Below are positions 1-64,000 of a stretch of DNA of 64,000 bases, in pieces. The stretch covers positions 3,311,950 to 3,375,949 of the forward strand of contig JAJEKV010000061.1 of the NCBI GenBank assembly GCA_021234155.1, in the 5' to 3' direction. Each line of letters starts with the position of its first letter. Position 1 is the first letter of the stretch. A program made the translations under genes and the position numbers. The notes beneath the pieces were generated by a model. The model was not told the origin of the DNA and made no database searches. It was given only the letters and a program-made list of their open reading frames with translations. This stretch comes from Isoetes taiwanensis. Taxonomy: Eukaryota > Streptophyta > Lycopodiopsida > Isoetales > Isoetaceae.

Positions 1-1852
1 TAACAGGAAAATAGCTTTTTGCATGCAAGACCTAGATCTGAATAAAAATATGGACAACTACGGTCAGGGCTCCTGAAACCTAATACATGGTTGAGCAGGA
101 CTCAGACACAGGATATAACCAGGTATTTATTACTATAAGGTCGTGTTAAAGGAATGTTCTACTTACCCTAGCTATTAACAAATGTCTTGCTAAGCAATGT
201 GGAGCTTAGTAAGCCCTAAATTCTCCCAGCTGAACTGATATAAGGATTATTCTTTGATAATGCTGTAACAGCTATACATGACTTAGAAAATCGTATTTTT
301 ATTGCTTTTTGTCATAGCATTCTTCTCTGAGCTCTTTTTTTATTCTTGGACAAAAGGATTACATTAAGCAAACGGTTAATAGTCGAGAAGCCTAAGGTAC
401 CTTTTGGCCCTTGCAAATTTACCGTTTATTTTGTATTGATTGGCGGCAGGTACAGGCTTCTCTTTCTAATGTTCTACTTTTGTCCAGTTTATATGAGGAG
501 CTTTTGGGATGTGGAGTGCAACAGGGGCGTGATCTAGAGATAAAGATGGTTATGCTTAATGAAAGCTAAAGAAAGAATGGATATGTATGGTTCAAATATG
601 AGAGCTGAAAACACTTGCACATGATGTGTGCCTCTTTTACTAGTATTCTTAAGGCAAAGGTACTCTGTTTTGTTTGAAATATGGTTGGAGATTTATTACA
701 TCTTATTCTGGCTGGTATTTTTAGCCTATGGCCATTTTGAAACTCTCCGCTGTTTAATATCTTAATCTGGAAATATATTTCAGCTAAGGGTGTTAAAACT
801 TGAGCATCCTAGTTTTTTTTTATTTTGAAATATCATCTAATATCCAGATAGGTGTGTAGATCTACTATAAATGTTGTCTTCCTTTGGATAATTTATAACA
901 GGCTTGGAAGCGAAATATTATGATTCAAGTTATCCAATTCTGTGCTGATACATTCTTAATGCACATTGTAGCCTTTTCAAAGGGAAGAGTGTTTAATCTC
1001 ATTTCTGCATGATGTCCTATGTTTTGCAGCGAATGAACATTCTCCTTTAAAGTCTACTTTTCATAAGATATGTTCGTTTTCTTTATCTCTAATAATTGTG
1101 TCCTGCATTGGCTTTGGGATAATGCACTAATCACTTTGACATACTATACCAAGTGATAAAGCATTATATGTATTTAAGCTGGCTCATTACAGAACAGAAG
1201 TATGATCTCTTATAGCATGCACTTTCAATAAACTCTGAAGCTGAAAGTAAGTAAATAGTGTATACTGCATCTGGCACATGTTAATCTATAACCTAACTTG
1301 ATGTTACATTAAGTTATGTCAGGGTTATATTTGCAATATGTTGCCTTGTGGCAAAATGTATTAAACATCTTTCCAGTCTACCTTTCTATCAGCTTCGTTG
1401 TTGAGCATGAAAACTGAAATCTAGCCATAACCTGTGAACTATGATAGTCATGAGTTATAGACTCTTGGTAATATAGTATCTCGACATAATATGCCTTAGT
1501 TTACAAGGCATAATATACTATAATAGAACAAGAGATTGTATGTTCAATTAGATAGTGGTAATAACAGTAGCAAATCCATTACTTTGGAAAAATGGTATCA
1601 TCTTAGACTGTGTTCTTGTATGGCCAGATAAGACAGCAGAGGGATTGATCAATGCTGATGTTTATGCTAGTTTTTACTAGTTCAAGCCAGGTTTTCTTCA
1701 TGATATTTTTGTGCGTTGGTCTTACTAGTGCTGCCATAATTCCTTAGTAAAGATTTGCTAATGTGATTGCTTACTCCATCTGATATTTGTTTTTATCTCA
1801 TTGCTTTTGCTTTGATATCTCTAAAACTCAAACCTCTAATTGTACGATTGCA
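1..1852. other. No gene recognised; AT-rich, intron-like DNA
   Basis: This stretch has no open frame with recognisable protein similarity and no RNA gene that I can see. It is AT-rich with many T-runs and ends in a pyrimidine-rich tract and GATTGCAG just before 1853, which looks like a splice acceptor. It may be a long intron or 3' part of a gene that begins outside the window. This is inference from composition and one acceptor-like site. Confidence 0.35.
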
Positions 1853-2121
1853 GGAAGAATCGGAGTTCAAATTGGTGATTCCAACCTGGAACTCAGAACT
1901 TGTTGGATGAGGTTATGACAAGAATAACATTGAACGTCCCAACAATGCGGTTCAAACCTTGTTATGTTGTATCAAACATGACAAGGTACATCAAAAAATT
2001 CTGGAAAAAGAAGCTTTCAAAGGACCAAATGGATACTCCCCTCGCGAGTCATTTTGATTTTAGCAACTGGCTGAAACTGATACCTATGATTAATGGGACC
2101 TTGAATGAGTGGGACGAGACC
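1853..2121 (+). other. Possible exon fragment of an unrecognised gene
   Basis: A 74-codon open stretch ends near 2121 and follows an acceptor-like GATTGCAG. Its product contains a basic segment (IKKFWKKKLSKD) and matches nothing I recognise. A possible donor (AAG/GTACAT) lies at about 1985, so the exon could be shorter. Homology between the two Crypton-like copies (see 2181-3896) stops at about 2122, so this segment is unique flank or an older host exon. I cannot assign a function. Confidence 0.2.
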
Positions 2122-2350
2122 TGAGAAATGATCAATCTCATCAACCCCTTCAACTCCTCCTTATAAACAACATCAAAAGTTCACCTCCTACCATCTCCAT
2201 CAAATGGATTTGTAACGACATCCATTGCACACTTGGCTTGCAGATCAATTTTCTTATCATACCTGAAAAAAAACACGTCAGAAATAAAGAAAGCCAAACA
2301 AAAATGCGAGTAATTAAATTACATGTGGTATGCTTCAGAAGTTCGTTGCC
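2122..2350 (-). repeat. Dispersed repeat copy 1: recombinase 3' end with intron
   Basis: This segment is, in reverse complement, nearly identical to 55313-55575. The shared part covers the end of the catalytic domain (AVGMRITGQRTSEAYH), a short intron of about 60 bp and the last exon. Because the intron is shared, the copies arose at DNA level and not by retroposition. Confidence 0.85.
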
Positions 2351-3896
2351 CCGTAATTCTCATGCCAACAGCCTGTGGAACTCCAACCCTTATCATTCTA
2401 GATATAACTGTTGTACGCTCAGATTTGCCAGAAAATTTACCCTCAATTCCAACAGTAGCTAACATGTATTTGACCCAAGAAGCAAGTGTTCTTGCGCTAA
2501 CTCTATTAGTAGAATTATACCACTGAACAAACTTGTAATTCTGAATAACCCGCATAAAGCAAAACCTCACAATATTTCCATCTTTATCAGGCTTCCCTGC
2601 ATCCAAATGCCTCTCAAGTTGTTTATATGTCAAGACAACATCTCAGAATCGTAGCACCTGCATGGCATTCTAAACTGCTCTTCCTGATAGTGATTCATAT
2701 CCACATCATAGTTCTTACTCAATCTCTCATTATACTCGAGGAACTCTTTCCCATTCTCTTGACCAACTAGAAAATCACCTATCAGCAGCTGATGCAACTC
2801 ATTCTGCCCTCGAATAGCAAACCTACCTACACAATAGTACAAGAATCTCCTCTGCATGCCTGTAGCATGAGTAACCTGATGATCCAAGTATGCTAACAAT
2901 GCTTCTTCATTAACAAAACTAATCTCATCTAGCTTTTTTCTTTTCTAACAGACACCTGGAGTTTTCCTAGATCTCCTCATGCTAGCTATACAAGCTAATT
3001 GTGCTCGCTCGAAAATAGGATTCTTCCTAATGTCAAAGGTAAGCTCCTGAATTCCAATTTGGGATATCCTTATTTTCCGATGTCTTCTTATCATGCTCCC
3101 AAACTTCATGAACATATCCTGCAATCTGCAAATCAATCAAGGAGTTAGAAAGTTATAAAATTACAATAACAAAATAAGAAAGTTGTTAACTAAAACTTAC
3201 GATTCAGGGGGATAAAATTGACCATTATTCTTCGTAACTTGCAATATGAACCGTTCTAGCAACCTAGAAAACTCTAAAAGATCCATTTCCTCAATTGTCA
3301 CCTCAGTACTAATTCCAGAAAACTCCCTCCAAAGGTCAAACCATTTTCTAGCCCACTGTATCTTTGCTGCAGACCTAGAAATGCCACCAACATTAACCTC
3401 CCTTTGAAATTCCTCGTCAAGCTCAACAAATGGCACTCTACAGCCATTAGAAAGCACTGTAGGATTTCTGACAGGCACTACAACTGTCTTCAGCATGTCA
3501 GAATTCTCAGCATAAGATCTCATCCTCTCCGAATTCATTGACCAATTCTGACTCAAACTCGGACAGACCTAAGCTAGAACACTCAGCTGCAACAAAACTA
3601 CCAAAACAAGGCACATTAGGTAGAACACTAGTAGGAGCTACATTCTCTGCACCATTGTATACATGCATGTCCATGACTTCTTCAGTTATCATCGAAATGA
3701 CAGGTATTTCTTCGGAACCAACATGCACAGTGTTCATAATATCCTCAAGAATGTTCTGATCTTCCAACATATTAAACGTAGGCGCATCCATTCCTATAAG
3801 TCTCACCTCACTATAACTTAGTGCTTGAAGCACAAAAGCAGCACTTAAGAAACCGCAGAATATGAAAAACAAAACTAGTCCTTGGCATTTAGCCAT
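2181..3896 (-). pseudogene. Crypton-like tyrosine recombinase (DUF3504 family), spliced, disrupted
   Basis: On the minus strand three exons can be read: 3201-3896, 2323-3125 and 2181-2262, all with GT-AG borders. The product follows the layout of the DUF3504/Crypton family (KIAA1958- and ZMYM-like). An N-terminal core-binding segment (FILQVTKNNGQFYPPES, then LQDMFMKFGSMIRRH, then FDIRKNPIFERAQL) precedes the catalytic domain. That domain has the first Arg box (GRFAIRGQNELHQL), a second box KSERTT with the Arg kept but His replaced by Lys, GQ in place of the usual GH, and the nucleophile position in YHMYDKK. The Tyr is supplied by the third exon. Breaks are an in-frame TAG at 2945-2947, a frameshift near 2631-2640 and another near 3510-3550. 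The N-terminal part before about 3550 resembles nothing I know. Family assignment rests on motif order and spacing; no search was run. Confidence 0.72.
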
Positions 3897-3932
3897 TTCG
3901 CACCTCCAGACCAGATCAACTGCATGCAGCAA

Positions 3933-4476
3933 AGAAATGACACATTAGCATAAAAAATAAAAAATAAACACAAGAACATAAATTTGCTTACAAGTATTAT
4001 AAAGAATCACTTCAAAGCTCGCAAGAACGCAGAAAAGTTGCAAAGCAACTCCAAAAATCAGAACAAAAGGTTGAACACTCGACAAAGATCCTCTCAAAGG
4101 ACTCCAACCGCCACAACTACACTATAACATCTGCCAGAACTCCACAAGAAGCTCAGAAACTCAACAAAATACTCCACCGACCATCTGCAAGCAAGATTTG
4201 TCAGAATATAAGAAAATCTAACTAAAAACACAAAAAAAAGTCGAGAATCACATCTAAACTACCCTAGCGCCTTTACAGAAGCAGGAGCATTATCAAAAAA
4301 CTCGTCAAAAATGCTCCAGCACCTTCGAAAATGGCCTGACGCCATTCAGAACGCCATAGCCAGTTCGCGAAGGAGAAAGAGAGAGAAAATGTCGTCCAAC
4401 TCTGCTCTAAATTTTTTTTCCACGTCAGCACCAACTAGACGCCACGTCAGAAAAAAATAGCACCATACATTCACGT
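3933..4476. other. No gene recognised
   Basis: The bases between the recombinase pseudogene and the inverted repeat at 4477 carry no recognisable coding or RNA signal. They would form the 5' flank of the minus-strand recombinase gene. Confidence 0.4.
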
Positions 4477-4588
4477 TGCAGGAATGGCAGGGTGCCTTAA
4501 ATTCTGCGGGGTCAACTTTTGCCTCCGCGTTGACGCGCATTGGCAAAAGTTTTCCCCGCAGAATTTAAGGCACCCTGCCGTTCCTGCA
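4477..4588. repeat. Long inverted repeat (hairpin), 47-bp arms
   Basis: Arms 4477-4523 and 4542-4588 are reverse complements with about three mismatches. The 18-bp spacer itself contains a small GCG/CGC stem. The transcript of either strand would fold into a stem of about 47 bp. It may be the end of a foldback element or a source of small RNA; nothing coding is seen. Confidence 0.85.
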
Positions 4589-4589
4589 T

Positions 4590-5113
4590 ACATAATAAAC
4601 ATTACCTTGAAATTACTGTTAAATTATGTCTATTTTATAGAGCAGAAGATCTTCCAGGTTTCGCGGAGCGGCGCTGCTAAGTTTCCCGCCAGCAACACTT
4701 CCATGCCTCTATTGCGAGCACATCCCCTGCTTTGAAAGCACCAGTCTGCTTTGATTCCGGCACTACTCTCACAATTTTCGCTCGAAAAAAATGTTGCAGT
4801 TTCGTTGCCTCCCGCAGATAGGGTTTCCTAGATCCACTAATCATCCTTCTCTGCTCCAGACCCAAATCTTGAGACAGATGGTCTACCATTACTGGAATAG
4901 GCCTAGCCAATGCTTGCCCTATCATAAATCTGCCCTATGCTTAAAGTTACAGGCTCCTGCATAAGCTCCAACCTTTGGCCATTGGAAATACTAGCTCCAA
5001 CCATAGCTGAACCGAGTTTTCCTTGTCATCGCTAGCCATAGCCGTTCAATAAGATACGCCGTTCAACAAGGAAAAATTTATCTCTTACGTAATTTCAAGG
5101 TAACGTTTATTAC
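4590..5113. mobile_element. Candidate 0.5-kb MITE-like segment with inverted ends
   Basis: The segment 4590-4617 (starting CATAATAAACATTACCTTGA) reappears as reverse complement at 5087-5113 with few mismatches. The enclosed 0.5 kb has no coding potential. The inverted ends and size fit a non-autonomous DNA element, but I could not find a clear target duplication, and it lies against two other inverted repeats (4477-4588 and 5134-5234), so the limits are uncertain. Confidence 0.35.
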
Positions 5114-5133
5114 GTTTGATATTTTCAGGCGGT

Positions 5134-5234
5134 CGGGATTCTGCCTGAAATTTTTTCGGCAGCCCCGCCAGCCTCGGCGGAACACTTGCAGCTTTGCCGC
5201 TCGTGCGCCGCCTCAAAATTTCAGGCGGAATCCC
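5134..5234. repeat. Inverted repeat, 20-bp arms
   Basis: 5134-5154 (GGGATTCTGCCTGAAATTTT) is the near-exact reverse complement of 5215-5234, separated by about 60 bp of GC-rich DNA. It is part of the inverted-repeat cluster at 4.4-5.3 kb. Confidence 0.7.
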
Positions 5235-5449
5235 TCCCCCCTAAAAATTATCTAATACTTAGCCTAGTTGAAACTTTGGTTAAGGGATAGGTTTAAGTAT
5301 CCACTTGAAGGCAAATATGCTGAAATTAAAGTTACAAAACAACTATTTAAACAATATTCAGGATCAGGAAAAAACTAATGGGGCCGAATAGATTGTGCAC
5401 CTTGGCGTCTCTGTCCATGTTGTCTTTCCTATTTGCAACATATAATGTT

Positions 5450-5935
5450 CGAGAATATGAATATACAACCCCCCTTCCCCCTCATTGAGGTCTATAATCG
5501 CATATGTTTTGCCTTTCTAGTTAACATGGTACAACTTCTTTCAATTGATTTATTATATCTGATTCATTTCAATTCTCATTCTATATTGTAGGCCTTAGTA
5601 AGCAGCCTTAATAGAAGGCTAGAAATTTATGTGTCATTAAATGCACGAGTCCTCCTTCTAGACCATCGATGATGTTCAACATTTTGATCGTACACTCCAT
5701 CAAGCTTCTTTCAGAAATAATACAATCATCCTTCAACTTCCCTACCCCCTCATCTAGGCCTTCGACTGCCTACACTCCATTGCCTTTCGAGCTAACATGG
5801 TGCACCTTCTTTCAGTTAATTCATTATACTTGATATCATGAAATGCATGGATCTTCCTTCTAGACCATTGATGATGTTCAATAGCCTGATCGCACGCTGT
5901 CAAGCTCCTTTCAGAAGAAATACGATCCTCCTTTT
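5450..5935. repeat. Degenerate direct repeat, units of about 250-300 bp
   Basis: 5450-5745 and 5755-5935 share ordered blocks: CCCCTCAT, TAACATGGT.CA.CTTCTTTCA, CCTTCTAGACCAT.GATGATG and CTCCTTTCAGAA-like tracts. The copies are strongly diverged. No coding function is seen. Confidence 0.55.
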
Positions 5936-6020
5936 GTTCTTTAACAAGGCATGGATGGAACCTAATACACTATTCGATCTCTTTGTAGCTTTCAAGAGGG
6001 AAATGGAACAGATCACCTAA

Positions 6021-7375
6021 TTGAACACCTAGTCATCGTCGCTATGGATCAAGTGGCATATGACAAATGCATGACTACGCATAACTATTCCCTTAAACTG
6101 ACAAGCTACGGAGTTGACTATTTTGAAGAAGGCATGTACCAAACCACTCCTTATATTTTATTGCTTTGGAGTAGAATCGACTACCTTCGAGTTGTGCTTG
6201 AACTTGGATACAACTTTCTCTTTGTTGTAGATCATCATTTGATTCAATTTAATTTGTTTTCTAAATCATATATTCTACTAGTATATACAAGTACGTACAG
6301 ATATCTTCTATATGTAGAATGGTGATATCCTTGTTTTCCATGACCCGCTTGAGCGCTTTCATGATGGCGTAGATGTTGAAGTTGCAATTGACCATTTTAG
6401 TGAAAGTCCTTTTGGCTTCAACGTCCAACTAATTGTGGATCGATGCATTTATAAATTATAGCCATGCACCTGCTATACATCTCAATGATCAACAAGTTAT
6501 GGTTATTTGAAGCATAACATAATTTTACATTATTGGGACACTTTTTAGCGAATTTTGCTCAATGTCACAAAACATGCATTTAGTTGCCATTATCCATGCA
6601 AATTGTTGCATTAGCATAGGGAAAAAAGTAAAAGACTTGAAATCCATACTAAAACGTTGGAGAAGATACAAAAAAGAAGCTCGCAGTTATGCGGAGGTCC
6701 ACTTTGGAGGTCTCCAAAAGAGTGCCCAAAATCATGGCAAAAATAAGATAACTATTACCTTCATGGTTAAGTTATTTCAATGGAAGATACTTAAATTACC
6801 TTCATGATTAAGTTATTTCAAAAAATATTAGCTTAATTACTATTATCTTCAAGATACTTAATTATTATCTTTCATGATTAAGTTATTTCAAGAAATATTT
6901 TTCTTTATTTGAAGTCCATGCTAATGTTAATTACTTGATCATTAATGTTCATTCTAAAAGCTCTCACTCCATGTTGTTGCTTTTGCCGAGCATTTTGTAA
7001 CAAATGGGAACATTTTTATTTTGATGTTTTGATAGGTTCCTAGAAAACCGGCAAGCCAATACTTTTTATTTTTATATAAAATCGTGGTGGTTTGTTTCTT
7101 GATTGACCCCCCAAAATGCAAATGCTCAAACTCTTGTTCTCTAAACATAATTTTGCCATGTAAAATAAACTAGTTTCTAGTCTTTTTGCTATCATAGCTG
7201 CAGTAAACTTGCTCCAACCTACAAAAGCAGCAAAGCTCTATTGCTAGTGCATTATTGAAAGCGAAGGAAAACAAACATAAGGTTGGGCTCATTGTATACT
7301 CCAAATAAGTTGGTAAGCTACATTTGAATGCTAACTTTCTTAAAAGAGTTATGTATATCTGATAATCTCAAACAC
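6021..7375. other. No gene recognised; AT-rich with short local repeats
   Basis: Short frames exist (for example 6562-6807) but show no motif or splice context that I can support. Between 6770 and 6900 the phrase GATTAAGTTATTTCAA recurs at least three times with variation. I see no transposon ends. Confidence 0.4.
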
Positions 7376-7380
7376 ATTAG

Positions 7381-7450
7381 TGTGAGGTCCTTCGCCCGAC
7401 ACTTGCTGTTACGGAAATACTTCACACAAAGCCTAAGATCTCAAATCACA
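7381..7450 (-). repeat. Element A 3' LTR (70 bp)
   Basis: Terminal direct repeat of element A, beginning TGTGAGGTCC and ending AATCACA on the plus strand, with short inverted termini TGTGA/TCACA. It is preceded by target duplication ATTAG. Confidence 0.9.
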
Positions 7451-7466
7451 TTCTTATCCCCTTTAA
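7451..7466 (-). other. Element A polypurine tract
   Basis: The minus strand reads TAAAGGGGATAAGAA immediately before the 3' LTR. That is the expected position and composition for the plus-strand primer. Confidence 0.75.
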
Positions 7467-7521
7467 GATTCGACGTCCTTGTCGAATAAACTCACATCAC
7501 ATTATTGTGAAATGTACTCCT

Positions 7522-8439
7522 TCACAACTTCATGTATTGTTTATACTTAACAAGTTTGATACATCTTTTAGATAGCCTTATTCCATGGCATGATATAGAT
7601 TGAAAAAGGTTTGGAAAATCTTTAGCATATTTTGCTTCGGCCTCGTTTAACTCCATCCATGTTGCATTCTCTATAGGGTAATCTGCCCATTGTATAAGAA
7701 TTTCTTTGATCGTTCTACTACGCAGCTTCCGTTCTCGATACTGCAATATTTGGGATGACATTACTTCAAAGGTGTTATTTTCTTAGATTAATTGCAAATT
7801 CAGAAGCACTTGATCTCCGTCATGTAAAGAGGGTTTTAATAAACTGACGTGAAAAATGTGGTGAAAGCTCTAATTGGTAGGCTAGGTTCCCCATCCTTTT
7901 AATGATTTTGAAAAGACCAACATATCTTGGAGCAAGTTTGCTACATTTTCCAATTCTGAGGTTTGACACGAAGATATACAAGGTATCCCACCTTGAATTC
8001 CCTATGTATTCTATGCTTGTCTGCAAATTGCTTCTATCTATGTTGTGCTTCTGCTAGCCTGCTTCTTATACGCTGCACTTTATCTGCATATTCCTCCAAC
8101 ATCTGTCTAGAAATTTCAGATTTAACCATGGGATCATACTAATTTATTGGGGCATAACAATCATGTCCGTAAAGTGCTTCAAAAGGTGTCATTCCTATAG
8201 ATTCTTGTTTAGAATTATTGTAAGCAAACTCTGCTAAAGGTAACAATCCTTCCCATTTCTTTGGATTGTCTTGACAGTACATCCGCAACATGTCCTCAAG
8301 AACCCTGTTTACTCTTTCTGTTTGCCCATCAGTTTCTGGGTGATAAGCTGTGCTCATCTGCAATTGAGTTCCAACTCCCTTGAAAAACAATACTTGTAGG
8401 AATGCCATGTAAATGAAAGATGTCATGAATAAAGATATT
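7522..8439 (-). pseudogene. Element A integrase C-terminal part and chromodomain, broken
   Basis: 8139-8426 encodes the integrase catalytic region around [13 protein letters not shown] and the following ...LLPLAEFAYNNS block. The upstream [13 protein letters not shown] segment is joined directly to FKGVGTQLQ, so the stretch that normally carries the second catalytic Asp (SDRD-type motif) is missing. 7820-8026 carries the integrase tail. 7522-7761 carries a chromodomain-like end (ILQYRERKLR...ILIQWADYPIENATW). Several stops and frameshifts separate the pieces, so no functional integrase can be made. Confidence 0.8.
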
Positions 8440-9779
8440 AGCAGTATGGCCTAAATAATCTATTTTGATGCTACAAAATGAACACTTGACTTTCTTAGCA
8501 TACAATTTTTCTCTTTTTAAAATACCCAAAACAATTCTCAGATGTTCCCTATGCTCTTCCAAATTCTTTGAATAAATCAGTATATCATCAAATAACACGA
8601 GGACAAACTTATCAAGATATTCACGAAAAAGATCGTTCATTAGACACTGAAAAGTTGCTGGCGCATTTGTTAAACCAAAAGGCATAACCACAAATTCAAA
8701 GTGCCCATATCTTGTAGAAAAAGCTGTTTTGAGTATGTCACTCTCTTTGATCCTTATCTGGTGATATCCAGATCTAAGATCTATCTTTGAAAATAATGAA
8801 GCTCCTTGAAGTTGATCAAACAAGTCATCTATTCTGGGCAATGGATACTTATTCTTAATTGTGATATCATTTAATTGCATATAATCAACACACATACGCA
8901 TAGAACCATCTTTTTTCTTAACAAATAATACTGGAGCACCAAAAGATGAAATACTAGGCTGTATGTATCCCTGATCTAAAAATCTGTTTTTTTAATTCCA
9001 CTAACTCTGACAAAGCAAATCTATATGGAGCTTTTGATGGAGGAGAAGCTCCTAGAACCAATTCAATCGCATGATCAACATATTTTCGAGGGGTTAACTC
9101 CGTCAACTCTTCCGGAAACACTTCCTTAAACTCCTCGAGGATGTCCTGCACATCATTCATGTATACTTGATTAATTTCTCCTGACCCTTTGAGTACAAGC
9201 AACCCTAACTTTTCATGCTTCCTAATTGCCCTCTTGATTTGCTTGCAACTAATGGGTTTAGGAGTAAAGTACTGCTTATTCAATCCTTCCAGTGTATATA
9301 ACTCTTGATGTTCCTTAGATTTTATTCTCACAACTCTTTCGTGACAATCTACTATAGCATGCACCTCACTAAGCCATTCCATGCCTATAATCATATCATA
9401 TGAGCCTAGCTGAAGCACATGGAAATTTACAATTGTAGGCATTTCTTGCACTTTCAATTTTAATGCATGCACATACTCACTAGTAGCTTTTCGCTTACCA
9501 TCAGCCATTTTCACCATTCTTAAGGTTTGTTGGTTAGTATTCAACCCAAACAACTTGACAAGCTTTGGTGAAATAAAATTGCGAGTGGCTCCCATATCAA
9601 TCAAAATACTAAAAGGAACTTCATTGATTTTACCTTCAACTCGCACTACATGTACCTGAAACTGTGTTGTTCCTTGATCAACGGCTGCACAAACTTGCAT
9701 ATCTTCCTCTAAATCCATGAGGGTTGCCTGATGAGCTCTCATTGCCCCCACATTCTGAGATCCTTGAACCTTGGCATTT
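8440..9779 (-). pseudogene. Element A protease and reverse transcriptase, broken
   Basis: The minus strand encodes a retropepsin with active site ILIDMGATRNFIS (usually D-S/T-G-A) near 9590. After the linker comes RT with [40 protein letters not shown] and the catalytic FDDILIYS. A frameshift near 8985, in an A-run, separates the RT start from its core. RT ends at IDYLGHT, where the sequence jumps into integrase, so RNase H is absent. RT itself keeps its catalytic Asp pair. Confidence 0.85.
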
Positions 9780-10599
9780 GAGTTATTCTTCTTAGGACAA
9801 AAACGTACCCTATGCCTCTTTTGCTTACAGTAAAAACATAAATTCTCCTTCATGCACTTATCATATTCAACTTTCTTCTTTTCTTCATCCATCTGTGACA
9901 TTGCATTCAAAGGTAACTTAGGAATATTATGAGGTTTGATGGACCTGAGAGTTTGATTCATCTCTATAATTCCTCTGGAAATTTCCTCTTTGTTGCTCTC
10001 TACGATTGGCATTCTTCTCCTCCTTAAGGATGCTCTCAAAATATCGAGCCTTGTGCTCCGCTTCTTCCAAGGTAAGTTGATCACATCCAAATATCTAGTC
10101 CTTGCACAAAACGACTAGCTAGTTCCTGCAGTTAAAGACTAATTATTACTTTTATAATACCTAATTTAGGAAATGATGCTTGCTTAACAGAATGATTCTT
10201 GCCTTTGAATCTAACTTTGGACAATTCTGTCTTATGACGATTCCACCACATTAAAGCGTTCCCAGTCAGGCTCAATGCCACTACTCCCACCTTTTCTTCT
10301 CTAGGAACTTGTCTTACGACAAAATAGTTTGCAGCCTTCTGAATCCAAGTTTCTGTCTTAACTCCATCCTTATCGAAACCATCAAATAGTTCCAACTTAT
10401 ATTTCTTGGCAATCTCCTTTAAAGCGGATGACTTCTTTTGTGTTTGAGAACTTTCCTTCCCTTGGCTCATAGGCGTAGATGACGCCGTATCCTCTTCTTT
10501 GTTCCTCTTCCTCCGCCTAGAGTGCGAGCTTAAGGGCATTGAAGATTCTCGTTGATGGCTTCTCCCACTATGTGCTCTCAATACTTGTGGACCTCCCAC
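9780..10599 (-). pseudogene. Element A gag with zinc knuckle, broken
   Basis: 10132-10599 encodes the gag capsid-like region (LFDGFDKDGVKTETWIQKA, then ALSLTGNALMWWNRH). After a break at 10090-10132 the frame resumes with an RNA-binding zinc knuckle CFYCKQKRHRVRFC (C-X2-C-X4-H-X4-C) near 9800-9845. Gag packages the element RNA. The upstream reading near 10747-11004 may be its degenerate N-terminal part. Confidence 0.8.
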
Positions 10600-12384
10600 A
10601 TCTCCCTATTTAATCAATCAGGATTAAGAATTTTTTCCCTTAAACAGCTTGCAAATTAATGATCCTTGACATGTCTTTGCCCTTGTCGCCGATTCTCGAT
10701 TTGCATTTGCAAGTTTTGCATTTGTTCTGCGCTAGCTCGATTTAGATCAGTAAGTTGGTTCTCTATAGGTTTGGAAGCTTAAGAAGGCTTGCAACATAGA
10801 GGATTCTAAAGTTTTCCTCATTGTGTCAAAATTATCCTCCTCCAGATTGGCATTATTAGCAGCATGATGAGGACTGGATAGATGTTTTTGTTCCCTAGGA
10901 AGTGGTTCCATCTGGAGAATATAAAAAAATTTATACTCAATGAACTCTCTAAATGTCTTGAAATAAATCAAGCTATCTGAACTTTCAAAACAGATCCCTA
11001 TCATGTTTTTGCTCCCATGATTCTTGTAGAGGCCATGACATAGTCACCACATTCCTTGTTTATTATCTCTGCCCCATTCATTCAATTTATCGTCTTACAT
11101 CCATTAAGCGACCATATCATGAACTATGTTAATTAGCTAATATCACACAGAATTTAAACATTAACAGTTAGCAAACCACCAGCTGCCCACTCCAGTCTTA
11201 CACTTGTAAGACCTGCCTCTACTCCTTGAGTTTCCTCAAGTTGGAAGAGGAAGCAGCATGTTTCTTAACATAGCCATATGCAACCCACTGGTGGATTGAC
11301 CCCCCCACAATCATAACTTCGCTACTTCGGGTTTCACGGGTTCCACGGGCTCCACTTATATGTCCAGCGTGTCCTGCGTGTCCAGCGTTTTGCCCTGCTA
11401 TAATTGTGTCAGGTCCGCATAGGCATATCCTATGTGTTTACAATGCTTACTGTTAATTGTAGTCAATCTATGATACGGTTATAATTTATTTTTTTATTTT
11501 TTATTTTTTTTTTAACATTCCAATATTGCAAGTCCATGTACATACAAACATTAACCCCAAATTAATCACCAAGAAAAATTAGAGGTTATGTCATGGTCCT
11601 CCATCATGGCTAGAAGCAATTGTTATGAATGTAACAATTGTGTCGGAATGGTTTTTAACAATGAATATTTTGTGGCATGTACAAACCCTAACAAAAGACA
11701 AATTATTGCCTTCCATGACCATTACTCATTAAGCACGCTGACATTGTCTATTGCTTCATCTCTAACTATTGTACTGATGGAAAAATAGTGAGTTGCTATT
11801 TTCTTTGTGACAAGAAGATTCTAGGTTAAAAGATCCAATTTTTCAATTACATGGTGAATTCTTCGAGGAGGTGACAAAGTACTAGATGTCAAAAGGAAAC
11901 AGATAAAGACCCTTAACACAAAGCCGTAATAACACAAGTTCTGTCTACACTAAATGGTAAACAATCTAAAGCTACCCTTAATACGTTATTGTTCTTTGTT
12001 ACACGGTACTTTGTCCCCTGAGTCTTGATGCAATCATACCTCCAATACAACCTCGTTTATGGATAGGAAATAGCAACTATATTCAATGGATTGTACCTAC
12101 CAATACTACACTATAAGATTCTACCACAGGTTCCATAGTGGAAAGTACTCCAGTTAGGAAAAAGGAAATAGCCCTAGTACTTGGAAATAGTAAATTAGCA
12201 TTGAAAGTTATCTTGTGATAGCTTGCCTTGGAAACTTTCCGCTATATTGTATCACCGTCTCATAGGCCAGTTGGCCTCCGTGGACGTTAAAATATCCTTC
12301 CTTCCTTCCTTCCTATAAAGTCATTGTGAATAAAGATAACTTTGAATTCATTTTTTTTTAATTAACTAAGTTCAACCCGTGACT

Positions 12385-12397
12385 GGCTCTGATACCA
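12385..12397 (-). other. Element A primer-binding site (initiator tRNA-Met)
   Basis: The minus strand reads TGGTATCAGAGCC, the standard plant initiator tRNA-Met complement, four bases from the 5' LTR. It fixes the element's orientation as minus. Confidence 0.9.
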
Positions 12398-12401
12398 ATT
12401 T

Positions 12402-12472
12402 TGTGACGGTCCTTCGCCCGACACTTGCTGTTATGGAAATACTTCACACAGAGCCTAAGATCTCACATCACA
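12402..12472 (-). repeat. Element A 5' LTR (71 bp)
   Basis: Terminal direct repeat beginning TGTGACGGTCC and ending ACATCACA on the plus strand, followed by target duplication ATTAG. It is close to its partner at 7381-7450. Confidence 0.9.
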
Positions 12473-12856
12473 ATTAGGGCGAATTTGGGATCTCAAAATA
12501 GCCTCATACCGCCTATTCCATGACATATTTTTGCTTCTTTTCAACAACGCCATGTAGGATACCCACTTCTCATAATTGTAGATAGAGGTATCCTACTAGG
12601 GACTCGTGAGAATTGCACATTAATGCTGCGAATTTTTATTTTTTCTTTTATTCGTCAAAATAACAAAACCACGGGTGCTCTAAAATGCTTGTGCCATGAT
12701 GACGAAATCTGTTTTAGAATGTCTTTTCAAGGTTATTAGAAGTTGCACATCTTCCTTAGTCGGATTTTTGGTTTTTGCCCATATTGCACATGAAGCCACC
12801 ATCTCTTCGTTATGAGTCAAAACATTTTTACGCAATAGAATAAAAAATGAGCCTTA

Positions 12857-14502
12857 ATGATCAAGAATGTAGGGAGGAGATTCTTTGAGAGGGCTGATTC
12901 GATATTTGCTGTTATGCAACAAGCACCTATTTCTATTCAACTAATGCAAGCATCAACTCTCGTACCACAAGTTCCAATGATGCCACAAACTCCAGTGGTT
13001 CAACAAGCTCTAATGAGTTCCATACAAATGGGGCAGCCAAAACAGGGATGGTATCTAAGTAAGGCTCATTTATATTGCAAGTTATGTGATAAATTCAAGC
13101 ATGATGAGAGTACTTGTTGGGAAATTCATGGGAAATCAGAATGGGCAACCAATAAGTATCCACCAAGGCAGCAAGTGTTTGAGTCAATGCCTCTTCCTAA
13201 TAATGATGCTCGCATTCAAGATGCAAAGTACATTGAAAATCCTCAATTTAAGGTTCTTATTGAGGAACTTAAGAAGCAAGAGAAGGCAAAATCAGTAGTG
13301 AATTGTGAATTTGTTGAGGTGGAGGATGACAGATTTCAGCAAGAACAAGAGATCGAAGAAGAAAATGCGGTTACAAGATTTAAAAAAAGGGTAGTCCAAG
13401 AACAAAGAGTAGTGCCGATAGCGGAGAAGACTAAAAGCTCTTTGCCAAAGGCTTTGCTGGGACATGCTTTAACGGTGTCAACACCTAAGAAGGTGCAACA
13501 ATATGCTACCCACTGTACAGTTTCAGTTTATAGAAGAAAATCAGCCCATATTGACGCCTCCTATGGTGGAGGAGGATATTCATAATGAACATGATGTGAT
13601 CAGCCAGATTTTGGCTATTAAAATCACACTTACTTTTGAGCAATTGATGCATTATTCTCCTAATTTGTTGCAAGAGTTAAGAGAAAGAAGAAAATCAAAA
13701 ATTTCAGCCAGCATTTTTTTCTTTTCTTTTTTGGAAGGCATGGTTGGTGGGACTTGCACCCACCCATGTCCAACAAATTCTCTCAAACGATAGAAACAAA
13801 AGTATAACAGAGCCAGAAACTCGGCAATCCAAGGGTCCAGGGCCATTTCTTTGTGATGTGAATATCAATGGATACTTAATCAAAGGATCCACCATAGATA
13901 GGGGCAGTAGAGTGAATGTAATGCCTTACTATATAATACTTCAAGTTGGATTGAAAATGATGGAATTGACAACTATGATGCTCAAAGCATTTAATCAACT
14001 GAAGGTGCAGCCTATTGGAGTTATAAAAAATGTTTTGTGCAATTTATATGAGGTGGAAGCAATTTTGAATTTCATAGTTTTGAAATTTTCAGAGAGTGTG
14101 AATATTGAAACTTATATTTTGTTGTTGAGTTGCACATGATTAGATGCCATACAAGCTGAAACTTCATGCAGGAAACATGAAATAGACATCTTTCAAGGGG
14201 AATGCAAGGTTATTATAGATCGTCCTCTGATATCAGCAAATGGTGCCTTTCTTTACAATCGTTCTTTGAGCAGCCTGCAAATAGACATTAGTAAGGAGGA
14301 TGCTATAGTGTCAGAGCAGCAAGGCCTTAGTTGTTTTCATGTCTTGAAAGTGGGTGAGAAGGAAGATAAGATTTTGTACAAGTGGTTAAAAGTTACCCAA
14401 GTTTCAAAAATATGTCATTTGCAGCAGGGAATGGCAGACAAGTATCTTCAAAGACTTGAAAGTATTGGTGAAAATGAATTACAGGAGACTCTACAAACAT
14501 GA
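12857..14502 (+). pseudogene. Ty3/gypsy gag-protease remnant
   Basis: 12857-13585 encodes a gag-like protein with a zinc knuckle CKLCDKFKHDESTC (C-X2-C-X4-H-X4-C). From 13820 a shifted frame encodes a retropepsin-like domain: VNINGYLIKGSTIDRGSRVNVMP, with Asp-Arg-Gly-Ser in place of Asp-Thr/Ser-Gly-Ser. The fold continues to an LLL end near 14130 and past a stop to 14502. No RT, integrase or LTR is visible nearby. It is an old fragment, unrelated in sequence to element A. Confidence 0.65.
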
Positions 14503-14947
14503 GGGAGGAGTAAATACAAAATTTCATTAATGAGACTTTATTTCAGCAATGTATTTATTGATCATGATCAAGTAGGGATGTTGATTTCGACATCAAGCAT
14601 GGATGGAACAAACAGAAATCAGGTAAATCTAACTAGATCTCACATGGTTGAAGAGTATGAGTATATTTTTATGTAAAAGTGATTAATTTGGGCATTATCA
14701 TAAGTAAAAAGTTGATCAATGCATGAGTTTGAGACCTTTTTATATATGTGAAATGTTTTTGGATGATGGTGAACCATTATTATGTGAGTTAGAAGTGGAA
14801 AGCATTGATATTTTAGCATTTGAGCACTCTAAAGATATATTACATGCTTTTGAATTTAGTGACATGCATGATTGACACTTCCAGCTTTGAGACATGTCTA
14901 CCAGTTGAGCATGATTTTTACATGCCTCAAATGGAGAAATTTGCTCT

Positions 14948-15027
14948 CTTTGATGATTTGGCACTACACTGTGGGTTACAATTGCTACTTTGATGATTTG
15001 GCACTACATTGTGGGTTACAATTGCTA
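14948..15027. repeat. Tandem duplication, 40-bp unit x2
   Basis: 14948-14987 and 14988-15027 are identical except for one base (CTTTGATGATTTGGCACTAC...). Confidence 0.9.
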
Positions 15028-15294
15028 ATTTTTGATGATCATGACTGAAGTGTGCATAGAATGATCCACATTTCAGCTTTGTAGCAGTCTAAAGAAGTCT
15101 GAGAATCAAGAAAAATTAGTTCCTTGCATGTTTGAACATGGAAGTGTGGAAGGGTTGAGTAAATTTAAGCATACCTATGTGATAAGGGATGGAAAATTGA
15201 ATTGGAGTTGATTGAAAATCTTTAAAAATCTTCCTAGGGCAATGGAAGCCGCTGCAGGTAAAAATTCTCCCCCCTCCCAAATATGTTTTCCACG

Positions 15295-15353
15295 AAACAT
15301 TATCTGGGGTTCGGGTGGCTCGCCAAGGCCTTACCCCACATAAAACATTATCT
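15295..15353. mobile_element. 37-bp insertion flanked by 11-bp direct repeats
   Basis: AAACATTATCT occurs at 15295-15305 and again at 15343-15353, enclosing 37 bp that begins GGGGTTCGGG. The variable-length duplication resembles a target-primed (SINE/LINE-type) insertion, but the insert is too short to classify. A simple slippage duplication would not explain the unrelated insert. Confidence 0.4.
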
Positions 15354-15603
15354 TTAACATAGTCATGATAACATTCACCCCATCATGAGTTGTGGTGTAG
15401 GTGCATTGCATTTTATTTCTCTTTGTCAACTCACTCTTGTAGGGTAGATTTATGTAAATTTGGAATTCATGAATTTGTAAGTGTGAGACTTGAGATGTTT
15501 CGATAATATGAGAAGGTCATAATGATGTGTGCTTAAATCATAGCCATAAAATGTGTGCCTTATCATGATTCAAAAATGACATGGCGCTGATACAAATGCT
15601 AAC

Positions 15604-17282
15604 TGTGACGTCCCCTACTCGTATACGGTGCACTCACCGCATACAAACAGGAGTTCATCCCCCATACCAGCTCCATGCCGATACAGGGCCCTCCACATGA
15701 CACTGCAACCGTGACGGGTTCTAGTGGGAAGAGTGAAGGGGTCATTTTACCCCGTCTCCCTCAGGGCCTACCTAGCTGCGGAAGCATAAACACACATGTC
15801 AGTAGTACATACATCAACATCATATGACCATCACGAAGGATGGTCCTCCACATATCTGCATAGATAAAGATCAGCACATCACATGGGGAATCCTACCCAA
15901 GGCTCAGACACAGGGATGGACTGACAAGCTTGGGTCACCAGAGGTCATTGCAGACAGAATTCATGGCAATGGATTTGGCTGGCATAAGAACATGGCTTAG
16001 GGTTGTCCACTCCATCCGCCCCTCCTGTGCACACTTTGCAGAGTAGGTTGAAAAGTGTTGGGACCTGACTGTAGCCCGCCGGATGCATAGCCAAAGGGGC
16101 TATTCCTGGGTTACATCTCCCCAGGTCCGATGGGGCAGGTAGGGATCACTCCCTCCAGAGATCTACGTGCTGACTCAAGGTGACTAGAGGGCCACTGCCC
16201 TTATTCGACTGAACCCACTGGAAAGTCATAAACACCACTTCACGGGTGTCGAGCCCATGCCTTGCCCGCACTCAGTGGCAAGCCATTGGACCTAGTCACA
16301 ATGATCCCTGGTAGACCTCTCACACCAGAGGGGTCGTTCAAGAGTCAGAACACGAACCTCCTTCTTAGCCAGTCTGGCCCCTTCACCCACAACCAGGTGT
16401 GGTTCTTGTACACAGGCCGAATCTATAGTGTGCTAGAGAGGCTAATCTAGGAGCATCTACTACCAAGCTTTAGGTCTCTACCCCCCTTCCCAATACAAGG
16501 AGTTCATAGAGATACATCATCCATATACATCACAGAAGAACTAAAGAACTAGATCTAATCTATATCATAGAGTTAGGTTCTTTAGTTAGAGTCTGGTATC
16601 TAGAGATCTAGATGGCTGCTATGGGCAATTTATTAGGCTAAACCTACTGGTTCTATGACTAAAAGAGGGTTTAAGCTATTAAATTGCCTAAATACCTGAT
16701 CCTTGAGTTCCTCCTCCTGACCTGAGTTCGACCATCCTGCTGAAATGCTCGAATCAAGGAAAACTAATGATGCAGTTCTCTCAGACAGAGTCTGGGAGGC
16801 GGTTTTGGCTCTTGAGGCAGCCAAAACAGAGCTCTAAAACCCTAGAAACGAAAAATGGGCAAGTTAGGGTTTTCCCTCCTAAATAGACATGGGGTTGGCT
16901 AGGGTTTCCAATTATCCCCTTTAGGCATGTGGGATAATTGGGAATGCGCCCACATGCCTTTAATGGCTAGGTGGCAAAATGTGCCCACATGGAAAGGTGT
17001 GCCCACATTAATGTGCATATTGGTAAATGTGCACATTAATTGCACACTTGGTATGGCCCACTTGGCATAAAGTGTCCACATGGGAAAATGTGCACCTAGA
17101 TAAATGTGCACATGGTTAAATGTGCACATTAATAAATGCACACTCCTTGCAAGTTGCCCCCTAGGGGCTACCCACCTGGCTACACGCCGGGCGTACACGC
17201 CGGGTCGGGGGGCGTAATGCAGGATTGGCAGGCGATGCGATAATGCCCCGGGACCGTGATATCTCGTCTTTGGAACGTCACA
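15604..17282 (-). repeat. Element B 3' LTR (1,679 bp)
   Basis: Full LTR with inverted termini TGTGACG/CGTCACA. It is non-coding; the short frames inside recur only because the LTR is duplicated. From about 16970 to 17140 it holds a cluster of AATGTGCACAT-like motifs, which may be regulatory. Confidence 0.9.
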
Positions 17283-17295
17283 TTCTCCCCACCTT
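17283..17295 (-). other. Element B polypurine tract
   Basis: The minus strand reads AAGGTGGGGAGAA directly before TGTGACG of the 3' LTR. A related GGTGGGGAGA tract lies about 40 bases further upstream. Confidence 0.8.
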
Positions 17296-18555
17296 GAAAT
17301 GATGTTGTCCGCAGCATCGTGGGTCTCCCCACCTTGGGATCTTCCTAACCTGCAATCAACCTGATGCATACGATATACTACTATAATACTTACACATTTA
17401 TTAAGATTACCTTAAGGTAATATTTTTAATCATTATTATGCCATTACATTATCAAATAACTTGTCAATTCGTAACTTCTATTAAAACAAGGTACTTAACA
17501 GTCTCCGTTATCACAACATTTAGTTTATCACAATTTAACACTTTCATATACAATTATTATTTAAGGTACTCTTCATTCCTTGCAACACATTCCAACAAAA
17601 TTTGTGTTGCAAGTCTTCGCACCTTAAAATCCTGCATTAATTTTACAATATTTATAATTACACACTTACTATCTTAATTATTAGAATTACTCTAAGGTAA
17701 TGTTTAAGACATTACTGTACTATTTCATTATCCAATTAACTTATCACTTCATAACTTAATCCACGCAAGGTAATTATTAACCTTACTTAATACAACATTT
17801 AAGTTTATCAAAGTTTATCAATTTCATACAAAATTTACACTTCTAAGGTACTCTTCATCCCTTGCAACACATTATAACAAAATTTGTGTTGCAAGCCTTC
17901 GTAGTTCGACCTCCTTGCCTTCCGGAGCGCTCTATTGGCCTGCAGGTCGACACTACCTATTATTAATTATTAATAAAATTTTGGTTATATGGTGACCACC
18001 CCACCTATCTACATGGATGCATGGCTAATCTCCCGGCGTAGGAAGAGGGTGAATCTTCCATTATGGCCGCGGAGACAGCGCCTATATGCCTATATGCCGC
18101 TCATGCCTACACCTCTAGTTGCCCAGCGTGGAGGATATCCTTCCCGTATATGGGGCGTGAAGGATAGATTCCTCCTATCAAAGCATATATGGGGCTAAAG
18201 ATGCCTTTCCTATCAATGCATCTCTCAATGACCTCCTTTCTCTCGAGGTCGTCTACTTCCGTGGGACAGAAGTAGACTTTCTAATCGACCTTCCACTCAT
18301 CCAAGCGAAAACGCGGTCATGCCTACATTGACATTAGATCACCGTAGTGGTCCCATCATTGGTAAATACGCATGCAACCCATACCTGGCATAGGTTGCAT
18401 GCGTAGATTAATCTTAACTACACATGAATCTAAACACAAATCGACATGCCTGAGCCGATTTTTGCTGGCTCCTTTAATGCATGTGATTAACATAATTACC
18501 CTAAGGTAATATTTATGAATTAACATTATCATAGTATCGGACACTTTAGCCTTAG
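17296..18555 (-). other. Element B interior: no gene recognised
   Basis: AT-rich DNA with internally repeated phrases. ACTCTTCAT.CCTTGCAACACAT...ACAAAATTTGTGTTGCAAG occurs near 17565-17613 and again near 17848-17897, each with surrounding similarity. No coding domain is seen. Confidence 0.5.
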
Positions 18556-19276
18556 TGTATTTTTTTATTTATAGTCCAAGCTAGACTAGTCTTGTCACTA
18601 GAATATCATCTTGTACAGACTAGCTAGAATATCCCACCGCTGGTCAAGGCAGCCAAAGTGGAGGACATGTATAGGCTTTTAAGTTCTACCATGTCGGGGA
18701 TCATCATCGTATAACCCCAGTAACCAACTCCCAAAGCTAAACATACACTGGCCAGGTTTGAACCCCTGACCAAATGCACATTTATTTTGGCATTACTAGG
18801 CCTATACCAACTCACCACACATCCGTTGGGGGGCAAAACTTTAGCCATACATGCACACTTTGTAGGCAGGATACCTCCTAGCCTTAGGATGTCACAGGTA
18901 TTTTTGTATTTTTTTATTTATAGTCCAAGCTAGACTAGTCTTGTCACTAGAATATCATCTTGTACAGACTAGCTAGAATATCCCACCGCCGGTCAAGGCA
19001 GCCAAAGTGGAGGACATGTATAGGCTTTTAAGTTCTACCACGTCGGGGATCATCATCGTATAACCCTAGTAACCAACTCCCAAAGCTAAATATACACTGG
19101 CCAGGTTTGAACCCCTGACCAAATGCACATTTATTTTGGCATTACTAGGCCTATACCAACTCACCACACATCCGTTGGGCAAAACTTTAGCCATACATGC
19201 ACACTTTGTAGGCAGGATACCTCCTAGCCTTAGGATGTCACGGGTATTTTTGTATTTTTGTTTATGGTCCAAGCTT
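18556..19276 (-). repeat. 349-bp tandem repeat (2.1 copies) with tRNA-like A and B boxes
   Basis: Units start at 18556 and 18905 and a partial third starts near 19250. On the minus strand each unit carries GTGAGTTGGTATAGGCC (A-box-like, 18799-18815 in copy 1) and, about 35 bases downstream, GGTTCAAACC (B-box-like, 18755-18764). It then ends in an A-rich tail. That is the promoter layout of a tRNA-derived SINE. The tandem arrangement with no obvious target duplication leaves open whether it is a SINE that was later duplicated. Confidence 0.55.
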
Positions 19277-20829
19277 TTTCCGGCTTTGCAATATTTAACG
19301 ACTTTTAGATCGCGATTATTTAAACAATAACCCGGCTTTAGACCTATTGTTACATAGACAAGGTTTTTTTAATTATCATACACAAGAATTAGATTTGCTT
19401 CTTATTCTCTTCCTTGGGTCCTGCATTACCCTTGGAAGTATATCTCTAAGATGCACTTAAGTATATCCGAATTCTATTTTCTATTTATATTTATAAGGAC
19501 CCCGAGGTCCTATAGCTATCCTTGGAAGGAATTGCATCCTTGCGAAGGATTAATTAACATGCTACCTCACATTATTGTTGTTATTTAACTTATTTCCCTA
19601 TGATACATATACATACAACAATTTCTATCCAGTTATTAGGATCTATATTTAACTTATCAATAAGACACATTAAAGCTTATAATACATGCGCACACCTTAC
19701 CTAAGGCTAGAACGCATCCACCCATTGAGCCGGCGTCGAGTAATTTTGGAGATGACTTGGTCGTTGCATTGCTCCCATATATTTGCTCCACTTCATTGGT
19801 GTAGTTAGCTACTATGTCAGTCTCGCACGTTGAAGGCCTTCTGAGCTATCTATCTATCTATCTTACGCTCTATTCGCTTCGGCCATTGCCGGAGTGAACT
19901 CTATTCTACGGGTCAGTCAATTCGATGCAAGTACGTTCAATCATAAGATTGCGCCCTCCCACTTTCTTCGAAAAGAAAATGGTCCTGCACCCCTTCAATG
20001 ACGTTGTACACAACATCATATCTGTTCTCTCCCCTTAAGAGGTTATACGCTTCTTACTTAGCGCATTAATTTACTAGCCTTAGCTGACATATATAACCAT
20101 CTAAGATAGATGCACATGTTATGTTGTCATTTATTTCAATATAGTTATGGGTTACCTATCTAGTTAGAACGATTCTAAACCATAAGGTTTTGTCATGACG
20201 AGAATTCCTTTTGTCTCAAAAGGCTATTTGATTACTATAATTCTTATTTTAGATGTACCTTACATGTATTATTCTTTTATTTCTAGAGATTCCCCCTTTC
20301 TTAGCTATTTAAACTCTTGGAATATTCCTACCAATTGAATTGATGCCATCGTAACAAGTTGGCCGGACTTGTTAGATTACCTCTTTTCTTTCGGTTGGAT
20401 TATTCTTTTGGAGGTGCTAGATTTATACATGGTCAACAATTATCCTAGTAATGATTCCTTCTTAGCGAGGAGATCAATCTCACCAAGTGGTTTCAATACG
20501 TTGGATGACTGTTAACAATTGTGTATAATTTTAGTTACTCCTATGCATTTCCTTCCCAATCTTGACGCTTAGCTCAATATTGGGGCGATCCTTTCAGCGA
20601 GAATATCTGGTAATGCCTTCTAATCCCAATATGGATGTTACCGTCCATACATTTAACCTACTAGGCCCCATGGCCTCAGATGCTTGAGCTTGCTAGAAGC
20701 TCATCCACTCGTTGCCTGCTTGAAGTAGCAAGGTAACGTTCTCCCGAGTCGCTCGATACTTCAGTCCCCTTGACGGTGGCTCCTCTTTGATGTAGAGGGC
20801 GACTTTGATGGCGTAGTTGATCACTTGAA
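19277..20829 (-). other. Element B interior: no gene recognised
   Basis: Mixed-composition DNA without an open frame or motif that I can name. It lies between the tandem repeat and the gag-like region. Confidence 0.45.
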
Positions 20830-23800
20830 TTTTCCATGCCGCTTTTCAAAAGCCTGAAGGTGGCGCCGTTGAAAAAGATCTTTCATCTTGAACTCTTTGT
20901 CTTGGCAGCTAAAGGACGACTCTGTATCCGATATTGCTTCTTCGACTCCATCGACGTCTCATACGTCGAGTCCTCTTGTCGTTATCGTGTTGCCCGAATA
21001 GTGTTGAGGATGTTGATTGCTTCACCCCTGCAAATTGCCTGACATCTCTTCCTTTGATCTGTTACGCTATGGGAGGGAAGGAATAACAAGGGAACTATAC
21101 ATGCAAAGCATATAGCTTACATAATTACAATTACTACTAGAGCTATTAGGTCCCCCTTGTGCCTCCTATCGAGTTGCATACCTACTCCTTGGCAATGTCA
21201 TCGGTGTTCCTCCTAGTGCAATGGTGTTGACGATCTATATCCTCCTATTTGTACGTCAGCTCATACTCCGGGGTAACTTGTTGATATACTTGGGCTCTCA
21301 GATGTTTGTCGGCTATGGCACAACACGCTTGCATCACATTCTAACTAAAGGTGTGCCGGTCGTTGATGCTTCGACATTTCGGTCGGGCGGTAATTGTTCC
21401 CCCCTTCATGATACTTGAAGCTATTTGAAGGCGTCTCTTGAGGCTGTTCGCGATTCCTTTGGCTATACTCCTCTGGAGTTGTTCTCTTCTGCAGTTGTTC
21501 TTTGAATCGTCCATCCTTGGGTTCACCAAGTTGCATGCAAGTCCACGTGCAAGTCATCGGCTCGCCTCGCCTAGTTGCTTCTCCATCGAGCTTCCAAACT
21601 TCTTGTTTGATCCCCTCGATCACATGGCTTGGACGTTCTCACGTTCCACAGTGCTATGTCGTCTTCTTATCTTGAGGTACCTTCCGGTGGCTATGATTGT
21701 GCTCGTCAGTTTTGATCCTCCTGTTGCCTCTAGGGAGCTCGTGGTAGAAGTCGGTTGCTAGCACTTCTCTAGCTTTCAGTTCCTGACCTTTGTCCCTCTA
21801 TGCATGTCGGTCTCTCTGGCAAGTAAAGCATCATGGCTCTCCTCCCTGCTGGCTATGTTGTCGGGGTGATGGATCCTTATATCTGCGCAGCTTGACCCTT
21901 GAGTTGAAGAAGTACTTGCCTTCGATATACTCTTGTCGTTGAATAGCCTGGCTATTATCTTGAACTCTCTTTTTGCCGAAGGTGCTTCAGTTGCTATCCT
22001 TGTCGTTAAGGTGTCGAATGCTTCTACCTTGGGCATTTGATGTGACCATGTCGGAGATATGATCGGCTTCTTCTCTTCTAATTACTGGTAGGAGTACCTG
22101 ACGAAGCCATCACCTAGTTGTTGAAGGCATATCTCCTCGTCGCAGTGCCTTTCGTAAGTGCATCTCCATCTAATACACGTGTCGTAGCGCATCACCCTAT
22201 ATTACCACAAGGTGGAATTATGGTCATCGAGATGTTGCCTTCTTAGTTGGCTCGTTGATGTCGGGGCGTTCCTCCTTCTATTGTTGAGGCCACTCGTGTC
22301 ATAAGTTCGTCAAGTGTTGCTGCTGCCACAAGATGTAGTGTTGTGTCCTGACGATGTCCTGGTGCAGCGCTGATGATCTTGACATGACTGGTGTTGTCTC
22401 TTATTCTGACATTGGGTCGATGAGCGGTCTTCTACTTGAGGGCACTTCCGGAAGTGTTTGGAGTCGAAGGTTTGCTTGGCCTCTGGTCGTTCTCCCTCGT
22501 ACTTGCTCTTCCATTTTGATCTTGGGCTATAGTTGTGCTTCCTTGCTTCCTCATTTGGTAGTCGAAGTGAAGGAGCTTTCTGATCTAAGCGCTAAATCCG
22601 TAAAACATGACTCTAAACTCATGTTTCTCCACTATATATGTGGACATCCTAGATATACAATAGACATATACGTATTTACATTGGGATTTTAATTCATCCA
22701 CTTTTCCAAAACAACTACGAAGATCTACTTAAATGTTTATACTCCGTTAGGGTTTCCCCTCCTCCTATCGCGTTTGATCCTTCGGTGTTGCCGCATCTTC
22801 TTCATTCTGGTTGACTCTGGGATTCCTTGAGATGCTACTACTATTGTTGAGCCTCATGTCTGATCCGAGCTCGTCACCCCAAGTTGCGAAGAGTGTTCGT
22901 CGATGTGATCCCTTGAGAAGATGCTCCTCCTTAATGTGTATGTCCGTTGTAAGGAATGCGGTGACCGCTCAACGTCCCTATATGCAGTGTGTCGTTGCAA
23001 GGTTGCCGATGTGCGGTGCCATTGATCGGTTGAGTAGGATCACCTGGCTGTTGCAGTTGGGCATTCTTGAATGTCTTCGAAGCTCTGAGATCGTGGTTGG
23101 TAGGCAGGCATTGTCATTCCTCTGCAGGTTGAATTTCTGAGTGCGACTCCTGTTGCTTGGCTTTGCTTCATTCCGAGGTGCCTCTCCTGTGCCTGGAAGT
23201 GTGGTCATCTCCATTGCCCCTACCATGGCTCCTTCTGGTCGCCTTTGCGTGATTTGTACCTGCTGGCTAGGTCGTCTCCTCCGTCACTTGGGTCTTATCC
23301 ATTCGAGTCTCGCACTCCTTGGCTGACGTAGTAAAGTCGTCCTTCCTTTGGTTTCTAGATGTTTCTGGGTCCGGAATTCTTGTTCGAGTGGAATATTCTC
23401 CTCCTTGATCTTGCTCCTAATGCCGATAGAGGCCTTCAAGTCGGAGATGTTCCTTCCCTGTATGCGTCTCCTCCCCCTCATGGTCTCCTACTTTTTGGAA
23501 CCGATGAAAGTTCTCCTGCTGGTGCAAGGGAGCTGGAAGCTCGTCCGGGTCAGCCTTAGGTGCTTTGTGGTTGCCTAGCTTGGTTGCTCCTTTTGTTGTC
23601 GTTGCATGACATTCGCTTGAGCTGCTGGGCTGCAAGGTCGTAGTTGTCTTCCCTCCGGTTTCTATACGCTCCTGGGTCGCCATGACTTCTCTCGTCGACG
23701 GAAGATTATGCCCTCTGGCCTTAACTCGTGATGCCAACGTGGCATCGATGTCTAACGTCTTCCTGCACCTGTGTTTTGCTGGCTTGCGTTCTTCCATTTG

Positions 23801-24160
23801 AAACTCATGTGCGTCGAGTTGGTGAAGGCGTCGAGATCCTCTTTCTGGTGTGAGCTCGTGAACGTGGTAGCCGGGAGGTTGACATCTAGAAGATTCTTGA
23901 TGCCGTTGGTTACCAAATATTCTTCCCATTTGATGAAGATTGATGGTAGGCCGGTGGTGTCCTGTTCTACTCGTTTGTCGGTTGAGGTGTTTGTCGTTGT
24001 GCTTCCCTCTCTTGGGTCTGCCTTTTGGGTCTCCTCTCCTTATCTGTTTGTACATCGGCTGGGACCTCGATGTCTTCAAGAAGTTGCGCCTCTAGCTCGT
24101 CTGTGGCTCTGGCCCTGTACTTCGAAAGCAACGCTCGTATATCCTAGAGTCTAAGGGTCT
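20830..24160 (-). pseudogene. Element B degenerate gag-like coding region
   Basis: The minus strand shows several stop-interrupted, protein-like stretches. An acidic piece (DVDGVEEAISDTESSF) lies near 20930. A zinc-knuckle-like CFTCQRDRHA.RD near 21800-21830, in the C-X2-C-X4-H spacing with the last Cys lost, follows an Arg/Gln-rich stretch. A 220-codon frame at 23417-24079 lies beside another readable piece (SIFIKWEEYLVTNGIKNLL). Composition is markedly richer in G+C than the neighbouring interior. Gag identity is inferred from the knuckle, basic composition and position after the 5' LTR; no capsid motif is certain. Confidence 0.4.
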
Positions 24161-24858
24161 ACTTGAAGGGCTCTCCTACAACATTTTGGGCTCTATAAGC
24201 AAGCAAGATGGCTCGAGCAGCATTACTGGAGACATATCTATAATCTACAAGTCTATGGGCATTAGGACATGTGGTATGGCATGACATGAGGGTTGTTTTG
24301 CAAAGCCCTCATGGTGTTTGAGGTATACTCTAAGGTCCTAGCAAAGTTGGTTTGGGGGAGTCCAATCTCTACACATGGAGTGACTTGGGAAGCTCTAGAC
24401 TCTACCTCCTTTCTAATCCTCGCAATAGGGAGTGTCAATGTGGCGGCTATATAAATCAAACTCTATTAGAAGGACACAGAAATAGGTCAAGGTTTATGCT
24501 TTTGGCTCGAGCAGAGGTGATGTACAAACAGTTGGACTTGGGTTGCTATGCTGAGGTCTAGATGACTATAACAAAGGGGTGTTCTTGGGCACTTCTATCT
24601 AGGAGTGAGGCATCAGCTTCTAGCCGAGAGCAATACTTGCGAGGTACTAATGGGATATGCTTCTATTTACAGACAGACCACAGTTTGGGAAAACAATTCA
24701 AGGGTTTGAGAAATTTTGGTCATTTTGAGCTAAGTTTTGACATTTCTAGCTAATTTGAGGTTATAAATGGATTCTAGGCTGTCTAATGGTCCTATTGCAA
24801 CAAATTTCAGGCGATTTGGAGCTCTGTAGCTCAAGTTATGGAGGTTCAAAGTTTGGAG

Positions 24859-25138
24859 GTCTCACACATTGCGCCCAGACCAATAATGAACTTTTCATTT
24901 TCTGTCCTGGCGCGACGTGTGAGACATTGGCTCTAAATGGGTTAAACTTGTCCAATTTGGGTGATGTAAGGGTCTAATCCTGCTTATCTCATCGAGTTAG
25001 GCAGAATGGACCCCTTATTTGGTCGATTTGGAGCAGTTTTGGGCACTTTTGTGGCATGGTCTCACAGCATGGTCTCACACGTTGCGCCCAGACCGATAAT
25101 GAACTTTTCATTTTCTGTCCTGGCGCGATGTGTGAGAC
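24859..25138. repeat. Two copies of a 67-bp hairpin-forming repeat
   Basis: 24859-24925 and 25072-25138 are near-identical. Each begins GTCTCACAC and ends GTGTGAGAC, with GCGCCCAGAC / GTCCTGGCGCG continuing the inverted pairing, so each can form an arm of about 22 bp. They lie in the putative 5' leader of element B. Confidence 0.8.
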
Positions 25139-25385
25139 ATCCTCTCAAATTGGCCTAGGATGTCTGTTTTGACTAAAACAAAAGCTAAAACTTACTAACT
25201 CAACTTAGTTAAGTAACTTCATACACTTATAATTTACTCTAAAACACAAAATTTTATCATTTACGAAATTAATAAGGCTCTCCCTTGATATGACTGGCTA
25301 AGTGCATATCTTTCTTCATTGGAGTTACTCCCTTGGCGTGTACTGTGCAGGTTGTTGAGTCTTCGAAATGTTGGACCAGCTTCTG

Positions 25386-26974
25386 CAGGGCCCTCCACAT
25401 GACACTGCAACCGTGATGGGTTCCAGTGGGAAGAGTGAAGGGGTCATTTTACCCCGTCTCCCTCAGGGCCTACCTAGCTGCGGAAGCGTAAACACACATG
25501 TCAGTAGTACATACATCAACATCATATGACCATCACGAAGGATGGTCCTCCACATATCTGCATAGACAAAGATCAGCACATCACATGGGGAATCCTACCC
25601 AAGGCTCAGACACAGGGATGGACTGACAAGCTTGGGTCACCAGAGGTCATTGCAGACAGAATTCATGGCAATGGATTTGGCTGGCATAAGAACATGGCTT
25701 AGGGTTGTCCACTCCATCCGCCCCTCCTGTGCACACTTTGCAGAGTAGGTTGAAAAGTGTTGGGACCTGACTGTAGCCCGCCGGATGCATAACCAAAGGG
25801 GCTATTCCTGGGTTACATCTCCCGGTCCCATGGGGCGGTAGGGATCACTCCCCTCCGAGATCTACGTCTTGACTCAAGGTGACTAGAGGGCCACTGCCCT
25901 TATTCGACTGAACCCACTGGAAAGTCATAAACACCACTTCACGGGTGTCGAGCCCATGCCTTGCCCGCACTCAGTGGCAAGCCATTGGACCTAGTCACAA
26001 TGATCCCCGGTAGACCTTACACACCAGAGGGATCGTTCAAGAGTCAGAACACGAACCTCCTTCTTAGCCAGTCTGGCCCCTTCACCCACAACCAGGTGTG
26101 GTTCTTGTACACAGGCCGAATCTATAGTGTGCTAGAGAGGCTAATCTAGGAGCATCTACTACCAAGCTTTAGGTCTCTACCCCCCTTCCCAATACAAGGA
26201 GTTCATAGAGATACATCATCCGTATACATCACAGAAGAACTAAAGAACTAGATCTAATCTATATCATAGAGTTAGGTTCTTTAGTTAGAGTCTGGTATCT
26301 AGAGATCTAGATGGCTGCTATGGGCAATTTAATAGGCTAAACCTACTGGTTCTATGACTAAAAGAGGGTTTAAGCTATTAAATTGCCTAAATACCTGATC
26401 CTTGAGTTCCTCCTCGACTGAGTTCGACCATCCCGCTGAAATGCTCGAATCAAGGAAAACTAATGATGCGCCTCTCGGGGAAGTTCGGGGAGGCGGTTTT
26501 GGCTCTTGAGGCAGCCAAAACAGAGCTCTAAAACCCTAGAAACGAAAAATGGGCAAGTTAGGGTTTTCCCTCCTAAATAGACATGGGGGTGGCTAGGGTT
26601 TCCAATTATCCCCTTTAGGCATGTGGGATAATTGGGAATGGGCCCACTTGCCTTTAATGGCTAGGTGGCAAAATGCGCCCACATGGAAAGGTGTGCCCAC
26701 ATTAATGTGCATATTGGTAAATGTGCACATTACTTGCACACTTGGGTATAGCCCACTTGGCATAAAGTGTCCACATGGGAAAATGTGCACCTAGATAAAT
26801 GTGCACATGGTTAAATGTGCACATTAATAAATGCACACTCCTTGCAAGTTGCCCCCTAGGGGCTACCCACCTGGCTACACGTCGGCGTACACGTCAGTCG
26901 GGGTGGCGTGTACGCGATTGAGGCGATCAAGATTATCGTCCGGGACCGTATAATCTTGTCTTTGGAACGTCACA
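25386..26974 (-). repeat. Element B 5' LTR, inner end deleted
   Basis: It matches 15686-17282 with minor changes but lacks the inner 82 bases and the adjoining primer-binding site. The outer end CGTCACA is followed by target duplication CTAAC. Confidence 0.9.
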
Positions 26975-27025
26975 CTAACCTTTTACTTAAATGGTCATGT
27001 AAATATGGCCTCTATAAAAATCTAA

Positions 27026-27310
27026 GGGTACTTTCACACTATGGGTTATCTTATCTTAAAAAACTATTTTTAACTCCACTTAAGTTATCTTAAATTAAGG
27101 CTAACATAATGGTTGTTACACACCTCTGGTTATCTTATTACTACAATAACGGAATCCGTTTAATTGGATTCACACTCGACTTGTTATGTCAATTTTTAAC
27201 ATAACGGAATTTGTTAAAATAGCATTCACACCTTCTTGGTTATGTTATTTCTTAACATAACATAATTGGTTAAAATTGTATTCACACATCGAACATGACC
27301 ATTACGTTTT
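27026..27310. repeat. Harbinger left TIR and subterminal repeats
   Basis: After the 14-bp terminal repeat, phrases of the type ATTCACAC followed by GGTTATGTTA recur near 27034, 27117, 27168, 27224 and 27281, roughly every 55 bases. The right end has the complementary GTGTGAA near 31705, 31795 and 31846. They are probable binding sites for the element's transposase or Myb-like protein, inferred from position. Confidence 0.7.
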
Positions 27311-28126
27311 TATTACTTGAACATCACAGGAAATAATGTACAGAATATAAGAGGTTGCCAACATGGATTCAAAGACTCAAAGAATATTCACAATGTCCGG
27401 TAAGCCATCTTCTCTTTCAGGTTAAATGATCAACCACTTTGTTTGGATGTTTTCTTAGCCTTGGGGAATCGTTCATAAAATTTCAAATTATGCACCACCA
27501 CCGCTTTAGAGCAAGCATGGTAGGTTGTCTCTCAGAGAACAGTAGGCCTCTAGAGGTGGAAGTTCACTAATAAGAAGTACTTCTTGAAGGGCTACTGGAG
27601 CTTTACCAAGAAATATTACAACACAATAGCAACCTAGCTCTGCTTCCTAGCAAGCAGCTCCTAACATCAGTGTCCATGGTTGTCCATGACACTGTTATGC
27701 AATAATACATTTGCATATAACCCACCTGTCATTTACCTGTTTAGCAACTCTCCATACACTGCTTAGCAAATCTCCATTACCATTATTGAACTTCAATATT
27801 ACTCTCTCTTTACCACTGTAATAAATAATGCCACAAATAAAACAGAAAATAGAATAAAACAGAATATATACACGTTTTAAACAAGTGGGTTGCCACAATT
27901 CTTGGAAAGAAGAAAGAGAATTTAGCAACAAAAAGCAGGCAATACATAATATTTTTTAGCACTAAGTGCTCTACTTTCCTTCGCATCAGCCTGAAAAACA
28001 GATTCATGTTGGCCATTATAAGGAACAATCGTCTTTCCTGCATGGACCAGTGAATCTGCCTCAATTAACAGAGAGAATAGAGTTTAACATTTAACATCAG
28101 GAACTATCTAATTTAAAAGCGTAAAA

Positions 28127-29442
28127 CTAACCTCGCGCATTAAAGACTAGATATTGCGCTAAGCTGGATCGTATGGCTTCTCCATCATCCACCTGTTGAA
28201 CCTCTTGTGCATCTTCCTCGTCGTCATCATCCTCCTCTTCCTCTTCTTCTTCGGCTAATCGTTGAAGCTCAAATTCAACATCGATCTCTCTTGACTCAAG
28301 CAATAGATTGTGAAGCAAACAACATGAAAATATAACATGTGGTATAAAGTCAACGTCCATTACCAAAGTAGAACGCAAGCATTTGAAAACCCTCTTCAGA
28401 ATGCCAAAGGTTTCCTCCACGAACAATCTTGCTTGAATGTGCTTCATGTTGAAGAAATTTTTAAGTGCATCAAGATTGGATGGATCTCCTATATACGGAG
28501 TCATGAGCCATGAAGTAAGAGTATACCCTTTGTCACCAACAAGATAAGGGCGTAAAGTATAGTTGCCATTGATTGGAATACATGGCTCATATAATACCTC
28601 TTGATATTGTGCTCTATGTGCAAATTCTGAAAGTCTAAGAACACGAGCATCGTGTACAGACACTGGTAAACCAATGAACACATCAGTGAACCTTCTACTG
28701 GTGTCACATACTGCTTGCAAAATTACTGAGTGTCGTTGCTTCCTATCATAATAATCTGCACCTCCTATAGATGGCCTATTAATATCCATATGAGTGCAAT
28801 CAATGGCACCATAACAGTTTGGTAGGCCACTAACTCGTCGGAAAGAAGCCTCAATACTTTGCAGCTCATCACCAACTGGCCATTTGATTTTATGCTTAAA
28901 GCAGCCATTTATAGCATGACAAACTTCCTTCAAAACTAGACAAGACGTGCTTACCCCAATTCCAAACTTCTCCGAGACCTCATGATGGTCACAACCTTTG
29001 AATAACTTGTATAAAGCAAAGAGCCACACGACATGGTACTTTGAACCGCAAGCCCTGTAATGAGTGTCATGTTTACAATGAAAGGAGCAAGTACTCTACA
29101 TATGCTCACAAATGATCTTCTTGTCATTCTCAGATTCTCTTTCCATCGGCTATCATCGTACACTTCAAGCAAGAAACGATCAAACCAAACAAGACTTCTT
29201 GGTTTCACCCACCAAGATGATTCATGCCTCAAACTCGCAGCAGCACATACAAACTCTATCCTATTATCTAAACCAGAGGAATGATCAAGCAAATCAAGCA
29301 TCCGTCGACCTTGAATAAGAAGATCTTCCTCCTGCTCTTCAAAAAATCCCATGTCAGGCATCATAATCGTTTTGTACATCATGTATAATGTCATGGAAGC
29401 CATGTATAACAACTCCATTCTCTCCATGTCGATATTACTCAC
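28127..29442 (-). pseudogene. PIF/Harbinger transposase (DDE_Tnp_4), one frameshift
   Basis: This gene cuts and reinserts the element. The C-terminal 300 codons (28127-29029) hold the catalytic core: first Asp in GAIDCTHMDINRP, second in LVGDKGYTLTSWLMTP and Glu in VEETFGILKRVFKCL. An acidic tail follows (E/D run near 28200-28260). The N-terminal part (to 29442) includes the helix-turn-helix-like MTRRSFVSICRVLAPFI. The two halves are in different frames, and a single-base loss near 29050-29060 explains the shift. Length and motif order match HARBI1-type transposases. All three catalytic residues remain. Confidence 0.9.
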
Positions 29443-29912
29443 GAGATTACTGCATGAAACAAAGGTTTATTTCTGCATTAGTGTGAAAACCAAAAAATTT
29501 CATGAATGCACCTCTTCTTTTCCTTAGAAATTATGGATTCAAGGTCTAAATAGAAATGGTCTATTCATAAATCACACTTCTTATGCCTCTTATGCCTCTT
29601 ATGTTATCGAACCCATCCTTTATGTTAGATGGGTTTTCTGCCCTTATGTCATGCTCCAAATCATGCTGGTATTTCAAAATTTGATACATTTTAGGAACAT
29701 GATTATTGCACATTTTCAGAAATAAGACAAGAACATTTCACAAATACAAAGGAGCTCCAAATCATGCTGTTATTTCAGAAGTTGATACATGCGGTCCAAA
29801 AAAAATGATTACTGCACATTTTAAAAAGTACACAACAACAATTTCAGAAATACAAAAGAACTGAAACTTTTCAGTCTTTCTTCTCCATAGCACATTTATC
29901 AAACACAAAAGA

Positions 29913-30681
29913 CTAAAGTTTCTCCGAAATTTTCTTCCATGCTTCTGCGATGCCTACAAACGCATCAACTAGCCTTGCCCTATCTGCAACAAGTTTTTCT
30001 TTATCTGCTCGATCGTCCTCTCTACGTGCCTCTTGCAAGCCAACTAACCGCTCATGCATCTTCTCATTGCTTTCCATCTTTTGCTTTTCCAATTCATACT
30101 TTCTGTCCTCAACTTCTCGAAGCACTTTTGCCATTCCATCAATTGCACTGAATTTTCTCTTCTTACCACTAGAACCAACCTCTCTATCACCTGGGATAGA
30201 TGCATTATTTGATGCCATCTCCACGTCTTTGCTAGTATCTATCACAAAAGGAGGTGTAATAGATGGTCTCCTCCCTTGGAAAGTATCTAAGAGATCATAA
30301 ACTTGCTGCTCAAATATAATAGGAAGCTTAGAATCCTTTTTTTCAGCCTTTGTTAATGTGAAGTAAGGAGCTGCTCCAGTCCGTTTCTCATAATCCTTGA
30401 TGAGTTTATAATCTGACAGAACATTTTCCCATTTGGTACGACAATTGTCAGGGCTTCTATCCATGCCCTTACTAGTAAGATACTCATAAACCTTTTTCCA
30501 CTTGCTAGCTGCTGTTTCAATCTGATCCCTTTTCTCAGCCACCTCATAAACTTCCCACTCATGCTTCTTAGCTTCCACCAATATCAGAATTTCATGCAAG
30601 GTCCAATTTCTGGACCTCGCACGTTTTTTTCCCCCGGATGGGGCCTGAGTTTATAGTTACCTCTTCTTCGTTACTAGCCAT
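29913..30681 (-). pseudogene. Harbinger Myb/SANT-like DNA-binding protein, one frameshift
   Basis: The second gene of PIF/Harbinger elements assists nuclear import and end binding. The frame 29913-30599 encodes a trihelix/Myb_DNA-bind_4-like domain (SKWKKVYEYLTSKG...NCRTKWENVLSDYKLI), then a linker and a C-terminal coiled coil rich in Glu/Lys/Arg. The natural start appears to be ATG at 30681 (MASNEEEVTINSG). An extra A in the seven-A run near 30626-30632 breaks the frame before RSRNWTLHE, the first SANT helix with its Trp. Confidence 0.85.
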
Positions 30682-31860
30682 TCCTCTGCTGCAGACATCG
30701 AATGGAAAAATGAACCTTGAACTCAACATGAAAATGCACTATCTATGGGTAAATAGGTTACAGTTTCTTACATTTTTGAACCTTCTGAAGGTTTCTCCTG
30801 AAATCTTGAATTCAGCAATGACTGTAAATTATCCATTAGGGTGCGTGAGTGAAGATACTATTGGAGCTGCTTTAACAATTGGAGCAGCTTTACATAAACA
30901 TTAAATAGAGATGTATCATCATAAAGAAGCTTTCGCTTTGTATATAATGATTTAGAACATGATAACCAAATGGATTTCCACGAAAAGTCTATTCAAAAGG
31001 AAAAGTCTATTCAAATAGTGAGGTCAGATGACATGCTAATAAGTAAAATAAATAAATAGTGTGAGAAGATCGAGGATTGGACCAATATGGAAGGTAATCT
31101 TCTTCCAGCATACAAACTTGATGAAAAGGAATTTTGTTCAGAAAAAGATGAGGAATAGCATATAAACTCGGTGGGAGGAAAAAAATGAGGAATTGCCTAT
31201 TGTTCAAGCAGGATAGGTTTGCACATACATATGGTTGCAGGACTGTGAAACATGCGGCCTCAGATGATTAATTCTGTAAAATTAAGGAGCTTCCACATAA
31301 AAAGCTCCCTACATACTGGAAAATAAGGCATTATTGGAAAAGCTCCCTACATTACTGGAAGCTCCCTACATTACATTACTACATTACTGGATAAACTGTA
31401 ACTGAGCACTTGAGAGACCTGAGAGGAAATAGCCAAACAGGCTACAGAGAAGCGAGAAACAGAGAGTGATAGAAGCAATAAAAAAATATTCTAACCTGCT
31501 GATAGAGGCGACTCTACCGTGGTGAAGATATTTCGGTTCGGTCCGCGAAACGGAACTCTGCTGGAGACGATCGGGCCGCGTAAGGGAGCAGCAAGTCCGA
31601 CGCCATTAACGGTTCCTAACCGTGCTCCGGAGGTAGGGTTAAAATTAGAATAGACTTTGTTAAATGTGTTAACATAATGTTAGTGTTTAGTATAACCAAA
31701 AAGAGTGTGAATCGTGGTTAGAGTAAGATTTAACCTAACCGACGACGTTAAATTTTAACAAATTTAATTTTAACAGAATTCACTAACTAAGCTGGTGTGA
31801 ACGTTGTTATAGTAAAATTTTAAGATTTAACATAACATAATAGATGGTGTGAAAGTACCC
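30682..31860. other. Harbinger 5' region and right TIR
   Basis: Non-coding DNA upstream of the Myb-like gene, ending in the right terminal repeat. Locally repeated CTCCCTACATTACTGGA phrases occur near 31305-31395. Confidence 0.6.
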
Positions 31861-31894
31861 TAAATGACCCAGCAGCAACCATCTAGTAATACAG

Positions 31895-32009
31895 TGCTAT
31901 TATACAAATGATCCATGTGTATAAGGACTGTTCAGGCACAATGATATGGTCAATGCTATTATACAAATGATCCATGTGTATAAGGACTGTTCAGGCACAA
32001 TGATATGGT
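31895..32009. repeat. Tandem duplication, 59-bp period
   Basis: 31895-31953 is repeated almost exactly at 31954-32009 (TGCTATTATACAAATGATCC...). Confidence 0.9.
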
Positions 32010-33503
32010 CGTATAGTTCGGAACTAGGATTGAAAGAGTGGTCGATTTGTGCAAACGTAGGAAAAAAAAGGAAAAAAAAAAAGGCCCTCCTTGACCAAAA
32101 TGATGTCGAACCAGACATTTGGGTTAGGGTTTCCGGGGAGGAGATCTATTTGAAGCTCCACCAGTCTGAAGACCCGTTCAGTTTAGCTATGGCGGTCGAG
32201 GTGCCCAGGACCAGGAATACCATTAAACAGAAGAATCAAGGCTGAAGCTGGAAAAAAAATGGACCGAAAACGTGCCCAAGAATGATGCAGGACATGAAGG
32301 ATAAAAGCTGCTCCAAAACATCGGGCTTTTGACATGGGATGCTTCGAAGAAAAGTATTAACTGAATAAGGTGAATGCTTCTAACATAACATATTATCCCT
32401 GAATTGTTTGCGGATAATTTAATACGGGGCAGAGATTTATTTGCTAGATTCGCACAACAAAAAAAAGCAGAGGGCAGAGACAGAACATGATCAAAAAGCC
32501 AGGCTGCGCCAGGAATCTTAATGCGCTCTATAGCAAGGTATTTTGTATAAGCAAAAAAGTTCAAAGCTTCCTTTTTTTGCCATGCAACTCTTAAGAAAGT
32601 TCAGTGTTTACTAGAGATAAAACACACCGTTGATCACGGTTTTCCATTGAAGAATTTGGAGTTGACAGAGAGGCACAGATATCTCAAGAAAGGCGGGCAG
32701 TCTAGTCTTTAGCAGCAGATTAAGAGCAGATTAAAAGACCGATTCAAGGCATGGGCACTTAGCATAAAGAAACAAAAGCAAATACAACAGCAGCACAAGT
32801 AAATAGAAGCCAAGGTTTACCTGGAGCAGCTTCAGAAAAGAACAGATCGATTCTGCCATAGGAAGCACAGGGATTCACGTCTCGACTTCACAACAGTGTA
32901 GACGGATATTTATGCCCTAATATTTGCAATCCATTACTGACATTCGTCATCATAACAGTTAACTAACATTGAGCTCCGATTTCATCTGATTCGCTACAGG
33001 CTGCCAGCTAAATATGTAGTCAGGAAGTATCTCTTGCATTTTATCTAGAATCTTAGCTAGTATCTCTTGCATTTTATCTAGAATATTAGCTAGCTACTGA
33101 TATTGTTTGGATATCCCCATAAATGCTTCGTGAATTCGAACTGATTTCATGAAATGTCGCAAGTACAGATTTCACAAATAATCATTGCTTGTGAATGCTC
33201 CGTGAATTTGAGCCTCTGCCAAAATGTAGAATTGGAACTTCGAACTGCAACTAGTACCAGATTTCCATTTCCCCAAGAGCTCTAAGGATGTGACGTCCTT
33301 CCCCTGAGTGCCACTTCTCCATATAATCAATCCATTTAGGTTGCTTGGCAAAAACAATTTGGAGCTGTAGAGACGCGTATACTTGCAGGGCATTATATTT
33401 TATCGAATTTTGCAAGCCAGACTACAACGAATAAATTCTTTTGGGGCCACAGGTTTCTATTGCTTGCAGGAATCTTGGGCCTTTGGGATCAAATAATCAC
33501 CCA
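32010..33503. other. No gene recognised
   Basis: A short plus-strand frame ends at 32245 (DVEPDIWVRVSGEEIYLKL) and looks protein-like, but I cannot assign it. A minus-strand frame at 33172-33393 is likewise unassigned. 33026-33091 contains a 33-bp tandem duplication (AGTATCTCTTGCATTTTATC...). Confidence 0.35.
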
Positions 33504-33508
33504 AAAAT

Positions 33509-34650
33509 TGTTACGAATACATTCTAAAAGTTAGAATGTTATGAGAAAGTCCAGACTTTTATACAACCATGGCATTAGAATTAGCTATCCTAATTGTCAT
33601 CATGGAATAATTTAAGGGCTAAACTTAGCTATTTGGCGATTTTTTAGCACATTTTCAAAAAACATTGGCTAAAGTAAATGGAAAAAATTGGGAAAAAAAA
33701 ATAATTTTAGCTTAACTTTTTTCGGGACTGCACCAACCCTGGAGCTCTTTAGCCAAACGCTAGAAAGTTAGAGAGTGAAATTTTGTATTGTTTAGCCAAA
33801 CCATAGAAACTTTTAGAATGAATTTCGGGCTAGTTTAGCTAACATCATTCTAATTTATATGAAATATATGACTAGTAGTTTAGTTTCTAGAATTATGAAT
33901 TAATTTGAGTCCTAGACTTTGCTAATTAGCATTATTTTAGAATGTTTTCACAAAGAAAATGACTAAAATAAGTCGAAACAACTGAAAAAAGTATAGTAAT
34001 TTGGATTAATATTTTCTATTGGCCACACCATACAAATTTTGGGGATGATGTTTGGGGTAGTTAGCTAAACGTTAGAAAGTATGAAAGGAAAAATGTGTAG
34101 AGTTTAGCTAAACCACATAACGTTTTGGGATTAATATCGCGCAAGTTTAGCTAAAGTCATTCTGGCTAATAAGAAATATGCGATTAGTAATTTATTCCAT
34201 AATTGTCATGCCAATCATAGTGCACCATAGAAATAGAATTAGCTACTCTATTATTGGTTATCTATGATTGGAGGAGTTTAAAGAATAGATGATGCTAATC
34301 TTAGTCTGGTGTATTACAGGAGCCAGAGCTAATAATGGATGAGAGGACAAGAATAGATCCTTGATAGTTTATAAGAACATGTTGTGGAATAATGGGGCAT
34401 CATTGGTTGTCTCCTAGAAGATTGGCTTTGCTCAGATTGCATCATAGTTCAGGGAAGGGACTAGCGGCGGAGTCTTGGGGGCTCCTAGCGATTACTTCAC
34501 TGTTTTGAAGTGCTAGTTCCGTGGTCGGGCGGTTGGACTATTTTTTTACTCCTATTGTTCTATGTAATCTCTTTATTGAATAAACAATCCACTCTTGTGT
34601 TTGCCAAATATATCTTTCCATCAATTGCCTTTTTGCCCTTATTCGTAAAA
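33509..34650 (+). repeat. Element C 5' LTR, interrupted
   Basis: LTR sequence is 33509-33600 plus 34210-34650. It matches 39608-40123 apart from the inserted 600 bp and about 16 extra bases near 34545. Confidence 0.9.
33601..34200. mobile_element. 600-bp non-autonomous insertion in the LTR, tandem-unit structure
   Basis: It is absent from the 3' LTR, so it inserted after element C. AATTGTCAT (9 bp; 10 with the preceding T) is duplicated at 33592-33600 and 34201-34209. Short inverted ends ATGGAATAA / TTATTCCAT are present. The two halves, 33601-about 33890 and about 33891-34200, are diverged copies of one unit of about 300 bp with shared GTTTAGC.AAACCA and TTTTAGCACATTTTCA-like blocks. A 9-10 bp duplication suggests a Mutator-like origin; no transposase is encoded. 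Confidence 0.75.
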
Positions 34651-34651
34651 G

Positions 34652-34669
34652 TGGTGAACCCAACGTGAA
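34652..34669 (+). other. Element C putative primer-binding site
   Basis: TGGTGAACCCAACGTGA starts one base after the 5' LTR. It partly resembles the complement of tRNA-Lys (CCCAACGTG core), but the match is not exact. The primer tRNA is uncertain. Confidence 0.5.
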
Positions 34670-34691
34670 TCCATCTTGACGGTGAGCGGAT

Positions 34692-36482
34692 ATGGGGAAG
34701 AAGGCAAAAAGTCTGAAGCGTGCTGCTGTTGAGAAGATTGTGGAAGAAGATTTGGATGGAATTCCAAGTGAGGAAGATAATTCTGTTAAGGGGGAAGATG
34801 TTCCTATGGACGATAATTTGGATGACGATGGAGAGTCAGGAGAGCAAGTTGTGAAACCTTTTAATCCTGCTAGAACTATGATGCGAAAAACTAAGAAGAA
34901 AACATCTCGAGATAGCCTGACTCGTTTGCTTGTGAAGCAAAATGAGTTGTTACAAAAGCTTTTGGTGCAAAAGTTGGACCAAGACAATGATGATGGTTCT
35001 ATGAAGGAGAAAAAGCCTAAGGATCCAAAGGTGGAGTTGGATTATTTCTATGGGAAGCGCGATGGTGCATCCTTACTCCGATGGCTCGCTAAGATGGAGA
35101 GTTTCTTCTCCGAGCATGAGTACTCTGACCAGCGAAAATTGTATTGGGCGCGGGCTCAATTAAAAGGGGACCCTATATTATGGTGGCAGCAGAAGGTGGA
35201 TGCTGCTAATGCAGCAAATAAACCCATCACTACTTGGGCTAGAATGAAGAAACTTATGAGGTCTGAATTTATGCCAGACAATTATAAGGACTTTGTCCAG
35301 GAGCAGTGGCGAATCATGAAGCAGCGTGCTGATGAATCAGTGGATGATTTCACCAATAGATTTAACACTTTGTTAAGTCAAATGGCGGGATTAACAAAAA
35401 GGGAGATTAAGACTCGTTTCATTGGTGCTCTCAAGTACCGATACTCACATATGTTGAAGTTATGTCGACCTCGAACTTTGCAACATGCTCGTACAGCTGC
35501 ATTAGAGATGGAGAAAGATGATCTTGCGCGAGGTTCAAATTCAAGGCAGCGCCAGCAGCAACAAAGGCGAAGGTTTTCACCTCGAATGCGTGCAAACAAT
35601 GTAGACATGGTTCGTGATCAGGATGATCCAAGAAGATCTGATGGTCCCAGAAGATCTGTATTTGATCGATTGGGCAAACGGCCACGTCCTCCTACCTTTG
35701 AAGCTAATGCATGTTACCAGTGTGGCCGTCAAGGTCACTATGCTCGTGATTGCCGTGTTGGTAAGCGGGGAAGATCTAGCCGTGGTAGTGACCATGGTGG
35801 ACGTGATGACAAGAGAAGTGGTGATAAGGAAAAGGTCAATGCCGGCACAACCGAGATCCCAGGGGACGCAGATTCTCATGACCTATTGTTGTTTGATGGA
35901 CATATTGGTCACACTCATGTGATTGTACAATTGGACAATGGCGCCTCGCATGATCTCATTTCTTCAGAACTTGTTCAATGTTTGGGATTGCCTACTGTTC
36001 GTTTTCCTAATCGTACAGTGGCAGGCATTTGTACTAACATGTTTGGTTCTTGTTCAGCAAAAGTACCACAGCAAAAATTTGCACTTGGTGATTATGTCAC
36101 GACTCGTGATTTTATGGTGGTTCCAAATTTGAGGAAAGTGGACATCGTACTTGGAATTCCATGGTGGAGACAAATTGATCCTATAGTAAATTACAAGACT
36201 CTCGAAGTCACAGTCCATGGAGTAACCTTCCAAGGTATAAAATCTTCCAATCCTGCTATCATGATTAGTCATGCTGCTTTTAAAAGATGTGTGCGACATG
36301 AGCCCATAGGAGTTTATCTTGTATATATTTTTCCTCCTGAGCAAGCTACCACTGTTACTAATGATTTGGACCGTGCTCGTTTGCAATTTCTTAATAAGTA
36401 TGAAGCATTGTTTAACGATGATGTTGTGGAGATGCCACCTGATCGACCGGAAAATCATCCGACCGGAAAATCATCGCATTGA
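34692..36482 (+). pseudogene. Element C gag-protease polyprotein, frameshifted end
   Basis: A 596-codon frame starts at ATG 34692. It encodes an acidic N-terminus, a gag core (LDYFYGKRDGASLLRWLAKM, GDPILWWQQK), an Arg-rich stretch and a zinc knuckle CYQCGRQGHYARDC. A retropepsin with VQLDNGASHDLISSELV follows; Asn replaces the usual Ser/Thr of the D-S/T-G-A site. The frame ends because a 16-bp tandem duplication (36444-36459, 36460-36475) shifts it out of the RT frame. Confidence 0.9.
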
Positions 36483-37640
36483 GTTAGTTCCAGGCACTGA
36501 ACCAATAGTGAAACATCCTTACAGAATGTCACCAGTTATGCTTGATGAAGTTCAAAAGCAAGTTCAAGATTTGTTGGATCGTGGTTTGATCCGAGAAAGT
36601 AGCTCGCCATATGGAGCACCAGTTCTTTTGGTTAACAAAAAAAAATGGTTCTTTTCGTATTGATTACACGGCCCTCAATAAGTTCACAATAAAGAATAAG
36701 TATCCTATTCCTCGAGTGGATGACTTGCTGGATCAGTTGAAGGGCGCCACCATCTTCAGTAAGATAGATTTAAAATCTGGCTATCATCAGGTTCGTGTGC
36801 ATGAACCAGACATTCATAAAACAGCTTTTCGCACACCTTATGGTCATTATGAATTTTTAGTTATGCCTTTTGGATTAACTAATGCCCCTGCAACCTTTTG
36901 TCGCATGATGAGTAGAGTTTTGAGACCCTTTTTGGGCAAGTTTGTTGTGGTCTTTTTGGATGATATTTTGGTTTACAAAGAAAAAATGACCCGAGCACAT
37001 GGATCATTTATCGGTGTTGAACACATTGCGTGATCAAAAATTTCAAATAAACCGTAAGAAAAGCTTTTTCTTCCAACCTCAAATTGAGTATTTAGGGCAT
37101 GTAGTTTCTGGAAAAGGTATTCAGGTTGATCCTGCAAAAGTGCAAGTGGTGCAAAATTGGCCAGTTCCACAAAATGTCACTGAGGTACGTTCCTTTTTGG
37201 GACTTTGCAGCTATTATCGACGGTTTGTCCGTAATTTTGCTCAGTTGGCTTTGCCCTTAACAAGTTTGTTAAAGCATGACACACCCTTTCATTGGGAACG
37301 CTCTCAAGCACAGGCTTTTCAATCTTTGAAGCAACGCCTTATTACCACACCTGTTTTACAATTGCCAGATTTTTCTAAGCAATACTTTGTTTGCTGTACT
37401 GATGCCAGTGGTTCTTCTATAGGGGCAGTATTAGAACAGGATGGGCATCCTATTGCTTTTGAGAGCCGCAAGCTTAATTCTGCGGAATTAAAATATATGG
37501 TATATGAAAAAGAATTATTGGCTATTGTGCATGCTTTAAAAATTTGGAAACATTATCTTATGGGTAGTGATTTTCACATTAAAACAGACCAGCAAAGTAT
37601 TCAGTTTTTTATTAACACAAGCTTCTGCAAGCCCACGCCA
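36483..37640 (+). pseudogene. Element C reverse transcriptase and RNase H, frameshifted
   Basis: RT motifs in order are [40 protein letters not shown] and catalytic VFLDDILVY. RNase H begins near 37390 with FVCCTDASGSSIGAVL, then YEKELLAIVHAL and KTDQQSIQFF. Frames change at a nine-A run (36637-36645, one base extra), near 37000 and near 37615. The catalytic Asp pair of RT is kept. One or two codons of the usual CxDYR motif are missing. Confidence 0.9.
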
Positions 37641-39589
37641 GGTTAAATGGGCAGAGTTGTTACAGCGTTTTGGGATCGATACTAATGCTATTCATTATAA
37701 GCCAGGTCCACAGAATAAAGTTGCTGATGCTCTTAGTCGCGTGCGTCATTCAGATGACATTATTCAGGTGAATAATTTTTCCCTTTGGCGGGAAAGCACA
37801 TTTGAGGCAATGAAGGGTATGTATGAGCAAGATGCTGAATTTGGTAGTGTTTGGATTGATTTGCATGAAAGCCAGCAACGTATTATTGACAATTTCTATT
37901 TACGCAAAGGATATTTGTTTTTCAAAGATTGTCTTTGTGTTACTCCACAATTCAGGGAAACGGTTCTACGAGAATGCCATGAGGTACCAATAGCAGGTCA
38001 TAGGTGATATGCACTAGATAACCAACACACCAAAAGGGCGAATCCTTCAAGGAAATCGTTATCCAATGGGCCCCAACCTTTCCAGGTTTTATCCCATACC
38101 CCACAGACCGTATCAATTCCTTCCCTTCCTCGAGATGCTTGCCCTCAAGCATGTGGAACACACCAATGTTGCCACGAGGAATTGAACCTTGGCTCTGATA
38201 CCAATTGATATGCACTAGCACCTCTAGTGATAACCAACACACCAAAAGGGCGAATCCTTCAAGGAAATCGTTATCCAATGGGCCCCAACCTTTCCAGGTT
38301 TTATCCCATACCCCACAGACCGTATCAATAGGGGTATTTTTAATACTCATGATTTGGTTTCAAAGTATTTCTATTGGAAAACTATCAAAAAAGATGTTGC
38401 ATTTGTGGAAAGATGTCTTGTGTGTCAGAAAACTAAAGATTCTCATGCCAAGGTACCAGGATTATTGATGGCACTAAGTATCCCAGAAAAACCTTTTCAG
38501 CATATCAGTATGGACTTTGTTAGTGTTCCACGGAGCAAACAAGGTAATGATCGTCTCAGTAAGTATGCCATCTTTATTCCTTGCAAAAAGACATTAAAAG
38601 CTCATGATGCTGCACGATTATTTTTGAAAGAAGTATTTAAGAACCATAGATTGCCGGAGGTAATAATTTCTGACAGAGATTCAAAGTTTTGCAGCAAGTT
38701 TTGGAAAGCATTGTTTACAAATCTAGGTACAAGGATGCATTTCTCCACAGCTTTCCATCCTCAGACGGATGGGCAGACAGAAGTTACTCATAGAACTCTT
38801 CTAAGCATGCTACGCAGTTTTGTACATGAGCAGGTTTCTGATTGGGAGCGGTATCTGCCAGTGGTTCAATTTGCTTATAATATGGCCACCCACTCAGCCA
38901 CAGGTTTATCACCTTTTTATGTTATACAAGGACGTTTACCTCCAAATCCTGTTATTAAAGTGGCAGAAGGTGTGATGGAGGCAGATCGAGTTGCTAAAGA
39001 TATGGACGCTATTTTAGAATCTACCAGGGCAGCACTCACTGTTGCACATGAAAGGTACACTCGTCAAGCGAACAGGAAACGCAGACAGGTTCTATATCAG
39101 GTGGATGACTGGGTATTCATTAGAATCATTAAGGAAAGACGTGCTCCTTCCGAACAGAAAAAGCACAAGCTTCTTACCAGGTTTTATGGACCTTTTAGGA
39201 TCATTGAAAAGATAAATGATAATGTTTACAGGTTGGAATTGCCCGATACTTGGAAGATGCATAATTCTTTTAATGTGGAATATCTCTGGCCATTTAAAGG
39301 AGTTAACCCACAATTAGTGCCGCAAGCATCAGAACCAGTGTTAGTGGATGATAATACGGTATACCAACCTGAGATGATTATGAGGCATAAGGGTCGTGGT
39401 ATTAAACGCAGATATTTGGTAAAGTATAAGGATGTGCCACATACTGAAGCAGAATGGAAATCAGAGGATTATTTCGAGCATTACTTACCTCTGTTGGAAG
39501 CTTACAGGGAAGTTTATCTGCGCAGTGAATGTAACAGGCCTATATTATTTCCAGGGGGGTCATCTACTTTGCCAACTGAGGACAGTTGA
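37641..39589 (+). pseudogene. Element C integrase and chromodomain, split by a TRIM
   Basis: The zinc-binding N-terminus spans the TRIM: HEVPIAGHR at 37980-38004 continues as GIF...VERCLVCQKTKDSH after 38332, giving the HHCC pattern. The catalytic core has SMDFVSV, IISDRDSKFCSKFW and HPQTDGQTEVTH, followed by the GPFRI-type tail. The C-terminus (about 39370-39520, MRHKGRGIKRRYLVKYKDV...EAEWK) is a chromodomain. The part from 38354 to 39589 is one uninterrupted frame. Confidence 0.9.
38005..38327 (-). mobile_element. TRIM: complete 323-bp miniature LTR retrotransposon
   Basis: Terminal direct repeats are 38005-38115 (111 bp) and 38206-38327 (122 bp), which start TGATAT and end GTATCA. They are identical except that the left copy lacks 11 bases. 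The interior is only 90 bp. It has the minus-strand primer-binding site TGGTATCAGAGCC (38191-38203), two bases from the right repeat, and a purine tract (minus strand GAGGAAGGGAAGGAAT) beside the left repeat. The target duplication ATAGG lies at 38000-38004 and 38328-38332. Removing the element and one duplication restores the integrase frame. Confidence 0.95.
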
Positions 39590-39607
39590 TTCTTTACCCC
39601 GACGGGC

Positions 39608-40123
39608 TGTTACGAATACATTCTAAAAGTTAGAATGTTATGAGAAAGTCCAGACTTTTATACAACCATGGCATTAGAATTAGCTATCCTAATTGTCATG
39701 CCAATCATAGTGCACCATAGAAATAGAATTAGCTACTCTATTATTGGTTATCTATGATTGGAGGAGTTTAAAGAATAGATGATGCTAATCTTAGTCTGGT
39801 GTATTACAGGAGCCAGAGCTAATAATGGATGAGAGGACAAGAATAGATCCTTGATAGTTTATAAGAACATGTTGTGGAATAATGGGACATCATTGGTTGT
39901 CTCCTAGAAGATTGGCTTTGCTCAGATTGCATCATAGTTCAGGGGAGGGACTAGCGGCGGAGTCTTGGGGGCTCCTAGCGATTACTTCACTGTTTTGAAG
40001 TGCTAGTTCCGTGGTCGGGCGGTTGGACTATTCTCTGTAATCTCTTTATTGAATAAACAATCCACTCTTGTGTTTGCCAAATATATCTTTCCATCAATTG
40101 CCTTTTTGCCCTTATTCCTAAAA
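39608..40123 (+). repeat. Element C 3' LTR (516 bp)
   Basis: Uninterrupted LTR starting TGTTACG and ending CCTAAAA, followed by target duplication AAAAT. Confidence 0.9.
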
Positions 40124-40128
40124 AAAAT

Positions 40129-40769
40129 AGGGGTTACACAGGGTTATACTTGCAGGGCTGCAAAGGAAGAAGGGCACATCTTCTGCAATATGTCTACAAC
40201 TTGTTATGCAGTGACCATTTTCATCCGAGTGACCATTTTCATCCGAGATTCTGTTTTAGCCATGAACCTTTTCATCCGAGATTCTGTTTTAGCCATGAAC
40301 CTTTGCCAAGAAAAGCAGCCAGATTACCCATCTTAACCTCTTTCCTACTCTCCATCTTGCAGCAATCCGAAGAATGGCCCCATTTTGCTCGGTTCTTTTT
40401 TCTGCAGATGCTGCGTTACGAGAAACGAATACTTTGCCTCATTATTGAATTAACACCTGGATCTTTTCCCCATCATTGCTTGCTTCATTGGTTGCTCTCT
40501 ATCCAAAGCTTCAAATAAAGCTGTCTATTCAGATCCAAAACGTGTCACAATTTCTTCCACGAATTTCTCAACAAATCTTAATTAATATGTCTAGGCAAAC
40601 TCCATCACATCACGTGAAGCAACACGCTTATGCCAGCACATAATAATTAGGCCAGCCACACAAAAAAAAAGGAAATAGCACTTTCTAGAAAGTTTAAACT
40701 AGGTAAAAAGAAATGGCAGCTCATCATTTTACTAGTCAGCTAAGTCATAAATGCAAGCACAATTGTATC
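40129..40769. other. No gene recognised; short tandem duplications
   Basis: GTGACCATTTTCATCCGA and GATTCTGTTTTAGCCATGAA are each tandemly repeated between about 40209 and 40305. The short frames here have no recognisable domain. Confidence 0.45.
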
Positions 40770-41245
40770 AATGATAACTTAAAATCTTCACCGAAAAAGA
40801 AAAAAGAGAGAACAAATCCTGATCTTAACAGAACAGAGCAATGCCAAATAAACTCTGTTTCTGATGAGAACAAATGCCATAGCCTAAAAAATTGAGCAGA
40901 GGGCTACTACTTTTACTTAATTTATACACACAGAATAGTGGCTATGACAGAATCCTCAGTTCAAGAAGCGATGAGTAAACAGAGAAAACAGTACCCGTTT
41001 TTGCTTAAATTTGTTGATGTAGTAGCTCTCAAAACAATCTCTGATCTTAACATAGCAAATGTCCAGATAAACTCTGATTCAGAAGGGAAAAATGCCATGG
41101 CCAAAACGAAGCGGAGAGCTACTTAGTTTACATACACAGAATAATGGCTATGGCAGAAACCTCAGTGCAAGAAGTGACGATTAACAACAGAGAAAAGAGT
41201 ACCCATTTTTTCTTAAATTTGTTGATGTAGCTCTGGGAAGGCTCC
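40770..41245 (-). repeat. Tandem duplication of about 230 bp including an exon edge
   Basis: About 40770-41020 and 41020-41245 align throughout, with scattered differences. Shared blocks are ATCTCTGATCTTAACA, ATAAACTCTG and CAAGAAG.GA, and the end GTACCC.TTTTT.CTTAAATTTGTTGATGTAG. Copy 2 contains the 3' edge and splice donor of the exon at 41203-41534; copy 1 repeats that edge (YYINKFKQKR plus GT on the minus strand). Confidence 0.75.
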
Positions 41246-41534
41246 TGGTAAGGAACTTCAAACTCTTCTTCAGGAACAGAATCTATGGAGTTGGAAGCTG
41301 CCTTGAGCTTTTTAAGCTTATCTGCTGCAAGCCCTAATGTAAGCTTATGGCATCTTCTTTGGTACCGGAATCCGTTTATGCACCTTAAGGTCTGGGCCAT
41401 GGAAACATAGAAAATAATATGCCCTAAAATACACAGAGCTATGGGCGCCCAAGCATGCTTACACTGGAGCCTCGTGCTGTTTACCGTTCCGGCGAATACT
41501 ATCGCCAAGAACACAAAGAACAGATTCTTCCTGC
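41203..41534 (-). CDS. Exon of an unrecognised two-span membrane protein
   Basis: An open exon bordered by an acceptor (TGTTCAG before 41534) and a donor (GG/GTACTC at 41201-41202). It encodes two likely membrane segments (NLFFVFLAIVFAGTVNS and WAPIALCILGHIIFYVSMA). A basic loop (RYQRRCHK) and a Lys/Glu-rich cytosolic-type tail ending ...QSYINKFKKKW follow. I do not recognise the family, and its other exons are not evident. It may be part of a longer gene truncated by the tandem duplication on its 3' side. Function unknown. Confidence 0.45.
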
Positions 41535-41684
41535 CTGAACAGCAAAAACTCGGCTGAAATCTTAGCCTAAAACTGAACCGAAATTTTGTACTCAGGAAAA
41601 AGAGAGCTACGTGTCATCAAATTAAGTTCGAATAAAAGAATCGAATCTTCGGAATGTAAATTATATATGTGTTGATTACAAATT

Positions 41685-41906
41685 CTAGCAGAACTTAGAG
41701 TTCGAACGACAAGAAGACTGTATTAAGACGAGTTTGTCACTCTGTCCTTTGAAGAGGAAAAACGACATGAACTTCGGTTCTACAAATTTTCTAGCTGGAT
41801 GATCATAACTTCTTCTTGACTGTGCTACGTCCAAGGGCTCCTGCTCCAAATATAATCCAAATATACTTGTACCAGGCTCAAAAATGTCATAAAGTTTGCA
41901 TTGCAT
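41685..41906 (-). other. Unassigned 73-codon frame upstream of the membrane-protein exon
   Basis: An open stretch 150 bases upstream of the exon at 41203-41534 on the same strand. It has no motif that I recognise and no convincing donor linking it to that exon. It could be 5' untranslated sequence. Confidence 0.15.
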
Positions 41907-42035
41907 TTTTGTTGCTAGATAACTACATTAAACTGAGGCCAAGCAAAATGTACCCTAGTCCATAGGCTGAAACTGTATATCTGGTAGCAGTATGAACATG
42001 TGGAAAACAAAAGCAGAATTTCACACTTCAAAATA

Positions 42036-45000
42036 CTAAGGTGTGGGTAAAGCTCCACAATCAAAATAGGTATGGCTTAAGAAACTGGAAGGTCGCAGCG
42101 CAAGACGAAGGCCAAAGTTATCTCGAACGTAGCATATCAATGGAGATTCCAACATCAAAATTGTGCCTATAATGCGAGACTTGACAGTCAATGGTAAAAA
42201 TCTCTTCCATCTTTGATTCACATATGCTTCTAAAGCCTGTGATATGCCATTGCTAGACTCCCCTTGGTTCTTGAAAGAAGCATAAATCTCTCTAGCCAAA
42301 ATAACTCCGTCTTCCAAGGCCAAGCATCCTCCTTGGCCCAGATTGGGTGTCAGAGGATGAAGTGCATCTCCAGCAAGTGTTACTCCATCAACAGCCAAGC
42401 TTGGAGTCACATATGGAATTGCCCACCTGTCCCTTAACGAATTCCTACTGAAAGACTCTTGGGTGGAGTTGTCTATAAGATCAAACATGACTTCCTTCGC
42501 ATCTTTGGACCAATCTTTAATCATGTTCTTTGTCTCTTCCTTTATTAATTCATGGTCAGTGATTACACCTGCCAACAAAGATTATCAAAGTTTAAGAAGG
42601 AAATATCTAAACGCAATTATTAATTTAGCAGTAGATCATTGAAAAGAACTAAGCATCACCTTTTAGGGATTCTGCTATGCATGGCATTGGCATTGAGATC
42701 ACTTATGCATGATGCATCGCAGCATCATTTTGTTACTTAATGGTAATAAAACCATACATCATATGTTGTGTAAACTACAAGACTAAGAATCAAAGTGGCT
42801 CAACAAGAGATATGGTCTACAAGGACCTTATGTTTTATAAGTACTTCGGTTTTCAAGACCGAACCGCTCAGACATCCATCCTTTTTTATTCTCTTTCCTG
42901 AACGAGTTCATTTCTTCTCGGGCATCTATCTATCTATCTCCTCGCTCGAAAAGAAAAGATCAGTCGAAAAACTAGTGCCACATTGGACTTTCAAATCCAA
43001 GACATCATTGAAAAAATATACTGAGTCTTATAACAGGGCATTGGCTTACTCATGCCTATCAATTTCACCACTACGAGAAATATACCTAAATAGGAAGGTA
43101 AGTCTGGTCCTTCTCCATCTGTCTTTCAGGGAAGGAAATCGTGTTTCCCTCTCTAGATCTTTTTCTAACAAATCATTGAGTACTCAACTCAACTGATTTG
43201 ATACCCTACATTGACACTCCAGGACCCTTCAACTACAATACCTTCTTTAGCACAATGCTTTCTTAGGCTTCTGATCGTGAAAGTTGGCCACCAGGATTTT
43301 AGTATTATAGGCTTTTCAAATAGAAACTAGTCTCATCCACCAGTGTAGATATAACGTTCATTTTCTGCCCCTTGAAGTCAATTTAGGAGACTTACGCTAC
43401 AATATGAATACGTTCTTCATTACGGTTTCTCCGATCACATTGTGGCCAAGAGGAAAGCAAGTTCTGAATAAAACTCATTAAACCTTTTGCTCATTACTAA
43501 CATGGCCATGCCAGTACTGTCTTTGTAGGCCTGAATAGATGGACTTTGAGATATCTAGGGAAAGGTATGCTGCTCTTTGATAGCTAGACCCACGTGTTAG
43601 GGACACAAAGATGCTCCAAGTCATACCATAATACGCTGATCATTGCTAAGTCCTTATTAGGCTGCAGATACATTATATTTGGATGGTGAAGGATAACCCA
43701 TGGCAGAGCCATGCATTTGAGAATAAACATTCTCGTTTCGGCCAGTAAGAAGGGCAATCATTTCAACCTTCCTGCATCTAACCAGATTTATGTAAATTGT
43801 GCATGTGGCAATGTTTAGAATGACACCTCAAGCGACCAGGTTTGGCATAAGCAATACTTCTTGCGGCACAGATGAAATAACGAAGGGAGGGAGGGAGGGA
43901 GGGAGGGAGGATACCTTGTGAAGAACTTTTAAAAGCAAGGAACCAGTACACCTTATTAGAATCCATGGGAATAACTCCTGCACGAACACCCCGGCCAAGG
44001 TATTGTCTTAAAACTGATCCAAACCTGTGACCTTTCGGGTAATTAGCTACACCTCGGGTACCATATTGGCCCACAAAGTTAGGTTCCTTGAGGCCCATCC
44101 ATTTGGCAACAACAGAACGTACACCATCACATCCAATTAGCACCTGCAAAATTCTTCTGCAAGACAATCATACAACTGTTGGCAAGCACTGTTGCTATTG
44201 CAATAAGCATGCAAACCTTTGAAGTAATAGTTGTTCCATCATCCAAATATATTTCGGTATACTCCCCTTGTTTAACTTTTGCTATTTTTTCCACCTTGCT
44301 GTTAAACCTAATAGTGTCCTGAGAAAGGGGCTTTGCAAGTGCTTCCAGGAGTGCTTTCCGCTGCACGGGCCGTAATTCACTGTTGCTAGCAACATAAGAT
44401 ATCAGAAGACAAAACAGAAGACATCGTTCACATTTTTATATACAAATCTAATGTGTCTCCAATATGGAACTCAGAAACCTTCACTCCTAACTAAACATTA
44501 CTTATTTACCTATCATCATGGAAGCTGAATTCGTGGATCATATTTCCAGCGTCTGAGAAAATCTTTGCACTGCATTAAAAACGAACTTATCTCATTATTC
44601 TTGTACACTAGAACATTTTCTACAAGGAACTCGACTTTAATGTCAGATATTTCATTTGTTCTCAACTCATCCATTTTTTGGGTCCTATTTCTGCAATCCA
44701 TGCTCCACAAACAACAAATGGAAATGTCTTCTAGAAACAGGATAATGAAACAATATTTGGCAAATTTTATTCAGGGATATAGCATCAATTGCCTTCGTGC
44801 TCAACTCTGTGTGGCATAGGGTAAAATGCACCTGCTACTTTTTGCACACGTCTAATCATGCAGAATATTTCTTGCTAAACTTCGATATGTAGCTTCGTAC
44901 TTTTGCCTAGTTATGCCAATAGCGGATCCTAGTTATGCCAATAATGCATAGAGAATTTACATCGGTTTGATGTACAGATCACTTCTCACTTTTAAATGCA

Positions 45001-45694
45001 CCAAGTACTTAGCTTACCTAGAGATACTGCCAAAGCTTTCACGCAATTCATCAGCAACTCCCAGCACATCAAGGGCACGCCAAGCATTTTTCCAAACTCC
45101 AATAGCTGTCCCACCTGCTCTTAGTGAATCTGACTGTTCGAGAACTAGTGTTTTGATTCCTAACCTGCAAGTCCCTAAAATTTTAATGAACACTGACAGG
45201 GCAAAACCAAAAGTATTCATGTTGAACAATGACATTCAACAAAAGCACGTTTGCAACTTCTCCCATATGCTTAGAAAGCATTCTCAAAATTGCTATTGAT
45301 GTGATAATGAAATTGCAGCTTGAAGTGGAACAAATGTTCGTTCATGCAATTGTGCAACTGGAATATTGCTACTAATGACGAAACAGGATTGACTGAAAAT
45401 TGCATCGAGGCTGAGATATTTCACGACCAAGAAAAGCAATTCATATTTGAACTGTGATTTTGTTTGAGACAAAGAGATACAATTCTGCAAGAAACGAACC
45501 CACCTGTGAAATGCAAGAGCAGTGGCAAGACCGGCAATGCCAGCACCAACTATGACTATGGTATTGGATCCCGCACCACTTTCTTTCTCCAAAGCCGATA
45601 TTGCCCATCTTCTCCTTGTAAAGATGCACTTTGCAAAGACAGGCCTTCCGGCCGAGTTACAACTTGGCGGAGCGAACCCAATAGCCTGAGCCAT
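42036..45694 (-). CDS. FAD-dependent monooxygenase, MO1/CTF2-like, six exons
   Basis: Exons on the minus strand are 45504-45694, 45018-45164, 44510-44569, 44217-44379, 43915-44143 and 42036-42568. All introns are GT-AG and the reading frame is continuous: 1,323 bp, 440 residues. The product has an uncharged, Ser/Arg-containing leader of about 40 residues (plastid-targeting type, inferred) and an FAD-binding GAGIAGLATALA. The group motif LIGCDGVRS and the second FAD motif GDALHPLTPNLGQGG follow. These define the aromatic-ring hydroxylase-like family that includes Arabidopsis MO1 and CTF2A. They use NAD(P)H and O2; the substrate is unknown. The start at 45694 is chosen because upstream in-frame Met codons lie in or near repeat-derived sequence. 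This is one of two intact host genes here. Confidence 0.88.
42810..43200. other. Probable mitochondrial DNA insertion (NUMT) in an intron
   Basis: In reverse complement, 42841-42881 reads GGATGGATGTCTGAGCGGTT followed by CGGTCTTGAAAACCGAAGTA. This matches, from memory, the 5' half of plant mitochondrial trnS-UGA with about eight bases of the D-loop side lost. The flanking sequence (for example CTCGCTCGAAAAGAAAAGATC) has the style of plant mitochondrial spacer. It sits in the last intron of the monooxygenase. The tRNA is incomplete and not functional. Borders are approximate. Confidence 0.5.
43884..43910. repeat. GGGA microsatellite next to a splice donor
   Basis: About seven GGGA/GGAG repeats lie just inside the intron, four bases from the donor of the fifth exon (GTAT, minus strand). 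Confidence 0.9.
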
Positions 45695-45824
45695 TGGCGA
45701 TTGAATTCTGACACATCTTGGTGATGTGGGTTGTCGCAAATCACCACTTCCATTACATTCTGCTTTCTTGACATGTGGCATTGATTCTTTCAAGGAATGC
45801 CTTTTTAGACATTTACTCGACATT

Positions 45825-45925
45825 CTACACATAAACATTCTGCACATTTACTCAACATTCTACACATAAACATTCACCACACGTAAATGCTCAACATTCT
45901 ACACATAAACATTCTGCACACATAA
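45825..45925. repeat. Minisatellite of ACATTCTACACATAAAC units
   Basis: Four imperfect copies of ACATTCTACACATAAACATTC with ...TGCACA or ...CACCACA spacers, upstream of the monooxygenase. Confidence 0.8.
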
Positions 45926-45951
45926 AGTTAAGTGGTTTACTTTATGTATAT

Positions 45952-46034
45952 AGGAATGTCAATTTACTTGACATTCCTGAGATGTCGCGGAGCCCTGTTG
46001 ACATCTCAGGAATGTCAAGTAAATTGACATTCCT
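45952..46034. repeat. Perfect palindrome, 35-bp arms, 13-bp loop
   Basis: 45952-45986 is the exact reverse complement of 46000-46034. Each arm is itself nearly palindromic: AGGAATGTCAA, five bases, TTGACATTCCT. The whole can fold as one long hairpin or two small ones. It lies about 260-340 bp upstream of the monooxygenase start. Confidence 0.95.
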
Positions 46035-46391
46035 GTAATGTGGAAGACAGTTAGGTTCAATTCCGTCGTCAGAATGTCGGGTAAAAAACCAAAATGTTGA
46101 GTAAAAAGTCTGAACGTCAGGTAAATGCATAAAACTAAAATTTATTAACATTCAGCAAAAGAAGCGCGCCACGTGGCAAGGCGCTATTGGTGGACGCGAT
46201 GGAATTGAGCCTAACTGCTTTTTACGTTGCATTGTCATGTGCCAACACTACCGCCTTCATGCAAAAACGTCACCATTCTTGTATACTAACGTTTGGGTAG
46301 GAGCAACAAAAGGAAGTCACTAAATTATTGATTTCTTGATTGTCGTAGTGGAAAGTCTACTCGGGATTGTCCGGCTATAGCAATCGTTTGA

Positions 46392-46510
46392 TATTGTGTC
46401 TGGGCTCTAGCAATCGTGTGGTGTATATTATGTCATAAACATAAAAAATGCATTGTGTCCGGGCTCTAGCAATCATGTGATGTATATTATGTCATAAACA
46501 TAAAAAATGC
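46392..46510. repeat. Tandem duplication, 60-bp unit
   Basis: 46392-46451 and 46452-46510 are near-identical (ATTGTGTCTGGGCTCTAGCA...AAAAAATGC). Confidence 0.9.
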
Positions 46511-46971
46511 AGTGATAGCATTTGCAATGTAAAGATTGTGATGCCTATTGAAGAGATATATAATGAACCGCAATGCAACCACACAGAGACTACAACATAA
46601 TGCGCGTACGTATTGCCAACCCTCACAACATTGTGTGCGTTAAATTTTCACTCAAATGCATAATAGGTTAAACATTGGTGATTGTGCATTTTGAAGTTAT
46701 TTAGGAAGTTTTGCCAACCTATGAATGCCACATAAGACATGTGATCAACATGGTGTCTAATATGCCAAAACATCTAAATGTTGTACCATGACTATGTACA
46801 TGTATTTGCCTTGAAACTCTTGTTAGCCAAATATTGAAACATATTGTTGGTATTAGGTGACATGTCAGCAAGGCCAATCTGACATGGGCAACAACCTATA
46901 GTTAGTAGTCTTTGTATTTGCTGGTTGGAATGTCGGTGTGGGCTGATATTGAGAAGCACTTTGCCCTCAAG
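46511..46971. other. No gene recognised
   Basis: No open frame or RNA motif that I can support. It separates the 60-bp tandem repeat from the acidic frame at 46972. Confidence 0.4.
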
Positions 46972-47538
46972 TTAAGGGCCGTCCATGTATTTGAATTCTG
47001 GTTGCATCAATAAAAGAGTCTTCAGTTCCTCCTCCTCCTCCTCCTCCTCCTCCTCCTCCTCCTCCTCCTCCTCCTCATCAGACATTCCACGTAAAGCACG
47101 AAGGAAAGTCTTACTAAGAAATTCCTTTGAGGGCTTTTTGGGAAGGTTACCTTGATCATTAAAAAGTTCTTTCACCCATTTCGAAACAACATGCAGCACC
47201 TTAGATCATGTACCTTTAGATAAGAAAATCTACTTTTACTTTCAATGTAGCAGTGGCAATTCCCAAAACCACAATGCTAGAAATAATGAATACACTTGGT
47301 CTCATGGAAATCGCCACCATAATCTAATTGACCTCAATCTCAATGATTGTACATACTTGCCATTTTTCACTCTTGCCATTGTGTGCAGCACCTTGAGCGG
47401 GAAAGCCCAGTGCCCTGTGTTGGTTGCTAAGTTGCTATAGGTTTTCCACCAATGGCTCTTTATGTAGAATATACTTGCAATAATATCGTTGCATTCTGGT
47501 TCATCTTCCACATTAGCTGGCTTTGGATCCTTAATCAA
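46972..47538 (-). other. Candidate small gene or remnant with poly-Glu tract
   Basis: Two minus-strand frames, 47302-47538 (...ECNDIIASIFYIKSHWWKTYSNL...) and 46972-47199 (...VVSKWVKELFNDQGNLPKKPSKEF...SDEEEE...). They read like protein and could be joined by splicing across about 47200-47300. The poly-Glu run comes from a GAG/CTC microsatellite at 47029-47077. I do not recognise a family. Confidence 0.25.
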
Positions 47539-47679
47539 TAAGTTTATCTATTTTTAAACAAGCTGTGCCTGATCGTCAAAAGAAAATATAGTATTTTTTT
47601 ATTTTTTAGAAGAATTTGTAGATGGACGTATTCTTTAAAGAATAGAAATGAAACGAAACGAAAACGTAAACGCAATGTA

Positions 47680-47714
47680 AACGTAAATAGAATAGAATAG
47701 AATAGAATAGAAGG
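47680..47714. repeat. ATAGA microsatellite
   Basis: About five to six repeats of AATAG/ATAGA near 47685-47712, preceded by AACGTAAACGTAA-type repeats. Confidence 0.85.
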
Positions 47715-47956
47715 GTTTTTATCGTCGGCGGAGACAGTCGACCTCTGGGACCCAACAAAATGGTGCAACAGGCTTATTATTGTCCGTGTTAAAACCCCAA
47801 CCCACCCCCACCTCGGCGGTTTTTGGAGAAAAACCATGGGGTAGAAGCATGAAAGGGTGGGCAAAAAAAAGTGCCGATTTTTACATTTACAAATTCAAAA
47901 TGTAAGGAAATCCTCCCCGTAAATTATTATTCTTGGAATGAATCAATTTTGAACTC

Positions 47957-50900
47957 TTGGTTCTGAAGCCCCTGGTGTTAGGGGTTATCAAGAGTGCAGG
48001 ATTAAGCCTATTTGGATGGCAGATCATTTTTTGTAGGAAGGACATTGCAAATCATCACATTCCATTGTATTTTGCCCGAGCATATGCACTTCATTACAAA
48101 GGAGTAAGCATTGATTGGGATGAGGTGAAAGCAAGTGCAAGTCTTCATTCAAAAGGCTCTCAAAAAGAATCTGACCTGACAAAATTAGCTACAGTAAAGT
48201 CTTCCAATGTTAAAGCTATTAAATGTATGCCTCAGGTAGAATTGGGGCAGCAGTTGGAAATGGTGGAGGGAAAGAAGAGCATTAGATTCTGCCTCCATGC
48301 TTGATGAAATACAAACTTTAAAAGAGAAAAGGAAAACAATGGAAATTGAACTGTTGAAGCATGAGAGTGATAAGAGCTTCTTGACAAGACTTGTGCAGAA
48401 TAAAGATGCAAAAATATGTGAGCAGTTCAGCATTATGGCAGGTTTAAAAGCAAGCGGGAAGCCAACTGATGTGCAAATGGCTTTGGAATCCCATTTAGAG
48501 GAGGAGAAATCAAGTTATATTGCTGACTTAGATGCTCTAATGGTTCCCATTGATTGTTTAAAGTCTGATTTGCAAGAATTAGAAGCTGCCATTGAAAAAA
48601 TCAGCAAGGATATGGAAGTTAATTCCAACTGTGAGAATAGAATAAAGGAGATGACTAAGCATTTAGAAAGATCAGACCCGATAGGCCTGCAGCCCACTCC
48701 CATACTCGCAGCAAGACGCAACGCTTCATCCTCACATATTACCAATACTTGCAGAAGCTGCAATGATTGCCTTGACTCGACCATGGTAATATCTCCACTT
48801 TGTGGTCATACATATTGTCTATTTTGTCTTGTTTTCAGGGTTTCAACGACGAATACATGTGTACATGATTGTTCATGGTCCGAGGACCTGCGGCACTGCT
48901 TAGGAATCCCTTCTGAAGGTACATCTATTTCTATTTTCATTACATAATTAGTTTGAGTGTACTTAGATGTAGTTAGTTTCCATCATGTACATAACTGTAT
49001 TAGCATTTTGGCGTGGTTTTGTCTTTACTGTAAAGAGAAAATGTATTTGCTTCTGTTCTTTACATTGACATGTGCCACGAAGTGCTTTTCTGGAATTCCT
49101 TTACAGGTTGTATTATTAGGGTGTATTGCATATGACTGTACTTTGCATTTACATGTGATCAGAAATGCATATGAATTTAGTATTTGACTTTCCTTTACAT
49201 TCAATGCTAAATGATGTATTTGATAGGGTGTATTGATAAAATATTTTGTTCTTTACATTTTACATATGTTCTAAAATGCATTTGAATTTAGTATTTGGTT
49301 TTCCTTTACATTCTGATAGCTATGCACACTAATGTACTTCTATTTTGTCGTTACATTATCAGCAGAAAGTTTGCCTGTAGTAAAAACCTACTTGCATGTA
49401 ATTAACGTTTGTTCTGTTTTGATTTGCATCTGATTGTTTTTTTTTTTCAGATTTTGCTTCTATCTACTCTACATCTCCCCTTGATTCTGAATCAAGTGTT
49501 TACATTTCTTATTTGCTTATGATCCCAATTGTGTCAATGCAGATATGGGTAGTATCAAGAAAGCAAGAAGTAAAACTGCGGGTAAACTAAACAATTCATG
49601 TTTCGTGCACTATGCATAAGTTCTGAATATAGCAAAATCTTATGTTGTAGGTGAAAAGAAGGATGTTGTTGGGAAGGGGTTGCATTTACCATTCTCAGAC
49701 ATCCCAATTGTTGAACCTGGCACAAAAGATGTTGCTGCTATCGATGTCGGAAGTCCATCCACATCTACATCACCTTTGAGAATTGCAACAACTCATAAGC
49801 AATCAGTGCAGGATTTGGAGACCGAGGGGTACTTGGATAAAACTTCAGAAATTGTGGAAGGTAGGGTGATTGCATTCTGATTGCATTCTGATTACATTAA
49901 GATTGCATATGTTGTAGTTAGAGTTCACTAATGTTCAATATTTTGCAGCAGAGGTTGTTTTCCAAAAAGAGATCCCAGCTGTTGAAGCCGAGCTGCTATT
50001 ATTGCAAAGAACAAGTTTGAAAGCCCGTAAAATTAATTCTCTCTCCTTTTCAGGGTTTCTTTTTTTTTTTTTTTTTGTATTTTGAAACTTACGTTGACAT
50101 GTTTACAGATAAAATTACTGAAGATGTTGGTGACGACATTGAAAACAGTCCTGAAGCTGTTGTTGAAGTTCAAGTTGAGGAAAAGTCTTGTTCTTTGGCA
50201 GGTGCGTATTTCTTTTTTTGTCTTGCTTTCAAAACATTAGAATGAAGCACTTTCTTTACTTCAGAGACTTGCGACGATTCAATGGAGCTAGATGATGTTG
50301 AAGAAGCCTTGGAGATTGCAGCCAAGGCTACTACTAAATTTATGGTCAAAGCTGATGCCAAAACAGCTGGAAAAAAGAGGTGCAAACCAGAGCAGGGACA
50401 TCCGCTGCAAAACGGTAATTGCTAGCTTACATTTACTTAGTTATACTTCAGTAGCTTATTAGATTTTACTCGTTTTGCAGGTCTAAACCACTGGAAACAG
50501 AGATTTGCTTTATTGTCATGGATCAATTGTTAATATGACACTAACATCTTGGATCTGACAACAGAAATGCTGACAAGGATAAACTTATGGAATTCACGCC
50601 ATTCACGCCATTCAAGAACTGTCCGCCGGCTGAAATGAAAGTGGTTGCATCTGACGTAGCAATTTTATGTGCAACTAACTCTAAAATGAGTAGCCGCTTA
50701 GTGGATCTTTATGGCAGGTAATAACCTGGTTGTAACCGAGCTGTATTTGTTGCTATTCCTTGTCTCTAATGTTAACCTTAATCTAATCCAGGTGCTTGCA
50801 TGAGACATTGCCTTCCGAGTGGAAGAGCAAAATCCTTTTTTATCCTGCTTACAACTATATAAGGTTTAGAGAAGCTACCAGCAGCAAAAGAAAGGGTGAA

Positions 50901-51590
50901 TCAGCTGAAGGATCACCCACCATCATTGAAATAGTGAAATCAGGGATGAAGGGGATTGTGGTAGCTAAATGCCATCATATCCTTGTACCTATCCTTGAGA
51001 ATGACCATTTTGTGCTAGCTGTTTTTACGCTCGCACCATCTGATTCCAAGATCCTACCTGCACCAGCAATTCACGTCTTGAATCCTCTTACAGGTTATGC
51101 GACGAACGAGAAAGCAATCAAAGGGTATGTAATACTTTAAGTTGTTACTTTGCTTTTCTTCGCTATTTCGGTCTGCCATATTTCTTGATATGTAGGCTGC
51201 ACACACAAATGTTAACCCTATCAATCGGTCAAGTATCTAGAGGCGTCGATTTCATGAAGAGAAATAATGTTAATCGGATTCAGCAAGTAGAGGTGCCACA
51301 GCAGCCCGATTTAATATCATGTAGGTTGTAATGGGATTTATGCACAAATATGTTGAAGCTCTTGTCTCTGGTAGAGATATGGAAGTAAGTTATATGCCTT
51401 CCCTTGTATTTACTGCATTTCATGTTCCTTTAAATATTTCTAACCTTATTTATGGATGTCACAGATTACACCTAAATGGTTCTCTCATGAATACGCCCTG
51501 TCACGACGACAATTTCTAATAGATGCTTTGGTCACGCATTGTGATGCCAATCCGAAAGAACGTAGAAATCAGCAGTCCTCTGATTTCTGA
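47957..51590 (+). pseudogene. Multi-exon gene with coiled coil, RING-like cluster and Ulp1-type protease, decayed
   Basis: Readable exons with GT-AG borders in consistent phase include about 48290-48918, 49543-49583, 49651-49860, 49950-50028, 50109-50200, 50265-50415, 50575-50718, 50793-51124, 51196-51325, 51331-51384 and 51465-51590. The product has a Glu/Lys-rich coiled coil (48300-48660) and a zinc-binding cluster CRSCNDCLDSTMVISPLCGHTYC. The C-terminal domain is built like Ulp1/C48 cysteine proteases: ILVPILENDHFVLAVF with the His, HVLNPL where Asp is usual, and VEVPQQPDLISC with Gln and Cys. Breaks are a frameshift near 48270, stops near 50530 and a one-base loss just after the catalytic Cys (51322). 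Ulp1 domains remove SUMO-like modifiers and are also captured by plant transposons; which applies here is unknown. Confidence 0.55.
49110..49315. repeat. Intronic tandem duplication of about 110 bp
   Basis: Blocks AGGGTGTATTG...ATGCAT.TGAATTTAGTATTTG..TTTCCTTTACATTC occur twice, starting near 49120 and 49226, inside an intron of the Ulp1-like gene. Confidence 0.7.
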
Positions 51591-51959
51591 TTTAAAGAAA
51601 CTTCTGATTTCTGATTTATGATTGATGCAGTAGAAGATACGAGAACAGAATTTGAGCTGATCATGAGTCTATCTGATTTTGCAAGATGAACTATGTAACA
51701 GGCTTATATCTATATATTTTTTGTTCACATTTTTGTGAACATTTCCTATCATAAGGAATGTGTAAATGACACTATGCTGAATAGTATACTACTGATAGTA
51801 TACTTTATGACTATGTATAAGTTATAATTATGAATACAAAAAGCACCTTACCTCCAAAAAAAAAAGTTGAAAAAAACGATTTCTGATTTAAAGAAGCCTT
51901 GTACCCTGTTTGGTCAATCAAAAAGTTACTTGATTGTTTCGAGTGATATGTTTTGTGAC

Positions 51960-52255
51960 CTTGTACCACACCACACCCCTCCACCACACTCCACCACCAC
52001 CACCACCACACGACATCACACCACAATCCACAACACCACACCACCACCACCACACCCCCCACCACACTCCACCACACCACACCACACACCACCACCACCA
52101 CACCCCACCACCACAGTCCACCACACCACATCATACCACCACACACCGCTACACACACTACCACCACCACCCCGCACCACCACCACACACCACTCCACCA
52201 CCCTCCACGACCACACTCCACCACCACCACCCCCCACCACCACACTCCGGTGGGA
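51960..52255. repeat. Low-complexity CCA/CAC tract
   Basis: About 295 bases are almost wholly C and A on the plus strand (CCACCA, CACACC), so the strand is strongly asymmetric. Long open frames of His/Thr/Pro or Val/Trp/Gly across it are artefacts of composition. Confidence 0.95.
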
Positions 52256-52441
52256 TTTCCCCCTAAAATTCTCTGAATTGAATGACCTTGCAATTGATCA
52301 GTCCAATGGGAATGGCAATCCGATCTCTCTTGGTTAATTTCGGTTCTAACTAAAGGTATTTTTCCCCTGTTCTCATTTTTCCCCTTTCTGTTGTTCAATT
52401 TTTTGCATGCACTTTTGTTGGTTCACCCTAAACTTTCTGCA

Positions 52442-53345
52442 ATGGTCTCTAATTGTCCAAAAAACCCTAAACATTTAGCATTCCTTCATGCATTCGCCAA
52501 TCTTCCGGCTCCAGAACGATCTTCTATCCTCCAAAATTTGCTGTCCTTTCAAGAAAATCCTGCAGGCACCATTCTCTTTGGAAATTTTGATAATCTGCTT
52601 CCCTCGTCTTTTGATATGGACCCCATTACTCATGAAGTGCCCTTCGATAACCTTTCTCATGGATCCCGGCCATAGAGGCATTCATCATCATCTTAATCCG
52701 CCACTTTCATTTCCTTTTCCTCTTGAATTGCAAGAAATCACCCGAAAATTCGATCGGATGTGGAGCTGGATGAGAGACTAAAGAGAACCAGGATACCTCA
52801 CCTCCAGGAACGGAAAATGGCCATTTACAATGGTATTCCCTTGAATCTTCCAGTTGTTCATTCTAAAATTGATGCTCTCTCTCATTCTGCTGTTATCATA
52901 AAAGTTCAGAAATGTGGCATAAAGCTTGATACATTGTGGGTTTAGGGTTTAAATGGTGTAGATTCTAACTTATTCCTTTCTGATGATCCTAGAATATCTT
53001 AACTTTCTGCGTGGAGAAGGAAGAAGCAAATTTGACAACCTCTCTCCTTTCAGTAATCAAGTTCATGATCAGGTTATGCAAAATGACATTGCGACATCTA
53101 TGGAATCATATCTTATGAGAAGAGGTCATAGAAGATATAAAAAAGAAAGTGAAGATCTATGGGCTGCTATTTTCTGCAGAGAAGTTGTGCAGGTCCATTT
53201 CTTATGGTTCTTTTTATCAGTCAACAACTTCATTCTTTCTGAAGCACATTTGACAAGATATAGATCAATGTATTACAATCACAAGCTGCTTGCTGATCTC
53301 TATGGATCCTTGGTGATTCTTTTGGAGGACAAGGACAAATTTTGA
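52442..53345 (+). other. Unrecognised protein-like frames, possibly one broken gene
   Basis: ATG at 52442 opens MVSNCPKNPKHLAFLHAF..., ending at 52675. A second frame near 52735-52945 (IRSDVELDERLKRTRIPHL...) and a third at 52983-53345 (MILEYLNFLRGEGRSKFDNL...) follow on the same strand. Codon usage looks protein-like, but there are stops between the frames and no known domain. It may be a decayed gene or transposon part. Confidence 0.25.
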
Positions 53346-53796
53346 CTGTTTCACACTAACAACTGGTTACCTGACCATTATATCTTTGGATCAACTGATG
53401 CCTTCAACACTTACTTTAACTCTGTCTTCTTTTCCGACACATGATCATCGACTGTTCTAGCTTATTTTTTTGGTGGATTATCCTGTTGGCAGGTTAATAT
53501 TTTTGGCAGATGCTTCAGATGCTTCAAGATGCATTTAAAGAAAAATACTCTGAACATATTTTCCTATTGGCTGCTGGTTACCATATTTTGTTAGTGTGCA
53601 GATCATATTGCACCTTCAAATTCCTTGTTGGCTTTAATGTTTGTTTTGGTATGCTATTTCAGTAAAGGCATACTTTGCTTTGCACTTTGCATTTTATAAT
53701 TAATGACAAAAACTGTCATTAACTTGAGTTGCAAACTAAATACCAAAAACTTGAGTTGCAAACTAAACTTGAGTTGAAACAGTTCTCATTAGAGCT
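53346..53796. other. No gene recognised
   Basis: AT-rich DNA. AAACTTGAGTTGCAAACTAAA-like phrases repeat near 53722-53780. Confidence 0.4.
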
Positions 53797-54172
53797 TTAC
53801 AAAAAAATAGTTCTCATTAATAAAAAAGCTTTACAATTGAAACCCGGGATTAAAAAAACAAATCTAAAACTAATCGTATCGGGGGGGCCATCCTCAAACT
53901 CTATATGGAGGTCGCCCTCCATGGCATACATCTTCATTTCCGGAAGACGCCTCATCGTGGTAACCTCGATCAACCCATTCGAGAACCTCGGATTGAACAA
54001 ACAAATTTTGTGCCTCTGTGATAAGTTTCTCCACTTGTGGTGGAGTGAACTTGGCCACCATCAGAATCCGATGCCTTCCCGATGAGGATACGGACTCGAT
54101 CGAGCTGGGCGGTGAAGGAGCAGCACAATAGCCGGAGTACTCCTCGCGAATCAGAAGTTTTGAACCCGCCAT
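53797..54172 (-). other. Small unrecognised coding candidate
   Basis: ATG at 54172 opens 92 codons (MAGSKLLIREEYSGYCAAPS...FTPPQVEKLITEAQ...). An overlapping frame 53797-54000 continues in protein-like fashion (LPEMKMYAMEGDLHIEFEDG). A frameshift or splice near 53950 would join them. No domain is recognised. Confidence 0.3.
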
Positions 54173-54257
54173 TGACGGAACGGAATGGACGGAATGAAGC
54201 TGACCCGAGGAAGAGGAAGATGGATCGGAATGAAGTCAGCAGGGCGTAATTTTGGGA

Positions 54258-54334
54258 ATAAAAGGGATGTTTGCATGCATACGATTTTGGGAATGAGGCA
54301 GAAGAGGAAAGGGATGTTTGCATGCATACGATTT
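54258..54334. repeat. Direct duplication of 26 bp, 51-bp period
   Basis: AAGGGATGTTTGCATGCATA... occurs at 54258-54283 and 54309-54334. Confidence 0.85.
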
Positions 54335-54673
54335 CACACCTCGGGAGCCGAACCATCCACCTCAATATTTTTGCAAATGTAAAATGTATAGGTTGATCAA
54401 TATATGAGACCAATTCCTTGGTATGCAGTTAGCACAACCCTAACACAAAGTTAGCAATATCCCACATGCATACATCACAAAAATCGTGCGCATATATAAA
54501 TAGTCTTTTGCTGCTTCGTTGAAGAGTGTAGATAGAGATTAGATGATGAAAAGTTATGGCTCTCTGGCTTGTAATCTTCAGTTACAGGCCAGAGTGTCAT
54601 GACTGTTCAAAATGTAATCCTCGTCCACCCTTTTAAAAGTAATGGGCTCAAATATCCCACATGCATTCAATGT

Positions 54674-54735
54674 TCCACATGTTACCAAATCAACAATTGC
54701 CAAATCAACAAATGCCAAATCAACAAATGCCAAAT
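54674..54735. repeat. Minisatellite, 15-bp unit
   Basis: CCAAATCAACAAATG is repeated about four times with small changes. Confidence 0.9.
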
Positions 54736-54948
54736 GAATGGATTGTGTTAAGGCATATTGTGTACCTATGCATATTGTGTTTAGTAAAGCGCGAGTCAAC
54801 AATTTGAAAGTCGACAAGTGTGAATCACCCCCCTTTGTTACATGTTTGACTTTCATTGACCAATATGTTTGACATAACGGGAACTGCATAACAAGAGATT
54901 GGTAAAGTTCCCTTGGTAAAATGTATATGAGATCAATATAGAGATAAC

Positions 54949-55137
54949 AAGGAATATTCCTTATTACCTTGAAAGGAATATTTCTTATTGCATTGAAAGG
55001 AATATTCCTTAGTGCCTAGTTATCAGGAATATTCTTTATTACCTTCAAAGGAATATTCTTTAGTTTGTTTAAGTGCACCCATAGTTACAAGGAATATTCC
55101 TTATTACATTGAAAGGAATATTCCTCATTGAGTATAG
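54949..55137. repeat. Array of palindromic AAGGAATATTCCTT units
   Basis: Seven or more copies of A(A)GGAATATTC(C/T)TT at about 23-30 base intervals are joined by ATTACCTTGA-like spacers. Each core GGAATATTCC is a perfect palindrome. It lies about 175 bp before recombinase copy 2. Confidence 0.85.
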
Positions 55138-55312
55138 CCCTTTCATTTGAGCTAGGCTTGTGGAATATATGTTAGCAACAACCATTGGCCAATTGGGTCA
55201 GAAAAAGAGGACAGTGGGAAAGATTTTGAGAAAAGGATATTGATGTATTTTGGCAGAATGTCCAATCAGGTTAAGGAACAAATCATTGGCATAGTACGAG
55301 CCATATCAGAAA

Positions 55313-55945
55313 TGGCTGTTGGCATGAGAATTACGGGGCAACGAACTTCTGAAGCATACCACAGGTAATTTAATTACTCGCATTTTTGTTTGGCTTTCTT
55401 TCTTTATTTCTGACGTGTTTTTTTCAAGTATGATAAGAAAATTGATCTGCAAGCCAAGTGTGCAATGGATGTCGTTACGAATCCATTTGATGGAGATGGT
55501 AGGAGGTGAACTTTTGATGTTGTTTATAAGGAGGAGTTGAAGGGGTTGATGAGATTGATCATTCCTCAGGTGGTAATGGTTCCGCTTTGATTGATTCTAG
55601 TATTAATAGCAATGCCAGAGATGATCAGAAGTTGAATGATGGTGCTTCTCATTGCGGATCAGAAAGTGCCAAGTATTCTCAACTCTAGTATTGTGGCACC
55701 TAGTATTGCAATCGAGAATGTGTCTCCTGTTGTTGAATTGTCCCCCGTACTTCAGGATGAATCGGAAGAATTGCTACATTTTAATCGCGATATTGAGACT
55801 TTGGGAGCAACTTCTCTTGTTGTACGACATGCATTAGGTTTGCAGATGCAGATTTCAAATATTTCTGGTGGAACGTTTCAAAATTGCAGCATTGTGATGC
55901 CTCACATGACAGGGAAGATCTGGGTGATTTCATACAAAACCTGAT
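55313..55945 (+). pseudogene. Crypton-like recombinase, 5'-truncated second copy
   Basis: From 55313 the sequence encodes AVGMRITGQRTSEAYHR, the end of the recombinase catalytic domain. An intron follows whose acceptor is changed (TTCAAG versus TTCAGG in copy 1), then DKKIDLQAKCAMDVVTN. The changed acceptor puts the next exon out of frame. Homology with copy 1 ends near 55575. Further on, frames to 55945 hold an acidic stretch (LQDESEELLHFNRDIE) and ISNISGGTFQNCSIVM. That last piece resembles the C-terminal GG.F.NC.I motif seen after some DUF3504 domains (from memory). Upstream of 55313 the sequence is unrelated to copy 1. Confidence 0.6.
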
Positions 55946-56129
55946 TAAGAAGAGTTAGATTTGGACTTGGAAGTGATCTATAAACTTCATATTTTCATGT
56001 TTTCTCATGTTTTCTGATCTAGTGTGATCTGGTCATGATCTGCATTGTTGTAACTTTTGACATGAAATGAAGCTTTTTTACTGTATAAATTGCAGTTTTT
56101 TTTACTCTGTAAATTGCATTGTATTTGAG
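55946..56129. other. No gene recognised
   Basis: 3' flank of recombinase copy 2 with repeated TTTTCATGTTTTCTCATG and TCTGATCTAGTGTGATC-type phrases. Confidence 0.4.
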
Positions 56130-56255
56130 AATGTAAGTTGAAATAGCTGAATGTAGGGTAGAAAGCTTAGAATGTAGGGTAAAATTGTTGGAATGTAGGG
56201 TAAAACATAGAATGTAGAGTAAAAATGTAAGAATGTAAGGTAAAAATAAAAAATA
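56130..56255. repeat. Minisatellite of GAATGTAGGGTAAAA units
   Basis: Five or six imperfect copies of GAATGTAGGGTAAAA with short spacers. Confidence 0.85.
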
Positions 56256-56772
56256 TCAATCTAGCCTAGGGGTCAGAAAAAATGGTACCTTACATTTACA
56301 CATTTAGTACTGCAAAATTGATAACACCAAAAATGACGTTGAAAAGCCTTTCTCAAAAACCGGCTCTTTTGCAAATGGCATATACGGAAAAAAACACTTG
56401 AGTTAAGTTTCGCCGCGTCTGCCACCAAATAGGAACTGGCTGCTGTATTGATTAGATTACAACAACATTGGGTCCTATGAGATAAGAAACCACAGAGGAC
56501 CCTACCTTTAACATGCTATTCCATTAAGAAATAAAGAGCACAATTTTGCAAATCGTATCAGCTATGCTGCCTGGGGAAAGAACATGGATACCAACTCTTT
56601 GTAGCTACTGAATGTCAAACTGTCTGCTGCTCCTGTGATTAAAAAAAAAAAAAACTAGCAGAACTGCAGGGTTGAGAAGAAGGCTAGATAAATGGATTTG
56701 TGTTGGTAATTTTAATTGTAGTAATTTGAATTTCAGCGGCATGCTAAGAGAATATGTATTAATATATGAATC

Positions 56773-57150
56773 TTACATTGTGCATCCCTTATTGGGTCCC
56801 TGATAGGAAGAATCCGCGTCGCGGCGGCGTTTTGGAAATGTACGGTTTCCCCTCGTACGATGAGGCGGCATTTTGGAAATGTACGGTTCCCCCTCGTATG
56901 GTGAAGTGGGGATTACCACAGGTTTTGAAGCAGCTACATTAGCAGCATCTTGTTCGGCTGGAAGTCCGCCGTCGTGATTGGTGACACGATCGGCAGTTGC
57001 TTCCTGTCCTTTATTCGCAAGAGCATCACGTACAGTAGCCCAGGCGTGAACGCTCTCCTCACGACCATGATTGCATTTCCTTCTATCGTGGAGCTCTGGC
57101 TCTTGTGCCCCGTCATGGCGTCCCCTCCACGAAATTATGCCATACATCAT
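56773..57150 (-). other. Uncertain 125-codon frame with internal duplication
   Basis: The frame contains a duplication of about 48 bp (TTTTGGAAATGTACGGTT.CCCCTCGTA near 56830 and 56871). Its product is basic and matches nothing I know. It may be non-coding. Confidence 0.15.
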
Positions 57151-57290
57151 AAGATGCCAATCTTGTTCACAACCTAGAGCTGCTTATCATCACATAAAGC
57201 ATGACTGAGAGAAACAACAGAATCTGATTCCTCATTTGCTAAATAGAGCATATTCAATATTCTCACTTGAGCATCGAGAGATTTTGCAAT

Positions 57291-57525
57291 AGACTCTGCA
57301 ACAGGTTTAAATCCCAATATCTGTATAACCATGAGCATGAGTTTGAGGGCTCAGAACTTAAAATATCCAACAAGACGCATAAAGTATGTGCCTAACCTCC
57401 AAAGGACCATGCACTTCAGGCCATGTAGAAGTGGCTACTCTATCTCCACGACCGACCACTGTTTGCAGACTGCAAGAAAAAACACATTAAAAACCTCTTA
57501 TGTATGACTAATATGAAGATGCTTG
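57291..57525. repeat. Direct repeat, copy 1 (flanks the HMGR/iPGAM mosaic)
   Basis: Matches 59945-60195 with few changes, except for a short block (CATCCATCCCTC...) present only in copy 2. It contains exon-like pieces on the minus strand (SANSGRGDRAATSTWPEVHGP in copy 2) that I cannot assign. Confidence 0.9.
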
Positions 57526-57769
57526 CCAAAATTAAAGGCCAAACCTTGTCATAATGTGGAATGTGGCACTTCTCAGCCAGTGCAGCTAAAATAGCATACA
57601 TCAATGCAGCAGCCTAGTTATCATTTAAATCCCAAGCATTTGCTGCAAAAAGGTACTATCAGAAAGATTGGGGTTAAAATATTCTCTCAAAGTTGAGGAA
57701 CAACTAATATATTTTGTAGTTGGTGCTAGCATTTGTGATTGTAGTTGGGTTGTCAGTTCAAGTGCAGTT

Positions 57770-59330
57770 AGTTCAAATCAGATTCCTTCATATTCTTTAG
57801 AAGCAGAACTGGGTGATTGTTAGAGGGCAGCCAGTGTAAAGAAGAGGGTTGTGGAGTTAGTGACTGGCAGATCGTTGGAGGGGCTGCCACTTTCAGGATT
57901 TGATTATGCATCGGGCATGTGCAGATTCCTGTTGGTATCGCTGGACCCTTGAAACTTGATGGGGTAGAATATGCCATCCCAATGGCAACTACAGAAGGGT
58001 GTCTTATAGCCAGCACCAACCGAGGTTGCAAGGCTATATCTCAATCCGGCGGAGCTACTAGCGCCATATTACGAGATGGGATATCCCGCGCTCCTGTAGT
58101 CAAATTGCCCTCAGCCAAACGTGCAGCAGATCTCAAGTTTTACTTGGAAGATGGGAACAACTTTGACACTATCCCTGCCATGTTTAACAAGTAACATTAT
58201 TAGTAAATTTCTTTTGGAGACATTCAGAGGTTTATGTGCTTTGTTTTTTTGTTATTGCAGAACAAGCAGGTGTGCTATGTTGCACCATGTCAAGCATGTA
58301 TGAATGCATATCTAAGATTCTCTTGCACGACAAGAATGCATATCTAAGATTCTCTTGCACGACAAGAGATGCTATGGGCATGAACATGATATCCAAGGGC
58401 ATCCAGAACGTGTTGGATTATCTCTAGGATCTGTTTCCAGACATGGACGTCATCAGTATTTCTGGTATTTTTCTTATGGATAATCTTTTTCTGGTCTTTT
58501 AATAATTTTAGAAGCAGCTGTTCATGTTTTTTAGTTGTGTGCAAAATTGTTATTGTGTGACGATAAAAATTCATAGAACAGGAAATCACAACTCATAATC
58601 GAATCTAAGAAATATGTAGTGTTTTTTTTTTTTTTTTCAAGTACTTGTAAAGTTGTATTTTTGGTTTATTAATGAACTCATTTTTCGTGCAGGCAACTTT
58701 TGTGCCGATAAAAAGGCTATAGCAGTAAATTGGATTGGGGAGATCTACCTATAGTATGTGAAGCTATCATAAAGGAAGAAGTAGTAGCTAAGGTTCTTAA
58801 GACTTCAGTGGCATCTCTTGTAGAGCTGGAACACAGTACAAATTTTTATTGGATCTGCTATGGCTGGAGCTGTTGGTGGCTTCAACGCACGTGCATCCAA
58901 CATTGTATCCGCAATTTTCATAGCAATTGGTCAAGATCCTGCACAGCACATTGAGAGCTCACACTGTATCACACTCATGGAGGCAGTGAATGGTGGACAA
59001 GACTTGCACATCTCTGTTAGTATGTCATCAATCGAGGTAATAATCCAAGAATTTGGTACTTTGATTATAATAATAACCTGCAGAATCAATAACATAGACT
59101 AAAAGTATTTTCAGGCAGATTGTTTGAATTTGCTTGGATTGAAGGGATCTAATACTGAATCACCTGGCATGAATGCACAAACTTTGGCAAGGGTTGTGGC
59201 TGGTGGAGTTCTAGCTGGAGAACTCTCCCTTATGTCTGCACTTGCTGCAGGCCAGCTTGTCAAAAACCATATGAAATATAATCGCATACACAATACACAA
59301 AGACGCATGGTGGATGTGAGGCTAAAATTT
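57770..59330 (+). pseudogene. HMG-CoA reductase pseudogene (intron-containing)
   Basis: Class I HMGR, the mevalonate-pathway enzyme, is recognisable from about 57782 ([25 protein letters not shown]). It continues with [86 protein letters not shown] and [14 protein letters not shown], and ends with [11 protein letters not shown] and its catalytic His. Introns lie at the expected places. Lesions are a stop in the first exon (GDC-stop-RAAS), a deletion after GFDYAS and a 32-bp tandem duplication (58303-58334, 58335-58366). Others are a stop after NVLDYL, frameshifts near 58735 and 58840, and loss of the GTVGGGT block between the last exons. It is a DNA-level duplicate and not functional. The N-terminal membrane segments are absent. 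Confidence 0.92.
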
Positions 59331-59439
59331 TGACGGCCTAAAGGAACTGCATGACAAAAAGTTGATTCTCTAAATAACGCATCCAAATATTCCTCAAACA
59401 TGGTGATCAGCTTCCACTCAAACGATTCTTAATTCTTAC

Positions 59440-59871
59440 CTCATAACGGTCCATTGTCACTTCCATACGTCCACCTCCAGAGGCAATACGAGCATTGCAT
59501 CCCTTATCACGCAAGTCCTTCAAATCTTTTTCTAGTTGCTCAACAAATTTTATGCTTGAGCCATCAAGGACATCATGGGCCTCTGTGAAAAAATGAACTC
59601 GAATTCTTTTCGCTCCATTTTCATAAGCTCCCTTCATCAAAAGCTGCATCATTTAAGCAATAACAGAGTTAGGCTCGAATCCCTTTTCATCAATAAACAA
59701 AAACTGTCTATATTATAACCTGTATTTGATCATAACGGGAATGTACTCCACCATCACTCAATAAACCAATCAAGTGCAAAGTTCCTTTCTCAAAGGCTGG
59801 CTGAATATATTTAAATCCAGTCGCCTTTAAAGAGCTTTCCTGTGGCAAGTGCAGAATCAACAAGCTTTGCT
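59440..59871 (-). pseudogene. iPGAM pseudogene (cofactor-independent phosphoglycerate mutase), two exons
   Basis: Exons 59720-59871 and 59440-59643 have GT-AG borders. They encode AKLVDSALATGKLFKGD, then after a one-base loss GFKYIQPAFEKGTLHLIGLL and SDGGVHSRYDQIQ. GAKRIRVHFFTEAHDVLDGS and ASGGGRMEVTMDRYE follow. This is the middle of iPGAM, which interconverts 3- and 2-phosphoglycerate in glycolysis. The family motif TDGRD is changed to TEAHD. No other iPGAM exons are found, so it is a fragment. Confidence 0.88.
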
Positions 59872-59944
59872 CTGCAGATGCCAAAGTAAATATTAGAAAA
59901 AAAATAATGTAAAGCTTATGCTGGCATAAATGTCTCGTGGCAAC

Positions 59945-60195
59945 AGACTCTGCAACAGGTTTAAATCCCAACATCCATCCCTCAAATAGCACAATCTGTA
60001 TAACCATGAGCATGAGTTGAGGGCTCAGAACTTAAAATTTCCAACAAGACGCATAAAGTATGTGCCTAACCTCCAAAGGACCATGCACTTCAGGCCATGT
60101 AGAAGTGGCTGCTCTATCTCCACGACCACTGTTTGCAGACTGCAAGAAAAAACACATTAAAAACCTCTTCTGTATGACTAATATGAAGATGCTTG
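59945..60195. repeat. Direct repeat, copy 2
   Basis: Partner of 57291-57525. The two copies enclose the HMGR and iPGAM pseudogenes. Confidence 0.9.
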
Positions 60196-60630
60196 TAGTT
60201 AGGTTGGACACAATCATAAGTGGTCCACAGATTAACTACTCTACCATGACTCGTTTTTCCACTGATTTATGTTTTTCAATCAACCAAGATAAAAAAACCC
60301 CAACAAGAAAATTCCAATTATTGCCAAAGGAATTGGAAGTCAATTTGCCCTTTGCATTACTGGTCAAATTCAGAAGAAATAGGATATTACAAAAGCTATG
60401 GATTCCATCTGTCCGATGAATTGCTGTGTAGTGTTTTTACTACTGTAATCTTTCCCGACTTCCTTTTGCTCAACACTTGTACAAGCGGGCAGACACATTT
60501 TGGAAGTGATAGCTTGCCATGCCTCAGATTGTACAGTTCATGAAAAGCAAATAAATTGCATATACACAACCAAAAATATCCACCACAACAAGTATAATCC
60601 ATTGTAAACACACTGCCACACAATTTGCTC
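60196..60630. other. No gene recognised; 3' flank of KRI1
   Basis: Contains the probable 3' untranslated region of the KRI1 gene on the minus strand. No other coding signal is seen. Confidence 0.5.
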
Positions 60631-62595
60631 CTACTTTTTGTGTTTTTTGTGTTTTGGCAGCTCAACCTTCCCATACGATAAGAGTCTAGAGAAGGGAAGG
60701 CCTGTTTTGCTCTTCTTCCGCCTCCTTTTCTTTGAACTTTCACCAGTTCCTTGTCCTGACAATTGTGTGTGAGCACTATCAATTATAGTAGAATCAACTG
60801 GTTGATTGCTGTTATTATCTACCAATTGATCATCACAACTTGTAGTTGTTGCAGCTTGTTTATTCTTCTTATTGGTAAGCCTTGGGGTTTCATCCATGGC
60901 CTTACGCTTTCGCTCCTTTTTATTTAGCCTATGATACTTCGGAACCTTCCATTCCTCAGTTCTATAAGGAGCGAGTCTTTTTACTGAAACATACTGATTG
61001 AGTTCTTTATCATCAGTTGTTAATATTTCCTCTGGTGTCAGACCATACATGTTTGGTTTGAGTTTCTTATATTTGAACCTAGTAGGGAGATCACCAATCA
61101 TGTCTTCATAATCTAGCTTATAGTATTCTTCCAAATGCTTTTCCAAAGCCAACTTTAAAGGGACTTCAAGATTTTTATTTACCTCTTCATCCACTATGCC
61201 TGCTAATTTCTCCTGTTGCTTCACCTTGGCAGCTGCGAAACCAACAGATGTGTGGTTGTCCCAATCTTTTGAAAGCCCTAACAACTCATTCTCCATGTCA
61301 AAATCAGGCTTTCCCATCCCTTCGATATCATCATCTTCATCTCCAGCACAAAAATTGGCATCCATATCTTCTGCCTCATAATAACCTTCGCCAAATGCCT
61401 CATGCATTTTCCTATCATATTCTTCAGGATCAAAGTCCTCCTCAAGGTCACGTTCATCTAGGACATCAAGGCTACCAGCACCAGCCACTGACTTTATCTT
61501 TGATAACTTTTCCATCAACTCTTTTTTCTTCACGTTCTTTAGCCTTTTTAGCTCTTCTTTTCTAGCTAATGCAGCTTCTTGCTCTCTATCTTGTTTCAGT
61601 TTGCGTTGCTTCTTTCTAGCATCAGATTTCTTACGAACAGAATCATCAATTATTCTGGAGTGGCCCAACACCTGATTTCCAGCACCTTCTTCAAACCTAA
61701 AATTATAGTCAGCTTCATATTTATCTTGCTTTTCAAGCTCTTTTTCATCCTCGCTAATCTCATCAACAATTTCCCCATATGATGGTATCCGATTCTGCTC
61801 TCTGTCAAACCATCCCTGGTTAAGAAGGTAATCCTTTAAAAATTTCTCATTTTCATCAAGCTCATTATCCTTGCCAAAATACTCTTCCAACCGTCTGTTT
61901 ATGTCAACATCTTTCCTTTTCTGCTCAAATTCCGCAATGGCTTCATCTGTATCCCTCTTCTCCTTATCTAATTCCTCTCTGGTCTTCTTCCTAATTTTCA
62001 AAAGTCCCCCAACATCTTCTGAGTCTGGGTCTGCTTCTGCAACACTCTGCAGAAATGCCTGCTTCAGCTGCATCTGCTCCTCAGCATAGCTTAATAAGTC
62101 TTTCCCTTTTGCTTTATCCTTTGCTTTATGGATAGACTCCAAGTCCTCACCTTCTGGGCCATCTTCTAAAAGATGCTTTGCAACCACATCCTTCAAGTAA
62201 ACACCTTTAGTCGTTCCCTTCCCTTTAGCCTTGGCCAGTTCATTTTCTCCTTTCTGCTCATTTTCTTCCTCTTCGTCATCATCGTAGAATTTAACAGCTT
62301 TAGAATAAATGACAGGATCACGCTTCCTAATTTTCACTAGAGTATCAAGGATTTGTACCTCGGTTTTTTCAGAAAGCACTCCATCCTCATCCTCTTCTTC
62401 GTCCTCAGAGTCAGATTCTGAGTCTGAGTTTAAAACCAGCCCCTGTTTCTGCAGCTCTTCAAGACGATGAAGATCTTCACGCTTTTTATTGTGCTCAAAA
62501 CGACGAGCATACTGTTCATTCACCTTGAGCTCATCCACACTGCCATCATCGTCTCCTTCATCGAGCAGGGACTGCCGTCGACCCACCATAGCCAT
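60631..62595 (-). CDS. KRI1: KRI1-like ribosome biogenesis protein, single exon
   Basis: An uninterrupted 654-codon frame starts at ATG 62595 (MAMVGRRQ; a second Met lies two codons on). The protein is highly charged, with an acidic Ser/Asp/Glu tract (residues about 57-73) and long Lys/Glu coiled-coil regions. The KRI1 core (DERDLEEDFDPEEYDRKM, about 375-395) and the KRI1 C-terminal domain (LPTRFKYKKLKPNMYGLTPE, YVSVKRLAPYR) follow. It ends in a Lys/Arg-rich nuclear or nucleolar-type tail (SSKKRRRKKSK). In yeast, Kri1 works with Krr1 in 40S subunit assembly in the nucleolus; the same role here is inferred. No lesion is seen. Confidence 0.95.
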   Translation of the reverse strand: MAMVGRRQSLLDEGDDDGSVDELKVNEQYARRFEHNKKREDLHRLEELQKQGLVLNSDSESDSEDEEEDEDGVLSEKTEVQILDTLVKIRKRDPVIYSKAVKFYDDDEEEENEQKGENELAKAKGKGTTKGVYLKDVVAKHLLEDGPEGEDLESIHKAKDKAKGKDLLSYAEEQMQLKQAFLQSVAEADPDSEDVGGLLKIRKKTREELDKEKRDTDEAIAEFEQKRKDVDINRRLEEYFGKDNELDENEKFLKDYLLNQGWFDREQNRIPSYGEIVDEISEDEKELEKQDKYEADYNFRFEEGAGNQVLGHSRIIDDSVRKKSDARKKQRKLKQDREQEAALARKEELKRLKNVKKKELMEKLSKIKSVAGAGSLDVLDERDLEEDFDPEEYDRKMHEAFGEGYYEAEDMDANFCAGDEDDDIEGMGKPDFDMENELLGLSKDWDNHTSVGFAAAKVKQQEKLAGIVDEEVNKNLEVPLKLALEKHLEEYYKLDYEDMIGDLPTRFKYKKLKPNMYGLTPEEILTTDDKELNQYVSVKRLAPYRTEEWKVPKYHRLNKKERKRKAMDETPRLTNKKNKQAATTTSCDDQLVDNNSNQPVDSTIIDSAHTQLSGQGTGESSKKRRRKKSKTGLPFSRLLSYGKVELPKHKKHKK

Positions 62596-63760
62596 GAAAG
62601 TTTTAGGGTTTTAATTTCTGATACTGCTCACCTTCTCGTTATAGTTAAGAGGGAAAACATCCAACTCTAATCACACATCCAACCCTAATCACACATCCAA
62701 ACAAAAGGAAAACATTCACACCATTGGATCGAACCATTCGCAGCCATCCAAGTGGCATGAAACATGGCCATCTAAGTAGCATGAAACAAAACTATAGCAC
62801 TATCATCAAACATATATAAAGCAGTTTTGCTTTTTTCTTCGGTCCGCTTAAAAAAAAATTTATTTTCTCCCCATCCTCAATCAACTCTCTTTAATTTTGT
62901 TCTGAAATTCGCCGCCATGAAAATTCGTGTTTGGGTGTCGCTGCCGGTATCACAATTCACAAGGAATTCCTGAGAAAGGATTCATAAATGCCTTTGTTTC
63001 TGGCTCACGGGACTTCCTGGTTGTCTCGGATATGGAATCCTCGATGCAGCAAAACATGGCCGAGCCTTCAATTGTGGAATACGAATCTCCTTTTAGGCCA
63101 TTTAGCATTATAGTTTGTCTTCTCAAAGGTGCATCTTAAGAGGTTCTCTTGAAGGAAGATATTATGTTTACAACTCCATGGATTACTGTCACCAGCTTAT
63201 TTGCAAATAGAGCATACCAGACAGCTTAGTCGGGTAAACATCTACTTCTATCTTTAGACGCTCCATGGCCTGTATTTTATGAGTGACTGGTTGTTTCATG
63301 AAACGTTCTATGATAGATAGAAACTTGTGAATTGGCATTTTAACGAGGTTATGCAAGTATGTGTTGATAACCGTGGAGATATCACTCCAACAATAGATAA
63401 TCTATAAAAAGAAAAGCATTAAGCAAGTATGCTTGCTAATCAATAGTCTTCTGCCATTTAATTTATATCCACAAATGTATTATTGCAGGCAAGACAGTTA
63501 ATTTATAGCCACTTATTTGCTAAGTGTATGTATTATTGCAGGCAAACTGTGGAACAAAGGAGCAACAAAAGTTAAGGTTTATGGTTGTATGCAAAATTGT
63601 CATTTAAGAATTTGCATAACATTGCCAGTTTTCATACCATGCTTCAGTCATTGTAAAACATCCAGGATACTCCACATTTCAGATATGATCATAGTAGCAA
63701 AATACTTTGCAGGCTTAGAAACCGATATATCTAACAGTCACGTATCAGCTTCTTTAACCA
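62596..63760. other. 5' flank of KRI1 and unassigned sequence
   Basis: A plus-strand start at 63031 (MESSMQQNMAEPSIVEYESPF) ends at 63139 and looks protein-like but is not recognised; a GT at the end (AAAG/GTGCAT) could be a donor. AGTATG.ATTATTGCAGGCAA occurs near 63475 and 63525. ACACATCCAA.CCTAATC repeats lie near 62670. Confidence 0.3.
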
Positions 63761-63890
63761 ATGCCAATTGCGATTTCATGTGAGTTAATGCCAATCACAG
63801 AGGAGGGGAGTAAGGCAAGAGGGTAATGCCAATTGCGATTTCATGTGAGTTAATGCCAATCACAGAGGAGGGGAGTAAGGCAAGAGGCTT
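63761..63890. repeat. Perfect tandem duplication, 65-bp unit
   Basis: 63761-63825 is repeated exactly at 63826-63890, apart from the final bases. Confidence 0.95.
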
Positions 63891-64000
63891 TCGGAAAAGT
63901 GGGCAACATAGGCAAGGCATCCTAACTAGGGAGGGAGTGAGGTTGTATCAGGATAATTCAAAACTGCGTGGTTTTCACCATAAATTGATTAATTTGACCC

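Follow-up and report, generated by a model that had tools for sequence, protein, structure and literature searches.

The window, by which we mean the whole stretch of DNA analysed, comprises 64,000 nucleotides of the Isoetes taiwanensis genome (assembly GCA_021234155.1, contig JAJEKV010000061.1, positions 3,311,950 to 3,375,949 of the forward strand). A broken three-exon tyrosine recombinase (YR) gene lies on its minus strand, within the features of a putative mobile element. They are listed below in window positions; TIR-L and TIR-R are the left and right inverted repeats of the element.

2119–4591, minus strand: element copy 1, with its 5′ end and body, about 0.8 kb missing at the 3′ end (aligned to L009, L010, L011, L027, L028 and L019)
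4478–4591, minus strand: 5′ GTAT and hairpin of copy 1, 114 nt, with the GT core at 4591–4590 (from the inverted repeat 4477–4523/4542–4588 and relatives)
4447–4477, minus strand: TIR-L of copy 1 (best match TIR-R of copy 2)
2181–3896, minus strand: YR gene of copy 1, a pseudogene (from reading frames and profile matches, with relatives compared)
3896/3791–3201, minus strand: exon 1 of the YR gene
3200–3126, minus strand: intron 1 of the YR gene
3125–2323, minus strand: exon 2 of the YR gene
2322–2263, minus strand: intron 2 of the YR gene
2262–2181, minus strand: exon 3 of the YR gene, ending in TGA
55314–56301, plus strand: element copy 2, with the 3′ end of the gene, the C-terminal tail region and the 3′ untranslated part; 5′ part missing
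56272–56301, plus strand: TIR-R of copy 2
45946–46227, plus strand: short non-autonomous element, 282 bp, built in the same way (hairpin, TIR-L, and TIR-R ending in ACGT), ends placed by eye
4592–5250, minus strand: possible older non-autonomous relative, degenerate and uncertain (hairpin about 5250–5119, inverted repeats 5118–5089 and 4616–4592)

The YR gene contains the motifs IRGQNE, KSERTT and GQRTSEAY, followed by a Tyr region that spans intron 2 (YHM before it, YDK after it). The exon junction past FYPPES runs into LQDMFMKFGSMIRRH, which we take to be reminiscent of the 'Y.P.SL' stretch in Crypton/QRICH1 proteins. Translation could start at the ATG at 3896, but the MDAP start at 3791 is more likely, because it recurs in relatives. 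The reading is interrupted by a frameshift at about 3540–3560, an in-frame TAG at 2947–2945 and a further frameshift at about 2642. The original prediction had proposed a three-exon gene with these motifs at this place, which proved correct. Its interval, 2181–3896, describes the coding part; the element itself starts at 4591 and, in copy 1, is cut at 2119.

Two further structures adjoin the listed elements. Copy 1 begins exactly at the 3′ end of the possible older element (4592), as if a resident GT had been reused, and the 282-bp element is followed by an inverted, degenerate hairpin whose end lies at 46286. Elsewhere in the window, a DDE_Tnp_4 transposase and a Myb/SANT protein form a PIF/Harbinger-like pair at 28127–30650. 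The window also contains a 1.6 kb direct repeat (15684–17282 and 25386–26974; 95.9% identical, starts 9.7 kb apart), reverse transcriptase-like ORFs judged by eye to be Ty3/gypsy, and a KRI1 homologue at 60631–62610 whose single exon is open.

Profile searches with the window copy gave weak matches. Pfam Phage_integrase matched the joined reading at E=0.0075 and the catalytic part at E=0.0019, under the curated cut-off, and QRICH1 matched a piece of the copy at E=0.08. The DUF3504 (PF12012) search of the three-exon translation, which had been proposed as a check of the original prediction, returned no match for the window copy and one match, at 0.043, among three spliced relatives. Ten non-YR frames taken from complete elements served as a Pfam control: eight had no match, one matched RCS1 at 0.0013, and another matched four unrelated families, the best at 0.0045. 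Since control frames reach 0.0013, single Pfam matches of about 0.001–0.1 are weak evidence, and the Phage_integrase values of the window copy are no better than chance. The window gene had no relative at E≤1 in a large protein database (whose plant coverage is uncertain), none among viral contigs and no match in NCBIfam; PDB matches by sequence were at chance level. An AlphaFold single-sequence model of window 2322–2642 (pLDDT 46.7) was set aside. We therefore built the case for a YR on relatives elsewhere in the genome, whose frames are open and whose matches are stronger. These relatives support the prediction of a Crypton-like tyrosine recombinase in a plant genome.

A search of the Isoetes taiwanensis assembly (1,658,258,908 bases, 1110 contigs) with the catalytic part yielded at least 159 matches at E≤1e-3, which answers the proposed genome-wide count with a lower bound on matches and not a copy number (150 of 1091 candidates scored). 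The matches range from 99% to about 40% identity and lie on many contigs, several of them of tens of megabases; this spread argues against contamination. We compared 28 copy-bearing stretches. Every spliced exon is open in L017 and L029, exon 2 is open in L009, L011, L025, L026, L033, L034 and L036, and the remaining copies are broken to differing degrees. The gene has three exons in most clades, in keeping with the multi-exon structure first proposed, and the second intron is absent in the L029 clade. Protein identity to a distant clade is 32–44%. Near-identical copies occur at separate places (L015/L017, dS 0.03), and the family includes some young copies. Upstream of the YR gene, the 5′ leaders of L009, L011 and L027 contain a recurrent frame of 92–144 aa with HGYGVLNG..RPF, for which the L011 version had no Pfam match. 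In many copies of several clades (L010–L036; window copy 2, 55660–55935), though not in the L029 clade, the C-terminal tail ends with a motif like NISGGTFQNCSIVMP.

In two clades the protein could be spliced to its end and measures about 570–630 aa. It consists of an N-terminal region, a QRICH1-like stretch, a YR catalytic domain of the form R...K-S-x-R...(Q/H)...Y, and a C-terminal tail. The canonical YR pentad includes the His of HxxR and a His or Trp before the Tyr. In a 19-row alignment of exon-2/3 frames, the Lys of KSxR was kept in all 19 rows, Arg II in 17 of 19 and Arg I in 14 of 15 readable rows, and the Tyr (RYD) was present in all nine rows that reach that far. The usual His of HxxR is replaced by Lys (KxxR) in 19 of 19 rows, and the H/W position before the Tyr is occupied by Gln (14 of 18 readable rows) or His (4 of 18), so that these proteins depart from the canonical pentad. 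With the catalytic Arg, Arg and Tyr in order, and integrase matches in profile and structure searches, they are members of the YR superfamily.

Among the 19 members, Phage_integrase (PF00589) matched nine, the best at 1.1e-5 (L029, under the cut-off), and DUF3504 matched five, the best at E=0.002. The Pfam gathering score of PF12012 is 29.7 bits; a spliced L036-type protein reached 14.3 bits (E=0.043, profile positions 21–160 of 162). A spliced L029-type protein matched Phage_integrase at 2.1e-5 and QRICH1 at 0.077, and a spliced L017-type protein matched neither Phage_integrase/DUF3504 nor QRICH1. QRICH1 (PF25561) was matched at the expected N-terminal place by two of the five queries containing this region (E 0.08 and 0.077). 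PHROG integrases matched L029 at 2.4e-8 and 5.7e-7; in the same collection L033 had no match and L011 no relevant one. A CSL zinc ribbon (Zn_ribbon_CSL; E 0.009–0.1, nine of 19 members), placed around a CRC motif, was judged to be a chance match, and seven further Pfam families matched once each among the 19. Every Pfam match with a displayed score falls under its curated cut-off. The assignment to the YRs is based on the catalytic residues, on profile matches that recur and keep their order, and on the matches of L029. An AlphaFold model of a family protein had low confidence (pLDDT 43.6); in a Foldseek search of PDB with this poor model, ranks 1–10 were all YRs (XerA, XerH, Cre and integrases; best E 5e-3), and rank 11 was QRICH1 in the Zincore structure 9hjt (E 1.3).

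To assess selection, ten exon-2 frames were compared, with dS saturated for many pairs. Where dS was finite, dN/dS between subfamilies was 0.07–0.13, with the exception of L033/L029 (0.24). The youngest pairs gave 0.53 (L017/L015), 0.41 (L025/L026), 0.27 (L034/L036) and 0.08 (L009/L011). The YR protein is under purifying selection between the compared subfamilies.

Comparison of copies gave the anatomy of the full element, 5′-GT-ATA-hairpin-TIR-L---YR gene---TIR-R-GT-3′. Both ends were placed in 14 of 28 loci, with element lengths of 3,029–3,358 bp. The hairpin of about 100–145 nt adjoins GT-ATA at the 5′ end, and the inverted repeats measure about 30–40 bp. TIR-L reads AACGTGAA... in most clades and AATATTGAAATA... 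in the L029 clade; TIR-R terminates in ...TTTAC-GT or ...CAATATT-GT. Since starts were set by looking for GTAT, ATAT or GTCAT (ATAT in L020, GTCAT in L027), the agreement of the 5′ ends is partly by construction; the empty sites described below are independent of the choice of start. Within a copy, TIR-L and TIR-R match with a score of 26–32 in nine of 11 loci compared, the others being L011 (17) and L027 (8), where TIR-L is damaged. Between subfamilies the scores are 4–18, with the maximum for the L009 group against the L017 group; among L033–L035 they are 16–25. In some elements a further hairpin, in inverted orientation, lies beyond the right repeat; that of L015 (3′ side, minus-strand 5502) differs in sequence from L015's own 5′ hairpin. 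At oriented position 3775 of L022, a short element built on the same hairpin plan is inserted near the YR gene of another copy.

The two window copies can be read in terms of this anatomy. Homology among L009, L010, L011, L027, L028 and L019 runs beyond the cut of copy 1 at 2119. Copies 1 and 2 overlap by 259 bp at 96.5% identity, and of the repeats tested, TIR-R of copy 2 fits TIR-L of copy 1 most closely, scoring 18, narrowly ahead of 16 for the next (L017/L015). On the strength of this overlap and this match, one split element replaced our earlier treatment of copies 1 and 2 as separate truncated copies: the window element was probably divided when a segment of about 53 kb (2119–55571) inverted between staggered breaks. 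The break points of this putative inversion carry a 259-bp inverted duplication.

Sites without the element were found for the two insertions whose flanks were searched. L024 sits in a repeat, and its joined flanks matched 15 unfilled places. The filled site reads TTAGTT-GT-ATACAGG...TTTAC-GT-GCCATT, and the eight unfilled places examined in sequence (L037–L044) all read TTAGTT or TTGGTT-GT-GCCA. For L031, of the L029 clade, both unfilled relatives read AAAT or AAAA-GT-AYATAATCC. A single GT stands in each of the ten empty sites read, which represent two insertions belonging to distant clades; insertion thus added the element and one GT, with no loss. A 23-bp direct repeat flanking L017 was considered as a target duplication and dropped, as none was seen at other copies. 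We consider it likely that these sequences form a family of YR DNA transposons that would move by conservative recombination at the GT core, and that window copy 1 is a dead, split member. Such a family would offer a precise, GT-targeted recombination system for study in plants.

Inverted repeats and a 2-bp duplication are also traces that a DDE element could leave. The YR gene would then be a passenger in a TIR transposon that depends on a DDE transposase not seen here, and GT a plain 2-bp target duplication. In the 14 complete elements, non-YR frames of at least 100 aa were, by eye, antisense, out-of-frame or 5′-leader frames, and ten of the longer ones contained no transposase, integrase or reverse transcriptase in Pfam. 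Against a passenger role stand the purifying selection seen on the YR gene between subfamilies and the retention of its catalytic residues. The hairpin lies outside TIR-L, an arrangement that, to our knowledge, is not a DDE feature. These results make movement by a DDE transposase improbable.

The original prediction had allowed for either a hosted element or a domesticated gene. The multi-exon gene structure could fit a domesticated host gene, and the animal DUF3504 genes are domesticated Cryptons according to passages of PMC3212892. At least 159 matches, empty sites, near-identical copies at other places and the broken window copy speak for a mobile element, and we regard a single domesticated gene as the account with hardly any likelihood left.

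The hairpins, the window copy included, were excised from 19 sequences. The palindrome at 4477–4588 had been considered as a separate foldback element and was dropped when it was found at the same place in relatives; the same hairpin design recurs in the clade that is 32–44% identical in protein. For covariation, 12 hairpins, in rows picked for diversity, were aligned with the stem of L024 as reference. In this alignment 88.5% of cells pair and 35 of 46 pairs are altered on both sides. Cells changed on both sides numbered 109, against 33.9 (sd 4.4) after shuffling and at most 36 with the partner slid. The structure thus looks to have been kept through sequence change, apparently by selection. 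The tip pattern GCCGACGC-N3-12-GCGGAGGC occurs at 397 places in the genome and at none in the backward-read control. The first 100 tips listed include 84 loops of 3–4 nt, and 71 of these 84 are GNA/GNNA, a loop type that is unusually stable in single-stranded DNA; as copies are related, these stem, tip and loop counts are not independent events. The gene strand folds more stably in 13 of 19 hairpins, by a small difference between strands.

Long palindromes can be corrected by template-switch repair, and the arms are near-perfect in several copies. Matching arms may then reflect homogenisation rather than selection. Nine of the 19 folded hairpins, including that of the window copy, lack an internal tandem GA/GA mismatch, as this explanation would have it. 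At least one such mismatch is found in the other ten and two in six of the 19, in both distant clades (L013 entered this count shorter than full length, and the strand-stability folds in full). Homogenising should erase mismatches, and so their presence counts against it, as does the prevalence of GNA/GNNA among the short loops. We find this explanation of the paired arms rather unlikely, and favour selection on the structure.

An ordinary Crypton, whose hairpin and inverted repeats would be irrelevant to movement, is suggested by the weak resemblance of the enzyme to Crypton/QRICH1/DUF3504 proteins. Animal Cryptons are described without terminal repeats in the relevant part of PMC3212892, and here the hairpin, the matching TIRs and the covarying stems recur in clades only 32–44% identical. 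The ordinary-Crypton reading is in our judgement unlikely. Of the Crypton identity in the original prediction, the Crypton-like build of the enzyme stands; the best DUF3504 match (E=0.002) is a weak one, at the level of the control (0.0013), and the ends are unlike those of animal Cryptons.

For a YR transposon of this anatomy, the enzyme would bind both inverted repeats, sites that we assign by position and symmetry, and release the element in circular form, closed at GT. The GT of the circle would then recombine with a target GT. More speculatively, the hairpin may extrude from a single strand, or form a cruciform, thereby juxtaposing two recombinase sites in the manner of attC. In the seven elements folded, out of 14 with both ends, the circle-junction order TIR-R, GT, hairpin, TIR-L forms one long stem with a small internal loop beside GT, reduced in L029; the continuity of the stem is partly inevitable, because TIR-L and TIR-R are complementary. 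This fold hints that the enzyme could recognise a folded site, much as attC is recognised by integron integrases. The insertions are equally well accounted for by an ordinary double-stranded YR reaction at the GT core, in which the hairpin would form a cruciform or have some other use. We propose only tentatively that the family represents a transposon superfamily of eukaryotes in which a folded hairpin is the substrate of the recombinase, an attC-like site having evolved in, or been brought into, a plant genome. The structure-keeping hairpin raises the question whether, like integron integrases, a eukaryotic recombinase can work on a folded site in single-stranded DNA.

In integron cassettes, the integrase IntI is of the YR class, and attC is a long imperfect hairpin whose structure is kept while its sequence varies, with a short GT-containing crossover. 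The quillwort element shares the YR-class recombinase, the hairpin at the element end and the GT crossover. It differs in being eukaryotic and in carrying its own recombinase gene, and the likeness is one of folded-site anatomy only. The DIRS, Ngaro and PAT retrotransposons also combine a tyrosine recombinase with unusual terminal repeats, as does the quillwort element, whose scanned frames contain no reverse transcriptase and which therefore falls outside that group. Helitrons and IS200/IS605 elements are moved by HUH enzymes; they resemble the quillwort element in a hairpin near an end and a short target sequence. Helitrons have TC/CTRR ends and insert into AT (PMC7385966, in the part consulted), whereas the quillwort ends are GT-ATA.../...TTTAC-GT, with no TC/CTRR.

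Published Cryptons come from fungi, animals and stramenopiles, and land plants are absent from Table 1 of Kojima and Jurka (2011; PMC3212892). They are undescribed in A. thaliana according to the relevant portion of PMC7385966. Where PMC11630846 mentions Cryptons, it cites none from plants, and the word Crypton is absent from PMC9033089 and from the consulted portion of the Isoetes taiwanensis genome paper (PMC8566536). Titles and beginnings of abstracts in open-licence papers disclosed no hairpin-ended YR element of a land plant. The quillwort family resembles Cryptons in having a YR gene, inferred to encode the enzyme, with no detectable reverse transcriptase or DDE partner in the ten non-YR frames scanned, and in its weak matches to the Crypton-derived QRICH1/DUF3504 profiles. 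It differs from the published descriptions, as given in parts of PMC3212892, in its multiple exons, the GT at both ends and the His-to-Lys replacement. The animal Cryptons of groups A and I have no terminal repeats in the same account, whereas the quillwort element has a 5′ hairpin and matched inverted repeats. A land plant here hosts a large Crypton-like family that includes young copies and whose ends differ from the published ends of animal Cryptons. The DUF3504 genes (ZMYM2/3/4, QRICH1, KIAA1958, KCTD1 and WOC) share with it weak profile matches in the order PF25561, then PF12012/PF00589, and the family may bear on the origin of Crypton/QRICH1-type proteins. Those genes lack the Tyr and the second Arg, as described in passages of PMC3212892, whereas the quillwort copies keep both residues and are multicopy, with empty sites.
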